A stretch of DNA of 64,000 nt from Planktothrix rubescens CCAP 1459/22 (lineage in GTDB: Bacteria > Cyanobacteriota > Cyanobacteriia > Cyanobacteriales > Microcoleaceae), in NCBI GenBank assembly GCA_904830895.1, contig LR882958.1:4483501-4547500 (forward strand), given 5' to 3'. The translations under genes and the position numbers were made by a program. The notes beneath the pieces are model-generated. The model was not told the DNA's origin and ran no database searches. It saw nothing but the letters and a program-made list of their open reading frames with translations. This document shows positions 1 through 64,000 of the stretch, in pieces (position 1 is the stretch's first letter; the number at the start of each line of letters is the position of its first letter).

Positions 1-419
1 GCTGCGATATTGTATTATCCCATCCTACGGTATCAGGATTACATATTGAAATTTTTTTTGATCCATCCAATCATAACTTCTATCTGAAAAATTTACGAGA
101 AACTAACCCACCAATAATTAATAATCAAAAGTTAATAACGAGTGAGGTTATTTTAAATTCAGGGAATAACATACAATTGGGACAGCAGCAATTAGAAATA
201 ATTGCGGTTTCTTTTGAACATTTTTCAATTGCACCAACACTATTATTTTCCCCCGATGAACTAATATCAAAAGCTCCTGTTCATCTCAATCTTGTACAAT
301 ATGGTTTACAGTGTCCTCAATGCGATCGCGTTTCCTCTTATGAACAGTTAAATATAGGTTGTCCTTGGTGTGGAACGTCCTTAGCAGCAGCAGTTAGTGT
401 GGTTTTATCCACCCAATAG
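1..419 (+). CDS. FHA-domain protein with C-terminal zinc ribbon, 5' end outside window
   Basis: The frame is open from the window edge to a stop at 417-419, so this is the C-terminal part of a longer gene; the TTG at 177 is internal. The visible residues read as the second half of a forkhead-associated (FHA) phosphopeptide-binding domain: a VLSHPTVSGLHIEI stretch corresponding to the conserved S/H core, then LNSGNNIQLGQQQL. After it comes a CPQC-x12-CPWC pair of Cys knuckles, typical of a small zinc ribbon. It lies 38 bp upstream of a second FHA gene on the same strand, so the two are probably co-transcribed and may act in phosphothreonine signalling. The real start and total length cannot be seen. 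Confidence 0.8.
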   Translation, partial: CDIVLSHPTVSGLHIEIFFDPSNHNFYLKNLRETNPPIINNQKLITSEVILNSGNNIQLGQQQLEIIAVSFEHFSIAPTLLFSPDELISKAPVHLNLVQYGLQCPQCDRVSSYEQLNIGCPWCGTSLAAAVSVVLSTQ

Positions 420-457
420 ATAATAGATAAATCTCAAAAATAAAGACTAAAAAACGG

Positions 458-2443
458 ATGCAAATTCGACTGAGTTGGCAAAATTTAGAAACAGGAGAAT
501 GGCGAACCCCGGTTCTAACCTTACCCATTGCATTAGGAAGGGTTTTTGAACGAATGCCTTCTACGGTGAATGGAGAAAAGGTTTCTCGGATTGTTTTAAC
601 GGGGGAAAGAGTCTCGCGTTTTCATGGGTTAATTACCCGGGAACAAGGAAACTTAATGGTGACAGATACCGGAAGCCGAAATGGAATTTTAGTAAATGGA
701 ATTGTTCAAACTCGTTGTTGTATTCAAGAGGGAGATACTTTACAAATTGGTGAATATAATATTACAATTTCTTTTATTACTAATACTTTTAACATTCCTA
801 ATCAAAAATTATCACAAATTTCCTTTAATCCTCAAACAGATTTACCCGTTCCCAATCTTTCTACTCCGACAATATCCTCATCAAATCAAGAGAGTTTCCC
901 TCCTCCATCATTTCTCGATCCCGCTCAAGTTTCTTTAACCCAATTACAAGCCACAGGATTACCGATTGAGCAAATTGATTATCTAACTATTGGGGCAGGA
1001 TTAGGGAGTTTTGTTTGGGTTGATGCCCTCAGAATTTCCGGGGTTAAATCCAATCAAATTATAGCGTTAGGAATGGAAAATAAACCCTATACTCGTTATC
1101 AAAGATTATGTTTAAATTCCCAAATTCCTCCCCATGAAAGGTTACGTTCTAATTCTGATTCCTGTCCCGATAATCTTTGGGGATGGCCGAGTTATGCCCT
1201 ACGAGAATCCTATACAGAATGGTGTAAAGGCAAATTTTCCACCGCTTTAAATTTACTCTGGCAAGTGTTTTCAGAACCGACTTTTGCCCAGACCTATACC
1301 CCCCGTTCTGGTCATGTTTTTGATGCGATTGATCGAGAAGATAATCGGATTGAATGGTCAAAAATATATCGCTATGGCCGGGTAAAAAATATTAGAAAAA
1401 CTACCGATGGACGTTATGCAATTGCCTATTCTTGTTCTACAGAAAATCGTCGAGATCATGGTTTTATTATTGCCCGATATGTTCATTTAGCGACGGGTTA
1501 TCCCGCGATTCAATTTCTTCCAGATTTACAGACTTATCGAGAACAAACCCAAGATTTTAAATCCGTTGTCAATGCCTATGAATATCATCAACATATTTAT
1601 GATCATTTAGAACAATCGGGGGGAATAGTAATTATCCGGGGTCGGGGAATTGTGGCTTCTCGAATTTTACAGCGTCTTTATGAAGCTAGATCTAAAAATT
1701 CTCAGATCCAAATTTTACATTTAATGCGATCGCCCAAAGCCCAAGGAAATCAATTTCAACAAGCAAAAAGAACCATTGAAAATCATTTTGAATTTCAACC
1801 CTTTAACTGGCCCAAAGCCTCTTGGGGCGGTGATTTACGCCAACAATTAGAATTAGCTAATCCCCAAGAACGATTACAACTCTTAGAACAGTGGGGAGGA
1901 ACCACCACAGCTAACCGAAAAGACTGGCGAAATATTATTAATCAAGGACTGCGCCAAGGGTGGTATCGGATTACTTTTGGAACCGTTGAACAGGTGGAAC
2001 CCAGTCCTACGGGTCGCACTTTAACAACCATTCGAGAACATGGGTTAAATGCTCACCTTGAGTTAGAGGCGGATTTTATTATTGATGCGACTGGATTAGA
2101 GGCAAAAGTCAATACAAATCCCTTATTAAAGGATTTAGTAGTTCATTATAATTTGCCATTAAATGCGTTAGGAAGATTGAGTGTAGCGAATGATTTTGAA
2201 CTGGTGGAAATGCGGAATTCTACGGTATTAAATGATGCTGTAGGCGGTCGGATGTATGCCACGGGTGCAATTACTTTGGGGGGCCCCTATGCGGCCGTCG
2301 ATAGCTTTTTGGGATTGCAATATGCGGCGTTAATTTCTTTGGAAAGTTTGGCTTCTATTTCTGCGCCGGGGTTAGGCAAATTAAAGGGATGGCGATCGCT
2401 CTTACAATGGTTTAAATGGGTGAATAATCAACCTCCCAACTAA
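458..2443 (+). CDS. FHA domain fused to FAD/NAD(P)-binding oxidoreductase-like domain
   Basis: A 661-residue protein with two parts. Residues ~1-110 form an FHA domain: GRVFERMP at the first strand, ERVSRFHGLI containing the S-x-x-H core, and DTGSRNGILVNG with the conserved N-G. After a Pro/Ser-rich linker (~110-165), residues ~170-640 resemble a flavin-type Rossmann oxidoreductase: IDYLTIGAGLGSF near the start, an internal GGIVIIRGRGIVAS second nucleotide-binding turn, and DFIIDATGLEAK, the late ATG motif of FAD/NAD(P) monooxygenase-like proteins. The domain combination suggests a redox enzyme recruited or controlled by a phosphorylated partner. The first Gly cluster (GAGLGSF) fits GxGxxG loosely, so activity is not certain. 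The substrate is unknown. It follows the upstream FHA gene closely. Confidence 0.75.
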   Translation: MQIRLSWQNLETGEWRTPVLTLPIALGRVFERMPSTVNGEKVSRIVLTGERVSRFHGLITREQGNLMVTDTGSRNGILVNGIVQTRCCIQEGDTLQIGEYNITISFITNTFNIPNQKLSQISFNPQTDLPVPNLSTPTISSSNQESFPPPSFLDPAQVSLTQLQATGLPIEQIDYLTIGAGLGSFVWVDALRISGVKSNQIIALGMENKPYTRYQRLCLNSQIPPHERLRSNSDSCPDNLWGWPSYALRESYTEWCKGKFSTALNLLWQVFSEPTFAQTYTPRSGHVFDAIDREDNRIEWSKIYRYGRVKNIRKTTDGRYAIAYSCSTENRRDHGFIIARYVHLATGYPAIQFLPDLQTYREQTQDFKSVVNAYEYHQHIYDHLEQSGGIVIIRGRGIVASRILQRLYEARSKNSQIQILHLMRSPKAQGNQFQQAKRTIENHFEFQPFNWPKASWGGDLRQQLELANPQERLQLLEQWGGTTTANRKDWRNIINQGLRQGWYRITFGTVEQVEPSPTGRTLTTIREHGLNAHLELEADFIIDATGLEAKVNTNPLLKDLVVHYNLPLNALGRLSVANDFELVEMRNSTVLNDAVGGRMYATGAITLGGPYAAVDSFLGLQYAALISLESLASISAPGLGKLKGWRSLLQWFKWVNNQPPN

Positions 2444-2773
2444 AAATCCCAATTATTTATAATTACTCAGTTTTTTTGCCTGATTCGCCGAAAATTGGGG
2501 ACTCAATTTGACTCCCCAATTCTGTAAAATGAAACAGCCTTACTGATTCAGGGGGGTAAGGGAGATCTGATATAGCAACCGCCAAGGCAGTTAAGACACC
2601 AGACGGATCTTGGAACCCAGACGGTAAAGTGTTTTCCCCCCAAACCCCCCGTGCACGGGGGGTTTGGGGGGGCTGTTCCCTGTTATATCAGAAAAAATCA
2701 ACTAACTTTCAGTTTTATAGCTTATTTTTAGCTGACATTTGATACCCACCGTCGGATATCTCGCCCCTATCTA
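2444..2773. other. Intergenic region between convergent genes, 330 bp
   Basis: Separates the FHA-oxidoreductase gene from the end of rpsN. No gene was recognised. It holds a strong G/C-rich palindrome (separate entry) that could act as a bidirectional terminator or be a dispersed repeat. The rest is AT-rich with no other clear structure. Confidence 0.6.
2636..2672. repeat. G/C-rich palindrome centred on GTGCAC
   Basis: Near-perfect inverted repeat: a C6-AAA-C6 arm, a GTGCAC centre and a G6-TTT-G7 arm. It lies between convergent genes where a terminator is expected, but it has no flanking T-run. A closely related palindrome (C8-AAA-C7, GTGCAC, G7-CTA-G8) lies inside the tnpB gene at 13093-13134. 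That marks it as a dispersed repeat rather than a simple terminator. Confidence 0.8.
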
Positions 2774-3076
2774 TTACCAACTGGACTTAACCACACCGGG
2801 TAATAATCCTGCGTGGGCCATTTCACGGATAACGTTACGAGACAATCCAAAATCCCGATAGAACCCTCTGGGACGTCCAGTTAACCAGCAACGGTTTCTG
2901 ACACGGGTTCTGGAACTATCGCGGGGGAGTTGTTGGATTTTGCGGTGAATTTCCATTTTTTCCAATTGAGACCCAGCTTGCTCAAACTGGTCTTTCAGAT
3001 CAGCGCGTTTTTCCGCATATTTTTCTACCGTTCTTTTGCGCTTATTATTGCGCTCAATCATGCTTTTTTTAGCCAT
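2774..3076 (-). CDS. rpsN: 30S ribosomal protein S14
   Basis: A 100-residue protein that matches bacterial S14 over its whole length: basic N-terminus [10 protein letters not shown], the [11 protein letters not shown] segment, then [15 protein letters not shown] and the terminal GVVKSSW. It is the long form without the four zinc-binding Cys of the short S14 type. It binds 16S rRNA in the head of the small subunit. It is the last gene of a minus-strand run rseP-nth-rpsN, one base after the nth stop codon, so it is probably co-transcribed with them. It lies outside the main ribosomal protein operons. Confidence 0.97.
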
Positions 3077-3077
3077 A

Positions 3078-3797
3078 TTAAGGCTGTTCTCCTTGTAAAT
3101 AATTATTTATGCTAAAGCCAAGTTTTTTTCCTGCGCTGGGGACGGTTGATCCTTGAGCAGAGGGGCATAAATCAGACAATTCGCAATTATAACACATTGG
3201 ACTACGCGCTGTACAGACGGCCCGACCATGATAAATTAAGCGAATTGACCAATTTTCCCAATCCTCCCGGGGAATCAAAGGCATTAGATCCCGCTCAATC
3301 CGAATTGGATCGTTATGGGAAGTCAGTCCTAGCCGTTGACTCAGCCGTTTAACATGGGTATCCACCGTCACCCCCATATTAATCCCATAGCCATGGGCTA
3401 ACACCACGTTAGCGGTCTTACGAGCTACCCCTGGGAGTTCTAAGAGTTGTTCCATCACTTTTGGCGGTTGTCCCCCGTATTTTTCCGCCAACAGTTGACA
3501 GGAGCCTTGTATATGGCGGGCTTTGTTCCGATAAAATCCCGTTGACCGTACCAGGGTTTCCAGTTCGGTAATATCGGCTTTGGCTAAACTTTGGGCGTCG
3601 GGAAACCGAGCAAATAGGGCGGGAGTGACTTTATTTACCCGTTCATCTGTGCATTGAGCCGATAGAATTGTGGCGACTAATAATTGCACCGGGGTTTGAT
3701 AATTTAAACTACAGGTTGCATCGGGATATAGATGCTTGAGTCGCAATAAAATTTCTAAGGCTCGTTGTTTTGGGGTACGCTTTTTCTGAGTCACCAT
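3078..3797 (-). CDS. nth: Endonuclease III (DNA glycosylase/AP lyase)
   Basis: A 239-residue base-excision repair enzyme that removes oxidised pyrimidines and cleaves the abasic site. The helix-hairpin-helix [13 protein letters not shown] carries the catalytic Lys (K127), and VDTHVKR carries the catalytic Asp (D146). The C-terminal [4Fe-4S] loop has the family spacing C195-x6-C202-x2-C205-x5-C211. The length fits, with ~25 extra C-terminal residues of no known role. The start ATG lies 9 bp after rseP and the stop is directly before rpsN, which supports an operon. Confidence 0.97.
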
Positions 3798-3806
3798 ATT
3801 AATTAC

Positions 3807-4910
3807 TTACTGTTGAAATAGCGATCGCACCCAACTTAAATCCGTTAAATTAATCGTATCTCGAATAATCAAGAAAACCCCTAATCCTAATAACAACATC
3901 AAACCCGTTTGCATCACATTTTCTTGAATTTTCTCAGGTAAGGGTTTACCGCTAAGGGCTTCAAATAACAAAAAGGCTAACTGACCGCCATCTAAAGCCG
4001 GAAGGGGTAAAATATTAATGAAGGCTAAATTAATACTAATTAACGCCGCAAATTGCAACAAATTCCATGGATCGGAACGGGCAATATCGGCCCCAAATTT
4101 GACAATTCCCACCGGGCCAGATAGCTGTTCTGCGGTTTCACTAAATCGACTAATCAGTTGTCCAAAACCAGATGCAGTTAAGTTAATAATCCGTTGAAAT
4201 TCCGTTGCACCCTTGCTTAATGCTTCAATTGGGTTCGCAGCCCGATGACGAACAATAGTGCCATTCGCGGTTAACTGTACTCCAATCCGACCTTTCCCAT
4301 CACTTGCTAAATCGGGAACCAGGTTAACAGATACCAGTTGATCCTGTCTTTTAATCTGTACTGATAAAGGTTGATTCGGATGGGTTTGAATAGCTGCAAT
4401 TAAGGTTTTAATCGAAGTTTCAGAAGCCCCTAATTCCTGACCATCCACTGCCAAAATAATATCTTTAGATTCAATTCCAGCCCGATGAGCGGCGGAATCA
4501 ACATTTTGAGTAACTTCTGCAACTTTTACACCAGGTTCCTGATTAAAACTGGGAACCCCAATAATTCCAATTTGAGTCACCAATAATAAATAGGCAAAAA
4601 TCAAATTAGCAATCACCCCGGCACTAATCACAATTGCACGATCTAAAACCGGACGATTACTGAGTAAATTCGGATCATTTTTGGGAATGGTACTCTCAGG
4701 ATCATCATCGGGAAATCCCACATATCCCCCTAATGGTAAACCTCTAATTGCATATTCTGTTTCTGACCCTTGATATTTCCATAATATCGGGCCAAAGCCA
4801 ATAGAAAAGCGATTAACATGGATATGCTGGAAACGGGCGGCTAAAAAATGTCCCAGTTCATGAACGAAAATCAACACCGCAAGAACGGCGATCGCTGCCA
4901 ATATTGACAT
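3807..4910 (-). CDS. rseP: RIP metalloprotease (site-2 protease family)
   Basis: A 367-residue multi-pass membrane zinc protease. The active-site VHELGH lies at residues 16-21 in the first membrane helix. A PDZ domain occupies about 110-200 (VAEVTQNVDSAAHRAGIESKDIILAVDG). The second metal-ligand motif LPALDGGQL is near residue 305, followed by a last membrane helix. The family performs regulated intramembrane cleavage of anti-sigma factors or signal-peptide remnants; the substrate here is unknown. It heads the rseP-nth-rpsN run and is divergent from gcvT across 174 bp that must hold both promoters. Confidence 0.94.
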   Translation of the reverse strand: MSILAAIAVLAVLIFVHELGHFLAARFQHIHVNRFSIGFGPILWKYQGSETEYAIRGLPLGGYVGFPDDDPESTIPKNDPNLLSNRPVLDRAIVISAGVIANLIFAYLLLVTQIGIIGVPSFNQEPGVKVAEVTQNVDSAAHRAGIESKDIILAVDGQELGASETSIKTLIAAIQTHPNQPLSVQIKRQDQLVSVNLVPDLASDGKGRIGVQLTANGTIVRHRAANPIEALSKGATEFQRIINLTASGFGQLISRFSETAEQLSGPVGIVKFGADIARSDPWNLLQFAALISINLAFINILPLPALDGGQLAFLLFEALSGKPLPEKIQENVMQTGLMLLLGLGVFLIIRDTINLTDLSWVRSLFQQ

Positions 4911-5084
4911 GAATAAATCCTGTAAAACGACAATTGAGCGGTTCTAACCATTCTAATATCAGAACTCAGTTGTTGGGTATTGAGAGTTGGTTTAACAACG
5001 GTAGTATGATAATCACAACGGGAGAAATTCAACGATTGACCCAAAAACCCATCGTCACCCGAAAACCGAAACCTGATACTGAAC

Positions 5085-6215
5085 ATGACAACGACCCTTT
5101 CTCATACTCCCCTGTATAACGTCTCCGTTGAACTGAATGGCCGCATGGTGCCCTTCGCAGGTTGGGAAATGGCGGTTCAATTTAGCGGAATTAACCTAGA
5201 ACATCAAGCTGTCCGTCAAGCGGTGGGAATGTTTGATATCTCCCACATGGGCAAATTTGTTCTGCGCGGGGAAAAACTCATCGAAGCCTTACAATCCCTT
5301 GTCCCTTCGGATTTGAGCCGTTTACAGCCAGGTGAAGCCCAATATAGCGCCCTTTTAAATGCCCAGGGGGGAATTTTAGACGATATTATTTTTTATGATC
5401 AGGGGATTGACCCGGTAACGAATCTGCCGCAAGGGGTGATGATTGTGAATGCGGCGACAAAATCCCGTGATAAAGCTTGGATTATTGCCCATATTGAAGA
5501 TCAGGCGATAGTATTAGAAGACTTATCGCGAGATAAAGTCCTATTAGCGGTTCAAGGGCCCCAGGCTGAAGCCACATTACAGCCTTTTGTCGGGGATAGT
5601 CTTTCTGAAGTTAAATTTTTTGGTCATATTACCACCACCGTACTCGGAAAACCAGCCTTCATTGCCCGCACCGGATACACCGGAGAAGATGGTTTTGAAG
5701 TCATGGTTGCTCCTTCTGTTGGTGTGGAATTATGGAAAAGTTTAGCCACTGCGGGGGTAATTCCCTGTGGTTTAGGTGCTAGAGATACCCTGCGTTTAGA
5801 AGCGGCAATGGCTTTATATGGACAAGATATTAGTTTAACTACTACTCCCTTAGAAGCGGGTTTAAATTGGATTATTCATTGGGAAACTAAAGGAAAATTT
5901 ATTGGTCGTCAAGCTTTAGAACAGCAAAAAGCTGCCGGAGTAACTCAAAAATTAGTGGGTTTAGAAATGCAAGGACGACATATTGCTCGTCACGGATATC
6001 CGGTTTTATTTAATGGTCAAACCGTGGGAGAAATTACCAGTGGAACCCTATCACCAACGTTAGGAAAAGCCATTTCTATGGCCTATGTTCCCACAGCATT
6101 ATCCAAAATTGGTCAATCTTTAGATATTGAAATTCGGGGCAAAACCTACCCAGCAACGGTGGTTAAACGTCCCTTCTATCGTTCTCCTAATCGTCCCAAA
6201 AACCCAAAAACCTAA
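5085..6215 (+). CDS. gcvT: Aminomethyltransferase, glycine cleavage system T protein
   Basis: A 376-residue protein with the family signatures [10 protein letters not shown], the [10 protein letters not shown] segment and [11 protein letters not shown]. It transfers the methylene group from the aminomethylated H protein to tetrahydrofolate. In cyanobacteria this serves the photorespiratory glycine pathway. The start ATG at 5085 aligns with the normal N-terminus ([22 protein letters not shown]). The gcvH and gcvP genes are not adjacent. A hairpin repeat follows immediately downstream. Confidence 0.96.
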
Positions 6216-6219
6216 GCCC

Positions 6220-6270
6220 TCGTTGTTGCGCTTTAGCGCTCTTAGGAGGGGCTAAAGCCCAACAACAAAG
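6220..6270. repeat. Double-hairpin repeat downstream of gcvT
   Basis: Two short perfect palindromes, GCGCTTTAGCGC and GGGCTAAAGCCC, lie within a larger imperfect inverted repeat (TTGTTG ... CAACAA). The structure could terminate gcvT transcription. The core GGGCTAAAGCC also occurs in the left-end hairpin of the tnpB element at 13621-13641, so it may be a REP-like sequence related to that family. That relationship is inference. Confidence 0.55.
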
Positions 6271-6277
6271 TTTATTT

Positions 6278-7186
6278 ATGAAAATTGCAATCTTATCCCA
6301 GGATGGTTCCCTATATTCTACTAGAAGAATCAGGCAAGCAGGGGAACAACGGGGGCATGAGATAGAAATTATTGATTATTTAAGATGTCATATTTCACTG
6401 AGTTCCCAGAGTCCCACTGTGATTTATGAAGGCAGATATTTAAAAGAATTTGATGCAATTATTCCCAGAATTGGCGCGTCAAAAACCTTTTATGGAACGG
6501 TGATTGTCCGTCAATTTGAACTAATGGGAATATTGACTTTGAATGAATCCCAAGCTATTGCTCGTTCCCGTGATAAATTAAATGCGTTACAAAGTTTAGC
6601 TAAAGAAGGGATTCATTTACCTAAAACCGGATTTACTACTTCTATTAAGGATATTGATAGTTTAATTCAACAGGTGGGGGGTGCGCCTTTAATTATTAAA
6701 TTATTGGAAGGAACTCAAGGGATGGGGGTAATTTTAGCTGACACTTATCAATCGGCTAAATCGATTATTGAAGCGTTTCAAGGGTTAAATATTGATGTTT
6801 TAGTTCAGGAATTTATTCCTGAAGCGGATGGGGAAGATTTACGCTGTTTAGTGATTGGTGATAAAGTTGTGGCGACAATGAAACGCATCAGTAACCCTGG
6901 AGAATTTCGAGCTAATTTACATCGAGGTGGGAAAGCAGAAAATGTTAAATTAACCGCAGAAGAACGAAATATGGCGATTAAATCCGCAAAAGTGATGGGA
7001 TTAAAATTAGCAGGAGTTGATTTGATTCGTTCCCATCAAGGGCCATTGGTTTTAGAGGTGAATTCATCCCCTGGACTGGAGGGAATTGAAACCGTTACGG
7101 GTATTGATATTTCCGATAAAATTATTGAATGTTTGGAGAAAAATGCGATGAAAAGAAAAACACAAAAAATGGAGAATAAAAAATGA
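6278..7186 (+). CDS. rimK: RimK-type ATP-grasp ligase (ribosomal protein S6 glutamate ligase-like)
   Basis: A 302-residue ATP-grasp enzyme, close in length to E. coli RimK (~300). Visible family features are [44 protein letters not shown] in the nucleotide-binding subdomain, [15 protein letters not shown], and the metal and substrate segment [23 protein letters not shown]. RimK adds Glu residues to the C-terminus of ribosomal protein S6; relatives act on other amino acids or peptides, so the exact acceptor is uncertain. The last ~15 residues are a Lys-rich tail outside the fold. Confidence 0.9.
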
Positions 7187-7237
7187 AATAAATGTTCTGA
7201 TTGTCTGTTAAAATTATTAACAACGGAGGTAAATACA

Positions 7238-7978
7238 ATGGCACTCACGGCCCAACAAATCGCAGATTTAATGCCGGATACGAGTCAATTAGAAAGTGAT
7301 GAACCGGAAATGGAAAGTTCTTTACATTATTTACAATTAGCCTTGTTAGCTTCTTGTTTAGATTGGCTCTGGCGAGATCGAGAGGATTATTTTATTGGAG
7401 CCAATTTAACTATTTATTATAGTCAACAACAACTCAAAAATCGAGAGTTTAGAGGCCCAGACTTTTTTGTTGCTAAAAATACGGCAAAACGTCCTCGTCG
7501 CTCTTGGGTTGTCTGGCAAGAAGATGGTAAATATCCCGATATAATTATAGAATTACTCTCGGATTCTACAGCAAAAATTGATCGAGGAGAAAAGAAAAAT
7601 CTGTATCAAAATCGGTTTAGAACCCCGGAATATTTCTGGTTTTCTCCCGAAGATTTAGAGTTAGCTGGATTTCGCTTAAGTGGTGAGGAGTATGAACCCA
7701 TTTTACTGAATGAATCGGGGTTATTATGGAGTCATGTATTAGGATTATATTTGGGAATTTATCACAATCAATTGCGTTATTTTAGTGCAGCCGGGGAATT
7801 AATTGCCACCCCACAAGAAGCCGCACTTCAATCTCAAATCTTAGCTGAAACCGAACGTCAACGGGCTGAAACCGAACACCAACGGGCTGAAACCGAACGT
7901 CAACGGGCTGAAACCGAACACCAACGGGCTGAACGTTTAGCAGAAAGACTCCGAGCATTAGGAATTAATCCCGACTAA
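7238..7978 (+). CDS. Uma2 family (DUF820) putative nuclease with heptad-repeat tail
   Basis: A 246-residue member of the large cyanobacterial Uma2 family, which has a PD-(D/E)XK nuclease-like fold. The putative active-site residues are the D of GPDFFVA, the E of DIIIELLSDST and the Lys pair in RGEKKNLY. The C-terminal ~40 residues are four near-identical AETERQR/AETEHQR heptads encoded by 21-bp tandem repeats, predicting a coiled coil. An AACGGAGGT ribosome-binding site precedes the ATG at 7238. The function of the family is not established. A second, distantly related copy lies at 23941-24642. Confidence 0.88.
   Translation: MALTAQQIADLMPDTSQLESDEPEMESSLHYLQLALLASCLDWLWRDREDYFIGANLTIYYSQQQLKNREFRGPDFFVAKNTAKRPRRSWVVWQEDGKYPDIIIELLSDSTAKIDRGEKKNLYQNRFRTPEYFWFSPEDLELAGFRLSGEEYEPILLNESGLLWSHVLGLYLGIYHNQLRYFSAAGELIATPQEAALQSQILAETERQRAETEHQRAETERQRAETEHQRAERLAERLRALGINPD
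7844..7927 (+). repeat. Four 21-bp tandem repeats inside the Uma2 gene
   Basis: Four consecutive in-frame 21-bp units beginning GCTGAAACCGAA, in which the CGT and CAC variants alternate (A-B-A-B). The alternation implies duplication of a 42-bp unit. They encode heptads of the coiled-coil tail and could vary in copy number between strains. Confidence 0.9.
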
Positions 7979-7980
7979 TG

Positions 7981-8040
7981 TAGTAGAGACGTTGCATGAA
8001 AAGTCTAATTTAGTAGAGACATTGTATACAACCTCTCTAC
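7981..8040. repeat. Degenerate GTAGAGACNTTG palindromic repeat
   Basis: A half copy (TAGTAGAGACGTTGCAT) is followed by a nearly complete inverted repeat at 8013-8040 with arms GTAGAGA and TCTCTAC around a TTGTATACAA core. From general knowledge, similar GTAGAGACGTTGCAT palindromes are common between genes in filamentous cyanobacteria. It could also terminate the upstream Uma2 gene. Confidence 0.6.
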
Positions 8041-8124
8041 AGAGGTGTTTTTACCCAAATAAAACCCTTAAGATGAGGAAGGCAGGTTATAATTTGTTAC
8101 CGAAGTTAGCAAAACTTAAGTTTT

Positions 8125-8442
8125 ATGAGTAAACCCGCCGTGAATTCGTTTTTTGTAGGCCGTGCCTTAGCTGAAGGACTATACGAACAACTGGGAAATA
8201 GTCTGACCAACGCTTTGAGTGAACTCGGAAAATTTGAGGCCGAACAGAAAGAGCATCTACGCTCATTTACCCAACAGGTGATGGAACGCGCCACCCAAGA
8301 AGTGGCAACCGTTGTTGGCGATAGTAACTTTCCCGCATCTAACAGTGAACCCGTAGACTTACAGGCCACTATTGACGAACTGCGGGCCGAAGTTGCGGAA
8401 TTACGCTCCGAACTGCAACAGTACCGTAATCGTACCGTTTAA
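8125..8442 (+). CDS. Small conserved cyanobacterial coiled-coil protein (DUF6825-like)
   Basis: A 105-residue acidic protein. The N-terminal half (NSFFVGRALAEGLYEQL) is amphipathic helix, and residues ~73-100 (VDLQATIDELRAEVAELRSEL) form a clear two- to three-heptad coiled coil. It has no signal peptide or membrane segment. It resembles a family found only in cyanobacteria and described as thylakoid-associated, but that recall is uncertain. It lies 44 bp before the UbiB-like kinase on the same strand. Confidence 0.7.
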   Translation: MSKPAVNSFFVGRALAEGLYEQLGNSLTNALSELGKFEAEQKEHLRSFTQQVMERATQEVATVVGDSNFPASNSEPVDLQATIDELRAEVAELRSELQQYRNRTV

Positions 8443-8486
8443 ACTCTTTTGTAGTCAAAATACGCGCTTATTGGGTTAACTTCATT

Positions 8487-10262
8487 GTGGAAACGGTTGT
8501 GTCAGTTCCTGTTGATCATTCAGTTCGGGGTTCTGGTTCAGAACAACGAATAAATCCGCCTTTAGTCACTCCTCCCGGCAAAAATTATGGCGGAAAAGCC
8601 TACCGTTGGAACCGCAAAAATTATTCCCGTCAACGACGTTTTATTGACATTTGGACGTTTGTTCTGACGTGGTTAACTTGGTTGTGGGTCGATGGTAAAA
8701 AATGGAGTTACTGGGGCGGTTTTACCGAAGATAAAAAAAATGCTCGTCGTCGAGCGCAAGCAATTTGGGTAAGGGAAACATTTTTAGATTTAGGGCCAAC
8801 TTTTATTAAAGTCGGACAATTGTTTTCCACCCGGGCTGATTTATTCCCCGTTGAATATGTAGAAGAACTTTCCAAACTCCAAGATAAAGTTCCAGCTTTT
8901 AGCTATGAACAAAGTGAAGAAATTATTCAAGAAGATCTGGGTAAAACCGTTCAAAATTTATTCCAGAATTTTGACCCAATTCCCTTAGCTGCCGCCAGTT
9001 TGGGCCAAGTTCATAGAGCCCAACTCCATTCGGGTGCAGACGTGGTGGTTAAGGTTCAGCGCCCCGGACTAAAAAAATTATTTGAAATTGATTTAGCGAT
9101 TTTGCGAGGCATTGCTCGTTATTTCCAAAATCATCCTCGGTGGGGAAAAGGTCGAGATTGGGTGGGAATTTATGACGAATGTTGTCGGATTTTATGGTTA
9201 GAAATAGACTACCTGAATGAAGGTCGAAATGCCGATACATTTAGGCGTAATTTCCGCAGTTTTAATTGGGTGAAAGTGCCGAGGGTTTCTTGGCAATATA
9301 CCTCCCCCCGAGTTCTGACTTTAGAGTATCTTCCGGGGATTAAAATTAGTAATTATGAAGCCTTAGAAGCATCGGGACTCGATCGCAAAGAACTCGCAGA
9401 AATGGGGGCAAAAGCCTATTTAGAACAACTCCTTAACCATGGCTTTTTCCATGCCGATCCCCACCCAGGTAATATTGCGGTGAGTCCTGGGGGAGAATTG
9501 ATTTTCTATGATTTTGGCATGATGGGACAAATTACCTCCAATCTGCGGGAAAAACTCATGGAAACCCTATTTGGAATTACTCAAAAAGATGGTGATCGGG
9601 TGGTTAAATCCTTAATTGCCATGGGAGCGATCGCCCCCACCGGAGATATGGGGCCAGTGCGTCGGTCGGTTCAGTATATGCTGGACAACTTTATGGATCA
9701 ACCCTTTGAAAATCAATCCATTGCCTCCATTAGTGATGATTTGTACGAAATTGCTTATGACCAACCGTTTCGTTTTCCCGCAACCTTTACCTTTGTGATG
9801 CGGGCATTTTCCACTTTAGAAGGAGTCGGAAAAGGACTCGACCCCGAATTTAACTTTATGGAGGTGGCACAGCCTTTTGCCATGCAGCTTATGTCTAATG
9901 GAAATCTTCCCAATACTGCCAATAGTATTTTTAATGAATTCAGTCGCCAAGCGGTTCAAGTCGGTTCCTCGGCCTTCGGTTTACCAGGACGCATTGAAGA
10001 TACCCTGGAAAAACTTGAACAAGGAGATCTGCGAATGCGGGTTCGTCTAGCGGAAACCGACCGGGCATTAAGACGGATGAGTAACGTGCAAATGGGGACG
10101 AATTACACCGTCTTGATCGCTGCCTTGACTCTATCGGCGACACTGTTATTCATTAGTGATAAAGTGGGATTAGCTCTGTTTGTAGTATTCTTAGCTGTTG
10201 CTCTGGGGATTGCTTTCTTAAGGCTGTTACGCCGGATTGATCGCTTGGATCGGATGATGTAA
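8487..10262 (+). CDS. ABC1/UbiB (AarF) family atypical kinase
   Basis: A 591-residue protein that starts with GTG. Family motifs appear in order: the KxGQ motif (FIKVGQLFSTRADLFP), the Ala-rich nucleotide loop AAASLGQVHRAQL, the conserved Lys in VVVKVQRPG, the catalytic HADPHPGN and the metal-binding YDFGMMG. Two C-terminal hydrophobic helices (~540-585) should anchor it in a membrane. UbiB-like proteins support quinone and other isoprenoid lipid metabolism. Cyanobacteria carry several paralogues, so the substrate cannot be named. It is followed 118 bp later by a PP2C phosphatase. Confidence 0.93.
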   Translation: METVVSVPVDHSVRGSGSEQRINPPLVTPPGKNYGGKAYRWNRKNYSRQRRFIDIWTFVLTWLTWLWVDGKKWSYWGGFTEDKKNARRRAQAIWVRETFLDLGPTFIKVGQLFSTRADLFPVEYVEELSKLQDKVPAFSYEQSEEIIQEDLGKTVQNLFQNFDPIPLAAASLGQVHRAQLHSGADVVVKVQRPGLKKLFEIDLAILRGIARYFQNHPRWGKGRDWVGIYDECCRILWLEIDYLNEGRNADTFRRNFRSFNWVKVPRVSWQYTSPRVLTLEYLPGIKISNYEALEASGLDRKELAEMGAKAYLEQLLNHGFFHADPHPGNIAVSPGGELIFYDFGMMGQITSNLREKLMETLFGITQKDGDRVVKSLIAMGAIAPTGDMGPVRRSVQYMLDNFMDQPFENQSIASISDDLYEIAYDQPFRFPATFTFVMRAFSTLEGVGKGLDPEFNFMEVAQPFAMQLMSNGNLPNTANSIFNEFSRQAVQVGSSAFGLPGRIEDTLEKLEQGDLRMRVRLAETDRALRRMSNVQMGTNYTVLIAALTLSATLLFISDKVGLALFVVFLAVALGIAFLRLLRRIDRLDRMM

Positions 10263-10380
10263 ATGTCTCCTGTACTCGTCATCTGTCTTGTAAAGCTTTG
10301 CAGTGATCCCCAGGGGTGGATATAAGAAAATTTGATAACCCAATCCGCTTGGGAGCTAGAGGTCAATCTTTAACTTGTTT

Positions 10381-11106
10381 ATGAAACGTTATTTTGCTGG
10401 AATGACGGATACGGGCAATGTTCGTAACGTCAACCAAGATGCTTACTATATTGATCCTGATGGCCGTTTTTTTATTGTCGCCGATGGCATGGGTGGACAC
10501 GCAGGCGGCCAGGAAGCCAGTCTGATTGCTACTAAAACCATTAAAGAACATATTCTTGAGCATTGGGATAGTTCTGAAGCATCCCAAACTATCCTCAAAA
10601 ATGCCTTTGTCGCCGCCAATAAAGCACTTTTAGAGGATCAGCAACAACATCCTGAACGCTCAGACATGGGAACAACGGCGGTTGTGGCTTTATTCCGAGA
10701 TCCCGATAGTCCTTGGTTTGCGAATGTGGGGGATTCCCGTTTATATCGTTTACGGGGACATCAATTAGAACAAATTACAGAAGATCAGACTTGGGTAGCT
10801 CAAGCGGTTAAGTCCTCCCGTCTCAAGCAAGATGAGGCTCGCACCCATCCTTGGCGTCATGTTTTATCCCAGTGTTTGGGACGCGAAGATCTCTCGGAAA
10901 TTGAGATTGATCAGATGGATGTCCAGTCGGGAGATCGCCTATTGTTATGTAGTGATGGCTTGACCGAAGAACTCTCGGACGGGGTGATTGCTTCCAACCT
11001 GAAATCAATTCGAGCTTGCGATACCGCAGCTACGGCTTTAATTAAAGCGGCTAAAGATCGGGAGGGCAAGGATAATATTACGGTGATTGTGGTCGCGATT
11101 GATTAA
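10381..11106 (+). CDS. PP2C-type serine/threonine protein phosphatase
   Basis: A 241-residue metal-dependent phosphatase. PP2C motifs are complete: [24 protein letters not shown] (metal-binding Asp and Gly loop), [35 protein letters not shown] and KDNITVIVV. The frame also has a TTG two codons upstream, but ATG at 10381 gives the normal N-terminus [15 protein letters not shown]. This bacterial subgroup is soluble and reverses Ser/Thr kinase signalling. Its stop lies 17 bp before anmK. No partner kinase is in the window apart from the atypical UbiB-like gene upstream. Confidence 0.94.
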
Positions 11107-11123
11107 ATACCATAGTTAATCCC

Positions 11124-12308
11124 ATGCGTGTGATTGGTTTGATTAGTGGAACTTCAGTGGATGGGATTGACGGGGCCCTGGTGGAGATTTCGGGTTCCCC
11201 AGGGGATTGGCATTTAGAATTGCTGGCGGGGACAACCCTCCCCTATCCGGTGGACTTGCGATCGCAAATTTTGGACGTATGTGCTGGAAAGTCTCTATCC
11301 ATGCCCGAACTGGCTGAATTAGATGATGCGATCGCCACGGTTTTTGCCGATGCTGCCTTAAGTTTACAACAGTCCTCTGAACCTGCGGAACTGATTGGCT
11401 CCCACGGTCAAACTGTATTTCATCGTCCCCCCCAAAATCATCAACTGGGTTACAGTCTGCAACTCGGACGGGGAGAGCTAATCGCCCAGTTAACGGGTTT
11501 AACCACCGTCAGTAATTTTCGGGTCGCAGATATCGCCGCCGGAGGTCACGGCGCCCCCCTAGTTCCAATTCTCGATACCTATTTCCTCCGCCATCCCAAC
11601 TATGATCGCTGCATTCAAAATTTGGGGGGTATTGGCAATGTCACCTATGTCCCGAAAACCGATAACCAGATTTTAGGCTGGGACACCGGGCCGGGAAATG
11701 CCTTAATAGATTTGGCCGTAGAGTATTTTTCTGAGGGCGCTCAAACTTATGACCGGGATGGGGCCTGGGCCGCAACGGGAACCCCCTGTATAGCCCTAGT
11801 CGAACAATGGTTAGAGCAGGATTTTTTTCAACAACCGCCCCCGAAATCGACGGGACGGGAATTATTTGGGGTGGACTATTGGCAACGTTGTTTAAGGGAA
11901 GCTGAACCCTATAATTTAAGTCCGGCGGATATTTTAGCTACCTTAACGGAATTAACCGTCGTTTCAATTCATCACAGTTATTGTCAATTTTTACCGGAAT
12001 TACCCGATCAGATTTTATTATGTGGGGGAGGTAGCCATAACCACTATTTACAACAGCGTTTACAAACTTTATTCGCCCCAATTCCAGTTTTTTCCACTTC
12101 TGAACTAGGCTTAAATGCTGATTTTAAAGAAGCGATCGCTTTTGCGGTTTTAGCCTATTGGCGACTATTAGAAATTCCTGGGAATTTACCTTCGGTAACG
12201 GGCGCGGTTTCAGAGGTTTTATTGGGAGAAATTCACCCGGTCTTTACTCCTAATGTGATACGATCCCAATCATTGACACTCTCAGGTCTGAAGACACTGA
12301 GATTCTAA
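11124..12308 (+). CDS. anmK: Anhydro-N-acetylmuramic acid kinase with altered C-terminus
   Basis: A 394-residue peptidoglycan-recycling kinase that phosphorylates and opens 1,6-anhydroMurNAc. Motifs: [18 protein letters not shown] (ATP loop), [40 protein letters not shown] and LLCGGGSHN. The family's usual end is near the EIHP motif. Here the frame continues ~20 residues and its last ~9 codons are encoded by the right end of the adjacent tnpB element (hairpin 12281-12301). So the insertion replaced the native 3' end or stop codon. The catalytic core is intact, so activity is likely kept. Confidence 0.94.
12281..12301 (-). other. Right-end hairpin of the tnpB element, likely 3' end of guide RNA scaffold
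   Basis: Minus-strand CTCAG-T-GTCT-TC-AGAC-CTGAG forms a 9-bp stem with one bulge. It overlaps the last codons of tnpB and, on the other strand, the end of anmK. In the TnpB family the RNA from the 3' end of the gene through the right end is the omega/reRNA, with the guide taken from flanking DNA. Here the guide would come from anmK sequence below 12280. The RNA itself is inferred. Confidence 0.65.
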
Positions 12309-13532
12309 CTTCAACCTGGACACTTGCTCGACCAGACTTTCATCAAGAGGAGTAGAGGTTTCCAGTCCATTAGCGTTACTTTGGGGATGCCCTCCCCTAG
12401 CTTGTTTACCAAGATTGAGAATATTAATTGCAGCATTTGTATCTCTATGCAACTCACATCCACAATTACAAACATGGGTGCGAGTTGATAGAGATTTTTT
12501 CACTATTACCCCACAATTAGAACATTTTTGTGAAGTGTAATGGGGTGCAACCGGAATTGTTAACTTATCAAATTTAGCCGCAAAATATTCTATCCATTTT
12601 CTCAATAAATACCAGCTAACATCACTAATTGATTTAGCTAAACAATGGTTTTTAACTAGATTTTTAACAATTAAATCTTCATAGACCACTAAGTCGTTAG
12701 ACTTGCATACGTTACGCGCAATTCTCTTTGCGTGTTCATTCCGTTGTCTACTTACTTTTAAGTGTTTTTTACTGTAAACTTTCCTAGCTTTCCGTCTCCC
12801 CGATGAACCTTTAACTTTCTTATAGATTTGTTTCTGAGATTGCTTAATTGATTGTTCAGCTTTTCTCAAAAACTTAGGATTAACTTCTTGATATCCATTG
12901 GAGTCTGTGTAAAACGACTCAATACCAACATCAAGACCAATTTCTTTTCTAGTTTTAGGTTGAATATCGGTGACATTAATATTCAGACAAAATTGTGCGT
13001 AATATCCATCGGCACGACGGATTAAACGTACCCGCTTAATGTCTTTAACATTGTAGGTGTGGATATCCCATTTACCCAATAATTTGAGTTTACCCCCCCC
13101 AAACCCCCCCGTGCACGGGGGGGCTAGGGGGGGGCCGTTTTTATCGGTTAAGGTAATTTGTCTTTTGGTTGGGTGTAGTTTCCATCCCGATGTTTTATAT
13201 TCAACGGAACGGCAATCTTTTTGGAATTTGGGATATCCTTTTTTGCCGGAAATGTTTTTCTTACAATTGTCGTAAAAACGACTAATGGCAGACCATCCTC
13301 GCTCGGCGGCGGATTGGACTGCCATTGAATTTAGGTCAGCAACAAAGGGGAATTGCTTTCTGAGAGTTGTAGAATATTTATTTAAGGCAAATCTATCAAT
13401 CTTTAATTCTCTTGAATTATCCATCCAATATCTAATTGCTTTATTGCGAATGAATTGGGTGGTGCGAATTGCTTCATCAATCGCTTTATATTGATTGGGT
13501 TTGCCTTTACACTTGTATTCCAGAACTATCAT
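12282..13532 (-). CDS. tnpB: TnpB, RNA-guided RuvC endonuclease of IS605/IS1341 type
   Basis: A 416-residue protein. ATG at 13532 is chosen because AGGAG stands 6 bp upstream; the upstream GTG at 13589 adds 19 unlike residues. The RuvC triad is present: D201 (GLDVGIES), E285 ([10 protein letters not shown]) and D364 ([10 protein letters not shown]). A zinc-binding Cys set (CSNC and CNC, residues 337-357) sits between the last two. The N-terminal helical and beta part has the typical [13 protein letters not shown]. Residues ~131-148 ([10 protein letters not shown], then [10 protein letters not shown]) are a low-complexity insert encoded by a G/C palindrome that kept the frame. All catalytic residues remain, so the protein may be active unless the insert disturbs RNA or DNA binding. 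Confidence 0.93.
13093..13134. repeat. G/C-rich palindrome inserted in tnpB
   Basis: Inverted repeat C8-AAA-C7, GTGCAC, G7-CTA-G8, closely related to the palindrome at 2636-2672. It lies wholly inside the tnpB reading frame, adds about 14 Gly/Pro-rich residues and does not cause a frameshift or stop. Its presence in a mobile gene and in an unrelated intergenic site supports a dispersed repeat family. Confidence 0.85.
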
Positions 13533-13620
13533 AAAAATCTCCTGTTTTCGACCTAATACTATGTTAACATAAATCATGAGAATATTCACGGGGAATAAAT
13601 TCCCCTGGGTCGCTTTTCAT

Positions 13621-13641
13621 CTCAGGGCTAAAGCCACTGAG
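13621..13641 (-). other. Left-end hairpin of the tnpB element
   Basis: Minus strand CTCAG-T-GGCT-TT-AGCC-CTGAG, a perfect counterpart of the right-end hairpin with the same outer stem. It lies about 90 bp upstream of the tnpB start codon, where the left-end transposase-binding hairpin of IS605-group elements is expected. Confidence 0.75.
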
Positions 13642-13718
13642 TTTTCAATCTCCCAGACTTATGTTATAACTTAAATCGACAAAATTTTTTCAATCTTGGT
13701 GCAAATAAAGGTGGCACT

Positions 13719-14171
13719 GTGGCTCACACATTTTTGATGGAATCTGGTCAATGGTTATTAGAAGGAAATTGGATCGACCGAGGCGAAATACCAATTGCCC
13801 TTCGCGGAAAAACAGTGGTTGCTTGGCATCAAAGCGACTGGTTCAGTATGGTGACAAAATTAGTTTTCCCCAATAGCGATCGCGAAGATATTATTTTACA
13901 GTATCGGGGAAGATTAGATGGTAATGAAAGAGAATATACCTTTGTTTTACAACATAGTCAACTCGGAAAAATTGAAGGCGAAGGTTTAATTAGCCCCGAA
14001 TCAATTGTCCAACGTTATCGAGTTTTAGGAGATGAACGTCAACGTCGGAATGGTTTTGAAACCCTGAGAAAAGTTGACTCTAATCACTACTATTATTGTA
14101 GTGGAATCATGGCGGGCCATTCCCTAAATTTAATCAGTGTGGTGGAAGCGACCCTAGAACGTAAATCATAA
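13719..14171 (+). CDS. Conserved hypothetical protein, lipocalin-like beta-rich
   Basis: A 150-residue protein starting with GTG at 13719 (an internal ATG at 13737 is possible). Alternating strand-like segments (QWLLEGNWIDR, DIILQYRGRL, REYTFVLQHSQLGKIEGEGLI, HYYYCSGIMAGHSLNLISVVEATLERK) suggest a small beta-barrel. It has no signal peptide or membrane span. I do not recognise a named family with confidence; it looks like a cyanobacterial orphan family. It lies just past the left end of the tnpB element and is convergent with nblA. Confidence 0.65.
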   Translation: MAHTFLMESGQWLLEGNWIDRGEIPIALRGKTVVAWHQSDWFSMVTKLVFPNSDREDIILQYRGRLDGNEREYTFVLQHSQLGKIEGEGLISPESIVQRYRVLGDERQRRNGFETLRKVDSNHYYYCSGIMAGHSLNLISVVEATLERKS

Positions 14172-14250
14172 AATAAATAGGAGTTCAGGGTTGATCTTGA
14201 ATATCAATTTAACCCCAAGTGAGTTAACCTCAGCAGTTTGATGCCCGATT

Positions 14251-14290
14251 ATCTTAACTTGTTTCCGAGGGATGGAAACAAGTTAAAGAT
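14251..14290. terminator. Strong stem-loop between convergent genes
   Basis: Arms ATCTTAACTTGTTTCC and GGAAACAAGTTAAAGAT pair over 16 bp with a single bulge and a 7-nt loop. It lies between the stops of the 13719-14171 gene and nblA, so it could terminate both. There is no long T-run, so factor-independent termination is only probable. Confidence 0.6.
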
Positions 14291-14320
14291 AGAGGTCGCC
14301 GACTGCAATAGTTTCAAGGT

Positions 14321-14518
14321 CTACTCCTGGGCAAAATTGGGTTCGAGTCCCCAATGGTGTTTGAGAAAATGTTGATACATATTTTCTCTGACCATCATGT
14401 GTTCATAGAGATTAATCAAAAAATCCTGAGCCTGTTCTGGACTCATTTGACCGACTTGCATCTTGAAGGAGGTGAGGCTGAATTGTTGCTCAAGAGATAA
14501 TTCTGCGGGTTGGTTCAT
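14321..14518 (-). CDS. nblA: Phycobilisome degradation protein NblA
   Basis: A 65-residue protein with the family pattern: LSLEQQFSLTSFKMQV, the central QAQDFLINLYEHMMVRE helix and QHFLKHHWGLEPNF. NblA is a small helical adaptor that binds phycobiliproteins and presents phycobilisomes to Clp protease under nitrogen or sulfur starvation. A good AAGGAG ribosome-binding site lies 6 bp before the ATG. A GTA-N8-TAC palindrome 123 bp upstream indicates NtcA control. A second promoter-like pair (TTGTCA and TAATAAT on the minus strand) is closer to the gene. Confidence 0.97.
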   Translation of the reverse strand: MNQPAELSLEQQFSLTSFKMQVGQMSPEQAQDFLINLYEHMMVRENMYQHFLKHHWGLEPNFAQE

Positions 14519-14613
14519 GGGTGACTCCTTACGGGTTCTCCAGTATTATTAACAAGTGTAACAAGTATTTGACAAATTGTCCACTACCCTCTAGGAAGAT
14601 ATGTGTTGTTATG

Positions 14614-14654
14614 AAGATAGCAAATATTTTTAGAGATGGTGTAGCACAGGATAC
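14614..14654 (-). promoter_or_regulatory. NtcA-activated promoter of nblA (GTA-N8-TAC plus -10)
   Basis: 14641-14654 is a perfect GTA-N8-TAC NtcA site (GTATCCTGTGCTAC on the minus strand). Reading toward nblA, a TAN3T -10 element (TATCTT, plus-strand 14614-14619) follows after 21 nt. The class II NtcA promoter consensus has about 22. Nitrogen-starvation induction of nblA through NtcA is known in other cyanobacteria. The site and spacing are seen; binding is inferred. Confidence 0.7.
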
Positions 14655-14793
14655 GAGTTTTCACAACAACGGCTAGAAATGCCAAGACTCAATGATTGCG
14701 GAATCCTTTAATATAGATGTGTTAAAGTAATATAGAGGATTTGAAAATCTTATAGATTTTTTATATTTGACTCATAAGGATGTGTAATTCAAT

Positions 14794-15018
14794 ATGACTC
14801 TTTCTAAGACTAATCAACCCAAGCCATTGTGGAGTCGATTCCGTTTCCTGTCCTACGGTGTGCTGGGTCTTCTAATTTTCTATTTCAATTCGACTTGGGA
14901 TTCTAATATTTTTGTGAAAGGATATTTAACACTCATAGAAGTACAAACTTCTATAGTTTTGTTATACTTTATGATAGCTAGGCTTTCCAAAAGCCCAACT
15001 CGTAAAATCGATCTCTAA
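14794..15018 (+). CDS. Small membrane protein, unknown
   Basis: A 74-residue protein with two hydrophobic segments, ~18-33 (FLSYGVLGLLIFYF) and ~46-64 (IEVQTSIVLLYFMIA), and basic ends. It has no recognised family. It is first in a plus-strand group of three small membrane-associated genes (with the TM2 protein and the HhH protein), which may be co-transcribed. ATG at 14794 follows AAGGATGTG, a reasonable ribosome-binding site. Confidence 0.55.
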   Translation: MTLSKTNQPKPLWSRFRFLSYGVLGLLIFYFNSTWDSNIFVKGYLTLIEVQTSIVLLYFMIARLSKSPTRKIDL

Positions 15019-15077
15019 TTCCTACTGATTTGACTTTGATTAGTCTTTTGAATATTTTAAATTCAGGAGAATACCTC

Positions 15078-15425
15078 ATGAAAAATAAATTTTTAGCCGC
15101 TTTACTCGCTTTCTTTTTAGGTGCAGTTGGAATTCATAAGTTTTATTTAGGGGAAAATTTTGGCGGAATTCTCTATTTTTTATTTTCCTGGACTTTTATT
15201 CCTGCTATTCTCGCCTTCTTTGATTTTATGAGTTTATTATTAATGTCTGATCAAACCTTTGATGCTAGATTTAATCCGGGTTTAAATACCGCAGTTTTAA
15301 GGGGGAGTCATTCTCGAGAGGATGTTACGATCGCCATTTCTCAACTGAAAAAACTCTATGATCAAGATGCGATTACTGCCGAAGAATATGAAGAAAAACG
15401 TCGCAAATTATTAAATGAATTGTAA
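15078..15425 (+). CDS. TM2-domain membrane protein with SHOCT-like tail
   Basis: A 115-residue protein. ATG at 15078 is preferred over the upstream TTG because CAGGAGA precedes it and TM2 proteins begin this way. Residues ~1-55 form a TM2 domain: two membrane helices separated by the conserved GAVGIHKFYLG turn. The C-terminal ~30 residues (ISQLKKLYDQDAITAEEYEEKRRKLL) match the SHOCT short C-terminal domain. It is probably an inner-membrane protein of unknown role. It lies 25 bp before the next gene. Confidence 0.88.
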   Translation: MKNKFLAALLAFFLGAVGIHKFYLGENFGGILYFLFSWTFIPAILAFFDFMSLLLMSDQTFDARFNPGLNTAVLRGSHSREDVTIAISQLKKLYDQDAITAEEYEEKRRKLLNEL

Positions 15426-15449
15426 ATATTAATAGGAGTGACATTCAAA

Positions 15450-16151
15450 GTGTCTAATCTATCCCAATGGTTTCAGAAAACCCCGCAGTGGTTATACTGG
15501 TCTTTATTTCCCGTATTAGGAGGATTAGCCATTGTCTATGCGGGAAGTAAAACTAAAACTCAATCCTGGGTTTACATCGGTTTAGGGTTTGTAGCGACGG
15601 CTTTTATCTTATCAAATAGTTCGTTAAGTGGAATCATTTGGATTGCTCAAATTGCCACGGCGATCGCCCTAAAAAAAGAATTTCTAGCTAAAACCTATCC
15701 TAATTCTTTAACCAAATCCAATGAATCCAACCTGATTAAATTAATTGCTAAACATCGAGATAAAATTGATATTAATAATTGTTCCAAACATGAATTAGTT
15801 CACGGCTTAGATTTACCGATTGTGTATGCCAATGAAATTGAAGAAATGAAACGAGAGGGCTATAACTTTACCAGTTTAGAAGAACTTTCTGAATTAATTG
15901 GAATTCCTGAAGCCACTTTAAACCGGATTGAGCCTTTGGTTTCATTTGGTTTTGATATGAACAAAGAGATTCATCATTCCTGGCGACGGTTAAATGTCTT
16001 ATCCATAGATGAATTAGTTAGTTTAGGACTCCATATCAATGCGGCTAAAATCGTTGTTTTAGAACGTAAAAAGCGTGGGAGTTATAAATCTTTTCTGGAT
16101 TTTAAAAAACGGACAGAACTCCCCTTACATTTATATCGACATCTTTTATAA
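15450..16151 (+). CDS. Membrane-anchored helix-hairpin-helix (ComEA-like) protein
   Basis: GTG at 15450 is preferred (AATAGGAG lies 10 bp upstream) over GTG at 15438, which overlaps the ribosome-binding site; length ~233 residues. The N-terminus holds two or three membrane helices (WSLFPVLGGLAIVYAG, VYIGLGFVATAFIL, IWIAQIATAIAL). Residues ~100-230 contain two HhH-like repeats: INNCSKHELVHGLDLP with FTSLEELSELIGIP, and LNVLSIDELVSLG with SYKSFLDFKKRTELP. This resembles ComEA/PulK-type DNA- or protein-binding helices on the cytoplasmic side. The role is unknown. The stop is next to the convergent carboxypeptidase stop. Confidence 0.75.
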   Translation: MSNLSQWFQKTPQWLYWSLFPVLGGLAIVYAGSKTKTQSWVYIGLGFVATAFILSNSSLSGIIWIAQIATAIALKKEFLAKTYPNSLTKSNESNLIKLIAKHRDKIDINNCSKHELVHGLDLPIVYANEIEEMKREGYNFTSLEELSELIGIPEATLNRIEPLVSFGFDMNKEIHHSWRRLNVLSIDELVSLGLHINAAKIVVLERKKRGSYKSFLDFKKRTELPLHLYRHLL

Positions 16152-17681
16152 TTAAAATTTACAATTGTAGAGATATTCATATTTATTATGCAGATAATTA
16201 ATAAATGGATCAATTTTCAGGGGAGAACCTGTCACCTGTTCCATTAATTCTGATGTGGTAAATTTTCGACCATGTTGATAAATATTTTGTTGCAACCATT
16301 CTAATAGCCGCTTCACACTTCCCCGTTCAATTTCAAAGGGAATTTCAGGATCAAAACTAATGATAGTATGATAAATTTGAGCCGCCATTAAATTCCCTAA
16401 CGTATAACTTTGAAACATTCCCCCAATTAGTCCAATATACCAATGCACATCCTGTAATACGCCCTCCAAATCGGTTGTAGCAATAACACCTAAATCATTT
16501 CTATACCGTTCATTCCAAGCTTCAGGTAAATCAGAAATAGTTAATTTTCCCTCCAACATTGCTAACTCTAAATCAAACCGAATCATAATATGTAAATTAT
16601 AGGTAACTTCATCGGCATCGGTACGAATTAAAGAAGGAGTAACTTTATTAATTGCTTGATAAAACTGATTAGTTGTAACTTGTCCTAACTGCCGCATAAA
16701 CACCCCCTGTAACCGGGGATAAAACCATTCCCAAAACCCGCGACTGCGACCGATGACATTTTCCCATAAACGAGCTTGACTTTCGTGCAAACCAGAGGAA
16801 GCACCCCCCGCTAAGGGAGTACCTTCTAACTCCAGTGCAATTCCCTGTTCATAGAGGGCATGACCCGCCTCATGAATGGTACTAAATAAGGCTTGTTCCA
16901 GATGGTGTTCATAAACACGGGTAGTAATTCTAACATCATCAATCGAGAATTTCGTCATAAACGGATGCAAGGTTTTGTCTTGACGTCCTCGATTTAAGTC
17001 GTACCCCAAAGATCGAATTACCCCAAGACTAAACTTAATCTGCTCTTTAGGAGAGAAATCTTGATGTAAACAAGAGTTGTTTAACGGAACACAACTACTA
17101 ATATCTTCTACGATCGCAACTAATTGTTCACGCAGAGGTTCAAATAGCGATCGCACCTTTGCCACCGTCATCCCCTGATCCTGTTGATCAATTAAGGGAT
17201 CGGCTATGTGTTCATACCCTGGAAAACACAAGGCATATTCCTGACTCAATTCTAAAGTGGTTTTTAAATAAGGTTGAACAATAGCAAAATTTTGGGCTTC
17301 CCGTGCTTTAGCCCAGGCATCATAGCAGGCAGATTGATGCTGGGATATCTGTGCCATCAGCTTTGAAGGAACCCGTACCGCTCGCTGATAATCTCGACAG
17401 GTGACACGAATTAAACTGGCTTCTAGGGAGGGATAGAGACGGTTAGCTTCCTCCGTCCGTAAGTCTTCTAAGAGTTCTCCCAAAACCGGATCGGTGAATT
17501 TTTCATGGGCGAGGCGGCGTAATGTGGCCATTTGTCGGCCTCTGGCCTGAGCACCCCCAGGCGGCATATAGGTGGCTTGATCCCAATACAACAGGGAAAT
17601 TGCCGATTTAATATCGTTAATCTCCGTGAGGCGATTAAGTAGTTCTGTGTATTTGGGATTTGGAGAGGAAGAAACGGACAT
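16152..17681 (-). CDS. M32 family metallocarboxypeptidase (carboxypeptidase Taq type)
   Basis: A 509-residue soluble zinc peptidase of the usual M32 length. The active site is the HExxH in STIHEAGHALYEQG, with the downstream conserved HESQARLWENVIGRS, which supplies the third zinc ligand Glu. The family segment IRTDADEVTYNLHIMIRFDLE is also present. It removes C-terminal residues from peptides and probably serves general peptide turnover. Its start region is divergent from the winged-helix gene across 262 bp. Its stop abuts the convergent HhH gene with no room for a separate terminator. Confidence 0.95.
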   Translation of the reverse strand: MSVSSSPNPKYTELLNRLTEINDIKSAISLLYWDQATYMPPGGAQARGRQMATLRRLAHEKFTDPVLGELLEDLRTEEANRLYPSLEASLIRVTCRDYQRAVRVPSKLMAQISQHQSACYDAWAKAREAQNFAIVQPYLKTTLELSQEYALCFPGYEHIADPLIDQQDQGMTVAKVRSLFEPLREQLVAIVEDISSCVPLNNSCLHQDFSPKEQIKFSLGVIRSLGYDLNRGRQDKTLHPFMTKFSIDDVRITTRVYEHHLEQALFSTIHEAGHALYEQGIALELEGTPLAGGASSGLHESQARLWENVIGRSRGFWEWFYPRLQGVFMRQLGQVTTNQFYQAINKVTPSLIRTDADEVTYNLHIMIRFDLELAMLEGKLTISDLPEAWNERYRNDLGVIATTDLEGVLQDVHWYIGLIGGMFQSYTLGNLMAAQIYHTIISFDPEIPFEIERGSVKRLLEWLQQNIYQHGRKFTTSELMEQVTGSPLKIDPFINYLHNKYEYLYNCKF

Positions 17682-17943
17682 GAGGAAACCGATAAATCGG
17701 ATGGTCTAATTTAATAACAGCTTAGTCGATGTTGGACAGATATTGATCAATCCACAGAATTAAGTTAAGAAAAATGTCCCGTCAAGGTCAAAAGCCTGGA
17801 AATCCATCAACCTTGGTATCAAGATTTTACAAACTCTACGAGAATATACGGATTTGTACTCATTAAAATGAACATTTTTACTTTTAATTAATCCCCATTT
17901 GATGTAAAATTTGATCGGTTTATTCAATCCTGTCATCAATAAT

Positions 17944-18639
17944 ATGTCATCCACACCTTCTATAGATGCTTCTAGTTCTATTTCTTCTGCGACTGAAACC
18001 GTTGAAAAAACTCGTTTACTCTTGACATTATGGGCAATGAGTTGTACTGAGGGAACGGTTAAAAAAAGTGAATTGACGAGTAAAGTTAAGCAAAAACGCA
18101 AGGGGAAAAATGTTGGTGTTTCTCAAAGTCTTTACGACGAACTGCAAGCGGCGGATGTCATCAAAATTTATAAGCAAAATCAAACGCCTATGGTATCACT
18201 CACCGATACCGGAAAACAAATATTAATTGATTCGTTAATAAATCCTGACTTTGTTTTTGATGCAACGGTTGTGGCGGCTCGGTTAGCCAATGGGTTAATT
18301 GCGTTAATTCGAGAACTGCATCAAGGAGGAATTCCTCTAACATCTGTTAAACAAGTTACCATCGCTTCTTATGAGGAGTTTAAAGCGATCGCCCTTCAAG
18401 TGTATGATCAATTAAATAAAGATTATAACTATGATAACTTAGTCCCGATTTATCGCATTCGTCGGACTATCGGTGATCAGGTTAGTCGTTCACAGTTCAG
18501 TGAATGGATGTTAGAAATGCAAGCTAACGATATTTTTCAATTGATTGGAGGTAGTGTAGAAGATAGCGCGTCAGATAAAATTGAAGATTCTATTAGCACA
18601 GAACTGGTTGGCTTACGTTGTTATGCTAAACGGTTATAA
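17944..18639 (+). CDS. Winged-helix-like protein, first gene of putative nuclease/ATPase cassette
   Basis: A 231-residue protein using ATG at 17944, which gives a typical Ser-rich flexible N-terminus; an upstream in-frame TTG at 17911 is less likely. Residues ~25-105 read as a winged helix: TEGTVKKSELTSKV (helix), QSLYDELQAADVIKIY (recognition-type helix) and the wing TPMVSLTDTGKQIL. The rest is helical. It is not matched to a named family. It is followed 45 bp later by a P-loop ATPase and then a nuclease-like gene, all on one strand, so it could be the DNA-binding or regulatory subunit. Divergent from the M32 peptidase. Confidence 0.65.
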   Translation: MSSTPSIDASSSISSATETVEKTRLLLTLWAMSCTEGTVKKSELTSKVKQKRKGKNVGVSQSLYDELQAADVIKIYKQNQTPMVSLTDTGKQILIDSLINPDFVFDATVVAARLANGLIALIRELHQGGIPLTSVKQVTIASYEEFKAIALQVYDQLNKDYNYDNLVPIYRIRRTIGDQVSRSQFSEWMLEMQANDIFQLIGGSVEDSASDKIEDSISTELVGLRCYAKRL

Positions 18640-18684
18640 AATTTCTAATTTGTTCATTATTCACCCCTTATTTTTGGTTAAATT

Positions 18685-20553
18685 ATGACTGCTTCTGAGT
18701 TTAGTAAGATTGACGATCTGATTCAGCAATATAACCCGTTTGCTGGACATACAGTAGTTAGAAATTCTCAAGTTTGGAATAAAAGTTTACCCGATGCACC
18801 CTCGATTAATGCTCATGTTTCTGATACAGTTTTTGATGTTATTAATAAAATCAATCAAAACTCTATGCAAACTGTAGGGATTACAGTTGTTGGTGAACGA
18901 GGATTAGGCAAAACTCAAGTGATTAGTCGCATTCGCCATCATTTTAAACCAACCGATCAAGTTTTGTTTATCTATATGGGAGACTATGGCGAAAAACTAT
19001 CTAAAATCAAAAGTAAATTTCTGGAGAACCTAACTTCAAGTTTAAGAGCCTATGGTCAATATGAAGGAATCATGCAATGGCAAGAAATAGCTGCTCATTT
19101 AATTAATGAAGCTAAAGGATGGAACTATACCGCAGAACAATATATTCAAAGATTTCCTGAGTGGTTAAATAAATATTCAACTAAGGCTGTTGATCATTTT
19201 ACAGACTTAATTTTTCCCAAACAAAATCAAATCATTGAAAATCCATATATAGTCAGAGCTATTTTATGGACACTTTCTCGTCCCCACGCCATGTATGCAA
19301 CTTATTGGTTATCGGGAATGGAGTTAGCAGAAAGACAAGCTCAAGATATGGGATTACCAAACTTCAAAACTGGAGAAAAAGAAGTAGAATCTTTTAAGAC
19401 AACTTGCCAAATTCTGAATTTAGTTAGTGAATATAAAATACCAGTTATCTGTTTTGATGAACTTGATGCACCTTTGTTTGATGAGTTAACGGGTTTTTCC
19501 TTACCCCAAATCATTGCTAGTTTCGCTAAAGATTTATTCAATAACATTAAGCGGGGTTTATTTGTTCTGGCAATGTATGAACCTACTTGGTTACAGGATG
19601 TTAAATCTTTGCAACAAGCAGAAGCAGTTATCCATAGAATTGCCAATTATCCTCAATTGGGAAAACCGATTTATTTAAACTATTTAAAGCCAGATGATAT
19701 CATCGCATTAGTATCTCAATGGTTAAAGGAATTTTACGCCCAGCATCAAGTTGTTCCTCCTCATCCTTTATATCCATTTACGGAAGCTCAACTCATAGAA
19801 TTAGGGAAGCAAAGACCAATGACTAGAGATGTTTTAAGTTGGTGTGCTTCCCATTGGAAAAAAGACAAAATTGATTCTCCAGCTAACCTAGTTAAACCTG
19901 CTTTTGAAAATGAACTCGCAGAAATTGAACAGAAAATTACTGACCTTTTAGAAGACAGTGATAAACTGGCTGAAACCCTTGCTTTTAGCTTTGAACAGAT
20001 CATCGGAAAAACGATTGAAAATGTCAAAGTTGAAAGTATTCAAAGATTTAAACAAAACGCCTGTTATCTTCATTTCAAAATCAATGGAATAGAAAACGGT
20101 CAACCTGTTAAAATTGGATTAGCTGTGATTCAACAATCAGGAGGAGCTATAGTCCAAGCTATTCTTAAACAACTGGGAGATTACAAAAAATTTGATTTAA
20201 CGCGAGGGTGTTTAGTTCGGTCTAAAAAAATTGGTTCTAATGCCAGATCAGCGCAAAAATATCTTAAAGAACTGCAAGACGAAAAAGGTGGGGAATGGGT
20301 TCGCTTACCAAAAGAAGATATTAAACCTTTATTAGCCATATACGCAGTTTACAAAAATCAAGAAAGTTATGGGGTAAAACCAGAACAAATTTTTGACTTT
20401 ATCGAAAAATCAGAATTAGTCCTTAAAAATCCGATCATTTGTGAAATTCTGAGTGACCCTTCCGGCCAAGCACCCGATGGTCTAATTGATGAAGATATCC
20501 CCATTATTATTCCTCAATCTACCTCTAGTTCAGATAGTGACTTAATCCTATAA
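18685..20553 (+). CDS. AAA/STAND-type P-loop ATPase, middle gene of the cassette
   Basis: A 622-residue protein. Walker A GERGLGKT lies at residues 70-77 and Walker B VICFDELDAP at 254-263. These are followed by a helical region and a VIHRIANYPQLGKP arginine-containing segment like an AAA sensor. Residues ~430-580 form a separate alpha/beta domain (LHFKINGIENGQPVKIGLAVIQ, a hydrophobic strand pattern without obvious acidic active residues), possibly a degenerate nuclease-like fold. The gene starts 45 bp after the winged-helix gene and ends 14 bp before the nuclease ATG. It looks like an energy-using module that acts with both neighbours; the substrate is unknown. Confidence 0.75.
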   Translation: MTASEFSKIDDLIQQYNPFAGHTVVRNSQVWNKSLPDAPSINAHVSDTVFDVINKINQNSMQTVGITVVGERGLGKTQVISRIRHHFKPTDQVLFIYMGDYGEKLSKIKSKFLENLTSSLRAYGQYEGIMQWQEIAAHLINEAKGWNYTAEQYIQRFPEWLNKYSTKAVDHFTDLIFPKQNQIIENPYIVRAILWTLSRPHAMYATYWLSGMELAERQAQDMGLPNFKTGEKEVESFKTTCQILNLVSEYKIPVICFDELDAPLFDELTGFSLPQIIASFAKDLFNNIKRGLFVLAMYEPTWLQDVKSLQQAEAVIHRIANYPQLGKPIYLNYLKPDDIIALVSQWLKEFYAQHQVVPPHPLYPFTEAQLIELGKQRPMTRDVLSWCASHWKKDKIDSPANLVKPAFENELAEIEQKITDLLEDSDKLAETLAFSFEQIIGKTIENVKVESIQRFKQNACYLHFKINGIENGQPVKIGLAVIQQSGGAIVQAILKQLGDYKKFDLTRGCLVRSKKIGSNARSAQKYLKELQDEKGGEWVRLPKEDIKPLLAIYAVYKNQESYGVKPEQIFDFIEKSELVLKNPIICEILSDPSGQAPDGLIDEDIPIIIPQSTSSSDSDLIL

Positions 20554-20567
20554 ATTCTTTGATTCAG

Positions 20568-22061
20568 ATGACTACAATTTCAACAGCTTTGTGTCTACCT
20601 GCACCTGATATTGAAGCCTTAAACCAAGGTCGAAATATATTGTTAATGCCTCGGCGATTTATGCGCCTAGGGGAACAATTTGCCCTATATCCAACAAATA
20701 TAGAATTTAATTCCTTACCCTTAGAACAATATTATCGTCCGGGTTTTATTCCAATTGCTAAACAGAGTATTGCAGAACTCAATCAGGATAAAGTTAAAAT
20801 TAAAGTTTGGGCAAAATGTGAACTTTGCCAAACATTGGATCAACCAGAGGAGTTTGAAACCTTATCAAAATTAACCGTTTGGACAGCAGCAGCCTTACAC
20901 AAAACCCTAGAACAACGGGGTCATATTTTTCTGGCTTATTTTCGCGTTTATCGACTTCCCCAACCCCTAGAAATTGATCCAGTTTCTAATAGTCGGTTTA
21001 TTTCCCTTCCCCATTCCATAATGGTTGATGAAAGTCAGGCAATTTTAGACGATAATAACTTTGAAAGACAATATCGAAAAATACTAAATCGTCAACCGCC
21101 TGAACATCCTGAATTAGAAGAATTAGAAAATGCGATCGCCCAATACCCCAATGATAATCTATCCCAAAAAGAACAAATTGGTTTACAACAATTAAAAGCA
21201 AATATTCATTATTTCTTGGGTTGGAAAACTGCATCTAGTTTAAATTCAAACCAGGTAGACTTAAATTGGATTAACACAATTACAACATTAGGAAACCGGA
21301 GTAAAGAACAAGATGAAGGAAAAACTAACTATCAAGCGGGAACCGATTTTGAGAATATTGTTAAACAAAGCTTAGAATTTTTAGGTTTTACTATAGACTA
21401 TGCTCATAAAGGAGGTGCAGGTGGATTAGACTTATTTTGTTCACAACCCTATCCCTTAGTAGGAGAATGTAAAGCTGGGAGAAAAATCCCTAATCCTACA
21501 GTCGTTCAACTCTTGAATTTAGGAACACTGCGTTTAAAGGATGAAAAACTGTTCAAAGACGCCATTAAATTAATTATAGGCCCTAGTGAACCTACTCAAC
21601 AAATGAACGAGGCAGCAAAAGTACATAAGATGACAATTATTAATCCTGAAACATTAGAAAAGCTCGTTAAACTCCAAGCTCAATATCCCGGTTCAGTTGA
21701 CTTAATTGAACTCAAAAAGTATTTTAAAAAAAAGAAAGAGGATCAAGAGGAATGGGGTCAAATGGATGATAAAATAGATGAATATATTGAAACTGTAATT
21801 AAAGACTTAAAATTGCGATCGCATATTATTCAAGTGGTTAAAAACTATCTAAATAACGCTCAAATGACAGAAGCAACAGTTTCAGGAATTCATGGACTTT
21901 ATTGTTCTAATCCCCCTCAACCCTTATCACCAAAGCAACTCCATGAAATTCTGATCGAACTATCTTCCCCTCTAGCCGGGTATTTAGGACGAAACAGAGC
22001 AGATGATTGGCGCAATGATAGCTTTTATTATCTAAGAGAACTCATAGTAGACCAAAGCTAG
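20568..22061 (+). CDS. DUF1802-like protein with PD-(D/E)XK nuclease domain
   Basis: A 497-residue protein starting at ATG 20568 (a TTG nine bases earlier is less likely). The N-terminus, DIEALNQGRNILLMPRRF and FALYPTNIEF, matches the DUF1802 pattern. The middle has the restriction-endonuclease core: GTDFENIVKQSLEFLG (E262), GGAGGLDLF (D288) and GECKAG (E300-x-K302), i.e. E...D...ExK of the Mrr-like class. It is followed by QLLNLGTLRLKDEKLF and a NPETLEKLVKLQ helix. A charged linker and a ~90-residue C-terminal domain complete it. All predicted catalytic residues are present. Its operon partners are the ATPase and winged-helix genes. Confidence 0.8.
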   Translation: MTTISTALCLPAPDIEALNQGRNILLMPRRFMRLGEQFALYPTNIEFNSLPLEQYYRPGFIPIAKQSIAELNQDKVKIKVWAKCELCQTLDQPEEFETLSKLTVWTAAALHKTLEQRGHIFLAYFRVYRLPQPLEIDPVSNSRFISLPHSIMVDESQAILDDNNFERQYRKILNRQPPEHPELEELENAIAQYPNDNLSQKEQIGLQQLKANIHYFLGWKTASSLNSNQVDLNWINTITTLGNRSKEQDEGKTNYQAGTDFENIVKQSLEFLGFTIDYAHKGGAGGLDLFCSQPYPLVGECKAGRKIPNPTVVQLLNLGTLRLKDEKLFKDAIKLIIGPSEPTQQMNEAAKVHKMTIINPETLEKLVKLQAQYPGSVDLIELKKYFKKKKEDQEEWGQMDDKIDEYIETVIKDLKLRSHIIQVVKNYLNNAQMTEATVSGIHGLYCSNPPQPLSPKQLHEILIELSSPLAGYLGRNRADDWRNDSFYYLRELIVDQS

Positions 22062-22366
22062 GGTTTTGATTACAATTTGTAAAGCAGGTTGACATCAAAA
22101 CCCATTCGCTTGACTATGAACTACCCCAGAACATCCAGTAACTTCCCCATTAACCTTGATTTCCTCCCCCCCGATGTCATCCCCTTCACCGGAAATAAAT
22201 TAATTAGTGAGTTAAGGTACGGCTCAATAGTTCCATTTAGTATCAAAACTAATAATAATTGATCAAGTTATTACTTTTTCATTCCTTAACAGGAACATTT
22301 TGATTTATAATCGGACAAGAGAAATCCCGATTAACCGAAATCATCTAATTCCAGCTAACAATTGCT
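22062..22366. other. Intergenic region after the cassette, 305 bp
   Basis: Begins with an inverted repeat, GGGTTTTGAT at 22061-22070 and ATCAAAACCC at 22093-22102, that could form a terminator-like stem with a long loop. The rest is AT-rich before the lipoprotein gene. I see no convincing coding sequence or RNA gene in it. Confidence 0.5.
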
Positions 22367-23893
22367 ATGAGTCTATTGTCTATATTAAGCCTATTCATGA
22401 GATCAACCCGTATAAATAGTGGGGTAATGGCGATAGTTCCTCTGATAATATTAACGATTGGGTGTTCATCAAAAGAATCGTCTCAACCTTCTGTTGGTTC
22501 CCAAACTGCGATCGCCGCTTCTGTCACCCCTAATACTAAGCAGTTGAATCAGAATAAAATATCAGGAAAACCAGAAAATTTAATCTCTCAAAATCCTGCT
22601 AAATCTCAAACTTGTATCGAAGAAAATCCCTTTGATGAATCGGTTAAATTTGCCCTACAAGCCTCTAATTTAGCCCAAACTGCTCAATCTCAATCCGATT
22701 GGGATGAAGTTGCCCGCCTATGGTTACAGGCAGTGGCGTGGATGCAAGCGGTTCCTATTAATAGTCCTAGACGCACTTTTGCTGAAAAGAAAGTGGTTGA
22801 ATATATGAGAAATTTAACCTATTCTCAACAGCAAGCCGCGCGTTCGGGTTCGGTTTCCCAGTTTCCTAGTTTTGATAGTGAACCCTTAGATCAACAATTA
22901 AAATTATATTTATCTTATTTGAGTACCGTGGGCAAACCTGATATTTTAATTGTGGGAAGTTCTCGCGCTTTACAAGGAGTTGACCCCGCACAAATGCAGC
23001 AAGTTTTAGCTAAAAAAGGATATCAAAATTTAAGGATTTTTAACTTTGGGGTAAATGGTGCAACCGCGCAAGTGGTCGATTATATTTTAAGAGAAGTTTT
23101 AACCCCAGAACAATTGCCTAAATTGATAATTTGGGCCGATGGAGTTCGAGCGTTTAATAGTGGTCGAATTGATCGAACCTTTGAGGCAATTATGGCTTCC
23201 CAAGCCCATCAAAAAATAGCTGCTGGCATTCGACCCCAATTAGCTAAAGCTGAACCAAATTTTCAAACCAAATGTTATCAATTACCCAACTCTTGTAAAC
23301 ATAAAGATAACTCTAAATTTCAGTTTAAAACTTCTAATTTTATTAAAAAAAATGATTATAATTTAGCTGATAATTCACCGAAGAATAACCCATCTAACTA
23401 TCAGAATTTATTCTATCGTGCTTCAAAACTTAATTTTTCTGCTACTCTTGTTTCTTTAGATGCCATTGAAGCCAATGGATTTTTACCCCTATCTATTCGG
23501 TTTAATCCCAATACCTATTATCAACAAAAACCCTATGTTTCGGGAACCTATGATGGCGATTATCGAGGATTTAATTTAGGAGGAGAACAGGCCAGAGCCT
23601 TTGATTCAGTTGTGGCATTTACGAGTTCTAATAACATTCAATTAGTCTTTGTCAATTTACCGATCACAGATGATTATTTAGATTCTGTTCGTTGGTCTTA
23701 TGAAGTCGAATTTAATCGACAAATGAAACAGTTATCTCAGGAATATAGCTTTATTTTTATCAACTTATCCGAAAAAGTATTAAGGCAATATCAATATTTT
23801 GTTGATCCGAGCCATTTAAACCGCTATGGAGCCAGTTTAGTCGCGAGGGAAATTGCCACTAACCCGACTATTCCTTGGCCTAGTGTTAGATAA
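22367..23893 (+). CDS. DUF1574/SGNH-like lipoprotein with helical module
   Basis: A 508-residue predicted lipoprotein: hydrophobic N-terminus ending in a lipobox, LTIGC, then a Ser/Gln-rich linker. Residues ~88-165 are a helical module (ASNLAQTAQSQSDWDEVARL and following) that also ends the membrane protein at 36175-37464. From ~190 the fold is SGNH hydrolase-like: block I ILIVGSSRAL, NFGVNGATAQ, LIIWADGVRAF, and the final D-x-x-H in DPSHLNRYG. The family includes proteins of polysaccharide or surface modification, but the reaction is not known. It should face the periplasm or outer membrane. A stem-loop terminator follows. Confidence 0.78.
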   Translation: MSLLSILSLFMRSTRINSGVMAIVPLIILTIGCSSKESSQPSVGSQTAIAASVTPNTKQLNQNKISGKPENLISQNPAKSQTCIEENPFDESVKFALQASNLAQTAQSQSDWDEVARLWLQAVAWMQAVPINSPRRTFAEKKVVEYMRNLTYSQQQAARSGSVSQFPSFDSEPLDQQLKLYLSYLSTVGKPDILIVGSSRALQGVDPAQMQQVLAKKGYQNLRIFNFGVNGATAQVVDYILREVLTPEQLPKLIIWADGVRAFNSGRIDRTFEAIMASQAHQKIAAGIRPQLAKAEPNFQTKCYQLPNSCKHKDNSKFQFKTSNFIKKNDYNLADNSPKNNPSNYQNLFYRASKLNFSATLVSLDAIEANGFLPLSIRFNPNTYYQQKPYVSGTYDGDYRGFNLGGEQARAFDSVVAFTSSNNIQLVFVNLPITDDYLDSVRWSYEVEFNRQMKQLSQEYSFIFINLSEKVLRQYQYFVDPSHLNRYGASLVAREIATNPTIPWPSVR

Positions 23894-23896
23894 AAT

Positions 23897-23930
23897 AAAC
23901 AGGGTTTATTGTATTAAAAAACCTTGTTTT
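23897..23930. terminator. Stem-loop terminator between convergent genes
   Basis: AAACAGGGTTT and AAACCTTGTTTT pair with one G-T and an 11-nt loop. The right arm ends in a T-run on the plus strand and the left arm gives T's on the minus strand. It lies between the lipoprotein stop (23893) and the Uma2 stop (23941), so it can serve both. Confidence 0.7.
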
Positions 23931-23940
23931 CTCCCAGGAA

Positions 23941-24642
23941 TTATTCAGAGGGTAAATCACCAAAGCGATCGCGGTATTGTTGCAATACTGTTTCCATTTC
24001 TGCTAATCTTTGTTGAGCATTTTCAGCCCGTTGATATTCTTGTTCAGATCGTTGGCGTTCCTGTGCTAATTGTTCGCTAACTTCCTGATAGGATAAAAAG
24101 GGGATACCATCGGGACGATAAATTTGCAATTCTTCCCCCGATAAATCAAAGCGAATACCTAAACGGGGACTCACCCAACCGTTAATTTCTTCAATCACAT
24201 CTAAACCCATTTCCCGACGTAACCACCCTTTAAATTGATTCCTGTCCGGGTCATAGATGTAATATTCTTCTACTCCATAACGATCATAAAATAATAGCTT
24301 TTTCTCCATATCTGTTTGGGAATTACAAGGAGAAAGAATTTCAAATACAACTTGGGGAGAAACTCCATCTTCTTGCCATTGTTTATAGGATGGGCGATCG
24401 CCTTTAGGTCTACCCAGAGCAATCATCACATCCGGTGCTTGCACAATTGTATTGCGTCCTTCAACGGGATACCAAAATAAATCTCCGGCGACAAATACAT
24501 TTGGATCATTGGTATAAAGTTGATCTAAATTCTGTTTAATAATAACAATCCAACGGAATTGTTTTGTATTATCAGCCATTGGTTTACCGTCACTTTCTGG
24601 GTAAATAATATCAGAAGATAGCAGAGGTTGTAGTTGAACCAT
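23941..24642 (-). CDS. Uma2 family (DUF820) putative nuclease
   Basis: A 233-residue family member. The core has APDVMIALGRP (Asp), VVFEILSPCN (Glu) and EKKLLFYDRYGVEEYYIYDP (Lys and the characteristic GV.EYY segment), matching the predicted PD-(D/E)XK active site. The C-terminal ~45 residues (QLAQERQRSEQEYQRAENAQQRL) form a coiled coil, as in the copy at 7238. The family is expanded in cyanobacteria and of unknown function, sometimes treated as toxin-like or mobile. It is divergent from nadK across 104 bp. Confidence 0.9.
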   Translation of the reverse strand: MVQLQPLLSSDIIYPESDGKPMADNTKQFRWIVIIKQNLDQLYTNDPNVFVAGDLFWYPVEGRNTIVQAPDVMIALGRPKGDRPSYKQWQEDGVSPQVVFEILSPCNSQTDMEKKLLFYDRYGVEEYYIYDPDRNQFKGWLRREMGLDVIEEINGWVSPRLGIRFDLSGEELQIYRPDGIPFLSYQEVSEQLAQERQRSEQEYQRAENAQQRLAEMETVLQQYRDRFGDLPSE

Positions 24643-24746
24643 AACTTTATTTTAGCTCTATCAATCTATTGTAATCAATTTATCTAATTTTGGCGACAGA
24701 TCAGGGATAATAATAACAAGACTGTCAGAAATAATGGGATAGTATC

Positions 24747-25667
24747 ATGGAAATTAAACAGGTAATTATCGCCCATAAAGCTAGAGATCCTTTAAGCAAA
24801 CGCTGGGCGGAACAATATGCTCAACATTTAGAAAAGCGCGGATGTCATGTTTTAATGGGGCCCAGTGGAGCCAAAGATAACCCCTATCCGGTTTTTCTCG
24901 CTTCTCGTAATGTTTCAATTGATTTAGCAATTGTCTTGGGTGGGGATGGCACAGCTTTAGCCGCAGCCCGACATTTAGCCCCGGAAGGTATTCCCATTTT
25001 AGCGGCAAATGTGGGGGGACATTTAGGATTTTTAACTGAATCTTTTGAAGATGTTGAAAATAGTGAACTTGTCATTGATCGACTTTTTGAAGATCGCTAT
25101 GCGTTGCAAAGTCGGGTGATGTTACAAGCGATGGTTTATGAAGGAAGTCGAACTAATTTAGAACCCGTGAGCGATCGCTTTTTAGCCTTAAATGAAATGT
25201 GTATCAAACCCGCTTCCGCCTATCGAATGCCCACATCATTTTTAGAGATGGAAGTGGATGGAGAAGTCGTTGATCAATATCAAGGAGACGGTTTAATTGT
25301 GGGAACTCCCAGTGGTTCCACCTGTTACAATACCTCCGCCGGAGGGCCGATTTTACACCCCGGAATGGCGGCAATTAGTGTTACCCCCATTTGTCCTTTA
25401 AGTTTATCCAGTCGCCCGATTGTTTTACCTGCGGGTTCTGTTGTTAGTGTTTGGCCATTGGCTGACACGGAACATGATACAAAACTCTGGATGGATGGGG
25501 TATTAGCAACCTCTATTTGGCCGGGTCAACGGGTGGATGTTTCCATGGCAAATTGTGAGGCAAAGTTTATTATTCTGCGGGAAAATTATTCGTTTTATCA
25601 AACACTAAGAGAAAAATTACAATGGGCTGGGGCAAGAATTCGACATATTAATAATCATCGGAATTGA
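24747..25667 (+). CDS. nadK: NAD kinase
   Basis: A 306-residue ATP-NAD kinase that makes NADP(H). The defining LGGDGTALAAAR motif is at ~residues 71-82, with NVGGHLGFLTE and the NE/D segment LALNEMCI. The substrate-site GTPSGSTCYNTSAGGPI is also present. Cyanobacteria usually have two nadK genes; this is one of them. Start ATG at 24747. It is convergent with psbA. Confidence 0.96.
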   Translation: MEIKQVIIAHKARDPLSKRWAEQYAQHLEKRGCHVLMGPSGAKDNPYPVFLASRNVSIDLAIVLGGDGTALAAARHLAPEGIPILAANVGGHLGFLTESFEDVENSELVIDRLFEDRYALQSRVMLQAMVYEGSRTNLEPVSDRFLALNEMCIKPASAYRMPTSFLEMEVDGEVVDQYQGDGLIVGTPSGSTCYNTSAGGPILHPGMAAISVTPICPLSLSSRPIVLPAGSVVSVWPLADTEHDTKLWMDGVLATSIWPGQRVDVSMANCEAKFIILRENYSFYQTLREKLQWAGARIRHINNHRN

Positions 25668-25735
25668 AGTGAATAGGAGACTCTGATAAATAATGATTGC
25701 GAGTGAGAAATATAGGATTATAGTGTATAAACACC

Positions 25736-25767
25736 AAAAAACGCCCCCCTTTCGGAGAGCGTCTTTT
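25736..25767 (-). terminator. psbA terminator
   Basis: On the minus strand a GACGCTCTCC/GGGGGGCGTT stem with a GAAA loop is followed by a T-run. It lies 20 bp past the psbA stop, in the right place for intrinsic termination. The opposite strand also has T's after the stem, so nadK may use it too. Confidence 0.8.
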
Positions 25768-25786
25768 GTATTATTTAGGTTAAAAA

Positions 25787-26869
25787 TTAACCATTGATTT
25801 GAGGAGCAATCAAAGCCACAGGAGCAGATTCACCAGAAGCTAAGTCTAAGGGGAAGTTGTGAGCGTTGCGCTCGTGCATTACTTCCATACCTAGGTTAGC
25901 GCGGTTTAACACATCAGCCCAGGTATTGATCACGCGACCGGTAGAGTCGATGATTGACTGGTTGAAGTTGAAACCGTTCAGGTTGAATGCCATGGTGGAC
26001 ACACCTAAAGCGGTGAACCAAATTCCGATGACAGGCCATGCGCCTAACAGGAAGTGTAAGCTACGGCTGTTGTTGAAGCTGGCATATTGGAAGATTAAAC
26101 GACCAAAGTAACCGTGGGCTGCAACGATGTTGTAGGTTTCTTCTTCTTGACCGAATTTGTAACCGTAGTTTTGTGACTCGGTTTCGGTGGTTTCACGAAC
26201 TAAGGAAGAGGTAACTAAAGAACCGTGCATGGCGGAGAATAAACTACCACCAAAAACTCCAGCAACTCCTAACATATGGAAGGGGTGCATTAAGATGTTG
26301 TGTTCGGCTTGGAACACTAACATGAAGTTGAAGGTTCCAGAGATACCTAAAGGCATACCATCAGAGAATGAACCTTGACCGATGGGGTAGATCAGGAACA
26401 CGGCGGCTGCTGCTGCAACTGGTGCAGAGTAGGCGACGCAGATCCAAGGACGCATCCCTAAACGGTAGGAGAGTTCCCATTCCCGTCCCATGTAGCACAG
26501 AATCCCAATCAGGAAGTGGAAAATCACTAACTGGTAAGGGCCTCCGTTGTACAGCCACTCATCTAAGCTGGCTGCTTCCCAAATGGGGTAGAAGTGTAAA
26601 CCGATGGCGTTAGAGGAAGGAACAACTGCACCGGAGATGATGTTGTTTCCGTATAACAGCGAACCAGCTACGGGTTCACGGATACCATCGATGTCTACGG
26701 GGGGAGCCGCGACGAAGGCGACGATGTAGCAGATGGTGGCGGTTAATAAGGTGGGGATCATCAGGACTCCGAACCAACCGATATAAATGCGGTTGTTGGT
26801 GGATGTCACCCAGTTACAGAACCGTTCCCAGATGGAGGCGCTTTCGCGCTGCTGAATCGTGGTTGTCAT
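25787..26869 (-). CDS. psbA: Photosystem II reaction-centre protein D1
   Basis: A 360-residue D1 with five membrane helices. It holds the residues of the oxygen-evolving centre and plastoquinone site, including the C-terminal NFPLDLASG with the processing site before the last 16 residues ([16 protein letters not shown]). Residue 130 is Glu (MGREWE), the variant associated with high-light D1 isoforms; standard forms in some species carry Gln. This may be one member of a psbA family; only one copy is here. Promoter-like elements lie upstream and a terminator downstream. Confidence 0.98.
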
Positions 26870-26932
26870 GTTAGGTATGTATTGCTATGTATTTGTCGAG
26901 GTTCGTCGGTAGTTGTTTTTCTACCTTGATTA

Positions 26933-26964
26933 CTAATATGACACAGATGATTGCGTTTTGTAAA
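26933..26964 (-). promoter_or_regulatory. Putative psbA promoter
   Basis: On the minus strand TTTACA (26959-26964) is followed after 18 nt by CATATT, or after 20 nt by TATTAG, about 65-70 bp before the psbA ATG. Position and TTTACA element fit cyanobacterial psbA promoters, but the -10 match is weak and no transcription start is known. Confidence 0.4.
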
Positions 26965-27064
26965 GAGGTTTTAATAAAATTTTTCCCAATCTATGTAATC
27001 AGGAAATCTTATATTTTGATTTCTGCTATATCGGGGTGGGGCGAGATTGCCTCGCCCAAAGAGT

Positions 27065-27454
<390 letters not shown>

Positions 27455-27513
27455 TTAGCTGAGGTATTTAGACAATTTAGGAGATATTAACAATTTTCTA
27501 TACAGAGCTACGC

Positions 27514-27534
27514 TACGCATGGCGCATCTGCGTA
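27514..27534. repeat. Short inverted repeat TACGCA...TGCGTA
   Basis: Part of a sequence reading GCTACGCTACGCATGGCGCA just upstream of the carboxypeptidase gene. It can fold into a small hairpin. Similar GCTACGC-rich strings recur in cyanobacterial intergenic DNA (general knowledge). No regulatory role can be assigned. Confidence 0.35.
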
Positions 27535-27585
27535 AGTCCTGTTCCATGTAATACTGGTTTGTTTGATAGTGTTTAGCATTTGAAT

Positions 27586-28896
27586 ATGATTGATATTTTG
27601 AGTTCGGGATTAGTTAGTGTTTGGTTGCAAATGGCGGGGATGGATCGGGCGGAACTCAATAATTCTGTATTGGAGAACTTGGAAACGGAGTTATCTCAGG
27701 TGGTGTTTCCCCAACAGCCTGATCCCGTTGCAGAAGCAGTGGTACAGCAATATTTGAATCGGTTATCGGCTAAGGGACTTTCCCAGGATGTCCAGGGGGT
27801 TTGGGTACAGTCAAGTTGGGTTCCTTTGGCGAAAAATTCCGGCACTACACCCCTGCCAGCCGCTTCTCTAACGAAGATAGCGACTTCCTTGGCATCCCTC
27901 CAGGTTTGGCCCCCTGAACATCGGTTTGAGACGATTCTAGGGGTGACTGGGCCAATTGTTGGGGGGGTGGTACAGGGAGATTTAGTAGTTACGGGGAATG
28001 GTGATCCGTTTTTTATTTGGGAAGAAGCGATCGCTTTGGGAAATAGTTTAAATCAAATGGGAATTCGCGGGGTTGCGGGTAATTTAATTATTACGGATCG
28101 TTTTTATATGAATTATGAAGTTGATCCGATGAAAGTGGGTCAATTATTAAAAGAGGCATTTAATTCCCAATCTTGGAAGGAAGAAATTATTGGTCAGCAT
28201 TCTCGGATGACACCGGGAACCGCTAAACCTCAAGTTGTGATTTCAGGAAATATTATTGCTCAAACTGGGGCTGTGAATTCAACCCCAATTATTCGTCATC
28301 AGTCTTTAGCTTTAGTTGAAATTATTAAACAAATGAATATTTATAGTAATAATCTCATGGCTGAAATTTTAGCAGCTAATGTGGGCGGGGCTGCGAATGT
28401 TAGACAATTAGCATCACAAGCGGCGGGAGTTCCCATAGATGAAATTCGGTTAATTAATGGTTCGGGTTTAGAACCGGAAAATCAAATTTCTCCGAGGGCA
28501 GTTGTCGGAATGTTTATGGCTTTAGCTCGATATTTACAAGATACAAATCTTACCGTTGCTGACTTATTTCCGATTGCTGGAATTGATACCCAAGGCACAT
28601 TAGAAGATCGAAAAATTCCGGTTTATACTCCTGTTAAAACCGGAACATTATCAGATGTCAGTGCCTTAGCAGGAGTTCTACCAACCCGTGACCGAGGTTT
28701 AGTTTGGTTTGCTATTATTAATCGAGGCACAAATTTAGATGGGTTAAGAGCAGATCAGGATTTATTGTTACAGCAATTAGTGAGTAAATGGGGTTCTCCT
28801 GATAGCTTACCGGAATTAATTCAACCACATATTGATGGTCGTCGTCCGGGTATTGGTGATTCAAATCGCAATCAGATTTTAGTACAAACACCTTAA
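27586..28896 (+). CDS. D-alanyl-D-alanine carboxypeptidase/endopeptidase (S13/PBP4 type)
   Basis: A 436-residue protein with ATG at 27586 (the TTG six bases earlier is less likely). The three penicillin-binding motifs are present in order: SxxK in PAASLTKIA, SxN in SNNLMAEIL, and KTG in VKTGTLSDVSALAG. The family trims or cleaves peptidoglycan cross-links in the periplasm, which requires export. Its N-terminus (MIDILSSGLVSVWLQMAGM) is only weakly signal-like, so the true export signal is uncertain. It lies upstream of a structured repeat. Confidence 0.92.
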   Translation: MIDILSSGLVSVWLQMAGMDRAELNNSVLENLETELSQVVFPQQPDPVAEAVVQQYLNRLSAKGLSQDVQGVWVQSSWVPLAKNSGTTPLPAASLTKIATSLASLQVWPPEHRFETILGVTGPIVGGVVQGDLVVTGNGDPFFIWEEAIALGNSLNQMGIRGVAGNLIITDRFYMNYEVDPMKVGQLLKEAFNSQSWKEEIIGQHSRMTPGTAKPQVVISGNIIAQTGAVNSTPIIRHQSLALVEIIKQMNIYSNNLMAEILAANVGGAANVRQLASQAAGVPIDEIRLINGSGLEPENQISPRAVVGMFMALARYLQDTNLTVADLFPIAGIDTQGTLEDRKIPVYTPVKTGTLSDVSALAGVLPTRDRGLVWFAIINRGTNLDGLRADQDLLLQQLVSKWGSPDSLPELIQPHIDGRRPGIGDSNRNQILVQTP

Positions 28897-29017
28897 TTTT
28901 TCCTCGTTCCAATGCTCTGCATTGGAATGCTAATTTTGAGGCTCTGCCTCAAATTATAACAGGAGGCAGAGCCTCCTTAATATCATTTCTAGGTAGAACC
29001 TAGAAACGAGGGAAAAA
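28897..29017. repeat. Multi-hairpin repeat element with terminal inverted repeats (MITE-like)
   Basis: The ends are inverted repeats (TTTTTCCTCGTT and AACGAGGGAAAAA). Inside are four small hairpins in series: CCAATGCTCTGCATTGG, GAGGCTCTGCCTC, AGGAGGCAGAGCCTCCT and CTAGGTAGAACCTAG. The whole is about 121 bp and could fold into a cross-like structure. The GGCAGAGCC core is common in filamentous cyanobacterial intergenic repeats (general knowledge). No transposase is encoded, so it would be non-autonomous. Confidence 0.75.
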
Positions 29018-29105
29018 TCGTCCCAACGTATTCGGTAACATCTGTAAATCAATTAGGATTAATTTCTTTCATAAACTTCCTATAAAAAATTTATAAGAAG
29101 TTTTT

Positions 29106-29726
29106 TCAATTTTCACCATACTTGATAAAAGCAGCTTTCCATCCACTCGGAGGAGGCCAATCTACACCTATTATTTCTAGGTCTTTTCTTGTCCATCCTC
29201 CTTTAGAAGTTTGCAAAGAATTAACTAATTTTTCTCTGGCTTCTGGAGTAATAGGAAGTTCTAATTTTTTTTGTTTTTCTACTAATTGTGAAGGAATTTG
29301 ATCAGGATTTACTTTTTTAGTGTTTTCTGTATCAGGATTTCTTGACCACGAATATAATCCTGTTTCTTGATCGAATGTAAAGTGAATTCCTTTAGCTTTT
29401 AACCGCTTGCGATGGCTATGGTTATAGACTCCAAAATCAACGCAAGTAAGATAAATATCTTTTAAATCATTCAAATATTGATTATCAACTATTTCTTCTG
29501 AGGGAATAATTTCAAAAACTTGGAAAACAAAATTTTCTTTGCCATACTTAATAACATCTTTAACTAGGGATAGATTGCCAGGATTGCCATTATTTTCAAA
29601 GGCACGAGCATGATTTTTATAAGCATTATATAAATTGGTTGTTTGACCGATATAAAATTTTTTTGTCAATTGATTAATAATTCCATAAATTCCGGGTTGA
29701 CGAGGAATTTTGTGTTGAGGACTCAT
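29106..29726 (-). CDS. GIY-YIG nuclease-family protein
   Basis: A 206-residue protein. Residues ~10-100 form a GIY-YIG domain: GIYGIINQLTKKFYIGQTTN, followed by YKNHARAF with the usual helix. A C-terminal part (~115-206) has DNA-binding-like character, with SKGGWTRKDLEIIGVDWPPPSGW resembling segments of GIY-YIG proteins from phage or homing enzymes. The family nicks or cuts DNA. The second YIG Tyr and a conserved Arg/Glu are not all assignable by eye. It sits beside a DNA methyltransferase on the same strand, so it may be the restriction half of a modification system, but that is inference. Confidence 0.75.
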   Translation of the reverse strand: MSPQHKIPRQPGIYGIINQLTKKFYIGQTTNLYNAYKNHARAFENNGNPGNLSLVKDVIKYGKENFVFQVFEIIPSEEIVDNQYLNDLKDIYLTCVDFGVYNHSHRKRLKAKGIHFTFDQETGLYSWSRNPDTENTKKVNPDQIPSQLVEKQKKLELPITPEAREKLVNSLQTSKGGWTRKDLEIIGVDWPPPSGWKAAFIKYGEN

Positions 29727-29799
29727 TGTTAAATAGCTTTAATCTATACCTACAAGAATAATAATAACTTAAAAAGTGGCTTTAGTGGGTTTAAACTGA

Positions 29800-30609
29800 T
29801 CAATAATGATTTTGTATTCTTTGAGTTGCAATTTCACAATATTCGGGTTTAATTTCAAAACCAATTACCTGACGATTTAAACTTAAAGCTGCGATCGCAG
29901 TTGTTCCAGAACCCAAAAAAGGATCTATAATTAAATCTCCCTCATAAGAAGATGCTTTAATAATCCGATCGATAACAGTAATAGGAAATTGTGCCGGATG
30001 AGAAGTTCGTTCTTTAGATGCGCGATTTTTACCGGATGTTACTTTAGGAAATGACCAAACATCCGTCGGATTTTTTCCTAATGGATTAACTTTAATTTTA
30101 CCATTTTTCTTTTGATTCGGATATTTGACATTAGGATCTCGAATATCATCTAAATTAAAAATATAATTATTAGGATCTTTGACATACCAGAGAAATTTTT
30201 CGTTTCGAGGTGAAAAGAATTTTTTTCCAGCAACTCCTGCTCCATAATTCTAAATAATTTCTTGAATCAAATAAAAAGGTATTTTATCCCATAGTAAATA
30301 AGGAATCGGAATTGCCTTAGCAACACCAGGAATAGAAGTATAACCTAAGTTTAACCAAAATGCCCCATTAGGATTAGTTACTCGATAAATTTCTTGAATC
30401 CATTCTATACACCAGCTTAAATACTGATTGAGAGGCAGACATTCTTCATATTCTTTCCCAATATTATAAGGAGGACTTGTAACAGTTAATTGTAAGCTAT
30501 CAGAAGGGATCTTTTTTAAGACTTCTAAGCAATCTAAATTATAAATCAAGCAATTATTTGATTTATAATAAGGTTCACCCAAAATTTCAATCACTTCAGT
30601 TAAATTCAT
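29800..30609 (-). pseudogene. Beta-class DNA methyltransferase interrupted by one TAG codon
   Basis: The frame from ATG 30609 to TGA 29800-29802 is continuous except for a single TAG at 30250-30252 (codon 120). The N-terminal part holds motif IV TSPPYNIG at residues 44-51. The C-terminal part holds motif I DPFLGSGTTA near the end, the order of beta-class N4-cytosine or N6-adenine methylases. Reading across, IQEII-stop-NYGAGVAGKKFF is normal protein, and the family usually has Trp there (TGG to TAG is one base). A 119-residue fragment would be inactive. Alternatives are a sequencing error or suppression. Confidence 0.85.
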
Positions 30610-30805
30610 TTTTTGCCTTGAGGATATAGAAAAAATTGAATCAATCTAATTATAGCAAAATAATTAAATTTTGTATCAAAAGCAGTAATGATTTTTCTAA
30701 AATATGCTAAGCTTGTTTATATATATGGCGACTGCATCACGTTACAAAAGCCATGGAAAACCCCATGCTTACATTATGACTTGTTTGGGAACTTAGTTAT
30801 AGATT

Positions 30806-31108
30806 TTAATTAAAATTAATCTGTTGTAAATCTAACTCTTTTTCAAAAATTTCATCAATAGGTAACATTTGACCCTGAACAGTCATAAATTTATGATCTT
30901 TTGTCGCTCGAATAACTGAACCATCTTCTAGGCAATATTCAAAAACTTCTTGTTCACCTCGATGATGCCATTGAGCAATCGGTTGAGTATAGACATAACC
31001 CTGATTATTAACAGTATAAACTGTACATTCTATTTTTTCCTTAACAATTTTACCGATGGGCATTAACCCATATTCAACAGTCAAAATTTCTGTATCATAA
31101 CTTAAACA
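30806..31108 (-). other. Split DnaE intein, N-terminal half (IntN)
   Basis: 100 residues ending dnaE-N, beginning [19 protein letters not shown]. Block B is ATKDHKF (the TxxH-type Thr/His region). The 31106-31108 codon is the splice Cys. The host sequence before it is FAEY, the standard DnaE split point. Homologous to the Nostoc- and Synechocystis-type IntN, which associates with IntC from the separate C-terminal gene for trans-splicing. Confidence 0.95.
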
Positions 31109-34100
31109 ATACTCCGCGAATTGAACCATTTGCTCAAATAACTTTTCTGCCAATTTTTGCACGACTCCATTTTTGGTTGCACCGTCAATAAAGAGTTCCC
31201 TTTGCTTCTGCATTTCTTCTGCTTTCTTTTTACCCATACAGTTGTGGGCAATAAAATTATTAGCAATAAAATTATGAGTTTCAGGAATGCTTAAATCAAA
31301 CACTTCTTCTTTGCCTATATACTCAATTCCAACAATTTCATCCCAAAAAACATCCGATTCCGCGATCGCTTTTAATTGGTCATTTTGAAATGCAATCGCA
31401 AAATTTTCTACACGATGACGAGATAGACTACGAGAGGGTGTTTTCTGGAAATTTAAACCAGAAGACATAGTACCCCTTGCCACTCCCACAGTCTGATCAA
31501 TTTTATCCCATGTCATCCTAGTTGCTTTTTTTGCCTGAGCAATTAATGTAATAACTTCCGGTGGAATTGTATGTTTTGATTGATTTTGAGCATCTGATAT
31601 ATTACTTTGATTCGTAATCGGGATAGTTTTGGCTAAACCCACGCGATCGCCAATTTCAAAGGACTTTAATGGTTGCCATCCTAAGACTGTATAGAAAAGA
31701 TGATCGTCAGTGGCTTTAATTTGGTGATTCGTTTTCGTGGTAATTTGCCAAATATCCCGAACTCCATTCGGATGAATTTCCGTGATTGGTTTTTGAGTAA
31801 TTTTTTGAGTATTAAGATTAAGAGAAAAGACTTTTCTACCTAACCAATATTCAGGAGATTGTGCAATTTCTTTTAAGGAAACTAAGTTTCCGGTAGCAGC
31901 ATCTAAAATTTGCGTAGATCCACTCAAACATCGGCGAAGAATATCCGCTTGACCTAAAGAATAGCCCGCTAAATCTTGAGCTAATCTCATAATTTGTTCT
32001 TGAAAACATAAAATTCCATAGGTTTCTTTTAAAATTGGCTCTAACAGTGGATGATCATATCTAATTTCATCCCGTCCATGTTTACGATCAATAAATTGGG
32101 GAATTAAACCCGCATCTAACGGCCCCGGACGATACAGTGCTAAAATAGAAGAAATATCATCTAAACAGGAAGGTTTGAGTTTTTTAACAATATCTATCAT
32201 CCCAGAAGATTCTAACTGAAAGATGCCATCTAAATCTCCTTTTTCTAGTAATTTATAGGTTTTTAGCACATCTTCAGGTAACTTTTTATGGGTTTTATAG
32301 GCATCTTGGGCTTTTCTTTCGATATCAGAAGGCAGTTTTTCGGGATCAATTTTATAGCCATATATTTCTTCAATATAATTAACGGCTTTTTGAATCATGG
32401 TTAAATTTCTTAACCCTAAAAAATCCATTTTTAATAGCCCAACGGCTTCTAAATCCTCCATATAATATTGAGTAATTACCGCCCCATCATTATTGCGTTG
32501 TAACGGAACAATTTCATCTAAAGACTGTTTAGAAATCACCACCCCTGCCGCATGAACTCCGAAGGTTTTATTAGTTCCTTCAATCCGAATTGCCATATCT
32601 AACCATTGTTTAACTTTAATTGTTCCCACTTCATCCCCAGCATCATTATGAATAGCAACATCTTCATTATCATAGGCTTCTTTGAATTCTGGCGCGGGAC
32701 TTTGATCGGAAATCATCACTTTCAAACGGGCTGGTTTTCCCCGTGAAACCGGAATTAATTTCGCCATTTTATCCGAATTTTTATAGGAAATTCCTAATAC
32801 CCGGGCGACATCTTTTAACACAGCTTTAGAAGTCATGCGGTTAAAAGTAATAATTTGGGCTACCTTATCGTCTCCATATTTATCAGTAACATATTTAATC
32901 ATTTCATCTCGTCTTTCAATACAGAAATCCGTATCAATATCAGGCATAGATTTCCGTTCAGGATTTAAAAATCTTTCAAATAATAAACCATGATAAACCG
33001 GATCAATATTAGTGATTTTTAAAGCATAAGCTACTAATGATCCCGCAGCCGAACCTCGTCCTGGCCCGACGGCAATATTGTTATCTCTGGCAAATTTAAT
33101 ATAATCCCAAACCACCAAAAAGTAAGTCGAAAAACCCATCTGTTGCATCATTTTAAGCTCATATTCTAAGCGCTCTTTATAAACAGGTTTAATCTCGCTT
33201 CTGGTTTTAGCATTCATTCTTTGTAGTAACCCTTTCCAGGTAACTTCTTCTAAGTAAGTATCCGCCGTATGATCGGGTGGAATTGGATAGTCAGGGATAC
33301 GAGGTTCTCCCAAAATGCCCTTATAGGGTTCAACTTTATTAGCAACTTCTACGGTATTATTAATCGCTTCTTGAATGATATCATTAGGTAGGTGATCTTG
33401 AAACAATTGCCCCATTTCTTCGGCAGATTTTAAATATTCTGTACCGCTATAGCGCATCCTTTTTTCTTCACTAATTAATTTTTGGGTATTAATACAAAGT
33501 AACGCATCATGGGCTTCCACATCATTACAGGAGATAAAATGGGAGTCATTTGTAGCGACAATTTTAATGTTTAATTCTTGACTAATTTTAACAATTTCAA
33601 CGTTTACCATCCGATCTTCTGGAGAACCATGATCTTGAATTTCTAAATAAAAATCTTCTCCAAATACCCTTTGATACCATTGAGCGACTTCCCGCGCGAC
33701 ATCATAACGCCCTTGTAAAATTGCTTGGGGAATTTCTCCCCCTAAACAAGCACTGGTAACAATTAACCCTTCGTGATATTGTTCTAATAGTTCTTTATTG
33801 ATACAGGGACGTGCAAAAATGCCTTTTCCTTGAAACCCTTCCAGGTGTGAAATAGTGGTTAATTTAACTAAGTTTTTATAGCCTTGGCTATTTTTAGCTA
33901 AGACCACTTGATGATATTTTCTTCGTTTCTTATTCTTCTCATCCTGAACTTTAACATCACCATTAATCACATACATCTCATTGCCAATAATGGGTTTTAT
34001 TCCTTTATTTCGGCAGGTTTTAATTAACTCAATCGCCCCATACATAACGCCGTGATCGGTGATAGCGATCGCAGACATTCCTAACTCTAATGCTCGGTCA

Positions 34101-34174
34101 ATTAATTGGGGTAATTGTGATGCCCCATCCAGTAAACTATAATCACTATGAATATGTAAACCTACAAAAGACAT
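30806..34174 (-). CDS. dnaE: DNA polymerase III alpha subunit, N-terminal half with two inteins
   Basis: A 1122-residue precursor. It starts with the PHP domain ([19 protein letters not shown]). The polymerase core follows: [16 protein letters not shown] and the catalytic [12 protein letters not shown]. At residue 749 a cis-acting mini-intein (749-978) interrupts [14 protein letters not shown]. After 44 host residues (979-1022), the split-intein N-half begins at C1023 ([14 protein letters not shown]) and runs to the end. The protein must splice in cis and then join to a dnaE-C product encoded elsewhere to make the full replicase. No such gene is in this window. Start ATG lies 46 bp from the divergent menD start. 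Confidence 0.96.
31241..31930 (-). other. Cis-splicing mini-intein in dnaE
   Basis: 230 residues from C749 ([15 protein letters not shown]) to N978 (FIAHN), followed by Cys as +1 residue (CMGKKK). Block A is the N-terminal Cys with SGSTQIL, block B is KATDDHLF, block F is [15 protein letters not shown] and block G is FIAHN-C. No LAGLIDADG homing-nuclease motifs occur in the ~90-residue middle part, so it appears to be a mini-intein. The normal host residue here is Ala ([12 protein letters not shown]); the Cys at +1 replaces it. Confidence 0.93.
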
Positions 34175-34220
34175 GGTTGAGTTCCTTAGTTAAATTAAAC
34201 TTAAAATTAATTCAGATAAA

Positions 34221-35984
34221 ATGATTGACTTCCGTAATATTAACACAGTTTGGGCTTCTGTATTAGTAGAAACTTTGGCCCAATTAGGATTAAAAACTGC
34301 TATTCTTTGTCCCGGTTCCCGTTCTACCCCTTTAACTATTGCTTTTGCTCAACATTATAGCATTGAAACTATCCCAATTTTAGATGAACGTTCGGCTGCT
34401 TTTTTTGCCCTAGGAATTGCCAAAAAATCGGGTTTACCGACGGTTTTAGTTTGCACTTCTGGAACCGCAGGAGCTAATTTTTATCCTGCTATTATAGAAG
34501 CTAAAGAAAGTCGAGTTCCTCTATTGATTTTAACCGCAGATCGCCCCCCTGAATTACGAGATTGTCATGCAGGACAAACAATTGATCAAGTTAGATTATA
34601 TAATAATTATCCCAACTTTCAAACCGAATTAAGCATCCCCAGTTTGGATTTAGGATTGTTAGGTTATTTGCGACAAACCTTAATTTATGCTTGGGAGCGA
34701 TCGCAATTTCCTATTTCCGGCGTTGTCCATCTGAATATTCCCTTTCGCGATCCTTTACACCCGGTATTTCAACCAGAAACAGAAGCATTAAAAGCCATAT
34801 TTCCTGATGATTTTTTTGCTAAAATAAATCTATCAAAAACTCAAATTTTCTCTAATATTGATATATCTAATTATTTGAAACTATGGTATAATTATTCTCA
34901 AGGAATTATTGTTGCCGGAGTAGCTCAACCTGAAAATCCAGAGGTTTATTGTCAAGCGATCGCCCATCTTTCTCAGCACTTAAATTATCCCGTTTTAGCC
35001 GAGGGATTATCCCCCGTCAGGAATTATTATAACCTCAATCCCTATTTAATTTCAACTTATGATTTAATTCTGAGAAATTCAACCTTAGCGGAAAAACTCG
35101 CCCCGGAAGTGGTGATTCAAGTTGGAGATTTACCCACCAGTAAAACCCTGAGAAATTGGTTAGAACAACAACAACCAGATTGTTTTATCCTAGATCCTAG
35201 TTATCAAAACCTAGATGGATTACATGGAAAAACTACCCATCTCAGGATATCAATAGAACAACTATCAAAACAAATTGATCCAGCTAAATATCCTAAACAA
35301 ATTCATTTAGATCAATCTAATTTATATGCTAATTATTGGTATGAATTAGAAACTCAATCCAGAAATAATATTGATAAAAAACTAAATCTAACTCAATCAT
35401 TGATAGAACCCAAAGCCGCTTGGTTACTCTCTCAAATTCTACCTAAAAATACACCAATTTTTATTTCTAATAGTATGCCCGTGAGGGATGTAGAGTTTTT
35501 TTGGTGTCCGAATAATTTAAACATTCAACCCTTTTTTAATCGAGGGGCAAATGGGATTGATGGAACCCTATCAACTGCTTTAGGAATTGCCCATCATCAG
35601 CAAAGCAGTATTTTATTAACGGGGGATTTAGCCTTACTTCATGATACCAATGGATTTTTAATCAGAAATAAATTTATCGGACATTTAACTATTATTTTAA
35701 TTAATAATAATGGCGGGGGAATTTTTGAAATGTTGCCAATTTCTCAATTTGATCCTCCCTTTGAGGAATATTTTACTACCCCTCAAAATATTAATTTTGC
35801 TCAATTAGCAGTAACCTATAATATTGAGTATGAACAAATCCAATCTTGGGAACAACTGCAACAAAAATTAAATCCTCTCCCCCAAACAGGTATTAGAATC
35901 TTAGAAATACCAACAAATCGTAAAACTGATACCCAATGGCGACAAAAATATTTAAAACAACTCGCAGAAGGGTTAACTTTTTAG
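34221..35984 (+). CDS. menD: SEPHCHC synthase (MenD), phylloquinone pathway
   Basis: A 587-residue thiamine-diphosphate enzyme that makes 2-succinyl-5-enolpyruvyl-6-hydroxy-3-cyclohexene-1-carboxylate. In cyanobacteria this leads to phylloquinone of photosystem I. Features: LCPGSRSTPLTIAFA, DERSAAFFALGIAKKSG, TSGTAGANFYPA, AGQTIDQ, and the TPP-binding ILLTGDLALLHDTNGF with NNNGGGIFEMLP. Divergent from dnaE across 46 bp; a shared promoter zone is likely. Confidence 0.96.
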   Translation: MIDFRNINTVWASVLVETLAQLGLKTAILCPGSRSTPLTIAFAQHYSIETIPILDERSAAFFALGIAKKSGLPTVLVCTSGTAGANFYPAIIEAKESRVPLLILTADRPPELRDCHAGQTIDQVRLYNNYPNFQTELSIPSLDLGLLGYLRQTLIYAWERSQFPISGVVHLNIPFRDPLHPVFQPETEALKAIFPDDFFAKINLSKTQIFSNIDISNYLKLWYNYSQGIIVAGVAQPENPEVYCQAIAHLSQHLNYPVLAEGLSPVRNYYNLNPYLISTYDLILRNSTLAEKLAPEVVIQVGDLPTSKTLRNWLEQQQPDCFILDPSYQNLDGLHGKTTHLRISIEQLSKQIDPAKYPKQIHLDQSNLYANYWYELETQSRNNIDKKLNLTQSLIEPKAAWLLSQILPKNTPIFISNSMPVRDVEFFWCPNNLNIQPFFNRGANGIDGTLSTALGIAHHQQSSILLTGDLALLHDTNGFLIRNKFIGHLTIILINNNGGGIFEMLPISQFDPPFEEYFTTPQNINFAQLAVTYNIEYEQIQSWEQLQQKLNPLPQTGIRILEIPTNRKTDTQWRQKYLKQLAEGLTF

Positions 35985-36174
35985 AAATCCAGTTTATTAA
36001 GTTGCCAAACTCTCCTACGTTTTGTTATTTTCTCCTTTATGCTATAATTAGGTAATTGGAATTTAGCAATTTTGGTGATCGCTCGTTATTAACTATTAAT
36101 CAAGATCCCTACCTTCTTTAATTCTCCACATCACCCCCCTCTCTACTGCTTTCCATCTACCTCAAACATAAATT

Positions 36175-37464
36175 ATGACGAATAAACCATCATTCGACCT
36201 AGCGAAGCAGGGTGATCCCCAAGAAATTGCTAGATTAATCACTTATTTAATTAAAGAACAAGAGATTATTGCTTTCGCTGAACTCAAACAAGATTATCTT
36301 GAAATTACCTTAGAGTCTACTTCTGTTCCTCACCAACAAAAATCTGTTAAATTTGTTCAAAGAGTAATGGAAAAATTAAACTGTCCTTATATTAAATCAG
36401 TTTTAATTCAAGGTAAAGAATTAGCACTGGAAAAACCTGTTTGGACTGAATGTATTAGTTTAGGTAAAAAAACTAAGCTCGTCAAAAACAAATCGAGCTT
36501 TAATTTTATTACCTGGTTAAAATGGCCAGCTTGGTTTCCCTATCCCAATTCGTGGTTGAGAACAATTGTACTAATTATCTGGGTTATATTTATTATTAAA
36601 ATAACTACATTTTGGGGAGGGTTTATAGGGGTTATTATTTCAGATATAGAAACCGATCCTCGACCTTTTTTACAAGCATTAGGAATAGCATTTTTAATCT
36701 CTGGAGTAATTTATTCCTACGCGCACCACTGGATTTTTAACCGATCATTACGATATTTTTCTCCTTGGACACCCCATTATAAAAGTTTATGGGAAGGAAT
36801 TTATGCCTTAATTGTCTTCTTTTTATCTATACTAATTGTTTTAGGGGTTTTAATTCCCTTTTATCCGATTCAGGATTGTTATTCTTATATAACGCAAAAC
36901 TTTCAAATTCAATATTGCCGTTTTGGAGATCATCAGGAATGGGGAAAATTAGCAGGATTATTACAGATTTTGTGCATTTTGTATCTCTATCAAATTGAAT
37001 ATCTAATCTGTAAAAATCCTCAAATTAAGAAAAATATGATTTTAATGGGGTGTATCGGTTTAATTACGGCGGTATCAATTCCTCTGTATTCTAAAAATAT
37101 AGAAAATATTCAAAATTTAGGTTCTTGGGTTGTTTCTTATCTTCCTGAATGGGGGCGAACTGAAAAAATTGAAACGGTTAATAAAACTGAGGTTTCAACT
37201 ATTCTTAATCAAAATAGTGAAACCCCCACTGAAATTAATTATTTTCGAGACGCTATTGCAACAGCAACAAATGCTGCTAATTTAGCACAAACATCTAAAT
37301 CCAAAGATGAATGGGAATTTGTAGCGAGTCAGTGGGAAAAAGCGATTGAAAATATGAAAGCTGTTTCGACTTCTGATATTAATTATAGTAAAGCACAACA
37401 ACGGGTTATTCAGTATCAAAAAAATCTGGATTATGCTCGTTTGGCTGCTAGTCGTGCTAAATAG
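36175..37464 (+). CDS. Multi-pass membrane protein with cyanobacterial N- and C-terminal modules
   Basis: A 429-residue protein. Residues ~1-90 (FDLAKQGDPQEIARLITYLI, AELKQDYLEITLES) are a small alpha/beta module recognised in several cyanobacterial proteins. Five predicted membrane helices follow (~125-305). The C-terminal ~75 residues (ANLAQTSKSKDEWEFVASQW, YQKNLDYARLAASRA) match the helical module of the lipoprotein at 22367-23893. The role is unknown. Neighbours are menD upstream and an ATPase downstream, with no operon link evident. Confidence 0.65.
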   Translation: MTNKPSFDLAKQGDPQEIARLITYLIKEQEIIAFAELKQDYLEITLESTSVPHQQKSVKFVQRVMEKLNCPYIKSVLIQGKELALEKPVWTECISLGKKTKLVKNKSSFNFITWLKWPAWFPYPNSWLRTIVLIIWVIFIIKITTFWGGFIGVIISDIETDPRPFLQALGIAFLISGVIYSYAHHWIFNRSLRYFSPWTPHYKSLWEGIYALIVFFLSILIVLGVLIPFYPIQDCYSYITQNFQIQYCRFGDHQEWGKLAGLLQILCILYLYQIEYLICKNPQIKKNMILMGCIGLITAVSIPLYSKNIENIQNLGSWVVSYLPEWGRTEKIETVNKTEVSTILNQNSETPTEINYFRDAIATATNAANLAQTSKSKDEWEFVASQWEKAIENMKAVSTSDINYSKAQQRVIQYQKNLDYARLAASRAK

Positions 37465-37547
37465 TAAAACTAGCTAGACAACTTCTGACCTCAATGTGCT
37501 AAAGTTAAAGTAGATTAGGGCTATTTTTACAGCAAAATTTGATTAAT

Positions 37548-38615
37548 ATGCTTGAAAATATAGAAATTCAAAATTTTAGATGTTTTGAAGATACTAAAAT
37601 TTTAGGGTTTAAACGAGTGAATTTGATCGGGGGTAAAAATAATGCAGGCAAGACAGCTTTTTTAGAAGCTTTACTGTTGCACAACTTTCCTCGCCCTAAA
37701 AGTATAATTGAACTTAAGAAAATTAGGAGAGAGTCTTCAGAGATTTCAAAATCCAGACCTGAACGCACTTGGGATAATTTTTTTTTAGATCAAAAATATC
37801 AAGAGAAAATAAAAATTATTGGCAAGTATTCAGAAGATTTGAAAACCGTAGAGATTTATGTTTCTGATACAATTAACTCTGATTTTTTTGAAGATCAAAA
37901 AGATATTAAAAAATTGATTGAATTTATTTCTCAAAATGAATCAGTAACATCACTTAATATTAAAGTTACTCAAAATCAAGAGAGTATATCTGAATCTTCG
38001 GTAATTGCAAGCTCAAACGGAATAATTTCAGTAAGTGGTTCAGACTCAACTGATATACCTATTATCCCCTCTGGTTTAAGAATGTCGAATAAAGAGTTAG
38101 CTGAAGCTTATGATAAAGCTCGTTTAGATGAAAAAGATGGTGAAGTTTTAAAATTATTACAAATTCTTGATTCATCAATTCAAGAAGTAGATAGTTTTTC
38201 TATTGGTGAACCTACTTTATATTTAAGAAGCATCAATAAACGTCGCTTACCGATTTCACTGTATGGAGATGCTATTATTAGGGCTACAACTATTATTTTG
38301 AAATTAATCAATAACAATCATAAAATTTTGTTGATTGATGAAATTGAAAATGGCATACACTATACTAATCAACGAGAATTTTGGAAAACTTTATTTCGAC
38401 TATCAACAGAACTAGATACCCAAATTTTTGCCACAACCCACAGTTTAGAAATGATTCAATCTTTTGGAGATGTAGGCTTAGAAACAGATGAAGAAATGAG
38501 TGCTTATTTTGAACTAGCAAGACATCCTAAAACTAACGATATTATAGGAATTAAGAGGGATGTAGAAACCTTAAAATATGCTTTAGAACATGGAAAAGGA
38601 GTTAGAGGTGAGTAA
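37548..38615 (+). CDS. AAA (ABC-type) ATPase coupled to a TOPRIM-like gene
   Basis: 355 residues with ATG at 37548. Walker A GGKNNAGKTAFLEAL lies near the N-terminus (~26-40) in the FRCFED context of SMC/OLD-type ATPases. A signature-like SLYGDAIIRAT, Walker B KILLIDEIENGIH and the H-loop FATTHSLEM are present. Its last 8 bp (GTGAGTAA) overlap the GTG of the next gene, which implies translational coupling. Pairs of such ATPases with TOPRIM or DUF3226/DUF4435-like proteins occur in defence-type modules (PARIS and OLD-like are examples). Assignment to a named system is not supported by sequence alone. Confidence 0.85.
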   Translation: MLENIEIQNFRCFEDTKILGFKRVNLIGGKNNAGKTAFLEALLLHNFPRPKSIIELKKIRRESSEISKSRPERTWDNFFLDQKYQEKIKIIGKYSEDLKTVEIYVSDTINSDFFEDQKDIKKLIEFISQNESVTSLNIKVTQNQESISESSVIASSNGIISVSGSDSTDIPIIPSGLRMSNKELAEAYDKARLDEKDGEVLKLLQILDSSIQEVDSFSIGEPTLYLRSINKRRLPISLYGDAIIRATTIILKLINNNHKILLIDEIENGIHYTNQREFWKTLFRLSTELDTQIFATTHSLEMIQSFGDVGLETDEEMSAYFELARHPKTNDIIGIKRDVETLKYALEHGKGVRGE

Positions 38616-39306
38616 TCTTTTAATTGTGGAAAGTAAAAATGATAAATTTTTTCTTTAAGCTCTGATTGAGGAACTAAATTATGATATTGAGATTGATGCT
38701 CCTATTTTTATTGATGACTATGAATGTTTAGAAGGATTAAGTGAAAAAAGGCTAGTAGAGGCTTTAAAGTCCTTGTTAGCTGATATTCAAAAAAGACAAA
38801 TTAGTAAAATTGGAATTGTGATCGATATTGATCTCCATTCTACGCAAGAGCGTTTGCAATTTATTAATAAATGTTTGCGACAGGTTTTTACTTTAAATAA
38901 TGAATTTTCTGATATATCACAATTCATAACTGTCAATATTCCTGGCTATGATTCTATTGAAATAGCTTGTTATTTTACCCATGTCGAAGGTCAAGGAGAG
39001 TTAGAAACTGTCTTAAAACTTATTAAAACCAAAGAATCTACTTATGCAGATTGTTTAGAGAGTTGGAGAAACTGTTTGGAAAGTAATAATAAATTGATTA
39101 AGGATAAAGACTATGATAAATTTTGGATTAGTAATTATCTTCGATTTGATACTTGTTTTGGTGACGATAAAAAGCAAGCAGAAAGAAAATGTAGCATGAA
39201 AAATTTTGAATATATTATGGAAAATAAAAAAGATATCTGGAATTTTAATCACTCTGTTCTCGATGAGATCAAAGAATTTTTGCACCTTTTCGTTGCTGAG
39301 AGTTGA
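38608..39306 (+). pseudogene. TOPRIM/DUF3226-like partner of the ATPase, interrupted by one TAA
   Basis: GTG at 38608 overlaps the ATPase stop. The frame reads SNLLIVESKNDKFFL, then TAA at 38656-38658, then ALIEELNYDIEID and so on to 39306 without another stop. The E of VESKND and the DxD of GIVIDIDLHS fit a TOPRIM metal site. A CAA to TAA change (Gln codon 17) would explain the break. A restart at TTG 38773 would lack the first acidic residue. It is probably an inactivated effector. A sequencing error or read-through remains possible. Confidence 0.8.
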
Positions 39307-39365
39307 TCAAAATGTAAAATTGATTATCCTTCGTCTTATAAATGTTGTTGTAATTTTGTGTAAGT

Positions 39366-40133
39366 ATGGCTGGACATAGTAAGTGGGCGAATATTAAACG
39401 CCAAAAAGCAAGAGTAGACGCGGTAAAAGGTAAAGTGTTCGCAAAAATTTCCAGGGAAATTATTGTGGCGGCGCGTCAAGGGGGCGACCCGGCGGGAAAC
39501 TTTCAATTGCGAACTGCGATTGAAAAGGCAAAAGCCGCGGCAATTCCCAATGATAATATTGAACGAGCGATCGCAAAAGGGGCGGGGAAACTGGGGGCTG
39601 GAGCTTCCGAGTTAGAATTTATTCGTTATGAAGGCTATGGGGTCGGGGGCGTGGCGATTTTAATTGAAGGACTCACGGATAACCGCAACCGGACGGCGGC
39701 GGATTTACGAGTGGCTTTTAGTAAAAATGGCGGTAATTTGGGGGAAACCGGATGTGTGAGTTGGATGTTTGACCAGAAAGGTGTTGTTACCTTAACCGGG
39801 CCAATTGATGAAGAAAAACTTCTGGAAACCCTCGTAGAAGGCGAAGCCCAATCCTATGAATTAACGCCTGTTAATGATACCGATGGGGCAGAAGTTTATA
39901 CAGAAATTACGAATTTAGAACAGTTAAGCCAAGTTTTAAGGGAACATAAATTTTATGTTGTTGAGGCGGAATGGCGTTGGATTCCTAATAATATCATTGA
40001 AATTAATGATATTGAAAAAGCCCGATTGCTAATGAAGTTAATGAATGGTTTAGATGATTTAGATGACGTGCAGAATGTAACGGCAAACTTTGAACTATCT
40101 GATGCTTGTTATCAAGCTCTTTATAATGAATGA
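39366..40133 (+). CDS. YebC/PmpR family transcriptional regulator or translation factor
   Basis: A 255-residue protein with the invariant start MAGHSKWANIKRQKARVDA, the KAKAAAIPNDNIERAIAKG segment and GEAQSYEL. Family members bind DNA, and a related group relieves ribosome stalling, so the precise role in this species is open. The length is normal. The stop TGA overlaps the next start (ATGA at 40130), so it is translationally coupled to the aspartyl protease gene. Confidence 0.95.
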   Translation: MAGHSKWANIKRQKARVDAVKGKVFAKISREIIVAARQGGDPAGNFQLRTAIEKAKAAAIPNDNIERAIAKGAGKLGAGASELEFIRYEGYGVGGVAILIEGLTDNRNRTAADLRVAFSKNGGNLGETGCVSWMFDQKGVVTLTGPIDEEKLLETLVEGEAQSYELTPVNDTDGAEVYTEITNLEQLSQVLREHKFYVVEAEWRWIPNNIIEINDIEKARLLMKLMNGLDDLDDVQNVTANFELSDACYQALYNE

Positions 40134-41185
40134 AATGCTTGACTCCTTTGATCATAACTTTAGTTTGGGTTTTTCCCCTATCTATTCAGGCTTTAGCCAG
40201 CCCAACTCTGACTTTTTCTCGAAGTTTAAAACTTCCCTTAGTTCCTAATAATTTGGAATCAAATACTACAATATTATTGAGTATTTTTTCTTTAAATGCG
40301 ATCGTCAGACTGGAGGGTTTAAATTTACCCAATCCCAAAACCATCGGTGAGGCGACAATTCCACTTCAACGATTAGAAGGAAGTCAAGTATTTACCCTAC
40401 AGCTTGATATTGGGGGAAAATCCGGTAGCTTTTTATTGGATACGGGAGCATCCACAACCATGATTGCCAACACTGTTGTTCAGGAGTTGGGATTAATAGG
40501 AGAACCGATTCCGAATCAGGGGTTAGCCTATGCCGTAGCGGGGAATGATTGTCCGAATATGAATGCTATTTTACACCGTTTACCCCCGTTAGTAATTAAT
40601 CAAGTTCGAGTCGAAGAATTGCGGGGTTTAGAATTTTCTACAACGGTAATTCCCGAAGAATTATCGGGAGTATTGGGAATAGATTTTTTAAGGAATTTTG
40701 ATCTGAAATTAAATCCTAAAACCCGTCAATTACAATTGCTGAATCCTTCGCCTTTACCTGCTGAATTTGTCCCTGAAGCTATCCCCTTAAAAAGTCGTTT
40801 GGGAGTGATGTTAGCCTCGGTTAAAATTAATGATCAAGGGCCGTTTACGTTTCTATTAGATACGGGTGCTGATACTATTTTTATTTCTAAACAGTTAGCT
40901 AATCAAATAAAAATCAATCATTCTGATCGGCAACCGATTCAAGTTCAGGGTTTTTGTGGGTTAGAAGATGCAGAAGTTTCTCGTTTGGAAAAAGTCACAA
41001 TTCAGGATTATGATCAAAATAATTTAGAAGCTGTTATTTTATCATCTCCAGTTTTGGATTTACTACAAATTGATGGGATTATTGGTCAAAGTTTTTTAAA
41101 TCAATATCAACAATATTGGCGGTTTAATTCTCCTACTCAATCCCAAGACTTTCAAGGAAGTTTATTATTAGTTCCGATAAAATGA
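40130..41185 (+). CDS. Secreted single-chain retropepsin-like aspartyl protease
   Basis: 351 residues with a signal peptide (MKCLTPLIITLVWVFPLSI, cleavage near QALA). Two aspartyl protease half-domains are visible, each with FLLDTGA (FLLDTGASTTMIAN and FLLDTGADTIFISK) and each ending in a GIDFLRNFDL- or GQSFLNQYQQ-like strand. Retropepsin-like bacterial proteins usually have one such unit and dimerise. Here two in one chain give a pepsin-like layout. It is probably active in the periplasm; the substrate is unknown. Coupled to yebC by ATGA, with a bidirectional terminator after the stop. Confidence 0.8.
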   Translation: MKCLTPLIITLVWVFPLSIQALASPTLTFSRSLKLPLVPNNLESNTTILLSIFSLNAIVRLEGLNLPNPKTIGEATIPLQRLEGSQVFTLQLDIGGKSGSFLLDTGASTTMIANTVVQELGLIGEPIPNQGLAYAVAGNDCPNMNAILHRLPPLVINQVRVEELRGLEFSTTVIPEELSGVLGIDFLRNFDLKLNPKTRQLQLLNPSPLPAEFVPEAIPLKSRLGVMLASVKINDQGPFTFLLDTGADTIFISKQLANQIKINHSDRQPIQVQGFCGLEDAEVSRLEKVTIQDYDQNNLEAVILSSPVLDLLQIDGIIGQSFLNQYQQYWRFNSPTQSQDFQGSLLLVPIK

Positions 41186-41218
41186 GAAACCAGGCTTATT
41201 GAGAAAAACCTGGTTTCT
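41185..41218. terminator. Bidirectional stem-loop terminator
   Basis: AGAAACCAGG and CCTGGTTTCT form a perfect 10-bp stem with a 14-nt loop. It lies between the convergent aspartyl protease and subtilase genes and overlaps the aspartyl protease stop by one base. It is a good candidate to end both transcripts. Confidence 0.8.
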
Positions 41219-41224
41219 GTAGAA

Positions 41225-43345
41225 TTACAATCCTAAATCCAGTTTCCAGTATTTGAGAGTTCCGGTATTCTCAGGAATAGCATCGACAACTTTTAACTGC
41301 CAATTTCCCTGGGCGGAAATATTGATAAACTGTCTCAAATACAGTGTATTTTGTAAGTTATAGGTGGTTTTCAACTGAGTTTTAATCCCTAAAGTTCGAT
41401 TTTGAAGTAATACCTGATCTCCATTAGGTGCAACTAACCAAACTTCAATATCCCCCAAGAAACTATGTTCAATCTCCACCGTTACCTGGATATCCTGAAT
41501 CGGACTGGTTTCCGTAATCGCAATTGAACTACTAACCCCATTTGGGTTATTATCAGGAATCTCAACACTTTGACTATTTTCTTGAGAAATATTCCGAGAA
41601 ATTTGTTGCTGCACCATGCGTCTATTTTTTGCCATTTCCACAGCCTTAAACGCATTGACTTTGCCATAGCCAAACCATTGAGAATAGCCATTTTTATCAT
41701 AATTTCCCATCCGAATTCCCAACTGAGGATCAGGATCAGAATCCACAATTTTATCCGCACTTTGTTCAAGAATTCGGCGAACTTCCTGGGCCGTTAAGGT
41801 CGGATTCACCGATAACACTAAAGCCGCCACCCCAGCCACCACCGGAGTTGCACTTGATGTACCCCCAAAATAGGGCGTAAAATCCGATGGATCATAACCT
41901 CCGGCTCCCGTGCGGTCAGTAGTAAAGACCCCCAAACCGGGCAACGTCCCCTTCAGGACTGGAGGCGTACCGATATAGCCCGTTTCCTGTAACCACATCC
42001 CCGGAGGCGCATTATTACTCGGAGCACAGACTGAAACCCCAACTCCCCAGTTACTATAAGCAGATTTTTTACCCAAACTATTAGAAGCAGAAACCGTAAT
42101 CACATCGGGATGAACCGCAAATCCAGCCAACCATTTCACCCGACCGCTAATAATATCATTCGGCCAACCGGATTCATCGAGCATACCATTCACCGGACGA
42201 TTGGCATTTCCAGCGGCAAAAACCACTACACAACCTTTGCCCTTACGACCCTTGGTTACGGCTTTACTAATCGCTGCTTTTTGTCGGGCTGAGAGGGGAA
42301 AATAAATCGCACTCGCCCCCCAACTACAGGAAATCACCGCCGCCCCCTTATCAATGGCCCAATTAAAAATCTGTTCCACCGATTCATCATCTAAAAATCC
42401 CGTTGTCCGAATTGGCATCAAGGCACAACCCGGAGCTACCCCGACAATTCCTACTCCGTTTTCTTCAGCCACCGCTACCCCGGCACAAGCGGTTCCATGA
42501 TTATCCGTAGGGGCTTCTGGAAGCGGAAGATTATCTTTGCCTTTTAAGTCTAAGGGGGCAACAATTTTACCGACTCCTTGGAAATCTGGGTGATTGATGT
42601 CTACAGAATCATCACTAATAGCCACCACCACAGAACGAACTCCCCGGGTAATATCCCAAGCTTTTTCGCTGGAAATATGGGAACCTGGTGCGAGTTGGTT
42701 GCCCCCATTATGGTTGAGATACCATTGCTTATTGTATAGAGAATCCCGAGGAACATAACAGGGCTGACTTCTAATTACAATATTAGGTTCAGCTAGTAAA
42801 ACTTGAGTATTCCGGGTTAAACGATTAGTAATTTTTAGGGGATTCTCAGAGGAATTAGGTGTCATCTCATAAACAAAACCATGGGGTAAACTGTCTATGG
42901 GTTTTAACTCTTTTAATCCAAATTCTGAAACAATAGACGCTCGTGTTGAGGGATCAATTTCTTCTTTAAACTGAATTGTAAGCTGATTCGTTAAATAGAC
43001 GACGGAGCTAGGGTCACTATCGAGTTGGTAAACATGACTAGCAAATTTAATATTCTCAGAATTCCGCGCTAATTCCATTGCTTCGTCTAGTTGCTCAGAA
43101 GCCACTTGTAATTCCTCTAAGGAAGGGGGAACACTGCTGGCGTGTTGCATCGGAATCGGCGGCTGGGGTAAGTCTTTGATTTGGGTGTCAGGAGAGGATA
43201 GTTTGACGGTAAAACGGTCGGGGACTTTATTCAGGATTAATTCTTCGCCCCCCCGTTGCAAAACAAAGCCAATACTCTCGTCAGGAACACCAATGCCCTG
43301 ATAGTTTTGTTGTGGAACGTTTGATGAGTTAACTGATGATGTCAT
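41225..43345 (-). CDS. Subtilisin/kexin-like S8 protease with P domain
   Basis: A 706-residue protease. The catalytic triad is in AISDDSVDINHPDF (Asp), DNHGTACAGV (His) and GGTSSATPVVAGVAALVLS (Ser), with the oxyanion Asn in VFAAGNANRP. A ~200-residue N-terminal pro-like region precedes it. The C-terminal ~100 residues (VTVEIEHSFLGDIEVWLVAP ... LKVVDAIPENTG) are a proprotein-convertase P domain. The arrangement resembles the calcium-dependent protease of Anabaena (PrcA). No clear signal peptide is visible. Divergent from the 43585 gene. Confidence 0.92.
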   Translation of the reverse strand: MTSSVNSSNVPQQNYQGIGVPDESIGFVLQRGGEELILNKVPDRFTVKLSSPDTQIKDLPQPPIPMQHASSVPPSLEELQVASEQLDEAMELARNSENIKFASHVYQLDSDPSSVVYLTNQLTIQFKEEIDPSTRASIVSEFGLKELKPIDSLPHGFVYEMTPNSSENPLKITNRLTRNTQVLLAEPNIVIRSQPCYVPRDSLYNKQWYLNHNGGNQLAPGSHISSEKAWDITRGVRSVVVAISDDSVDINHPDFQGVGKIVAPLDLKGKDNLPLPEAPTDNHGTACAGVAVAEENGVGIVGVAPGCALMPIRTTGFLDDESVEQIFNWAIDKGAAVISCSWGASAIYFPLSARQKAAISKAVTKGRKGKGCVVVFAAGNANRPVNGMLDESGWPNDIISGRVKWLAGFAVHPDVITVSASNSLGKKSAYSNWGVGVSVCAPSNNAPPGMWLQETGYIGTPPVLKGTLPGLGVFTTDRTGAGGYDPSDFTPYFGGTSSATPVVAGVAALVLSVNPTLTAQEVRRILEQSADKIVDSDPDPQLGIRMGNYDKNGYSQWFGYGKVNAFKAVEMAKNRRMVQQQISRNISQENSQSVEIPDNNPNGVSSSIAITETSPIQDIQVTVEIEHSFLGDIEVWLVAPNGDQVLLQNRTLGIKTQLKTTYNLQNTLYLRQFINISAQGNWQLKVVDAIPENTGTLKYWKLDLGL

Positions 43346-43584
43346 AATTTAATCTATCCTTATCTCCTTAAAGGTTTAAATCTCGCTTAATCAAGTTCAG
43401 ATAGATTTATTCTGAACGGTGTGGGAGATGATCGATCTATTCATGATCCCCTCCCCCCAAAAAAATATAACCCGTATCGGTTGAGTCAGGATCAGGTTAT
43501 TGCCAGAGTATGGGATTGCTCAAGATTAATGATAAGATCCATGAGGTTTAATGTTTTTTTTTATCGCGTTCGCGCAATTGAGTC

Positions 43585-44250
43585 ATGGTATCCTCTGGAA
43601 CTGTTAGCTTCCTTCGACTTACAGCTTATCTGTCTATCCCCCTAATGGTGGCTTGGGGTGTCTTGTCGCCATTTCAGGTTAATGCTCAAGAATCTTCTCC
43701 AACTGTTGCCCAGGGGAATGTACAAATGGGGGGGGAAACGGACACAGAGGTTGCGCCACCATCGGGTGATTTAGCACCCCTCAATCCTAATGATATTCGT
43801 CCTTTGTCCCTTGATAGTAGTTTTTTGAGTATTGAGGGCGGAAAACGGCTGATGCAAGAAGCTGATACCGCCGTTGCCCGTGAAAATTATGCTGAGGCAG
43901 AAAAAAAATTCCAAGAAGCTCGTCAAGTTTTTAACCAGTTATCTAATTTTTATCAACAGTTAGCGGGTAGTTTTTCTGGCGTCGATAACCGAATTGCCGA
44001 TGGTTTTAGGAATTCAGCCCGGGACACGGCACAAATGCGCGATACCGCCACCTATCAGTTAGCCTTACTCCACCGAGCTAAAAACCAACCGGAATTAGCT
44101 GTCCCTCTGTTAATTCAAATTATCCGCTCCCAAGCCCCCACCCGGGACTTAGGCAAAAAAGCTTATCAACAATTATTAGAATTAGGATTTGTGACTGACC
44201 CCTTCCCCCGGGTTGGTAGTGAAACAACTCCACCGACTGCGGCGCAATAA
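43585..44250 (+). CDS. Secreted helical (TPR-like) protein
   Basis: 221 residues. The N-terminal signal peptide (LSIPLMVAWGVLSPF, cleavage near VNA-QE) is followed by an acidic Pro-rich linker. A helical region then has the TPR-like GKRLMQEADTAVARENYAEAEKKFQEARQVF and ATYQLALLHRAKNQPELAV. It ends with a Thr/Pro tail. It is likely periplasmic. The family is conserved in cyanobacteria, but I cannot name a function. Low-complexity repeats follow. Confidence 0.7.
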   Translation: MVSSGTVSFLRLTAYLSIPLMVAWGVLSPFQVNAQESSPTVAQGNVQMGGETDTEVAPPSGDLAPLNPNDIRPLSLDSSFLSIEGGKRLMQEADTAVARENYAEAEKKFQEARQVFNQLSNFYQQLAGSFSGVDNRIADGFRNSARDTAQMRDTATYQLALLHRAKNQPELAVPLLIQIIRSQAPTRDLGKKAYQQLLELGFVTDPFPRVGSETTPPTAAQ

Positions 44251-44299
44251 GAGAGCAGGGGGAGCAGGGGGGCAGGGGGAGCAGGGGAGGCAGGGGGAG
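44251..44299. repeat. GCAGGGGG low-complexity tract
   Basis: About 50 bp of imperfect GGAGCAGGGG repeats directly after the stop codon at 44250. Simple sequence of this type is common between cyanobacterial genes. No function is assigned. Confidence 0.75.
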
Positions 44300-44308
44300 A
44301 AATCATTA

Positions 44309-44343
44309 ACTTCTGACTTCTGACTTCTGACTTCTGACTCCTG
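44309..44343. repeat. Five 7-bp tandem repeats (ACTTCTG)
   Basis: Four exact ACTTCTG units and one ACTCCTG unit. Short tandemly repeated repetitive (STRR) heptamers are a known cyanobacterial feature. A related set (ACTGATA, three units) occurs at 53048-53068. Confidence 0.85.
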
Positions 44344-44380
44344 TTTCCTCTAAAATATTTACATCTACTAAGGTTTGGGA

Positions 44381-44644
44381 ATGGCAATGATTACACTGAA
44401 TCAAGTTGAAGCAATGATTAAGTCAGAATTACCTAATGCGGTGGTTCAAGTACAAGATTTGGGCGGAGGTGACCATTTACAAGCAATTGTGGTGTCTGCT
44501 GAATTTGAAGACAAGACTTTAGTAGAACAACACCAAATGGTTTACAAAGCTGTTAAGGAAGCAATGGCTACCGAAGCTATTCATGCTTTAGCATTAAAGA
44601 CCTACACCCCCCAAGATTGGGCAAAAGCCAGTTCTGGGGCTTAA
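44381..44644 (+). CDS. BolA family protein
   Basis: ATG at 44381 (or 44387) rather than the upstream TTG gives an 87- to 85-residue protein of normal length. It matches Bol[38 protein letters not shown] with the conserved GDGDHLxAxV-type core, and [17 protein letters not shown] at the end. BolA proteins bind a [2Fe-2S] cluster jointly with CGFS glutaredoxins. The next gene, 129 bp downstream, is such a glutaredoxin, so the pair is functionally linked. Confidence 0.94.
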
Positions 44645-44773
44645 TTGTACCTAAACTCCGATCTAGCTTAACGCCCAAATTCTTGGAAATCAGTTAGACT
44701 CAAATCTGGGATTCTATGATCGTTTTGCCGATCAATTAACCTATCCAAACCTACCTCATTTTATTAATAAACC

Positions 44774-45097
44774 ATGACGACAGACCCACAGGAAAAAATT
44801 AAAGATCTGATCACGAAAAACAAAGTCTTTGTTTTTATGAAGGGAACAAAGCTCATGCCAATGTGCGGTTTTTCTAATAATGTTGTACAGATTTTAAATA
44901 GTTTGGGGGTTCCTTTTGAAACCCTAGATGTTTTAGAAGATTCTGAAATTCGCCAAGGGATTAAAGATTATTCCAACTGGCCGACGATTCCCCAGGTCTA
45001 TATTAACGGCAAGTTTGTTGGCGGTTCTGATGTGCTGATTGAACTATATCAAAAAGGTGAGTTACAGCAACTTGTAGAAGTCACTTTTGCTTCATAA
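44774..45097 (+). CDS. grxD: Monothiol CGFS glutaredoxin
   Basis: A 107-residue protein of the Grx4 family. The single-Cys active site is in [14 protein letters not shown], with the [16 protein letters not shown] motif that holds glutathione and the cluster. It transfers or stores [2Fe-2S] clusters with BolA partners. It lies directly after bolA on the same strand and is convergent with the DUF6761 gene. Confidence 0.96.
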
Positions 45098-45201
45098 AAC
45101 GGTTGTGGGGTTTTGGGTATAGGGTTTGGGTTGGAGTTGATTCCTCCCTAACCCTCTATCCCGTTTTCCCCTATTCCCAAACCTTTGGGTGACTTTCTAA
45201 G

Positions 45202-45450
45202 TTAATAATAATCGACTTGACGTTGAGGCATCGGCATTTCAAAATTTGAGGGGTCGTAAATATATCGAGTCGCTTCTTCCTCCAAACGACTAATTAAATA
45301 GGGTTCTAAGCCATTCGTGTGTCTGAGGGCGGCTAAGTAACCGTCTAAATATAACCTGAGATCATCATAACGATAACCTCGGTTCCACATCTCGACGAGG
45401 GCATCGGTAAGTTTCTGATAATGGCGAATCGTTAAGGTGTCCTGAAGCAT
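45202..45450 (-). CDS. DUF6761 family protein, cyanobacterial
   Basis: 82 residues, helical, with the characteristic DALVEMWNRGYRYDDLRLYL segment and a Tyr-rich end. It has no signal or membrane helix. It is a small conserved cyanobacterial protein of unknown function. Its stop lies 105 bp from the glutaredoxin stop, with imperfect inverted G- and C-rich runs between that may terminate both. Confidence 0.75.
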   Translation of the reverse strand: MLQDTLTIRHYQKLTDALVEMWNRGYRYDDLRLYLDGYLAALRHTNGLEPYLISRLEEEATRYIYDPSNFEMPMPQRQVDYY

Positions 45451-45691
45451 GGTTTGAATGGGGTTTAATGGGTGATTACTGGACTGAATTAGGAGGTTGG
45501 GGCCCGATTCCGAGAATAAGACTCGTCTATCCTTATGTTAGCTCTTTCTATCTTAACTTCAAATCAAAATTACCCCGGTTGGCTTTGATACTTTTGAGTA
45601 TTAAGGTTATGGGGAGGTAACAGTAGCTACAAAATCAGAAAGATTACCCTGTTACTCTTAAACTCAACATTGAAGAAGGAAGCTCGCATTC

Positions 45692-46456
45692 GTGGGATCT
45701 GCTTGTATTTCAATTATTGAGGGAAACCCGCATTTACGGTCGCTCTTGGGTTGGCATTTACAGCACGTCGGTTATTTGGTTCATCAGGCTGCTGATTTGC
45801 AGAATGCAAGGGATATCTTCTATGCTCATCAACCCAATTTAGTGATTTTGGACGCTGAATTACCAGAGGGAAATAGTTTAGAATTTTGCCAATGGCTTCA
45901 GCAACAGCGACAATCTTTAATTCTGATGTTATCGTCTCGCACAACGGAATCCGATATTGTCCGGGGCTTGAGGGCGGGTGCTGATGACTATTTAGCAAAA
46001 CCTTTTGGAATGCAGGAGTTTTTGGCGAGGACAGAATCCTTAATGCGCCGTAGTCGCACCATTGTTCCGCCAACCACCTTGGATTATGGATCTCTGAAAA
46101 TTGACTTGGTACAGCGTCGCGTACGCTTACAGAGTCAATTAATTGAACTGACTCCCCAGGAATATAGTCTGCTCTATGTTCTCGCTCAAGCCTGTGGAGA
46201 ACCCTTGACTCGTTCAGAACTATTACGACGAGCTTGGCCAGATGCTATTGATAATCCTCGCACGATTGATACCCATGTTCTTTCGTTACGGAAAAAGTTA
46301 GAAACTGACCCTCGCCAACCGAATTTAATCCAAACTGTTCGGAATATTGGCTATCGTCTCAATTTAGAAATTCTGAAAGCCGAAACGGTTCGTACCGTTA
46401 GACTAAATGGTAAATATCCACCCATTCGAGGGGTGAAAACAGAGAGTAGTGCTTGA
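45692..46456 (+). CDS. OmpR/PhoB-family response regulator
   Basis: 254 residues starting with GTG at 45692, with GGAAG upstream. The receiver domain has the phospho-Asp in NLVILDAELPEGNS, the Thr/Ser region LMLSSRTTES and the Lys in DDYLAKPFG. The DNA-binding winged helix follows (VRLQSQLIELTPQEYSLLYV, NPRTIDTHVLSLRKKLE, IGYRL). The C-terminal ~30 residues are an unusual tail. The first acidic pair is EG rather than DD, so metal binding may differ. The target genes are unknown and no histidine kinase is adjacent. Confidence 0.93.
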   Translation: MGSACISIIEGNPHLRSLLGWHLQHVGYLVHQAADLQNARDIFYAHQPNLVILDAELPEGNSLEFCQWLQQQRQSLILMLSSRTTESDIVRGLRAGADDYLAKPFGMQEFLARTESLMRRSRTIVPPTTLDYGSLKIDLVQRRVRLQSQLIELTPQEYSLLYVLAQACGEPLTRSELLRRAWPDAIDNPRTIDTHVLSLRKKLETDPRQPNLIQTVRNIGYRLNLEILKAETVRTVRLNGKYPPIRGVKTESSA

Positions 46457-46471
46457 TCTGATCGGGATTCT

Positions 46472-46511
46472 GGGAATAATCAAAATCTAATCCTTAACTT
46501 TGATTATTCCC
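46472..46511. terminator. Bidirectional stem-loop terminator
   Basis: GGGAATAATCAAA and TTTGATTATTCCC form a perfect 13-bp stem with a 14-nt loop between the convergent response regulator and the membrane protein gene. It is AT-rich, without a long T-run. Confidence 0.7.
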
Positions 46512-46524
46512 TATTCTCTGGGGA

Positions 46525-47094
46525 TTATTTCAGGGTGAGGGCGGTGGAAATTGTCCAAATATCCACTAAGCCCAATAATAAACTACAGCCAAATAAAATA
46601 AAATACATCCAGGGTTGAGCCAACGGACGGACATCGGTTGTATCAATTCCTGTTTTTTCTTGTACTATTCCCACAAACTTGGCAAACCCAGCCATTCGCA
46701 TCGGGAGTAAATAGCCTTCTCCTGTGTGGCTAACGAAATAATAAACCAGTCCTCCTTGTCCGGTGGTTCTAGGTTTCAATGCTTTGATCTGATTCCATGG
46801 TAATGACCAACCCCGACGGAATATCAGAGTAAACCAAGAAACATAACTCACCTTAATCCCCTCATTATCTACTATTACTCTTTCTGTTAAAAGTGCAAAT
46901 AGGGCGATCGCTCCGATCCCAATTCCTAGCCAAAGTAACATCGGAGAAACGGGAGCATTAACCGCTTTTGACAAAAAAGGTAGGGGGATCATCAACACCG
47001 CATATAAACTTAACAGCGTGATTCTAATAATTGGAGACAGGCGAAATACAATTGGACTAGATAACGCTACGGATTCTACTGTTTCAACAGTCAT
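46525..47094 (-). CDS. Conserved membrane protein, PH-like core
   Basis: 189 residues using ATG at 47094; the upstream ATG at 47139 adds an unlikely segment. Membrane helices lie at ~25-40, ~50-68 (LLWLGIGIGAIALFALL) and near the C-terminus (MYFILFGCSLLLGLVDIW). Between them is a small beta domain (RVIVDNEGIKVSYVSWFTLIF, SLPWNQIKALKPR) like bacterial PH-type domains. It is of unknown function and conserved in cyanobacteria. 114 bp separate it from the DUF1830 gene upstream. Confidence 0.65.
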   Translation of the reverse strand: MTVETVESVALSSPIVFRLSPIIRITLLSLYAVLMIPLPFLSKAVNAPVSPMLLWLGIGIGAIALFALLTERVIVDNEGIKVSYVSWFTLIFRRGWSLPWNQIKALKPRTTGQGGLVYYFVSHTGEGYLLPMRMAGFAKFVGIVQEKTGIDTTDVRPLAQPWMYFILFGCSLLLGLVDIWTISTALTLK

Positions 47095-47208
47095 TTTTAA
47101 ACAGATTTTAAATTGATTAACCTTCAGAAATTCCACCACGATTTTGTAAGTCGCAGTGGAATCTCTCCGGTGAATTTTGAGATGATTTTATTATCGTTTT
47201 TTTGTAAA

Positions 47209-47583
47209 TTAATCAACAGAAGTTAAAGCCGGAGTGGTTAAAGGTTCCTGTTTAACTGTACGCTTATTGGCAAAATTTCTGGATTGAGGATTTGGAGTTA
47301 ACGGTTTATCCTCATAGCTGATAGACTGTTGATCAATCTGGAGCCGATCACAAGGAATATTATCAGCAATAATTGCGCTCGCCATACTTCCAGTATGGAT
47401 TTCTAAAGTTGCTTGTGGAATCGCTTCAAAAACTAAGCGTTGTCCTGGGAATACCACCCGCTCAAAGTACCAATTGGGGACATTGGTGATCCGAGCGATC
47501 TGAATATGGCTGGTAGCATTGACATAGCAGCACAAAATTCGACCAGAACTATTTGACGGTAGGGGATCAAGAATTTGAGCCAT
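47209..47583 (-). CDS. DUF1830 family protein
   Basis: A 124-residue cyanobacterial protein with the family core ILCCYVNATSHIQIARITN and PNWYFERVVFPGQRLVFEA. The rest of the C-terminus is variable and Pro-rich. It is soluble, probably a small beta fold. No function is known. It is divergent from the radical SAM gene across 379 bp. Confidence 0.88.
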   Translation of the reverse strand: MAQILDPLPSNSSGRILCCYVNATSHIQIARITNVPNWYFERVVFPGQRLVFEAIPQATLEIHTGSMASAIIADNIPCDRLQIDQQSISYEDKPLTPNPQSRNFANKRTVKQEPLTTPALTSVD

Positions 47584-47962
47584 ATCTGAATCTGGGGGCT
47601 TTAAGCTAAACGTTTTACTGACTAATCGTTACGTTAACATTTGTTGATCCCAGTTGGTTGTAACCCCGACTACCAATCCCTAATTATACTCATCGAGCCA
47701 AAATTTTTAGTCAATTCACTGGTTTTAGCTGATTTTGAAGAAATTATTTCCAAAAATAGACCTTCAAAACCTTCGGATAGGTATGGTAGAGATCGGTTGT
47801 CCCTTGTCCCATCGACTTATTGAAATTATTGAAACTTAAGGAATTTCTCAGATTCGTGACCCTAAAGGGCGGAAAATTTGTTATATTGTTAAGGAATCTT
47901 AAGCAAAGTCGATATAACTTCACCGATTTCAACCCAAATCCCGCCCGACGCACAACAGCATC
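47584..47962. other. Divergent intergenic region, 379 bp
   Basis: Lies between the DUF1830 start (minus) and the radical SAM start (plus). It must hold both promoters. The DNA is AT-rich. Short open frames in it look like chance or antisense reads. I see no RNA gene or clear operator. Confidence 0.55.
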
Positions 47963-49531
47963 ATGGAAGATAAAATTCTTTACGTCCGCCTTCCTTGTAA
48001 CCCGATTTTCCCGATTGGGGTGGTTTACCTGTCCGACCACGTTCACAAGCTATTTCCCACCGTCCAACAGCGCATTTTTGACTTAGGGGCGGTTCCTCCT
48101 CTGGACTACGCCGCCACCTTGGATGCCTGTGTGGATGAGTTTCAACCCACATTATTAGTCTTTTCTTGGCGAGATATTCAAATTTATGCGCCTGTGGGGG
48201 GACGGGGTGGTAATCCACTGCAAAATGCCTTTGAATTTTATTATGCGAAAAACCCTTTAATTAAATTAAGAGGAGCTTTAGGAGGATTACGGTTAGCCAC
48301 TTCCTACTATACAGAACTTTGGCAGAATTTAGGACTAATTAAACGGGGATTATCCCGTTCTCAACGTTATAATCCCCAGGCGCGGGTTGTCGTTGGAGGC
48401 GGAGCGGTCAGTGTTTTTTATGAACAGTTAGGAAAGAGTTTGCCCAAAGGAAGTATTGTTTCGGTGGGAGAAGGAGAAAGTTTATTAGAAAGGCTATTGA
48501 GAGGGGAAGATTTAGCCGATGAACGTTGTTATATTGTCGGAGAAACGACGCCTCGCGATCGCTTAATTCATGAACAACCCATGAATTTTGAAAAAACTGC
48601 TTGTAATTACGATTATATTGAAACCATCTGGCCAGAATTTCAATATTATTTTCAAGATCAAGACTTTTATATTGGAGTCCAAACCAAACGGGGTTGTCCG
48701 CATAGTTGTTGTTATTGTATCTATACCGTTATTGAAGGGAAAAAAGTTAGAATTAATCCCGCCGATGAAGTGGTGGCAGAAATTCAACAACTTTATCAAC
48801 GGGGAATTAGAAATTTTTGGTTTACCGATGCTCAATTTATTCCCGCCCGTAAGTTTATTAGTGATGCGGTGGAATTATTACAGAAAATCCTTGATTCTGG
48901 GATGACTGATATTCACTGGGCGGCTTATATTCGCGCAGATAATTTAACCCCAGAATTATGTGATTTAATGGTTAAAACTGGGATGAATTATTTTGAAATT
49001 GGGATTACCAGTGGTTCGCAGGAATTAGTTAGAAAAATGCGGATGGGGTATAATTTACGGGTGGTTTTAGAAAATTGTCGGGATTTAAAAGCTGCCGGAT
49101 TTAATGATTTGGTTTCAGTGAATTATTCTTTTAATGTGATTGATGAAACCTTTGAAACCATTCGTCAAACAATTGCTTACCATCGGGAATTAGAGGCTAT
49201 TTTTGGGGCGGATAAAGTCGAACCTGCAATTTTCTTTATCGGGTTACAACCCCATACCCATTTAGAGGAATATGCCTTTAAGAAACAGATATTAAAACCC
49301 GGGTATGATCCTATGAGTTTAATGCCTTGGACGGCGAGAAAGTTACTCTGGAATCCTGAACCTTTAGGATCATTTTTTGGAGAAATCTGTTTAGAAGCCT
49401 GGAAGCGAAACTCCAATGATTTTGGACGAACGGTGATGGATATTTTAGAGGAAAAGTTAGGACGAGCACCTTTAGAAGAAGCCTTAAATGTACCCTTGGG
49501 TCGGGGAAAAGAGTTAGCGAGTATTGGTTAA
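47963..49531 (+). CDS. B12-binding radical SAM protein
   Basis: 522 residues. The N-terminal ~200 residues form a cobalamin-binding-like Rossmann domain (ARVVVGGGAVSVFYE). The radical SAM cluster site is the CxxxCxxC in KRGCPHSCCYCIYTV at ~residue 240. It is followed by the family's NFWFTDAQFI and FEIGITSGSQELV beta-barrel strands. It is conserved among cyanobacteria, where some members are annotated as linked to photosystem II high-light acclimation; that name is not proven here. The substrate is unknown. Confidence 0.9.
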   Translation: MEDKILYVRLPCNPIFPIGVVYLSDHVHKLFPTVQQRIFDLGAVPPLDYAATLDACVDEFQPTLLVFSWRDIQIYAPVGGRGGNPLQNAFEFYYAKNPLIKLRGALGGLRLATSYYTELWQNLGLIKRGLSRSQRYNPQARVVVGGGAVSVFYEQLGKSLPKGSIVSVGEGESLLERLLRGEDLADERCYIVGETTPRDRLIHEQPMNFEKTACNYDYIETIWPEFQYYFQDQDFYIGVQTKRGCPHSCCYCIYTVIEGKKVRINPADEVVAEIQQLYQRGIRNFWFTDAQFIPARKFISDAVELLQKILDSGMTDIHWAAYIRADNLTPELCDLMVKTGMNYFEIGITSGSQELVRKMRMGYNLRVVLENCRDLKAAGFNDLVSVNYSFNVIDETFETIRQTIAYHRELEAIFGADKVEPAIFFIGLQPHTHLEEYAFKKQILKPGYDPMSLMPWTARKLLWNPEPLGSFFGEICLEAWKRNSNDFGRTVMDILEEKLGRAPLEEALNVPLGRGKELASIG

Positions 49532-49768
49532 TTTTAGGTTAAATTGTGGGGTGCGGTTATGGTAGTGTTGAATAATCAAATCCCACGATTATAGGATCGG
49601 GTTTATTCGGGTTTGTTGCTAATTAAAGTTATTCAGTATCTAGTATTCTAAAGATTTATTTAAAATGCCAACTAACTTTGGGTTTCTAAATTCGGATAGT
49701 TAACACCCGACACCCGTGCAACTTTACGGTAAAATCTGATCAATAGAAGTGTTAATATAGTATTTCCT

Positions 49769-51157
49769 GTGCAAAATTCTGGACTGCAATACCTATCTGC
49801 ATCAACGGATGCCTTAGAAACCCGATCGCCTAATCAACAATTATTTCCTTTGACGGCGAAAGTCAATTCGCAAGATCACTTAGAAATTGGTGGCTGTGAT
49901 GTTACCGCTTTAGTTGAACAATTTGGCACGCCCCTCTATATTGTCGATGAAACCACCCTGCGAACGGCTTGTCAACAATACCGGGACGCCTTCAAACGCT
50001 ATTATCCCGGTGAGTCCCTCGTCCTGTATGCCTCCAAAGCCTGGAATTGTTTAGCGATTTGTGCTATTGTAGCCGCCGAAGGATTAGGTATTGATGTCGT
50101 ATCAGGAGGAGAACTCTATACCGCCCTCCAAGCCGGAGTTTCACCCGAAAAAACCTACCTCCATGGTAACAATAAATCCTTAGAAGAAATTCAATTAGCG
50201 ATTGAAAATGGGTGTACCGTTGTTGCGGATAATTGGTTGGATTTACACACCCTCGCTAAACTCAGTCAAGGGTCTATCGTTGATCATCCAATTCGGATGA
50301 TGATTCGGTTTACCCCAGGAATTGAATGTCATACCCATGAATACATCCGTACTGGACATTTAGATAGTAAATTTGGTTTTGATCCCGGTCAACTGGATGA
50401 AGTCTTTAAATTTATTAGTCAGCAACCGGGTTTATCCTGTGTTGGCATTCATGCCCATATTGGCTCCCAAATTTTTGAATTGCAACCCCATAACGATTTA
50501 GGTTCTGTAATTATTGATACTTTAATGAAAGCTAATCAACAGGGCTTAAATATTTCAGAAGTTAATATTGGTGGTGGTTTAGGGATTTGCTATACGGAGT
50601 CAGACGATCCCCCAAGTATTGATGATTGGGTAAAAATTATTACTGAATCCGTGATCAAAGCCTGTGAACAGAAACAATATCCCCTACCGAAATTATTATC
50701 TGAACCGGGACGGTCTATGATTGGCTCTAGTTGCGTTACAGCTTATACTGTAGGTTCTCAAAAACAAGTTCCTGGAATTCGGACTTATATTGCTGTAGAT
50801 GGCGGGATGTCCGATAACCCCCGTCCGATCACCTATCAGTCTTTGTACCGAGTGGTTTTGGCTAATCAAATGTCTGCACCAATGACCGAAACCGTTACGG
50901 TTGCAGGAAAACATTGTGAATCTGGGGATATTTTAATTAAGGATGCTCAACTTCCCAAAGTTGAATCTGGGGATATTCTCGTGGTTATGGCAACGGGAGC
51001 CTACAATTATAGTATGGCGTCTAACTATAATCGACTGTCTAAACCGGCGGCAGTTTTAGTTAGTAATGGTGATGCTAACGTCATTATTGAACGAGAATCT
51101 TACCAAGATTTAATTAGTAAAGATCGACTTCCAGAACGCCTAACCATAAATTCTTAG
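49769..51157 (+). CDS. lysA: Diaminopimelate decarboxylase
   Basis: A 462-residue PLP enzyme of fold III that makes lysine from meso-diaminopimelate. GTG start at 49769. The PLP Lys is in YASKAWNC, with HGNNKSLEEI, HAHIGSQIFE, NIGGGLGICY, SEPGRSM and the catalytic Cys in KHCESGDILIK. The N-terminus has ~30 extra variable residues. lysA, cdaA and uppS follow each other in the same direction, an order recalled in other cyanobacteria. Confidence 0.96.
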   Translation: MQNSGLQYLSASTDALETRSPNQQLFPLTAKVNSQDHLEIGGCDVTALVEQFGTPLYIVDETTLRTACQQYRDAFKRYYPGESLVLYASKAWNCLAICAIVAAEGLGIDVVSGGELYTALQAGVSPEKTYLHGNNKSLEEIQLAIENGCTVVADNWLDLHTLAKLSQGSIVDHPIRMMIRFTPGIECHTHEYIRTGHLDSKFGFDPGQLDEVFKFISQQPGLSCVGIHAHIGSQIFELQPHNDLGSVIIDTLMKANQQGLNISEVNIGGGLGICYTESDDPPSIDDWVKIITESVIKACEQKQYPLPKLLSEPGRSMIGSSCVTAYTVGSQKQVPGIRTYIAVDGGMSDNPRPITYQSLYRVVLANQMSAPMTETVTVAGKHCESGDILIKDAQLPKVESGDILVVMATGAYNYSMASNYNRLSKPAAVLVSNGDANVIIERESYQDLISKDRLPERLTINS

Positions 51158-51221
51158 GGGTTGTAGGGGTGAAGTACAGGATCGGTGTCAACAATTGCCA
51201 AAAACTGATGATGATAGCCGA

Positions 51222-51292
51222 GATCCGATCCCCCTAAATCCCCATGAAAAAGGGGGACTTTGATCCCTCTAAATCCCCCGTAAGAAGGGGTT
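51222..51292. repeat. REP-like double hairpin of CCCCCTAAATCCCC type
   Basis: Two units: CCCCCTAAATCCCC with a GGGGG partner, then CCCTCTAAATCCCCC with a GGGG partner, upstream of cdaA. Repeats of CCCCTAAATCCCC design are widespread in cyanobacterial intergenic DNA (general knowledge). It may terminate lysA or be a mobile REP. Confidence 0.65.
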
Positions 51293-51329
51293 GGCTCAGG
51301 CTTCTATTAATTTGATCAAAATTCAATGA

Positions 51330-52244
51330 ATGCGGCGTCTAGTCATGACTAAGCAAGGAATTCCTCCCTGGTTCATTCAAAGTCTTGATATTGGATTAGT
51401 TTTTGCCGTCGCTTATGTAGTTTTGGTCATCATTGGAGAACGCCGTACCCTTTGGATGGTGCGCGGGTTTATTATTCTAATGTTGGCAACGGCCATTAGT
51501 AACTGGGCAAATTTGAAATTATTGTCTATTGCCCTGAATAGTTTAGTTACAGGTTCTGCCGTAGCGATGGCAGTCATATTACAATCGGAATTCCGCGAAT
51601 TTTTGGAACAGTTGGGTCGCGGAGAAATTTCGCAACTGTTTGGTCAGGGTCGCCGTGTCATTCCTGAACCCGATGGGGTAATTGATCAACTTGTGGAAGC
51701 GGTTAAAGAACTCTCGCAAAATCGTACTGGTGCATTAATTATTATTGAAACTGGAAGTCCAATTGATGAACGGGATTTTTCTGTCCCTGGAGTAAAACTA
51801 AATGCCGAAGTTTCCAGAGAACTGTTACAAACAATTTTTCAACCGAAAACCCTGTTACATGATGGGGCGGTGTTAATTCGGGCATCTCGAATTGCAGCCG
51901 CCGGGGTGATTTTGCCCCTATCGGAACGGATGGCATCTCGACAATTGGGAACTCGTCATCGGGCGGCAATGGGAATTACCGAACGGGTGGCAAAATGTAT
52001 GTGTATTGTGGTATCGGAAGAAACGGGTTCGATTTCTCTGGCGGAAAAAGGAATCCTCAACCGACCCTTAACTAGCAGTAAACTGAAAGAGCTATTAGAA
52101 GCTCGTTCTTGGACATCCAATGATGATAGAACTGTTCCTGCAATTTCGATTACCCATTGGGGAAACCGCATGGGTTCCCAAGGATGGGCTTTAGTGTCTC
52201 GCCTATTCCGTCCTCGATCCAAAGCTTCTCGGGAGAAAAAATGA
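51330..52244 (+). CDS. cdaA: Diadenylate cyclase CdaA (c-di-AMP synthase)
   Basis: A 304-residue membrane-bound diadenylate cyclase that makes c-di-AMP from two ATP. Three N-terminal hydrophobic helices (~15-95) are followed by the DAC domain: [16 protein letters not shown] (DGA motif) and [17 protein letters not shown] (RHR motif). It is likely a constitutive enzyme for potassium and osmotic control. The start could be ATG 51330 or 51345. Its stop overlaps the uppS start (ATGA), so the two are coupled. Confidence 0.94.
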
Positions 52245-52990
52245 GTGCTAAGACAAGGGTTGTATATGAATTACCCGCAGATTTAGACCAAGACCGTTTA
52301 CCTCAACACATTGCTGTAATTATGGATGGCAATGGTCGCTGGGCGAAGCGTCGGGGTTTACCTCGAACTATGGGCCACCGTCGGGGAGTGGATGCTCTCA
52401 AAGAAGCTTTACGCTGTTGTCGAGATTGGGGTGTGGAAGCACTAACGGCCTATGCTTTTTCCACGGAAAATTGGGGTCGTCCTTTGGAGGAAGTCGATTT
52501 TCTCATGGCATTATTTGAGCGGGTTTTAATGCGAGAACTACGAGAAATGATGGCGGAGGAAGTGCGAATTCAGTTTGTAGGAAATTTGGTAGCCCTTCCC
52601 CAATCTCTACAGGAAAAAATAGATTATTCTATGGAGGAAACGAAGCAAAATAAGGGTATTTTATTTACTATTGCTACTAATTATGGCGGACGACAAGAAA
52701 TTTTACAAGCCTGTCGAGAGATTGCTAATCAAGTAAAACAAGGGTCAATTCAACCAGAAGATATTGATGAAACTCTATTTGAACAGCATCTATATACTAC
52801 GGGAATATGTCACCCCGATTTATTGATTCGTACCAGTGGAGAAATGCGAATTAGTAATTTTTTATTATGGCAACTCGCCTATGCAGAAATTTATGTAACT
52901 GATACCCTTTGGCCTGATTTTAATCAGAAGGAATTACATCTAGCCTTATCTTCCTATCAAAAACGGGAACGTAGATTCGGCAAAGTTTGA
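52241..52990 (+). CDS. uppS: Undecaprenyl diphosphate synthase (cis-prenyltransferase)
   Basis: 249 residues starting at ATG 52241, which overlaps the cdaA stop; the in-frame upstream extension is only cdaA sequence in another frame. Motifs: [16 protein letters not shown] (catalytic Asp and phosphate loop), [10 protein letters not shown] and the C-terminal [21 protein letters not shown]. It makes the C55 lipid carrier for peptidoglycan and polysaccharides. The coupling with c-di-AMP synthesis suggests joint cell-wall control, as inference. Confidence 0.96.
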
Positions 52991-53047
52991 ATCACTGATC
53001 ACAGATTTGGACGGATTAAAGGATTTCACGGATTAAATCAACAGTTG

Positions 53048-53068
53048 ACTGATAACTGATAACTGATT
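53048..53068. repeat. 7-bp tandem repeat (ACTGATA)
   Basis: Three units (two ACTGATA and one ACTGATT) in the 76-bp gap between the convergent uppS and DUF3143 genes. STRR-type heptamer repeat. Confidence 0.7.
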
Positions 53069-53339
53069 AAGGCCCCCCAAAAATGGTAGATTCAAGATCT
53101 TGACGAGAAAGAGAATATTTAAAAGAACGTTGAATATCCTGACCGTTGGTTGCAGCTCCGATATAACGGACTGTAATTTGGTCAATTTCTAACCACAAGT
53201 CTGCTGTCCAATTTGGGTTTCCAATCCGCCAATAATGGAGTTCTTTTTGATCTTGTTCACCCCCATGGGAGCGTAACCATTCTTCAATATCAGGTAGGGG
53301 ATGATTATATAAGGGTGTCTCTGAACTCGGCAAAGTCAT
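53067..53339 (-). CDS. DUF3143 family protein
   Basis: A 90-residue protein with the family start LPSSETPLYNHPLPDIEEWL and the central WTADLWLEIDQITVRYI. Soluble and conserved in cyanobacteria and plastid-bearing lineages; the role is unknown. It follows a J-domain gene 78 bp upstream on the same strand, and this pairing is recalled as recurrent in cyanobacteria. That suggests a chaperone-related role, as inference. Confidence 0.88.
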   Translation of the reverse strand: MTLPSSETPLYNHPLPDIEEWLRSHGGEQDQKELHYWRIGNPNWTADLWLEIDQITVRYIGAATNGQDIQRSFKYSLSRQDLESTIFGGP

Positions 53340-53417
53340 AAATAAGAAGAAGGAGAGCTAATTTATATTGGGTATTGATTATAGCATTTTTGATCAATTC
53401 TAACCAATACATAAATA

Positions 53418-53891
53418 TTAATAACGAGTTAAACTAATAAAAATTGCTAATAGGATACATCCAATAAAAGTTAATCCCATTAGAAATAATGAAAAAACTT
53501 CCCCAGGGGAAAGAGGCCGATCTGTTGGGTCTAAATAGGCGGAAGAAGAATTAAGACGATTATTTTTAGAATAGGGTTGATTTAAGTCCGTTGGAACCTG
53601 AATTAAATGATATCGAGAATAGCCAATTTTTTGATCATAGGACTGACGCCGATCTGGGTTACAAAGGGTGGCGTAAGCTTCATTGAGTTTTTGAAATTTT
53701 GCCGTAGCGATCGCCTTTGATAAGGTTGTGGTATCAGGATGATACAGTTTACTCAATTCTCGATAGGCGCGTCGAATTTCTATCGGGGTCGCACTCGGAT
53801 GAACTCCTAATAAGGTGTAATAGCTAGAACTCAGCGCCGGATGGTTTTCGGCTTGGGGTTGCTGTTGAGATGAATTTCCTGGAGAAGTCAC
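53418..53891 (-). CDS. J-domain protein with C-terminal membrane helix
   Basis: 157 residues. The J domain lies at ~23-90: YYTLLGVHPSATPIEIRRAY, the HPD motif in KLYHPDTTT, and FQKLNEAYATLCNPDRRQSYD. A Ser/Asn-rich linker leads to a C-terminal membrane helix (FSLFLMGLTFIGCILLAIFI). It is likely a membrane-tethered Hsp70 (DnaK) co-chaperone that faces the cytoplasm. It lacks the G/F and zinc domains of DnaJ. It is upstream of the DUF3143 gene on the same strand. Confidence 0.92.
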   Translation of the reverse strand: MTSPGNSSQQQPQAENHPALSSSYYTLLGVHPSATPIEIRRAYRELSKLYHPDTTTLSKAIATAKFQKLNEAYATLCNPDRRQSYDQKIGYSRYHLIQVPTDLNQPYSKNNRLNSSSAYLDPTDRPLSPGEVFSLFLMGLTFIGCILLAIFISLTRY

Positions 53892-54105
53892 GGCTATCCT
53901 AACTCTACATCACGAAACAGTTCTGTTCATTATACAGAAAAATTAAATCAGCAGGTTAGTGTTTACAACTTCTTTGTGTCTTTGTGTCTTTGTGGTTAAA
54001 TTAGGCTTTACCGTTGTCAACATAGCCACAAGAACTGCTATACTTTCTTCCCCTGTCCCGGTAATTTTTGTCAAACAACAACAAACACCTAATACTTTTC
54101 ACAGA

Positions 54106-54879
54106 TTAAAGACCAACCTCTAACAGACCAACTCCTGATCGGTGTTGACCTCCCCATTCGTGAGGATCTCCCCTCATATCATCATCAAATTTCATGATTT
54201 GATCAGGAAAGATATCAGTTTCATCAGGTCTTAGAATACTGTTAATGCGAGGAAAAGTATTAGTTTTATTGCTTGTAAAGGGGTCGATATTTGGCTCAAA
54301 CAAGTCATCCAAATATTCCTTGGTATATTCAAAGGGTTGACCTAATTCTGGCCCCCCCATTGGGAAGGTTAAACTATCAGGATCACGTCCAATGGTTAGT
54401 TCTTCTGGTATTCCTAAATCCTGGGCGGAACCTCTTGGCAGTTCAGCCGTCTGTAAAGTAGGAATTGCAAATTCCGATCCGGTTAAATCGGCATTTAAAA
54501 GATTTGCACCTTCTAGTTGAGCTTGAACTAAATTAGCATTAGTTAAGTTAGCACCACTAAGGTTAGCATCATTAAATTCAGTTTGATTTAAAAACGCGCC
54601 CTCTAGGTTTGCAGATGTTAAGTTTGCTCCTTTTAAATCTGCACCTTCTAAATTGATATTAGCTAAGTTTGCCCCGGCAAGATTAGCATCTCGTAAATCT
54701 ACACCAATCAAATGAGCACCGCTTAAATTAGCGCCTCTCAAATCACACCCTTGACAGAATCGGGTTTCTAATAATTGTTTAAGATCATTAGGGTTCTGAG
54801 AATAGGCTGGAGTTGTGACTCCCAAACCGAGTAGAAGCACTGTGGCGGTTCCAAACATTGCTGTGGACAGGATTTTCAT
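54106..54879 (-). CDS. Secreted pentapeptide-repeat protein
   Basis: 257 residues with a signal peptide (MFGTATVLLLGLGVTTPAYS, cut before Q). Residues ~48-140 hold about 18 A(D/N)LxX pentapeptides, with a CxxC pair just before (RFCQGCDLRGANL). This forms a right-handed quadrilateral beta-helix. The C-terminal ~110 residues are non-repeat and acidic. Likely periplasmic or lumenal. The function is unknown, as for most of this family. Confidence 0.88.
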   Translation of the reverse strand: MKILSTAMFGTATVLLLGLGVTTPAYSQNPNDLKQLLETRFCQGCDLRGANLSGAHLIGVDLRDANLAGANLANINLEGADLKGANLTSANLEGAFLNQTEFNDANLSGANLTNANLVQAQLEGANLLNADLTGSEFAIPTLQTAELPRGSAQDLGIPEELTIGRDPDSLTFPMGGPELGQPFEYTKEYLDDLFEPNIDPFTSNKTNTFPRINSILRPDETDIFPDQIMKFDDDMRGDPHEWGGQHRSGVGLLEVGL

Positions 54880-55008
54880 AGATTATCCTCCAATAGCTGC
54901 CACCTAAAAACTACACCTGATAGTTTTCTGATTACTATTATACGCTAGAGTCAACGACCGAATACTTCAACCATTAGGAAGATTTAATAAAATTCAGTTT
55001 GTACCCCA

Positions 55009-55046
55009 AAAAATTAAGAGTGCGTTATAGGATGTTAACGCACTCT
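55009..55046 (-). terminator. Intrinsic terminator of the TPR gene
   Basis: On the minus strand a perfect stem AGAGTGCGTTA/TAACGCACTCT with an 8-nt loop is followed closely by a T6 run. It lies 20 bp past the stop of the TPR gene, a textbook position. Confidence 0.85.
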
Positions 55047-55065
55047 CTAATTTACGCAGTTACGC

Positions 55066-56319
55066 TTAATTCCTTAATTTAGAAGCCTGATTGAGTTGGG
55101 ATAGAGCATGATTTAATTTCTGGTCAATAGCTTCTGGATTGGGATTTAATTCCAGGGCTTGACGATAACAATTAACTGCATCTTCGAGATCGTTACGAGC
55201 ATCTTTGTCTATCGGTTGAACATGGGAACGTTGTTCGAGGGCATCCCCTAAATGCAAATATACGACATCAGATAAGCTCACATCTAAGGCCCGACGATAG
55301 GCTAAAATCGCATCATCCCAGCGTTGGAGTTGGGCCAGGGCAAACCCTAGATGATCTTGCGCTTCTAGGGAATGGGGTTCCAAATCTACGGATTTCCGGT
55401 AAGCCGTGGCCGCCTGTTCCCAACGCTGTAACGTCGATAACGCATCCCCCAAATGTTGATAAATAATCGCTGAAGTCGGTGCGAGATCTAGGGCTTTCTT
55501 GTAAGCTGCGATCGCTTCTTCCCAATGATGAACCAGGGATAGGGTATGTCCCAGGAAATGATAATAAATGGCCGATTTGGGGTCATATTCCGTGGCTTTG
55601 CGGTAGTAAGCGATCGCCTCCTGATATTGACCTTGATCTCGGCAAATCATCCCCAACTGATAGTAACTCCAAGCCGATTTGGGGTTAATCTGAATCACAT
55701 TTTGGTAAGCTGCGATCGCCTCCAGAATTTGATTATTTGCCTTTAACGCTTCGGCCAACTGCTGATGCAGTTCCCCATTATTGGGAGTCAGTGCAACGGC
55801 TTTGTGTAAATAAGCAATCCCTTCAGTTACCCGTCCTTGTTGAGCAAAAGCATGCCACAAATATTGATAACAGGAAGTGGCATCGGGTTCGAGTTCAATT
55901 GCTTTTTCCAGGGAACTAATGGCTTCAGCAAACTGTCCCTGTTGACAGAGCAGTTTCCCTAGACTCTGCTGAAACTCATAAAAATCAGGATTCAGCCCCA
56001 CAGCCCGACGATAGGCCTCCGTTGCTTCCGGGATTCTACCCTGTTGCTCTAGGAGTTCACCTAGGTTATAGTAAGACCAAGCGGAGTTGGGGTTCAGTTC
56101 GCAGGCCTTTTGGTAACTGGCGATCGCCTCCTCAACCTGATCCAGTTGAGCCAGGGTTTCCCCCAAGTTGTGGTGATACCAGGAAAAATTGGGTTTTTCG
56201 GTGATAGCTTGACGGTAGACAACAACCGCCTCTTGAAGTTGGTTCAGTTGCCTTAGTCTGTTAGCTTGGTCAAAATAGTTTGCCGAGATGTGATCATTGT
56301 TGATCAATACACTGTTCAT
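55066..56319 (-). CDS. TPR-repeat protein
   Basis: 417 residues made almost wholly of about ten 34-residue TPR units, e.g. AWSYYNLGELLEQQGRIPEATEAYRRAVGLNP and similar (W/Y...LG...Y..A...P pattern). It has no signal peptide or enzyme domain. It should serve as a protein-binding scaffold. It is divergent across 55 bp from the large TPR-containing gene at 56375, so the two could share regulation and act in one process. Confidence 0.92.
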   Translation of the reverse strand: MNSVLINNDHISANYFDQANRLRQLNQLQEAVVVYRQAITEKPNFSWYHHNLGETLAQLDQVEEAIASYQKACELNPNSAWSYYNLGELLEQQGRIPEATEAYRRAVGLNPDFYEFQQSLGKLLCQQGQFAEAISSLEKAIELEPDATSCYQYLWHAFAQQGRVTEGIAYLHKAVALTPNNGELHQQLAEALKANNQILEAIAAYQNVIQINPKSAWSYYQLGMICRDQGQYQEAIAYYRKATEYDPKSAIYYHFLGHTLSLVHHWEEAIAAYKKALDLAPTSAIIYQHLGDALSTLQRWEQAATAYRKSVDLEPHSLEAQDHLGFALAQLQRWDDAILAYRRALDVSLSDVVYLHLGDALEQRSHVQPIDKDARNDLEDAVNCYRQALELNPNPEAIDQKLNHALSQLNQASKLRN

Positions 56320-56374
56320 GGTAATCTAGTCTTACTTTAATTTTGCTTCTTTATCTAAAATATACCTTGGTTTT

Positions 56375-59300
56375 ATGAATTTCCTAAAAAAAGTTAATCT
56401 TAATAAAAATATAGAAGCATCTGATCGGTTTTGTAAATTTGATTTTGATCCGGTTCCAGAAGTAATAGAAGAACATCTAAAGTTATCAGGTTGGGTGATT
56501 GGAATAGAATCACCTGTAGTTGGTATTGAATTAATTCAAGATGGTCAATTAGTCGAGGAAGCACCTTTAACAATTAATCGCCCTCATGCTGATCAAATTT
56601 ATGAAACTTTTCCGGGTGCTGAACACAGTGGCTTTCTTATTGATCTGGCCTTAGAGAACATCAATTTGAAATCGGGAGAAATTTTGATTCAAGCTGTTTT
56701 TGAGGATTTTAAAAGAATTCCATTGGCTAACCTTAATTTATCTGAAGCTGAAGAAAGTGACCAAGATTTGGCACGAGCGAAAGCAGAACTTCATAACACA
56801 CAAGAGGAATTAGAACGGTTGCAATCTCAGTTTGATGAAGTTTTAGCTGAGTTAGAACAGACTCACTGGCAACTGCATCAAATTCAAACGAAACAATCAG
56901 ATTCAGATGTGATAGTTGATAGTTGCCAACAGGTAATTGAAGTAAATCCAGACGATATACAATCTCATTATAGGTTTTTAGAAGTTCAACCAGAGAACAG
57001 TGATATCTGGTTGCAGTTAGCGAATATCTTGGTCGAACAAAATAGTTTAGAAGATGCGATCGCCGCTTACCGCCGACTGGTAGAACTATCTCCTTGTGAA
57101 GAATATTACCAGCAGTTAGGAGAACTTCTCGTCAAGCAAGAAAAGTGGGACGAAGCTATTATAGTTTATAAGCGTGCCATTGAATTCAATCCAGAATCTT
57201 ATTTGTATTATTATCAACTCGGAGAAGTGATTTATAATCGGGTGATGCAAAACCCGGAATCGTTTTTTGTTGATTATAAAATAGCCGAATTACCCCATAA
57301 AGATTATCAGCTATTTGACCCAGAATTACCAGAGGTCTGTTTCCTCAATGACCACGCCTTTTTGCAAGCTACCGCCCACCTGGATGATGCTACTTATACA
57401 GTCGAATGGTATAGAGTTTATCTGAGACGTTCCCTTTCCGAATCGGAAAAACAAGGGTGCATTAATTGGTTACAAACCCCTGGTCATAGTCGGGAAATGG
57501 GTTTACAAGTATGGCGCAGTTCAGTATCAGAATTTCAAGAAATATTGAGAAAATCAATATTTGTAGTGAGTTTGGAAGAAGTAGTTAGTTGCTATCGCCA
57601 AGCGATTGAATTTAATTCTGAAAAATATGAGTTGTATGATGTTTTAGCTGATACTTTATGCCAACAGGAAAAAAGAGATGAAGCGATTAAATTATATCAC
57701 CAAGCGGGATTAAAAATAGCTGAATTAGGACAAATTAATCAAGGTGTAACTTGTTTTGAAAAGGCAACTAAAATTTATTTTGATCAGGAAAAAACTTACG
57801 ACATAATATGGGAGAGATTAAATCAACCGATAGTGTCAAATATTAATGACTTTGACTATCCATCTGAATTGCAGAAGGAAACTATTGAAAATTACTTTAC
57901 TAGAACTAGCCAATACAAGATTATGAATCTTTGGGATTTAACAGAAACAGATAAAGATTTTCTTAATCAGAAAGGTTTCTTAAAAGCAAACTTAGATATA
58001 ATAGCTCAAGACAGTATCCCGATGGAAGAAATATATATCAATAATTTTGACCCTGATCACGAGTTTAGGTTATCTAATATTTCTCCTAAAAAAGATAATT
58101 ATCAATACAAATTAGTTACACACTTTAATCAGCCTAATGTTTATCAACAAAGCATAGTAGAAACTGGTTATATTTATTCAGTTTGTCCTGTAACTGGTCA
58201 AATTCTTAGATCCAATCAATCTTTTTATGATATAGGTTGGCAATTTGCTGTTAGTTACCGTTTTGTTGGTCGCGAAATTTACTATCTGGTAGTTGGCCAT
58301 TTCTGGGGGCCAAAGACATTTATTTATTTTCCCAGATTAGAACTAATTATTCACTTAAACAATCATTTGAGAGGCTCAGAGGTTGCAATTATAAATAGAT
58401 TAAAAAGTTCTATGGTAAGTCATTATCAACAAGTTATTGGTTATTTGTCAACAGAGGTACCGAAGAAAGTAGCATCTATTTCAGGTTTGTTTAGCAATAT
58501 TGGTCACTATTTTTGGAATGAGGTAACGGGATTACAGTTTTTGTCAGATAATAATCTTTTAGAAAAAATAGATCAGGCACTAATAGAGCCTCAGGAATAT
58601 TTTAATATAGGGGATATTTTTCCTGAAATAGCTGATAAAATTATTAGAGTCAAAGATAAACAAAGTATGTTTAAAACTATTGTTGAAAATAACTGTTGTG
58701 CTGTGCGACTTACCAATGTTTTCGTTAAAGAAAATTTAGCGAATAGAACCTATCAAAGTAGCTATAAGAAATGCAGTCCTCTTTTTATAGAAGGAGTAGA
58801 GCAAGCTAAAAATAAGCACTTTCCTTTATTGTGGGTAGGATTTCGTAGTCATAATAAGATGTGGATATCGCAGGTAGAAGGAATAGCCAATATTATCAAA
58901 AGTTTGTCAGAAGATTTTCCAAATTTAGGAGTAGTTCTTGATGGTTGGTCTCGTACAGAAAGAGAAGATGATTATGGCGAATCGATGATTGCTACAGATA
59001 AAATAACAGAGCAACAAATTTTGGAACTCTTACCTAATAATATTCCAACTTATAGTGCAGTAGGGATTATGACATATGAAAAAGTTATTTGGGCTTGTGC
59101 CATTGATCTCTATTTAATGCCACTTTCATCGGGTGGAACCTTTGTATCTTGGATTGCTAATAAACCCGGATTTATGCACGCTAACCATTCCATAAACAAC
59201 GAACATCTGAGAGAGCAAGTTTCTCAGAGTCGAGAAAACCCTGCTCCCATATCATTTATATCTGTCGATTCAGTATTTGATCAAGAAGCTCCTCCTCATA

Positions 59301-59398
59301 TTATTGCAGTCGCCTGTCAAAATTATGATTTCGATTGGAAAATTGTTTACAATGAAGCTGTGAAAATCATCAATTCGTTGAACCAGAATACAGCTTAA
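56375..59398 (+). CDS. Large TPR protein with DUF4214-like and unknown C-terminal domain
   Basis: 1007 residues. The N-terminal ~120 form a small beta domain (HLKLSGWVIGIESPVVGIEL, GAEHSGFLIDL). A coiled coil follows (~125-170). TPR units span ~190-290. Residues ~310-400 (CFLNDHAFLQATAHLDD, VYLRRSLSESEKQGCINWLQ) resemble DUF4214. More TPR-like helices follow, then a ~480-residue C-terminal domain with GLFSNIGHYFWNEVTG and PLSSGGTFVSWIANKPG, which looks like a distant glycosyltransferase fold. It is a paralogue of the next gene. Neighbours are sugar enzymes, so a polysaccharide or protein-glycosylation role is plausible but unproven. Confidence 0.7.
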   Translation: MNFLKKVNLNKNIEASDRFCKFDFDPVPEVIEEHLKLSGWVIGIESPVVGIELIQDGQLVEEAPLTINRPHADQIYETFPGAEHSGFLIDLALENINLKSGEILIQAVFEDFKRIPLANLNLSEAEESDQDLARAKAELHNTQEELERLQSQFDEVLAELEQTHWQLHQIQTKQSDSDVIVDSCQQVIEVNPDDIQSHYRFLEVQPENSDIWLQLANILVEQNSLEDAIAAYRRLVELSPCEEYYQQLGELLVKQEKWDEAIIVYKRAIEFNPESYLYYYQLGEVIYNRVMQNPESFFVDYKIAELPHKDYQLFDPELPEVCFLNDHAFLQATAHLDDATYTVEWYRVYLRRSLSESEKQGCINWLQTPGHSREMGLQVWRSSVSEFQEILRKSIFVVSLEEVVSCYRQAIEFNSEKYELYDVLADTLCQQEKRDEAIKLYHQAGLKIAELGQINQGVTCFEKATKIYFDQEKTYDIIWERLNQPIVSNINDFDYPSELQKETIENYFTRTSQYKIMNLWDLTETDKDFLNQKGFLKANLDIIAQDSIPMEEIYINNFDPDHEFRLSNISPKKDNYQYKLVTHFNQPNVYQQSIVETGYIYSVCPVTGQILRSNQSFYDIGWQFAVSYRFVGREIYYLVVGHFWGPKTFIYFPRLELIIHLNNHLRGSEVAIINRLKSSMVSHYQQVIGYLSTEVPKKVASISGLFSNIGHYFWNEVTGLQFLSDNNLLEKIDQALIEPQEYFNIGDIFPEIADKIIRVKDKQSMFKTIVENNCCAVRLTNVFVKENLANRTYQSSYKKCSPLFIEGVEQAKNKHFPLLWVGFRSHNKMWISQVEGIANIIKSLSEDFPNLGVVLDGWSRTEREDDYGESMIATDKITEQQILELLPNNIPTYSAVGIMTYEKVIWACAIDLYLMPLSSGGTFVSWIANKPGFMHANHSINNEHLREQVSQSRENPAPISFISVDSVFDQEAPPHIIAVACQNYDFDWKIVYNEAVKIINSLNQNTA

Positions 59399-59505
59399 TT
59401 GTTCGTGGGAAGTTAAGAAAAAAAATACACCGCTTTCCTTACAATACCCAAAAATAACTTCTCACAGCAATTTATATCCTGTGTCGGAAAATTCAACTCC
59501 TAAAA

Positions 59506-61923
59506 ATGGTTATGCACCAAAAAGCGAAAGTTAATATGAACTCAGAAATTATTGTAACAGAAGTCAAAAAGGCAAACCAACTGAAACAAGAAGGCAAACT
59601 AGAGGATGCGATCACTGTCTATCGTGGGTTGACTGAAAAACTCTACCGGGAGTTAGGAAAACTCCTATCACAACAAAAAAATTGGGATGAGGCGATTGCC
59701 ACATACCGTCGTGCTTTAGAATTAAATCCTGAAGACTATGAATGTCACTATCAGCTAGGGGAAGCTATCTATCAGAGGGTAATGGAGAACCCAGAAACCT
59801 TTTTTTCCAAATATAACTTGGCTGAAGTTACCCATAAAGACTACCAAATATTTGACCCAGAATTACCAGAGATTTGTTTCCTCAATGACCAAGCTTTTTT
59901 GCAAGCTACTGCCCATCTGGATGATGCTACTTATACCATCGAATGGTATAAAGTTTATCTGAGACGTTCTCTTTCTGAAGCAGAAAAACAAGCTTGTATT
60001 AATTGGCTACAAACTCCGGGGCATAGTCGGGAACTGGGGATACAAGTTTGGCGGGAGGGTTTGGCAGAATTTCAGACGTTGTTGAAATGTTCCTACATGA
60101 CTGTTGGTTTAGAAGAGGCTATCAATTGTTATCGTAGTGCAATTGAATTATACCCCTATCATCACCCCTTCTACAAGGGTTTAGTAGAATCTTTAACAAA
60201 ACAAGGAAAACGTGAGGAAGCCATCAGTATTTATCATCAACTAGGTCTTTATTTGGCAGAAGCCGACCGCATGGATGAGGCCATAGCTTGTTTCCAAAAT
60301 ATTCCCAATATTCTATTAAGTAACGATCAAAAAACATACGATTTAATATGGGATGAACTAAATGAATTAAGACCGATTAATACAGTAGTAAATCTCTATT
60401 ACCCATCTGAAATTAGTCTAAATGCAGCATACGAATATTTTGCCAATAGCATTCAATATACAGTTGTTAATCTTTGGAGTCTAAATGATTCAGATCGCTT
60501 GCTTTTAGAAAATCTAGGTTTATCTATAGAGAATTTAGGCTTGATCAAGCAAGACAATATTACTTTGGAGGAAATCTATATCAATAGTTTTGATGATCGC
60601 CAAGGGTTTCAGCTTTCAAGAAAGGTAAAAAGACATCCAAAAATGTCTCGCTATTATCAGTGGGACAAAGCTATTAATCTACAGCAAAGTATAGTAGAAA
60701 CAGGTTTTGTATATTCAGTCTGCCCTTTCACTGGTAAAATTCTGCGTTCAAACCAGTCATTTTATGTTGAGCCATTTATATTATATCGTTTTGTTGGCAA
60801 GGAAGTATTTTATTTAATGTATGGTGACTGGATGGGAAGTAAGCAGTGTATTTATTTGCCTAGCCAAGAACTCATTATTGCTTTGGATCAATTTCCCACG
60901 ACTAACTTCATAGGTTTGATTAATATGTTCAAAACTTATTCTATTAGTAATTGGCAAAAAATTAAATCTTATATCTCTCCAAAGAAAAAAAAGATTTGTG
61001 CTGTTGTAGGTATATTTAATGTGGGACATTATGTATGGAATGAATTGTCCGGCATATACTATTTGGAGAAAAATGAAACTATTAATAATATTGATAATTT
61101 TTTGGTTAGTTGCTATGAACATATTATGATTGACGATATTTTCCCAAGCATACCGTCGGGGAAAATCATCCGACTAAATAGTGGTAATGAGGTTATTTTT
61201 CAAAATATTATAGAAAATAATTTATTTGCAGTGCGACTGATAGACACTTTTATAGAAGAAGAACTAGCCAAGCAGATATATCAAACTTCGCTTAGAAAAT
61301 GCACCCAAAAATTTTTGGAACAAGTAGAAATTGCCAAAAATCACTTTCCTTTACTTTGGATTACACTTAGGAACTATAAAAGAACTTGGTCTTCCCAAAT
61401 AGAAGGTACAGCCAACATTATTAAAAGCCTGCATACACATTTTCCTAACTTAGCTGTTGTATTTGATGGTTGGTCTGTACCTGAAAGAGATAAAGAGGAT
61501 GCCTCAAATCAGACCCATATCAAGGCATTAGAGAAAGACTGTTTACAACCTATTCTCAATCTCCTTCCGCCTGAAATTACAACTTACAGCACCATTGGTC
61601 ATCCCATTTATGAAACCATTGTCTGGGCTGAAGCCATTGATCTTTATTCTGTACCGCTTGGAACAGGAATGACTTTTGTAACCTGGATAGCGAGCAAGCC
61701 AGGGGTAGGTCATGGAACCAAGGACTACTATGGTCCAGTTGAAGACTCATTTTCTCCTCTTTATCGAGAAAATGCTGTACCACCAGTGTTAATATCTAAA
61801 GAATATATCACTGAGGATAATAAGAATAACCCTGATCCCATGACTCGCAATTATGATTGCGATTGGCAAGTGATTTACAATGAACTGATGCAAATCTTAC
61901 AAAACTTGCCAAAACGAGTCTAA
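59506..61923 (+). CDS. Tandem paralogue of the large TPR/C-terminal-domain protein
   Basis: 805 residues with ATG at 59506 (59536 possible). It repeats the architecture of the upstream gene without the N-terminal beta domain and coiled coil: short TPRs (~20-95), the DUF4214-like CFLNDQAFLQATAHLDD and VYLRRSLSEAEKQACINWLQ (~120-200), then the long C-terminal domain with GIFNVGHYVWNELSG and PLGTGMTFVTWIASKPG. The TPR array looks shortened (YRGLTEKLYRELG), as after recombination between repeats. It is conserved with but clearly diverged from its partner, so the duplication is old. Convergent with the CmcI-like gene. Confidence 0.7.
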   Translation: MVMHQKAKVNMNSEIIVTEVKKANQLKQEGKLEDAITVYRGLTEKLYRELGKLLSQQKNWDEAIATYRRALELNPEDYECHYQLGEAIYQRVMENPETFFSKYNLAEVTHKDYQIFDPELPEICFLNDQAFLQATAHLDDATYTIEWYKVYLRRSLSEAEKQACINWLQTPGHSRELGIQVWREGLAEFQTLLKCSYMTVGLEEAINCYRSAIELYPYHHPFYKGLVESLTKQGKREEAISIYHQLGLYLAEADRMDEAIACFQNIPNILLSNDQKTYDLIWDELNELRPINTVVNLYYPSEISLNAAYEYFANSIQYTVVNLWSLNDSDRLLLENLGLSIENLGLIKQDNITLEEIYINSFDDRQGFQLSRKVKRHPKMSRYYQWDKAINLQQSIVETGFVYSVCPFTGKILRSNQSFYVEPFILYRFVGKEVFYLMYGDWMGSKQCIYLPSQELIIALDQFPTTNFIGLINMFKTYSISNWQKIKSYISPKKKKICAVVGIFNVGHYVWNELSGIYYLEKNETINNIDNFLVSCYEHIMIDDIFPSIPSGKIIRLNSGNEVIFQNIIENNLFAVRLIDTFIEEELAKQIYQTSLRKCTQKFLEQVEIAKNHFPLLWITLRNYKRTWSSQIEGTANIIKSLHTHFPNLAVVFDGWSVPERDKEDASNQTHIKALEKDCLQPILNLLPPEITTYSTIGHPIYETIVWAEAIDLYSVPLGTGMTFVTWIASKPGVGHGTKDYYGPVEDSFSPLYRENAVPPVLISKEYITEDNKNNPDPMTRNYDCDWQVIYNELMQILQNLPKRV

Positions 61924-61929
61924 CTTTTG

Positions 61930-62694
61930 TTATTTTCGCTTTAACCACGCCCCAGGCCAATGAGTCACATTCTCCGTCAAATCGCTTTCACTAAACGGCC
62001 ATTTTGGCTGCTCCAACACAAACTCAGGATGCTTTTCTGCAAACTCAGCCGCCGCCGCCGTAGGATGATCCCACTTCCACTCAGGATTACCGCGTGGAAC
62101 ATCATCCAAATCCTTCATAATCCCATCAGTGGCAATTATATAAGAGCAGGGTGTCACAAAGCTGCAATAAGCCTCTAACTCGTCAGCAACGTGCTGTTTT
62201 GTGTGACAGGAATCAAGAGAAACTAATACCGTTTCCCCTGGTTTGACTAAATTTTTTACTTGATTGACAATTTGAGTATCTGTAGAACCACCTTCAATCA
62301 AAGTAATTAAAGGAAATAACTCATGTTCTTCGATCGCCTTACGGTTATGCGGTCTAATTTCAATATCAACACCAATCACTCGGCCTTTACCCATAGCTTT
62401 AAACAGACTAGCATAATAAATCAAAGAACCACCATGAGCTATACCTGTTTCAATAATTACATCGGGTTTTACCTGATAGATAACTTCTTGTATCCTAATC
62501 ATATCTTCAGGTAACTGAATAATCGGTCGTCCCATCCAAGTAAAGTTATAGGTATATTTTTGGTTCCAACCTAATACTACCCATTGCTGAGAAATTAGTT
62601 CAAAAGCTTCCTTGGAGTAAAGGGGAATAGTTTTTTGTTGTCCTTCTACTTCTTGAACTAAGTTTTGATTGTCTGTATCAATTGTTAATTTCAT
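61930..62694 (-). CDS. CmcI/cephalosporin-hydroxylase-family methyltransferase-like protein
   Basis: 254 residues with a SAM-type Rossmann core: VIIETGIAHGGSLIYYASLF (motif I), IGVDIEIRPHN, LVSLDSCHTKQHV and the late HPTAAAAEF. The family includes CmcI and rhamnosyl O-methyltransferases, so a sugar O-methyltransferase is the likely role, not antibiotic hydroxylation. One base separates its start from the epimerase stop, placing it in the RmlC-epimerase-CmcI operon read toward the window centre. Confidence 0.88.
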   Translation of the reverse strand: MKLTIDTDNQNLVQEVEGQQKTIPLYSKEAFELISQQWVVLGWNQKYTYNFTWMGRPIIQLPEDMIRIQEVIYQVKPDVIIETGIAHGGSLIYYASLFKAMGKGRVIGVDIEIRPHNRKAIEEHELFPLITLIEGGSTDTQIVNQVKNLVKPGETVLVSLDSCHTKQHVADELEAYCSFVTPCSYIIATDGIMKDLDDVPRGNPEWKWDHPTAAAAEFAEKHPEFVLEQPKWPFSESDLTENVTHWPGAWLKRK

Positions 62695-62695
62695 G

Positions 62696-63616
62696 CTAAT
62701 TCCTCAAGTTTAATTGTTTTTCCCACCAGATTATAGTCTGTTCTAATCCAGTATCTAAGTCAAATTTTGGAAACCACCGTACCTCTTGGGATAAACGAGT
62801 TACATCGGCTACCAATAAGGGTGTATCATTAGTAGCTTCTGGTATAGCACCCAACTGAATTAAGTTTGATCGTTTTATTTGCTCCCCAATTTTATAGACT
62901 ATATCTTTAATTGCTATTGGTTGACCCGAACCAATATTAACAGGGCCAGTAACATCACTTTCTAAAAGAGCAACAAAAGCATCAGCAACATCCTGTGCAT
63001 ACAGGAAGTCTCGCATTTGCCGACCATGAGAACAACGTGCAGGTTCACCTTTTAATAGAGAGCAGATCACAGAAGCAACTAGGCGATCAACATACTCATA
63101 AGGCCCATAGGGCAAAAAAATTCGGCCCCAAGCACTACTGAGATTAGTTAACTTAGCATAAGATTGTAACATTTCCTGCATAGCATTTTTACAAATACCA
63201 TAAGGAGAAGATGGATTTTTGGGGGTAAGAAATTCTGAACAATAGCCATAATTCCAATCATACTCAGCACAAGTACCAGACATAACGACTCGCTGACCAC
63301 CTTGGGCTTGAAATTGTTTCAGCATTGCTAAACTAGCTTGTACCCACAAAAAGTTATCTTCTGCTTGCCAATATTTACCCGGCATACTATAACACCAAGC
63401 AAAATGTAAAAAATGAGTTGGTTTTATTTGTTCAAATAGTTGTTTAATTTGGTTAATATCTAATAAATTAGCTAAATGCCAGTGACAATTCTTGAGATTG
63501 ATATCAGGTGCATTCTCGGAAACAATGGCATGGATTTCAAAATTGCGATCGCGCAAATTTTTCAGAGTATGTCTACCAATAAACCCCTTAGCACCTGTAA
63601 CAACTACTTTTTTCAT
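62696..63616 (-). CDS. NAD-dependent sugar epimerase/dehydratase (extended SDR)
   Basis: 306 residues. The N-terminal VVTGAKGFIGRHTL is the NAD-binding GxxGxxG. The active-site YxxxK is in SPYGICKNAM, with the Ser/Thr site VMSGTCAEYDW before it and the typical CSHGRQMRDFLYAQDVADAF and GPVNIGSGQPI. It acts on a nucleotide-activated sugar, probably making a 6-deoxy or related sugar. It overlaps the RmlC-like gene by 4 bp (ATGA), so it is an operon member. Confidence 0.92.
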   Translation of the reverse strand: MKKVVVTGAKGFIGRHTLKNLRDRNFEIHAIVSENAPDINLKNCHWHLANLLDINQIKQLFEQIKPTHFLHFAWCYSMPGKYWQAEDNFLWVQASLAMLKQFQAQGGQRVVMSGTCAEYDWNYGYCSEFLTPKNPSSPYGICKNAMQEMLQSYAKLTNLSSAWGRIFLPYGPYEYVDRLVASVICSLLKGEPARCSHGRQMRDFLYAQDVADAFVALLESDVTGPVNIGSGQPIAIKDIVYKIGEQIKRSNLIQLGAIPEATNDTPLLVADVTRLSQEVRWFPKFDLDTGLEQTIIWWEKQLNLRN

Positions 63617-64000
63617 AAGGTAAAGTTTGGGTAACTTTTATCTTTTTCAGAAATGATCATTGGTGATGTCTCAGGCCAAATAATCCTAAATATTGGATCA
63701 TCCCATCTTACTCCAGTAGCTGACTCAGAATGATAGAACTCTGACATCTGATAAAAAACCTCGGTATTGTCCACCAAAGTCTGAAACCCATGAGCCATGC
63801 CTTCAGGAATATAAAGCATTTTCCGATTTTCAGCAGTTAGCTTAACAGCTACCCACTGCTTAAAGGTTGGTGACTCAGGACGCAAATCAATAATGACATC
63901 ATAGATCGCACCCATTGTACACCTAACTAGCTTTGCTTCTTCATGGGGTTTAGCTTGATAGTGCATCCCCCGCAAAGTTCCTTTTTTAAGATTAAAAGAA
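63613..64000 (-). CDS. dTDP-4-dehydrorhamnose 3,5-epimerase family protein, N-terminus outside window
   Basis: The frame is open to the window edge, reading SFNLKKGTLRGMHYQAKPHEEAKLVRCTMGAI; the internal TTG at 63975 is not the start. This is the RmlC cupin core: LRGMHYQ with the catalytic His, YDVIIDLRPESPTFKQW, and LYIPEGMAHGFQTL. About 130 C-terminal residues are seen. It converts the keto-sugar of dTDP-rhamnose or a related deoxysugar. It is the first visible gene of the epimerase operon, coupled by ATGA to the SDR gene. Confidence 0.9.
   Translation of the reverse strand, partial: SFNLKKGTLRGMHYQAKPHEEAKLVRCTMGAIYDVIIDLRPESPTFKQWVAVKLTAENRKMLYIPEGMAHGFQTLVDNTEVFYQMSEFYHSESATGVRWDDPIFRIIWPETSPMIISEKDKSYPNFTL

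Follow-up and report, generated by a model that had tools for sequence, protein, structure and literature searches.

The operon analysed here lies in a window of 64,000 nucleotides from Planktothrix rubescens CCAP 1459/22 (contig LR882958.1) and consists of three genes that encode, in this order, a winged-helix-like protein (WH), an AAA+ ATPase and a fusion of a DUF1802 domain with a predicted nuclease. The open reading frame listing puts gaps of 45 and 14 bp between the genes, as a preliminary description of the same DNA had placed them, and the anatomy that it proposed (a putative DNA binder, an ATPase and a DUF1802-joined nuclease with an intact motif) is borne out at the level of sequence. 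The features are given below in window coordinates.

17944–18639, + strand: WH, a small winged-helix-like putative DNA-binding protein of 231 aa (open reading frame; conserved position before the ATPase)
18496–18636, + strand: C-terminal tail of WH, residues 185–231, start of cassette 1 (drop in DNA identity; covariation with the ATPase)
18685–20553, + strand: Orc1/Cdc6-like AAA+ ATPase of 622 aa, core of cassette 1 (AAA_22, AAA_16, AlphaFold, Foldseek)
18892–18915, + strand: Walker A, GERGLGKT (conservation in 101 operons)
19450–19467, + strand: Walker B, CFDELD (conservation in 101 operons)
19957–20484, + strand: C-terminal alpha/beta domain of the ATPase, a possible inactive restriction-endonuclease fold (predicted model)
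20568–22061, + strand: DUF1802–nuclease fusion protein of 497 aa (open reading frame; pLDDT 88)
20586–21074, + strand: DUF1802 domain, putative reader with ASCH/PUA-like fold, closing cassette 1 (PF08819; Foldseek)
21084–21302, + strand: linker of the fusion protein, comparatively constant among strains (r = 0.59 with flank identity)
21303–21692, + strand: PD-(D/E)XK nuclease domain, cassette 2 (invariant motif; r = 0.06 with flank identity)
21465–21473, + strand: catalytic E-C-K (E300, C301, K302; invariant in 101/101)
21750–22058, + strand: C-terminal winged-helix domain of the nuclease protein, cassette 3 (Foldseek; exchange in L164/L170)
18500–21300, no strand: exchange block, DNA identity about 40–75% to the same-species genome G194 (neighbouring blocks 90–100%)

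The winged-helix label given earlier to the first gene is plausible, on weak profile matches (Pfam DUF6293_C, 0.025; DUF4364, 0.054) and further matches to S10/RIO2 winged helices (0.3–0.4). Almost every locus has a WH homologue immediately 5′ of the ATPase. The N-terminal part of the protein (approximately residues 1–180) is a constant anchor, with residues 20–180 tracking flank divergence (r = 0.74), and hhalign found no relation between WH and the winged helix of the nuclease protein.

The ATPase matches AAA_22 (Pfam, 0.00036), and 26 of 28 homologues have AAA_16. Foldseek matched its AlphaFold model (pLDDT 86) chiefly to Cdc6/Orc structures (Cdc6p 1fnn, 7.3 × 10−4), with TnsC also among the structural neighbours. 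Both Walker motifs were confirmed, and their key residues are invariant in 101/101 operons (G73, G75 and K76 in Walker A; F257 and D258 in Walker B); position 77 is S or T, and position 259 is E in 91 operons and Q in 10. Loci L199, L200, L202, L203 and L204, which are apparently the same as L109, L110, L117, L155 and L069, were not recounted in this set or in the approximately unbiased (AU) tests below. The separate C-terminal alpha/beta domain noted at the outset is also present, with its elements ordered alpha-beta-beta-beta-alpha-beta in the predicted model. It lacks an ExK motif and may be an inactive restriction-endonuclease fold, judging from that model; a relationship to the nuclease domain was rejected, as hhalign gave no profile similarity. 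Stops or frameshifts break the ATPase in L083, L091 and L095 (L083 and L118 look identical to each other), and the operon is therefore dispensable.

The N terminus of the third protein is a DUF1802 domain, as first proposed (PF08819, E = 8.9 × 10−33, residues 7–169). Its predicted fold resembles ASCH structures (Foldseek probability 0.99–1.00, E = 6 × 10−3); because profile–profile comparison with cyanobacterial ASCH domains by hhalign gave below 1%, we leave this relation at the level of fold. The proposed complete E...D...ExK core corresponds to E262, D288, E300 and K302, which, together with C301, are invariant in 101/101 operons, so the core is kept in homologues. As the Pfam match to Mrr_cat is weak (E = 0.023), assignment as a nuclease is based on motif conservation within a predicted alpha/beta domain. 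The C-terminal winged helix has Foldseek matches to those of Cdt1 and Orc1. Sequence and profile searches against solved structures returned nothing significant.

The order and linkage of the three genes are far beyond chance. Among 194 sampled cyanobacterial genomes, 31 of the 32 that carry the nuclease have all three genes, which establishes the suspected co-occurrence and co-localization, and this order is found repeatedly in cyanobacteria, with a patchy presence in the phylum. Within Planktothrix the operon belongs to the core, being carried by 9/9 complete genomes, and it occupies fixed chromosomal sites in many filamentous cyanobacteria, syntenic over a deep clade. Housekeeping genes surround it (fpg, for example, in Nostocales), so the locus is not a classical defence island. 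Neither the operon nor the genes that recur beside it encode a methyltransferase or specificity subunit, and no relative was found in phage, plasmid or viral-contig collections. Tandem cassettes are present in L197, L111 and L124. In a sister operon (WH′–ATPase′), the third gene encodes an SspH-like PD-(D/E)XK/FtsK nuclease-translocase (SspH model, 2.5 × 10−66), and at one locus (L105) a DpdE/DrmD-like PLD-SNF2 helicase comes after the same WH.

What is new here is the evolution of the operon, namely allelic cassette shuffling at a fixed site. In a same-species genome pair, flanking proteins are 98–100% identical and nuclease domains 93%, and the ATPases only 34–40%. Compared with G194, a genome of the same species, DNA identity falls from about 99% through 77% to about 50%, starting at position 18500 within the WH tail. 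The divergence of the ATPases is replacement rather than drift, because 34% identity occurs within 99% identical flanks in one species. Three cassettes have been separately exchanged and reassorted: the WH tail with the ATPase and DUF1802; the nuclease domain; and the C-terminal winged helix. The C-terminal part of WH, the AAA part, the ATPase C-terminal domain and DUF1802 covary (r = 0.65–0.84; WH tail with ATPase, r = 0.80), whereas their correlation with the nuclease domain is r = 0.11–0.27. Over 973 locus pairs, correlation with flank identity is weak for the AAA part (r = 0.24) and absent for the nuclease domain (0.06), and AU tests reject a shared tree among segments. Planktothrix contains all four combinations of WH N-terminal types a and b with ATPase types I and II, and the two ATPase types are likewise found in all four pairings with nuclease types alpha and beta. 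In other genera (replicates in Anabaena, Scytonema, Nostoc and Microcoleus), five additional pairs show separate exchange of cassette 1, 2 or 3, the last nearly alone in L164/L170. Exchange by parts has produced novel combinations of alleles that are discrete and far diverged. This shuffling, the main feature of the locus, lay beyond the reach of the single sequence on which the preliminary description was based.

That description regarded the system as undescribed, which needs correction: section 22 of Rakesh, Aravind and Krishnan (NAR 2024; PMC10853773) mentions, in one clause, operons of an Orc/CDC6 ATPase, an ASCH-REase and a DndG-like triple-wHTH protein, predicted to act against invaders, and by description the three gene kinds are the same. 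Our ATPase likewise falls in the Orc/CDC6 clade by Foldseek, with AAA_16 or AAA_22 in most homologues, and the active REase has its predicted counterpart in the domain with E262, D288, E300 and K302. Where that operon type has an inactive REase after the AAA+ domain, ours has the alpha/beta domain without ExK; its ASCH-REase fusion may correspond here to an ASCH-like fold that profiles do not recover, and its triple-wHTH protein to WH with weak winged-helix matches. Those operons are placed in mobile neighbourhoods; ours, in contrast, sits at fixed sites. The available main text mentions neither cyanobacteria nor DUF1802 and reports no fixed site, allelic variation or cassette exchange for this operon type. 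Membership of a known system was also not indicated by Pfam, NCBIfam, PADLOC or PHROGs, in agreement with the earlier view (PADLOC gave marginal matches for the ATPase, and none for WH or the nuclease). A VMAP/MoxR-type conflict system (PMC7159879) was rejected, as there is no vWA or MoxR component.

We consider it probable that the operon encodes a DNA-cutting complex directed against invaders and diversified by cassette shuffling. The Orc/Cdc6-like ATPase would load on DNA with WH, the ASCH/PUA-like DUF1802 domain would read a chemical or structural feature of that DNA, and the attached nuclease would then cut DNA that is presumably invading. Recognition may reside in cassette 1, which covaries as a unit. 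Homologous recombination within the constant segments could exchange the cassettes, and phages or other elements probably drive the process by favouring rare alleles (frequency-dependent selection). Related strains that swap cassettes are what one would expect if the locus were engaged in an arms race with phages or other invading DNA, and the defence role first suggested for these genes gains support from this swapping at a fixed site, from the SspH-like sister operon and from L105, although the activity itself is predicted. A precedent is the enterobacterial immigration control region, at which a fixed site with conserved flanks holds highly divergent alternative systems (hsd, mrr, mcrBC and gmrSD in E. 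coli), explained by negative frequency-dependent selection (PMC12707154); here, a single operon without methyltransferase or HsdS exchanges internal cassettes instead. Several observations count against a complex directed at invaders: the neighbours are housekeeping genes and no phage, plasmid or viral-contig relatives were found; a methyltransferase that could spare self DNA is absent; strong variation also affects the nuclease cassette, which presumably has no part in recognition; the ASCH relation is at fold level only; and broken loci indicate dispensability.

A possible special case of this reading, which we hold with some reserve, is modification-dependent (type IV) restriction resembling McrBC or PUA/EVE-nucleases, in which DUF1802 would read modified phage bases and an AAA+ ring would position the nuclease. 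The predicted ASCH/PUA-like fold and the missing methyltransferase fit, as does an extra C-terminal domain common to the ATPases of L085, L092 and L197b, with a sub-threshold Pfam match to SeqA-C in L085. PUA-superfamily readers fused to nucleases are described as established enzymes of this kind (PMC7897488), and type IV nucleases (McrBC, Mrr, EVE-HNH) share a nuclease with a possible PUA-like reader and, in McrBC, an AAA+ partner; the ATPase here is of another clade and the reader function is putative. Against it, the ASCH relation is absent from profiles, a pure modified-base reader has no obvious need for such allelic diversity, and standalone DUF1802 proteins, common in cyanobacteria, allow some other ancestral role. 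Type I restriction–modification differs in having a methyltransferase and specificity subunit.

Alleles might alternatively mark strains, with the nuclease attacking DNA of non-matching neighbours and social conflict, not phages, maintaining the diversity. A core yet hypervariable operon at one fixed site in filamentous hosts, with no phage or plasmid copies, suits such kin discrimination, which is nonetheless unlikely: the operon has no secretion or immunity gene, and a nuclease with an Orc-like ATPase better fits an intracellular DNA target.

It is more doubtful that the operon serves a phosphorothioate (Dnd) system as its restriction arm and leaves sulfur-modified self DNA uncut, in the way reported for SspFGH and DndFGH. 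DndC is present in 10/10 genomes of the genus and in 27/33 sampled operon carriers, the sister operon includes a gene for an SspH-like protein, and those modules also have three genes with a Walker-motif protein (SspF, DndF). DndC, however, is near-core in the order, and we rejected dependence on phosphorothioation, as DndC is not associated with the operon within the order (Fisher P = 0.32); carriers G051, G133, G159, G027, G033 and G060 have no DndC over the cut-off. The dnd locus of the host lies elsewhere on the chromosome, with its own PT-DNA-binding nuclease-like gene, the Ssp and Dnd models of PADLOC recognize neither our ATPase nor our WH, and the FtsK/HerA translocase is missing here but present in the sister operon. 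Equally doubtful is a selfish or domesticated mobile element with a TnsC-like ATPase, whose nuclease would drive its own replacement by gene conversion and leave diversity as a by-product: the TnsC likeness and tandem cassettes are compatible, but the sites are syntenic over a deep clade, all three genes are conserved and exchange is piecewise rather than of the whole operon. A merely fast-evolving housekeeping complex for DNA maintenance, for which core status in Planktothrix and neighbours such as fpg speak, is most improbable given ATPase replacement, patchy presence and tolerance of broken copies.

More tentatively, the invader-directed complex can be seen as an innate-immunity locus that filamentous cyanobacteria share lineage-wide and diversify by combination, in which three independently exchanged cassettes with constant anchors at one fixed site would let a single restriction-like machine, lacking a methyltransferase, take many allelic forms. 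If this is right, bloom-forming and other filamentous cyanobacteria possess, as part of their core gene set, a DNA-targeting system in which cassette exchange renews the alleles within species, and this would help to account for strain-level differences in susceptibility to phages or plasmids. It would also offer a testable role for DUF1802, a source of new nucleases and a natural experiment for locating the determinant of specificity in a restriction-like machine; the allele pairs found, one of them within a species, permit a direct swap test.

The preliminary description proposed three tightly spaced genes, and we recovered all three open reading frames at the same positions, with gaps of 45 bp (WH/ATPase) and 14 bp (ATPase/nuclease).

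Window 17944–18639: WH, a winged-helix-like protein, with sub-threshold Pfam matches only
Window 18685–20553: AAA+ ATPase, with a sub-threshold match only (Pfam AAA_22)
Window 20568–22061: DUF1802-nuclease, matching DUF1802 (Pfam, E = 8.9e-33), the nuclease itself matching only below threshold (Mrr_cat, 0.023)
Window 22116–22195: directly 3' of the operon, a phosphatase-like gene represented by a remnant of its initial codons; related strains (L069, L109 and L110) have it whole

The operon lacks a methyltransferase, and NCBIfam, PADLOC and PHROGs returned no system name for it. AlphaFold models of the nuclease protein and the ATPase are confident (pLDDT 88 and 86, respectively). The ATPase model is most similar to Cdc6/Orc, with TnsC a more distant match; its C-terminal domain appears to have its elements arranged as in a restriction-endonuclease fold, without the catalytic motif, and profiles gave no support for this fold. 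The best structural matches of DUF1802 are ASCH/PUA-like (probability 0.99–1.00, E only 6e-3); comparing its profile with those of cyanobacterial ASCH proteins revealed no relationship. Structure comparison likens the nuclease C terminus to Cdt1/Orc winged helices. The active sites are conserved: nuclease residues E262, D288, E300, C301 and K302 and the Walker A residues of the ATPase are invariant across 101 operons. Standalone DUF1802 proteins are common in cyanobacteria, for example a 194-aa protein in the window's own genome (L225, G000:C1:968749-969276).

The three genes are linked. Among 194 genomes sampled across the phylum (one per species, one pair excepted; some drafts; genes called as simple ORFs), 32 have a full-strength nuclease match, and in 31 of them the other two proteins match strongly as well; G153 and G133, which deviate, lie at contig ends. 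Genome G066 has an ATPase paralogue alone and G129 a WH with a different partner. The order WH, ATPase, nuclease holds wherever the contig is long enough, tandem (L197, L111 and L124) or truncated variants being rare. A GTDB genome scan yielded 263 confirmed relatives, of which the best 80 were retained, all of them bearing cyanobacterial names; searches of viral contigs, plasmids and phages gave no relative. All nine complete Planktothrix genomes carry the operon.

Its chromosomal sites are fixed. In Nostocales the operon is flanked by mraY, a PAP-type gene, fpg and mdh to one side and by pgi and liv genes to the other; in Microcoleus-like genomes gpmI/nudix/rhodanese genes flank it at one end and Uma2/PAS genes at the opposite end. 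A further check confirmed the main gene names. In Nostocales a small gene pair (clusters c7 and c8) recurs just 3' of the operon (L130:3479-3796, L098:6208-6570 and others), one member being weakly aspartyl-protease-like.

Within these sites, three cassettes are exchanged: WH tail–ATPase–DUF1802 (cassette 1), the nuclease domain (cassette 2) and the C-terminal winged helix (cassette 3). Between the window and G194, a genome assigned to the same species, neighbouring genes are 98–100% identical and the ATPases 35%. DNA identity is ~99% up to 18500 (with a 93–96% stretch from 18300), ~40–75% from 18500 to 21300 (end of WH, ATPase, DUF1802 and linker), 90–96% across the nuclease domain, 77% near 21900–22000 and 98–100% past 22100. 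The AAA part of the window's ATPase shares 34% identity with its same-species counterpart and 56% with one from Gloeocapsa. Across 101 operons, identities of the WH tail, AAA, ATPase C-terminal domain and DUF1802 covary (r = 0.65–0.84), and the nuclease domain is nearly independent of them (r = 0.11–0.27). Correlations with flanking-gene identity (973 pairs) are 0.74 (WH N terminus), 0.59 (linker), 0.24 (AAA) and 0.06 (nuclease domain). For AAA and for the nuclease domain, identity between operons sharing a site follows a multimodal distribution, indicating discrete alleles, and these reassort in Planktothrix. In AU tests each segment's tree was rejected for all other segments; rejection was weakest when the nuclease domain was tested against the ATPase tree (p = 0.046). 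The exchange pattern recurs outside Planktothrix.

Allele combinations and exchanged parts, by locus
WH N terminus (a/b) with ATPase (I/II), Planktothrix: window, aI; L201 (G194), aII; L110, bI; L109, bII
ATPase (I/II) with nuclease (alpha/beta), Planktothrix: window, I-alpha; L201, II-alpha; L069, I-beta; L155, II-beta
L151/L180 and L112/L113: differ in cassette 1
L183/L187: differ in the nuclease domain alone
L164/L170: differ mainly in the C-terminal winged helix
L078/L137: differ in both nuclease domain and C-terminal winged helix

WH and the ATPase also have relatives in a second, sister operon of cyanobacteria (hhalign probability 98.0 and 99.8; ATPase E = 4e-30), which was not found together with the three-gene operon in any sampled genome.

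Sister operon loci: L251:2503-7552; L252:4710-7729; L253:6577-11970; L254:6218-11658; L255:6614-9431

Three of these five loci include a third gene, which joins PD-(D/E)XK and FtsK parts (plus a DEDD exonuclease in two of the three) and whose product matches SspH at up to 2.5e-66. At L105:9211-13376, a WH adjoining the Microcoleus-type site's rhodanese gene is followed by a 1,097-aa PLD-SNF2 helicase with DpdE/DrmD-like matches, which replaces ATPase and nuclease. The WH–ATPase core, or WH alone, thus pairs with different nucleases, which supports a DNA-targeting role.

Several other relatives were observed. Longer ATPases carry an additional C-terminal domain (L085:4237-6672, L092:9545-11947 and L197:7137-9632), with a sub-threshold SeqA-C match in L085 (E = 6.6e-5). 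Solitary ATPase paralogues of ~30% identity (L093:8785-10695, L100:8063-9973 and L090:8858-10795) have R where Walker B normally has glutamate (FDRL) and adjoin neither a WH nor a nuclease gene, and a distant relative (L108:6750-9152) has, by eye, an apparent N-terminal 3'–5' exonuclease-like domain. Proteins of 101–102 aa resembling the WH N terminus lie near a BnzB-like gene (L256:4425-7095, PADLOC E = 4.1e-62; L257:5262-7994), and at L258:3346-6862 a WH-like protein precedes an NTPase and a 5mC DNA methyltransferase.

The operon is unlikely to need phosphorothioation. The window's own genome does encode DndC, DndD and DndE with a PT-DNA-binding restriction endonuclease-like gene (L281:8391-13937; G000:C1, about 5266390–5271936), and all 10 genomes of the genus have DndC, but some operon carriers lack DndC and the two show no association within the order.

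By description rather than accession, the operon appears to fit an operon type of Rakesh et al. 2024 (PMC10853773), in which an Orc/CDC6-clade ATPase accompanies an ASCH-REase and a DndG-like triple-wHTH protein and for which those authors predict an anti-invader role; neither "cyanobacteria" nor "DUF1802" occurs in their main text. In the literature searched, DUF1802 is mentioned only in a soil gene-network study. In its evolutionary behaviour the operon resembles the enterobacterial immigration control region (PMC12707154). We infer that the operon serves in defence; recognition would reside in cassette 1, and the exchange may be driven by selection favouring rare alleles.
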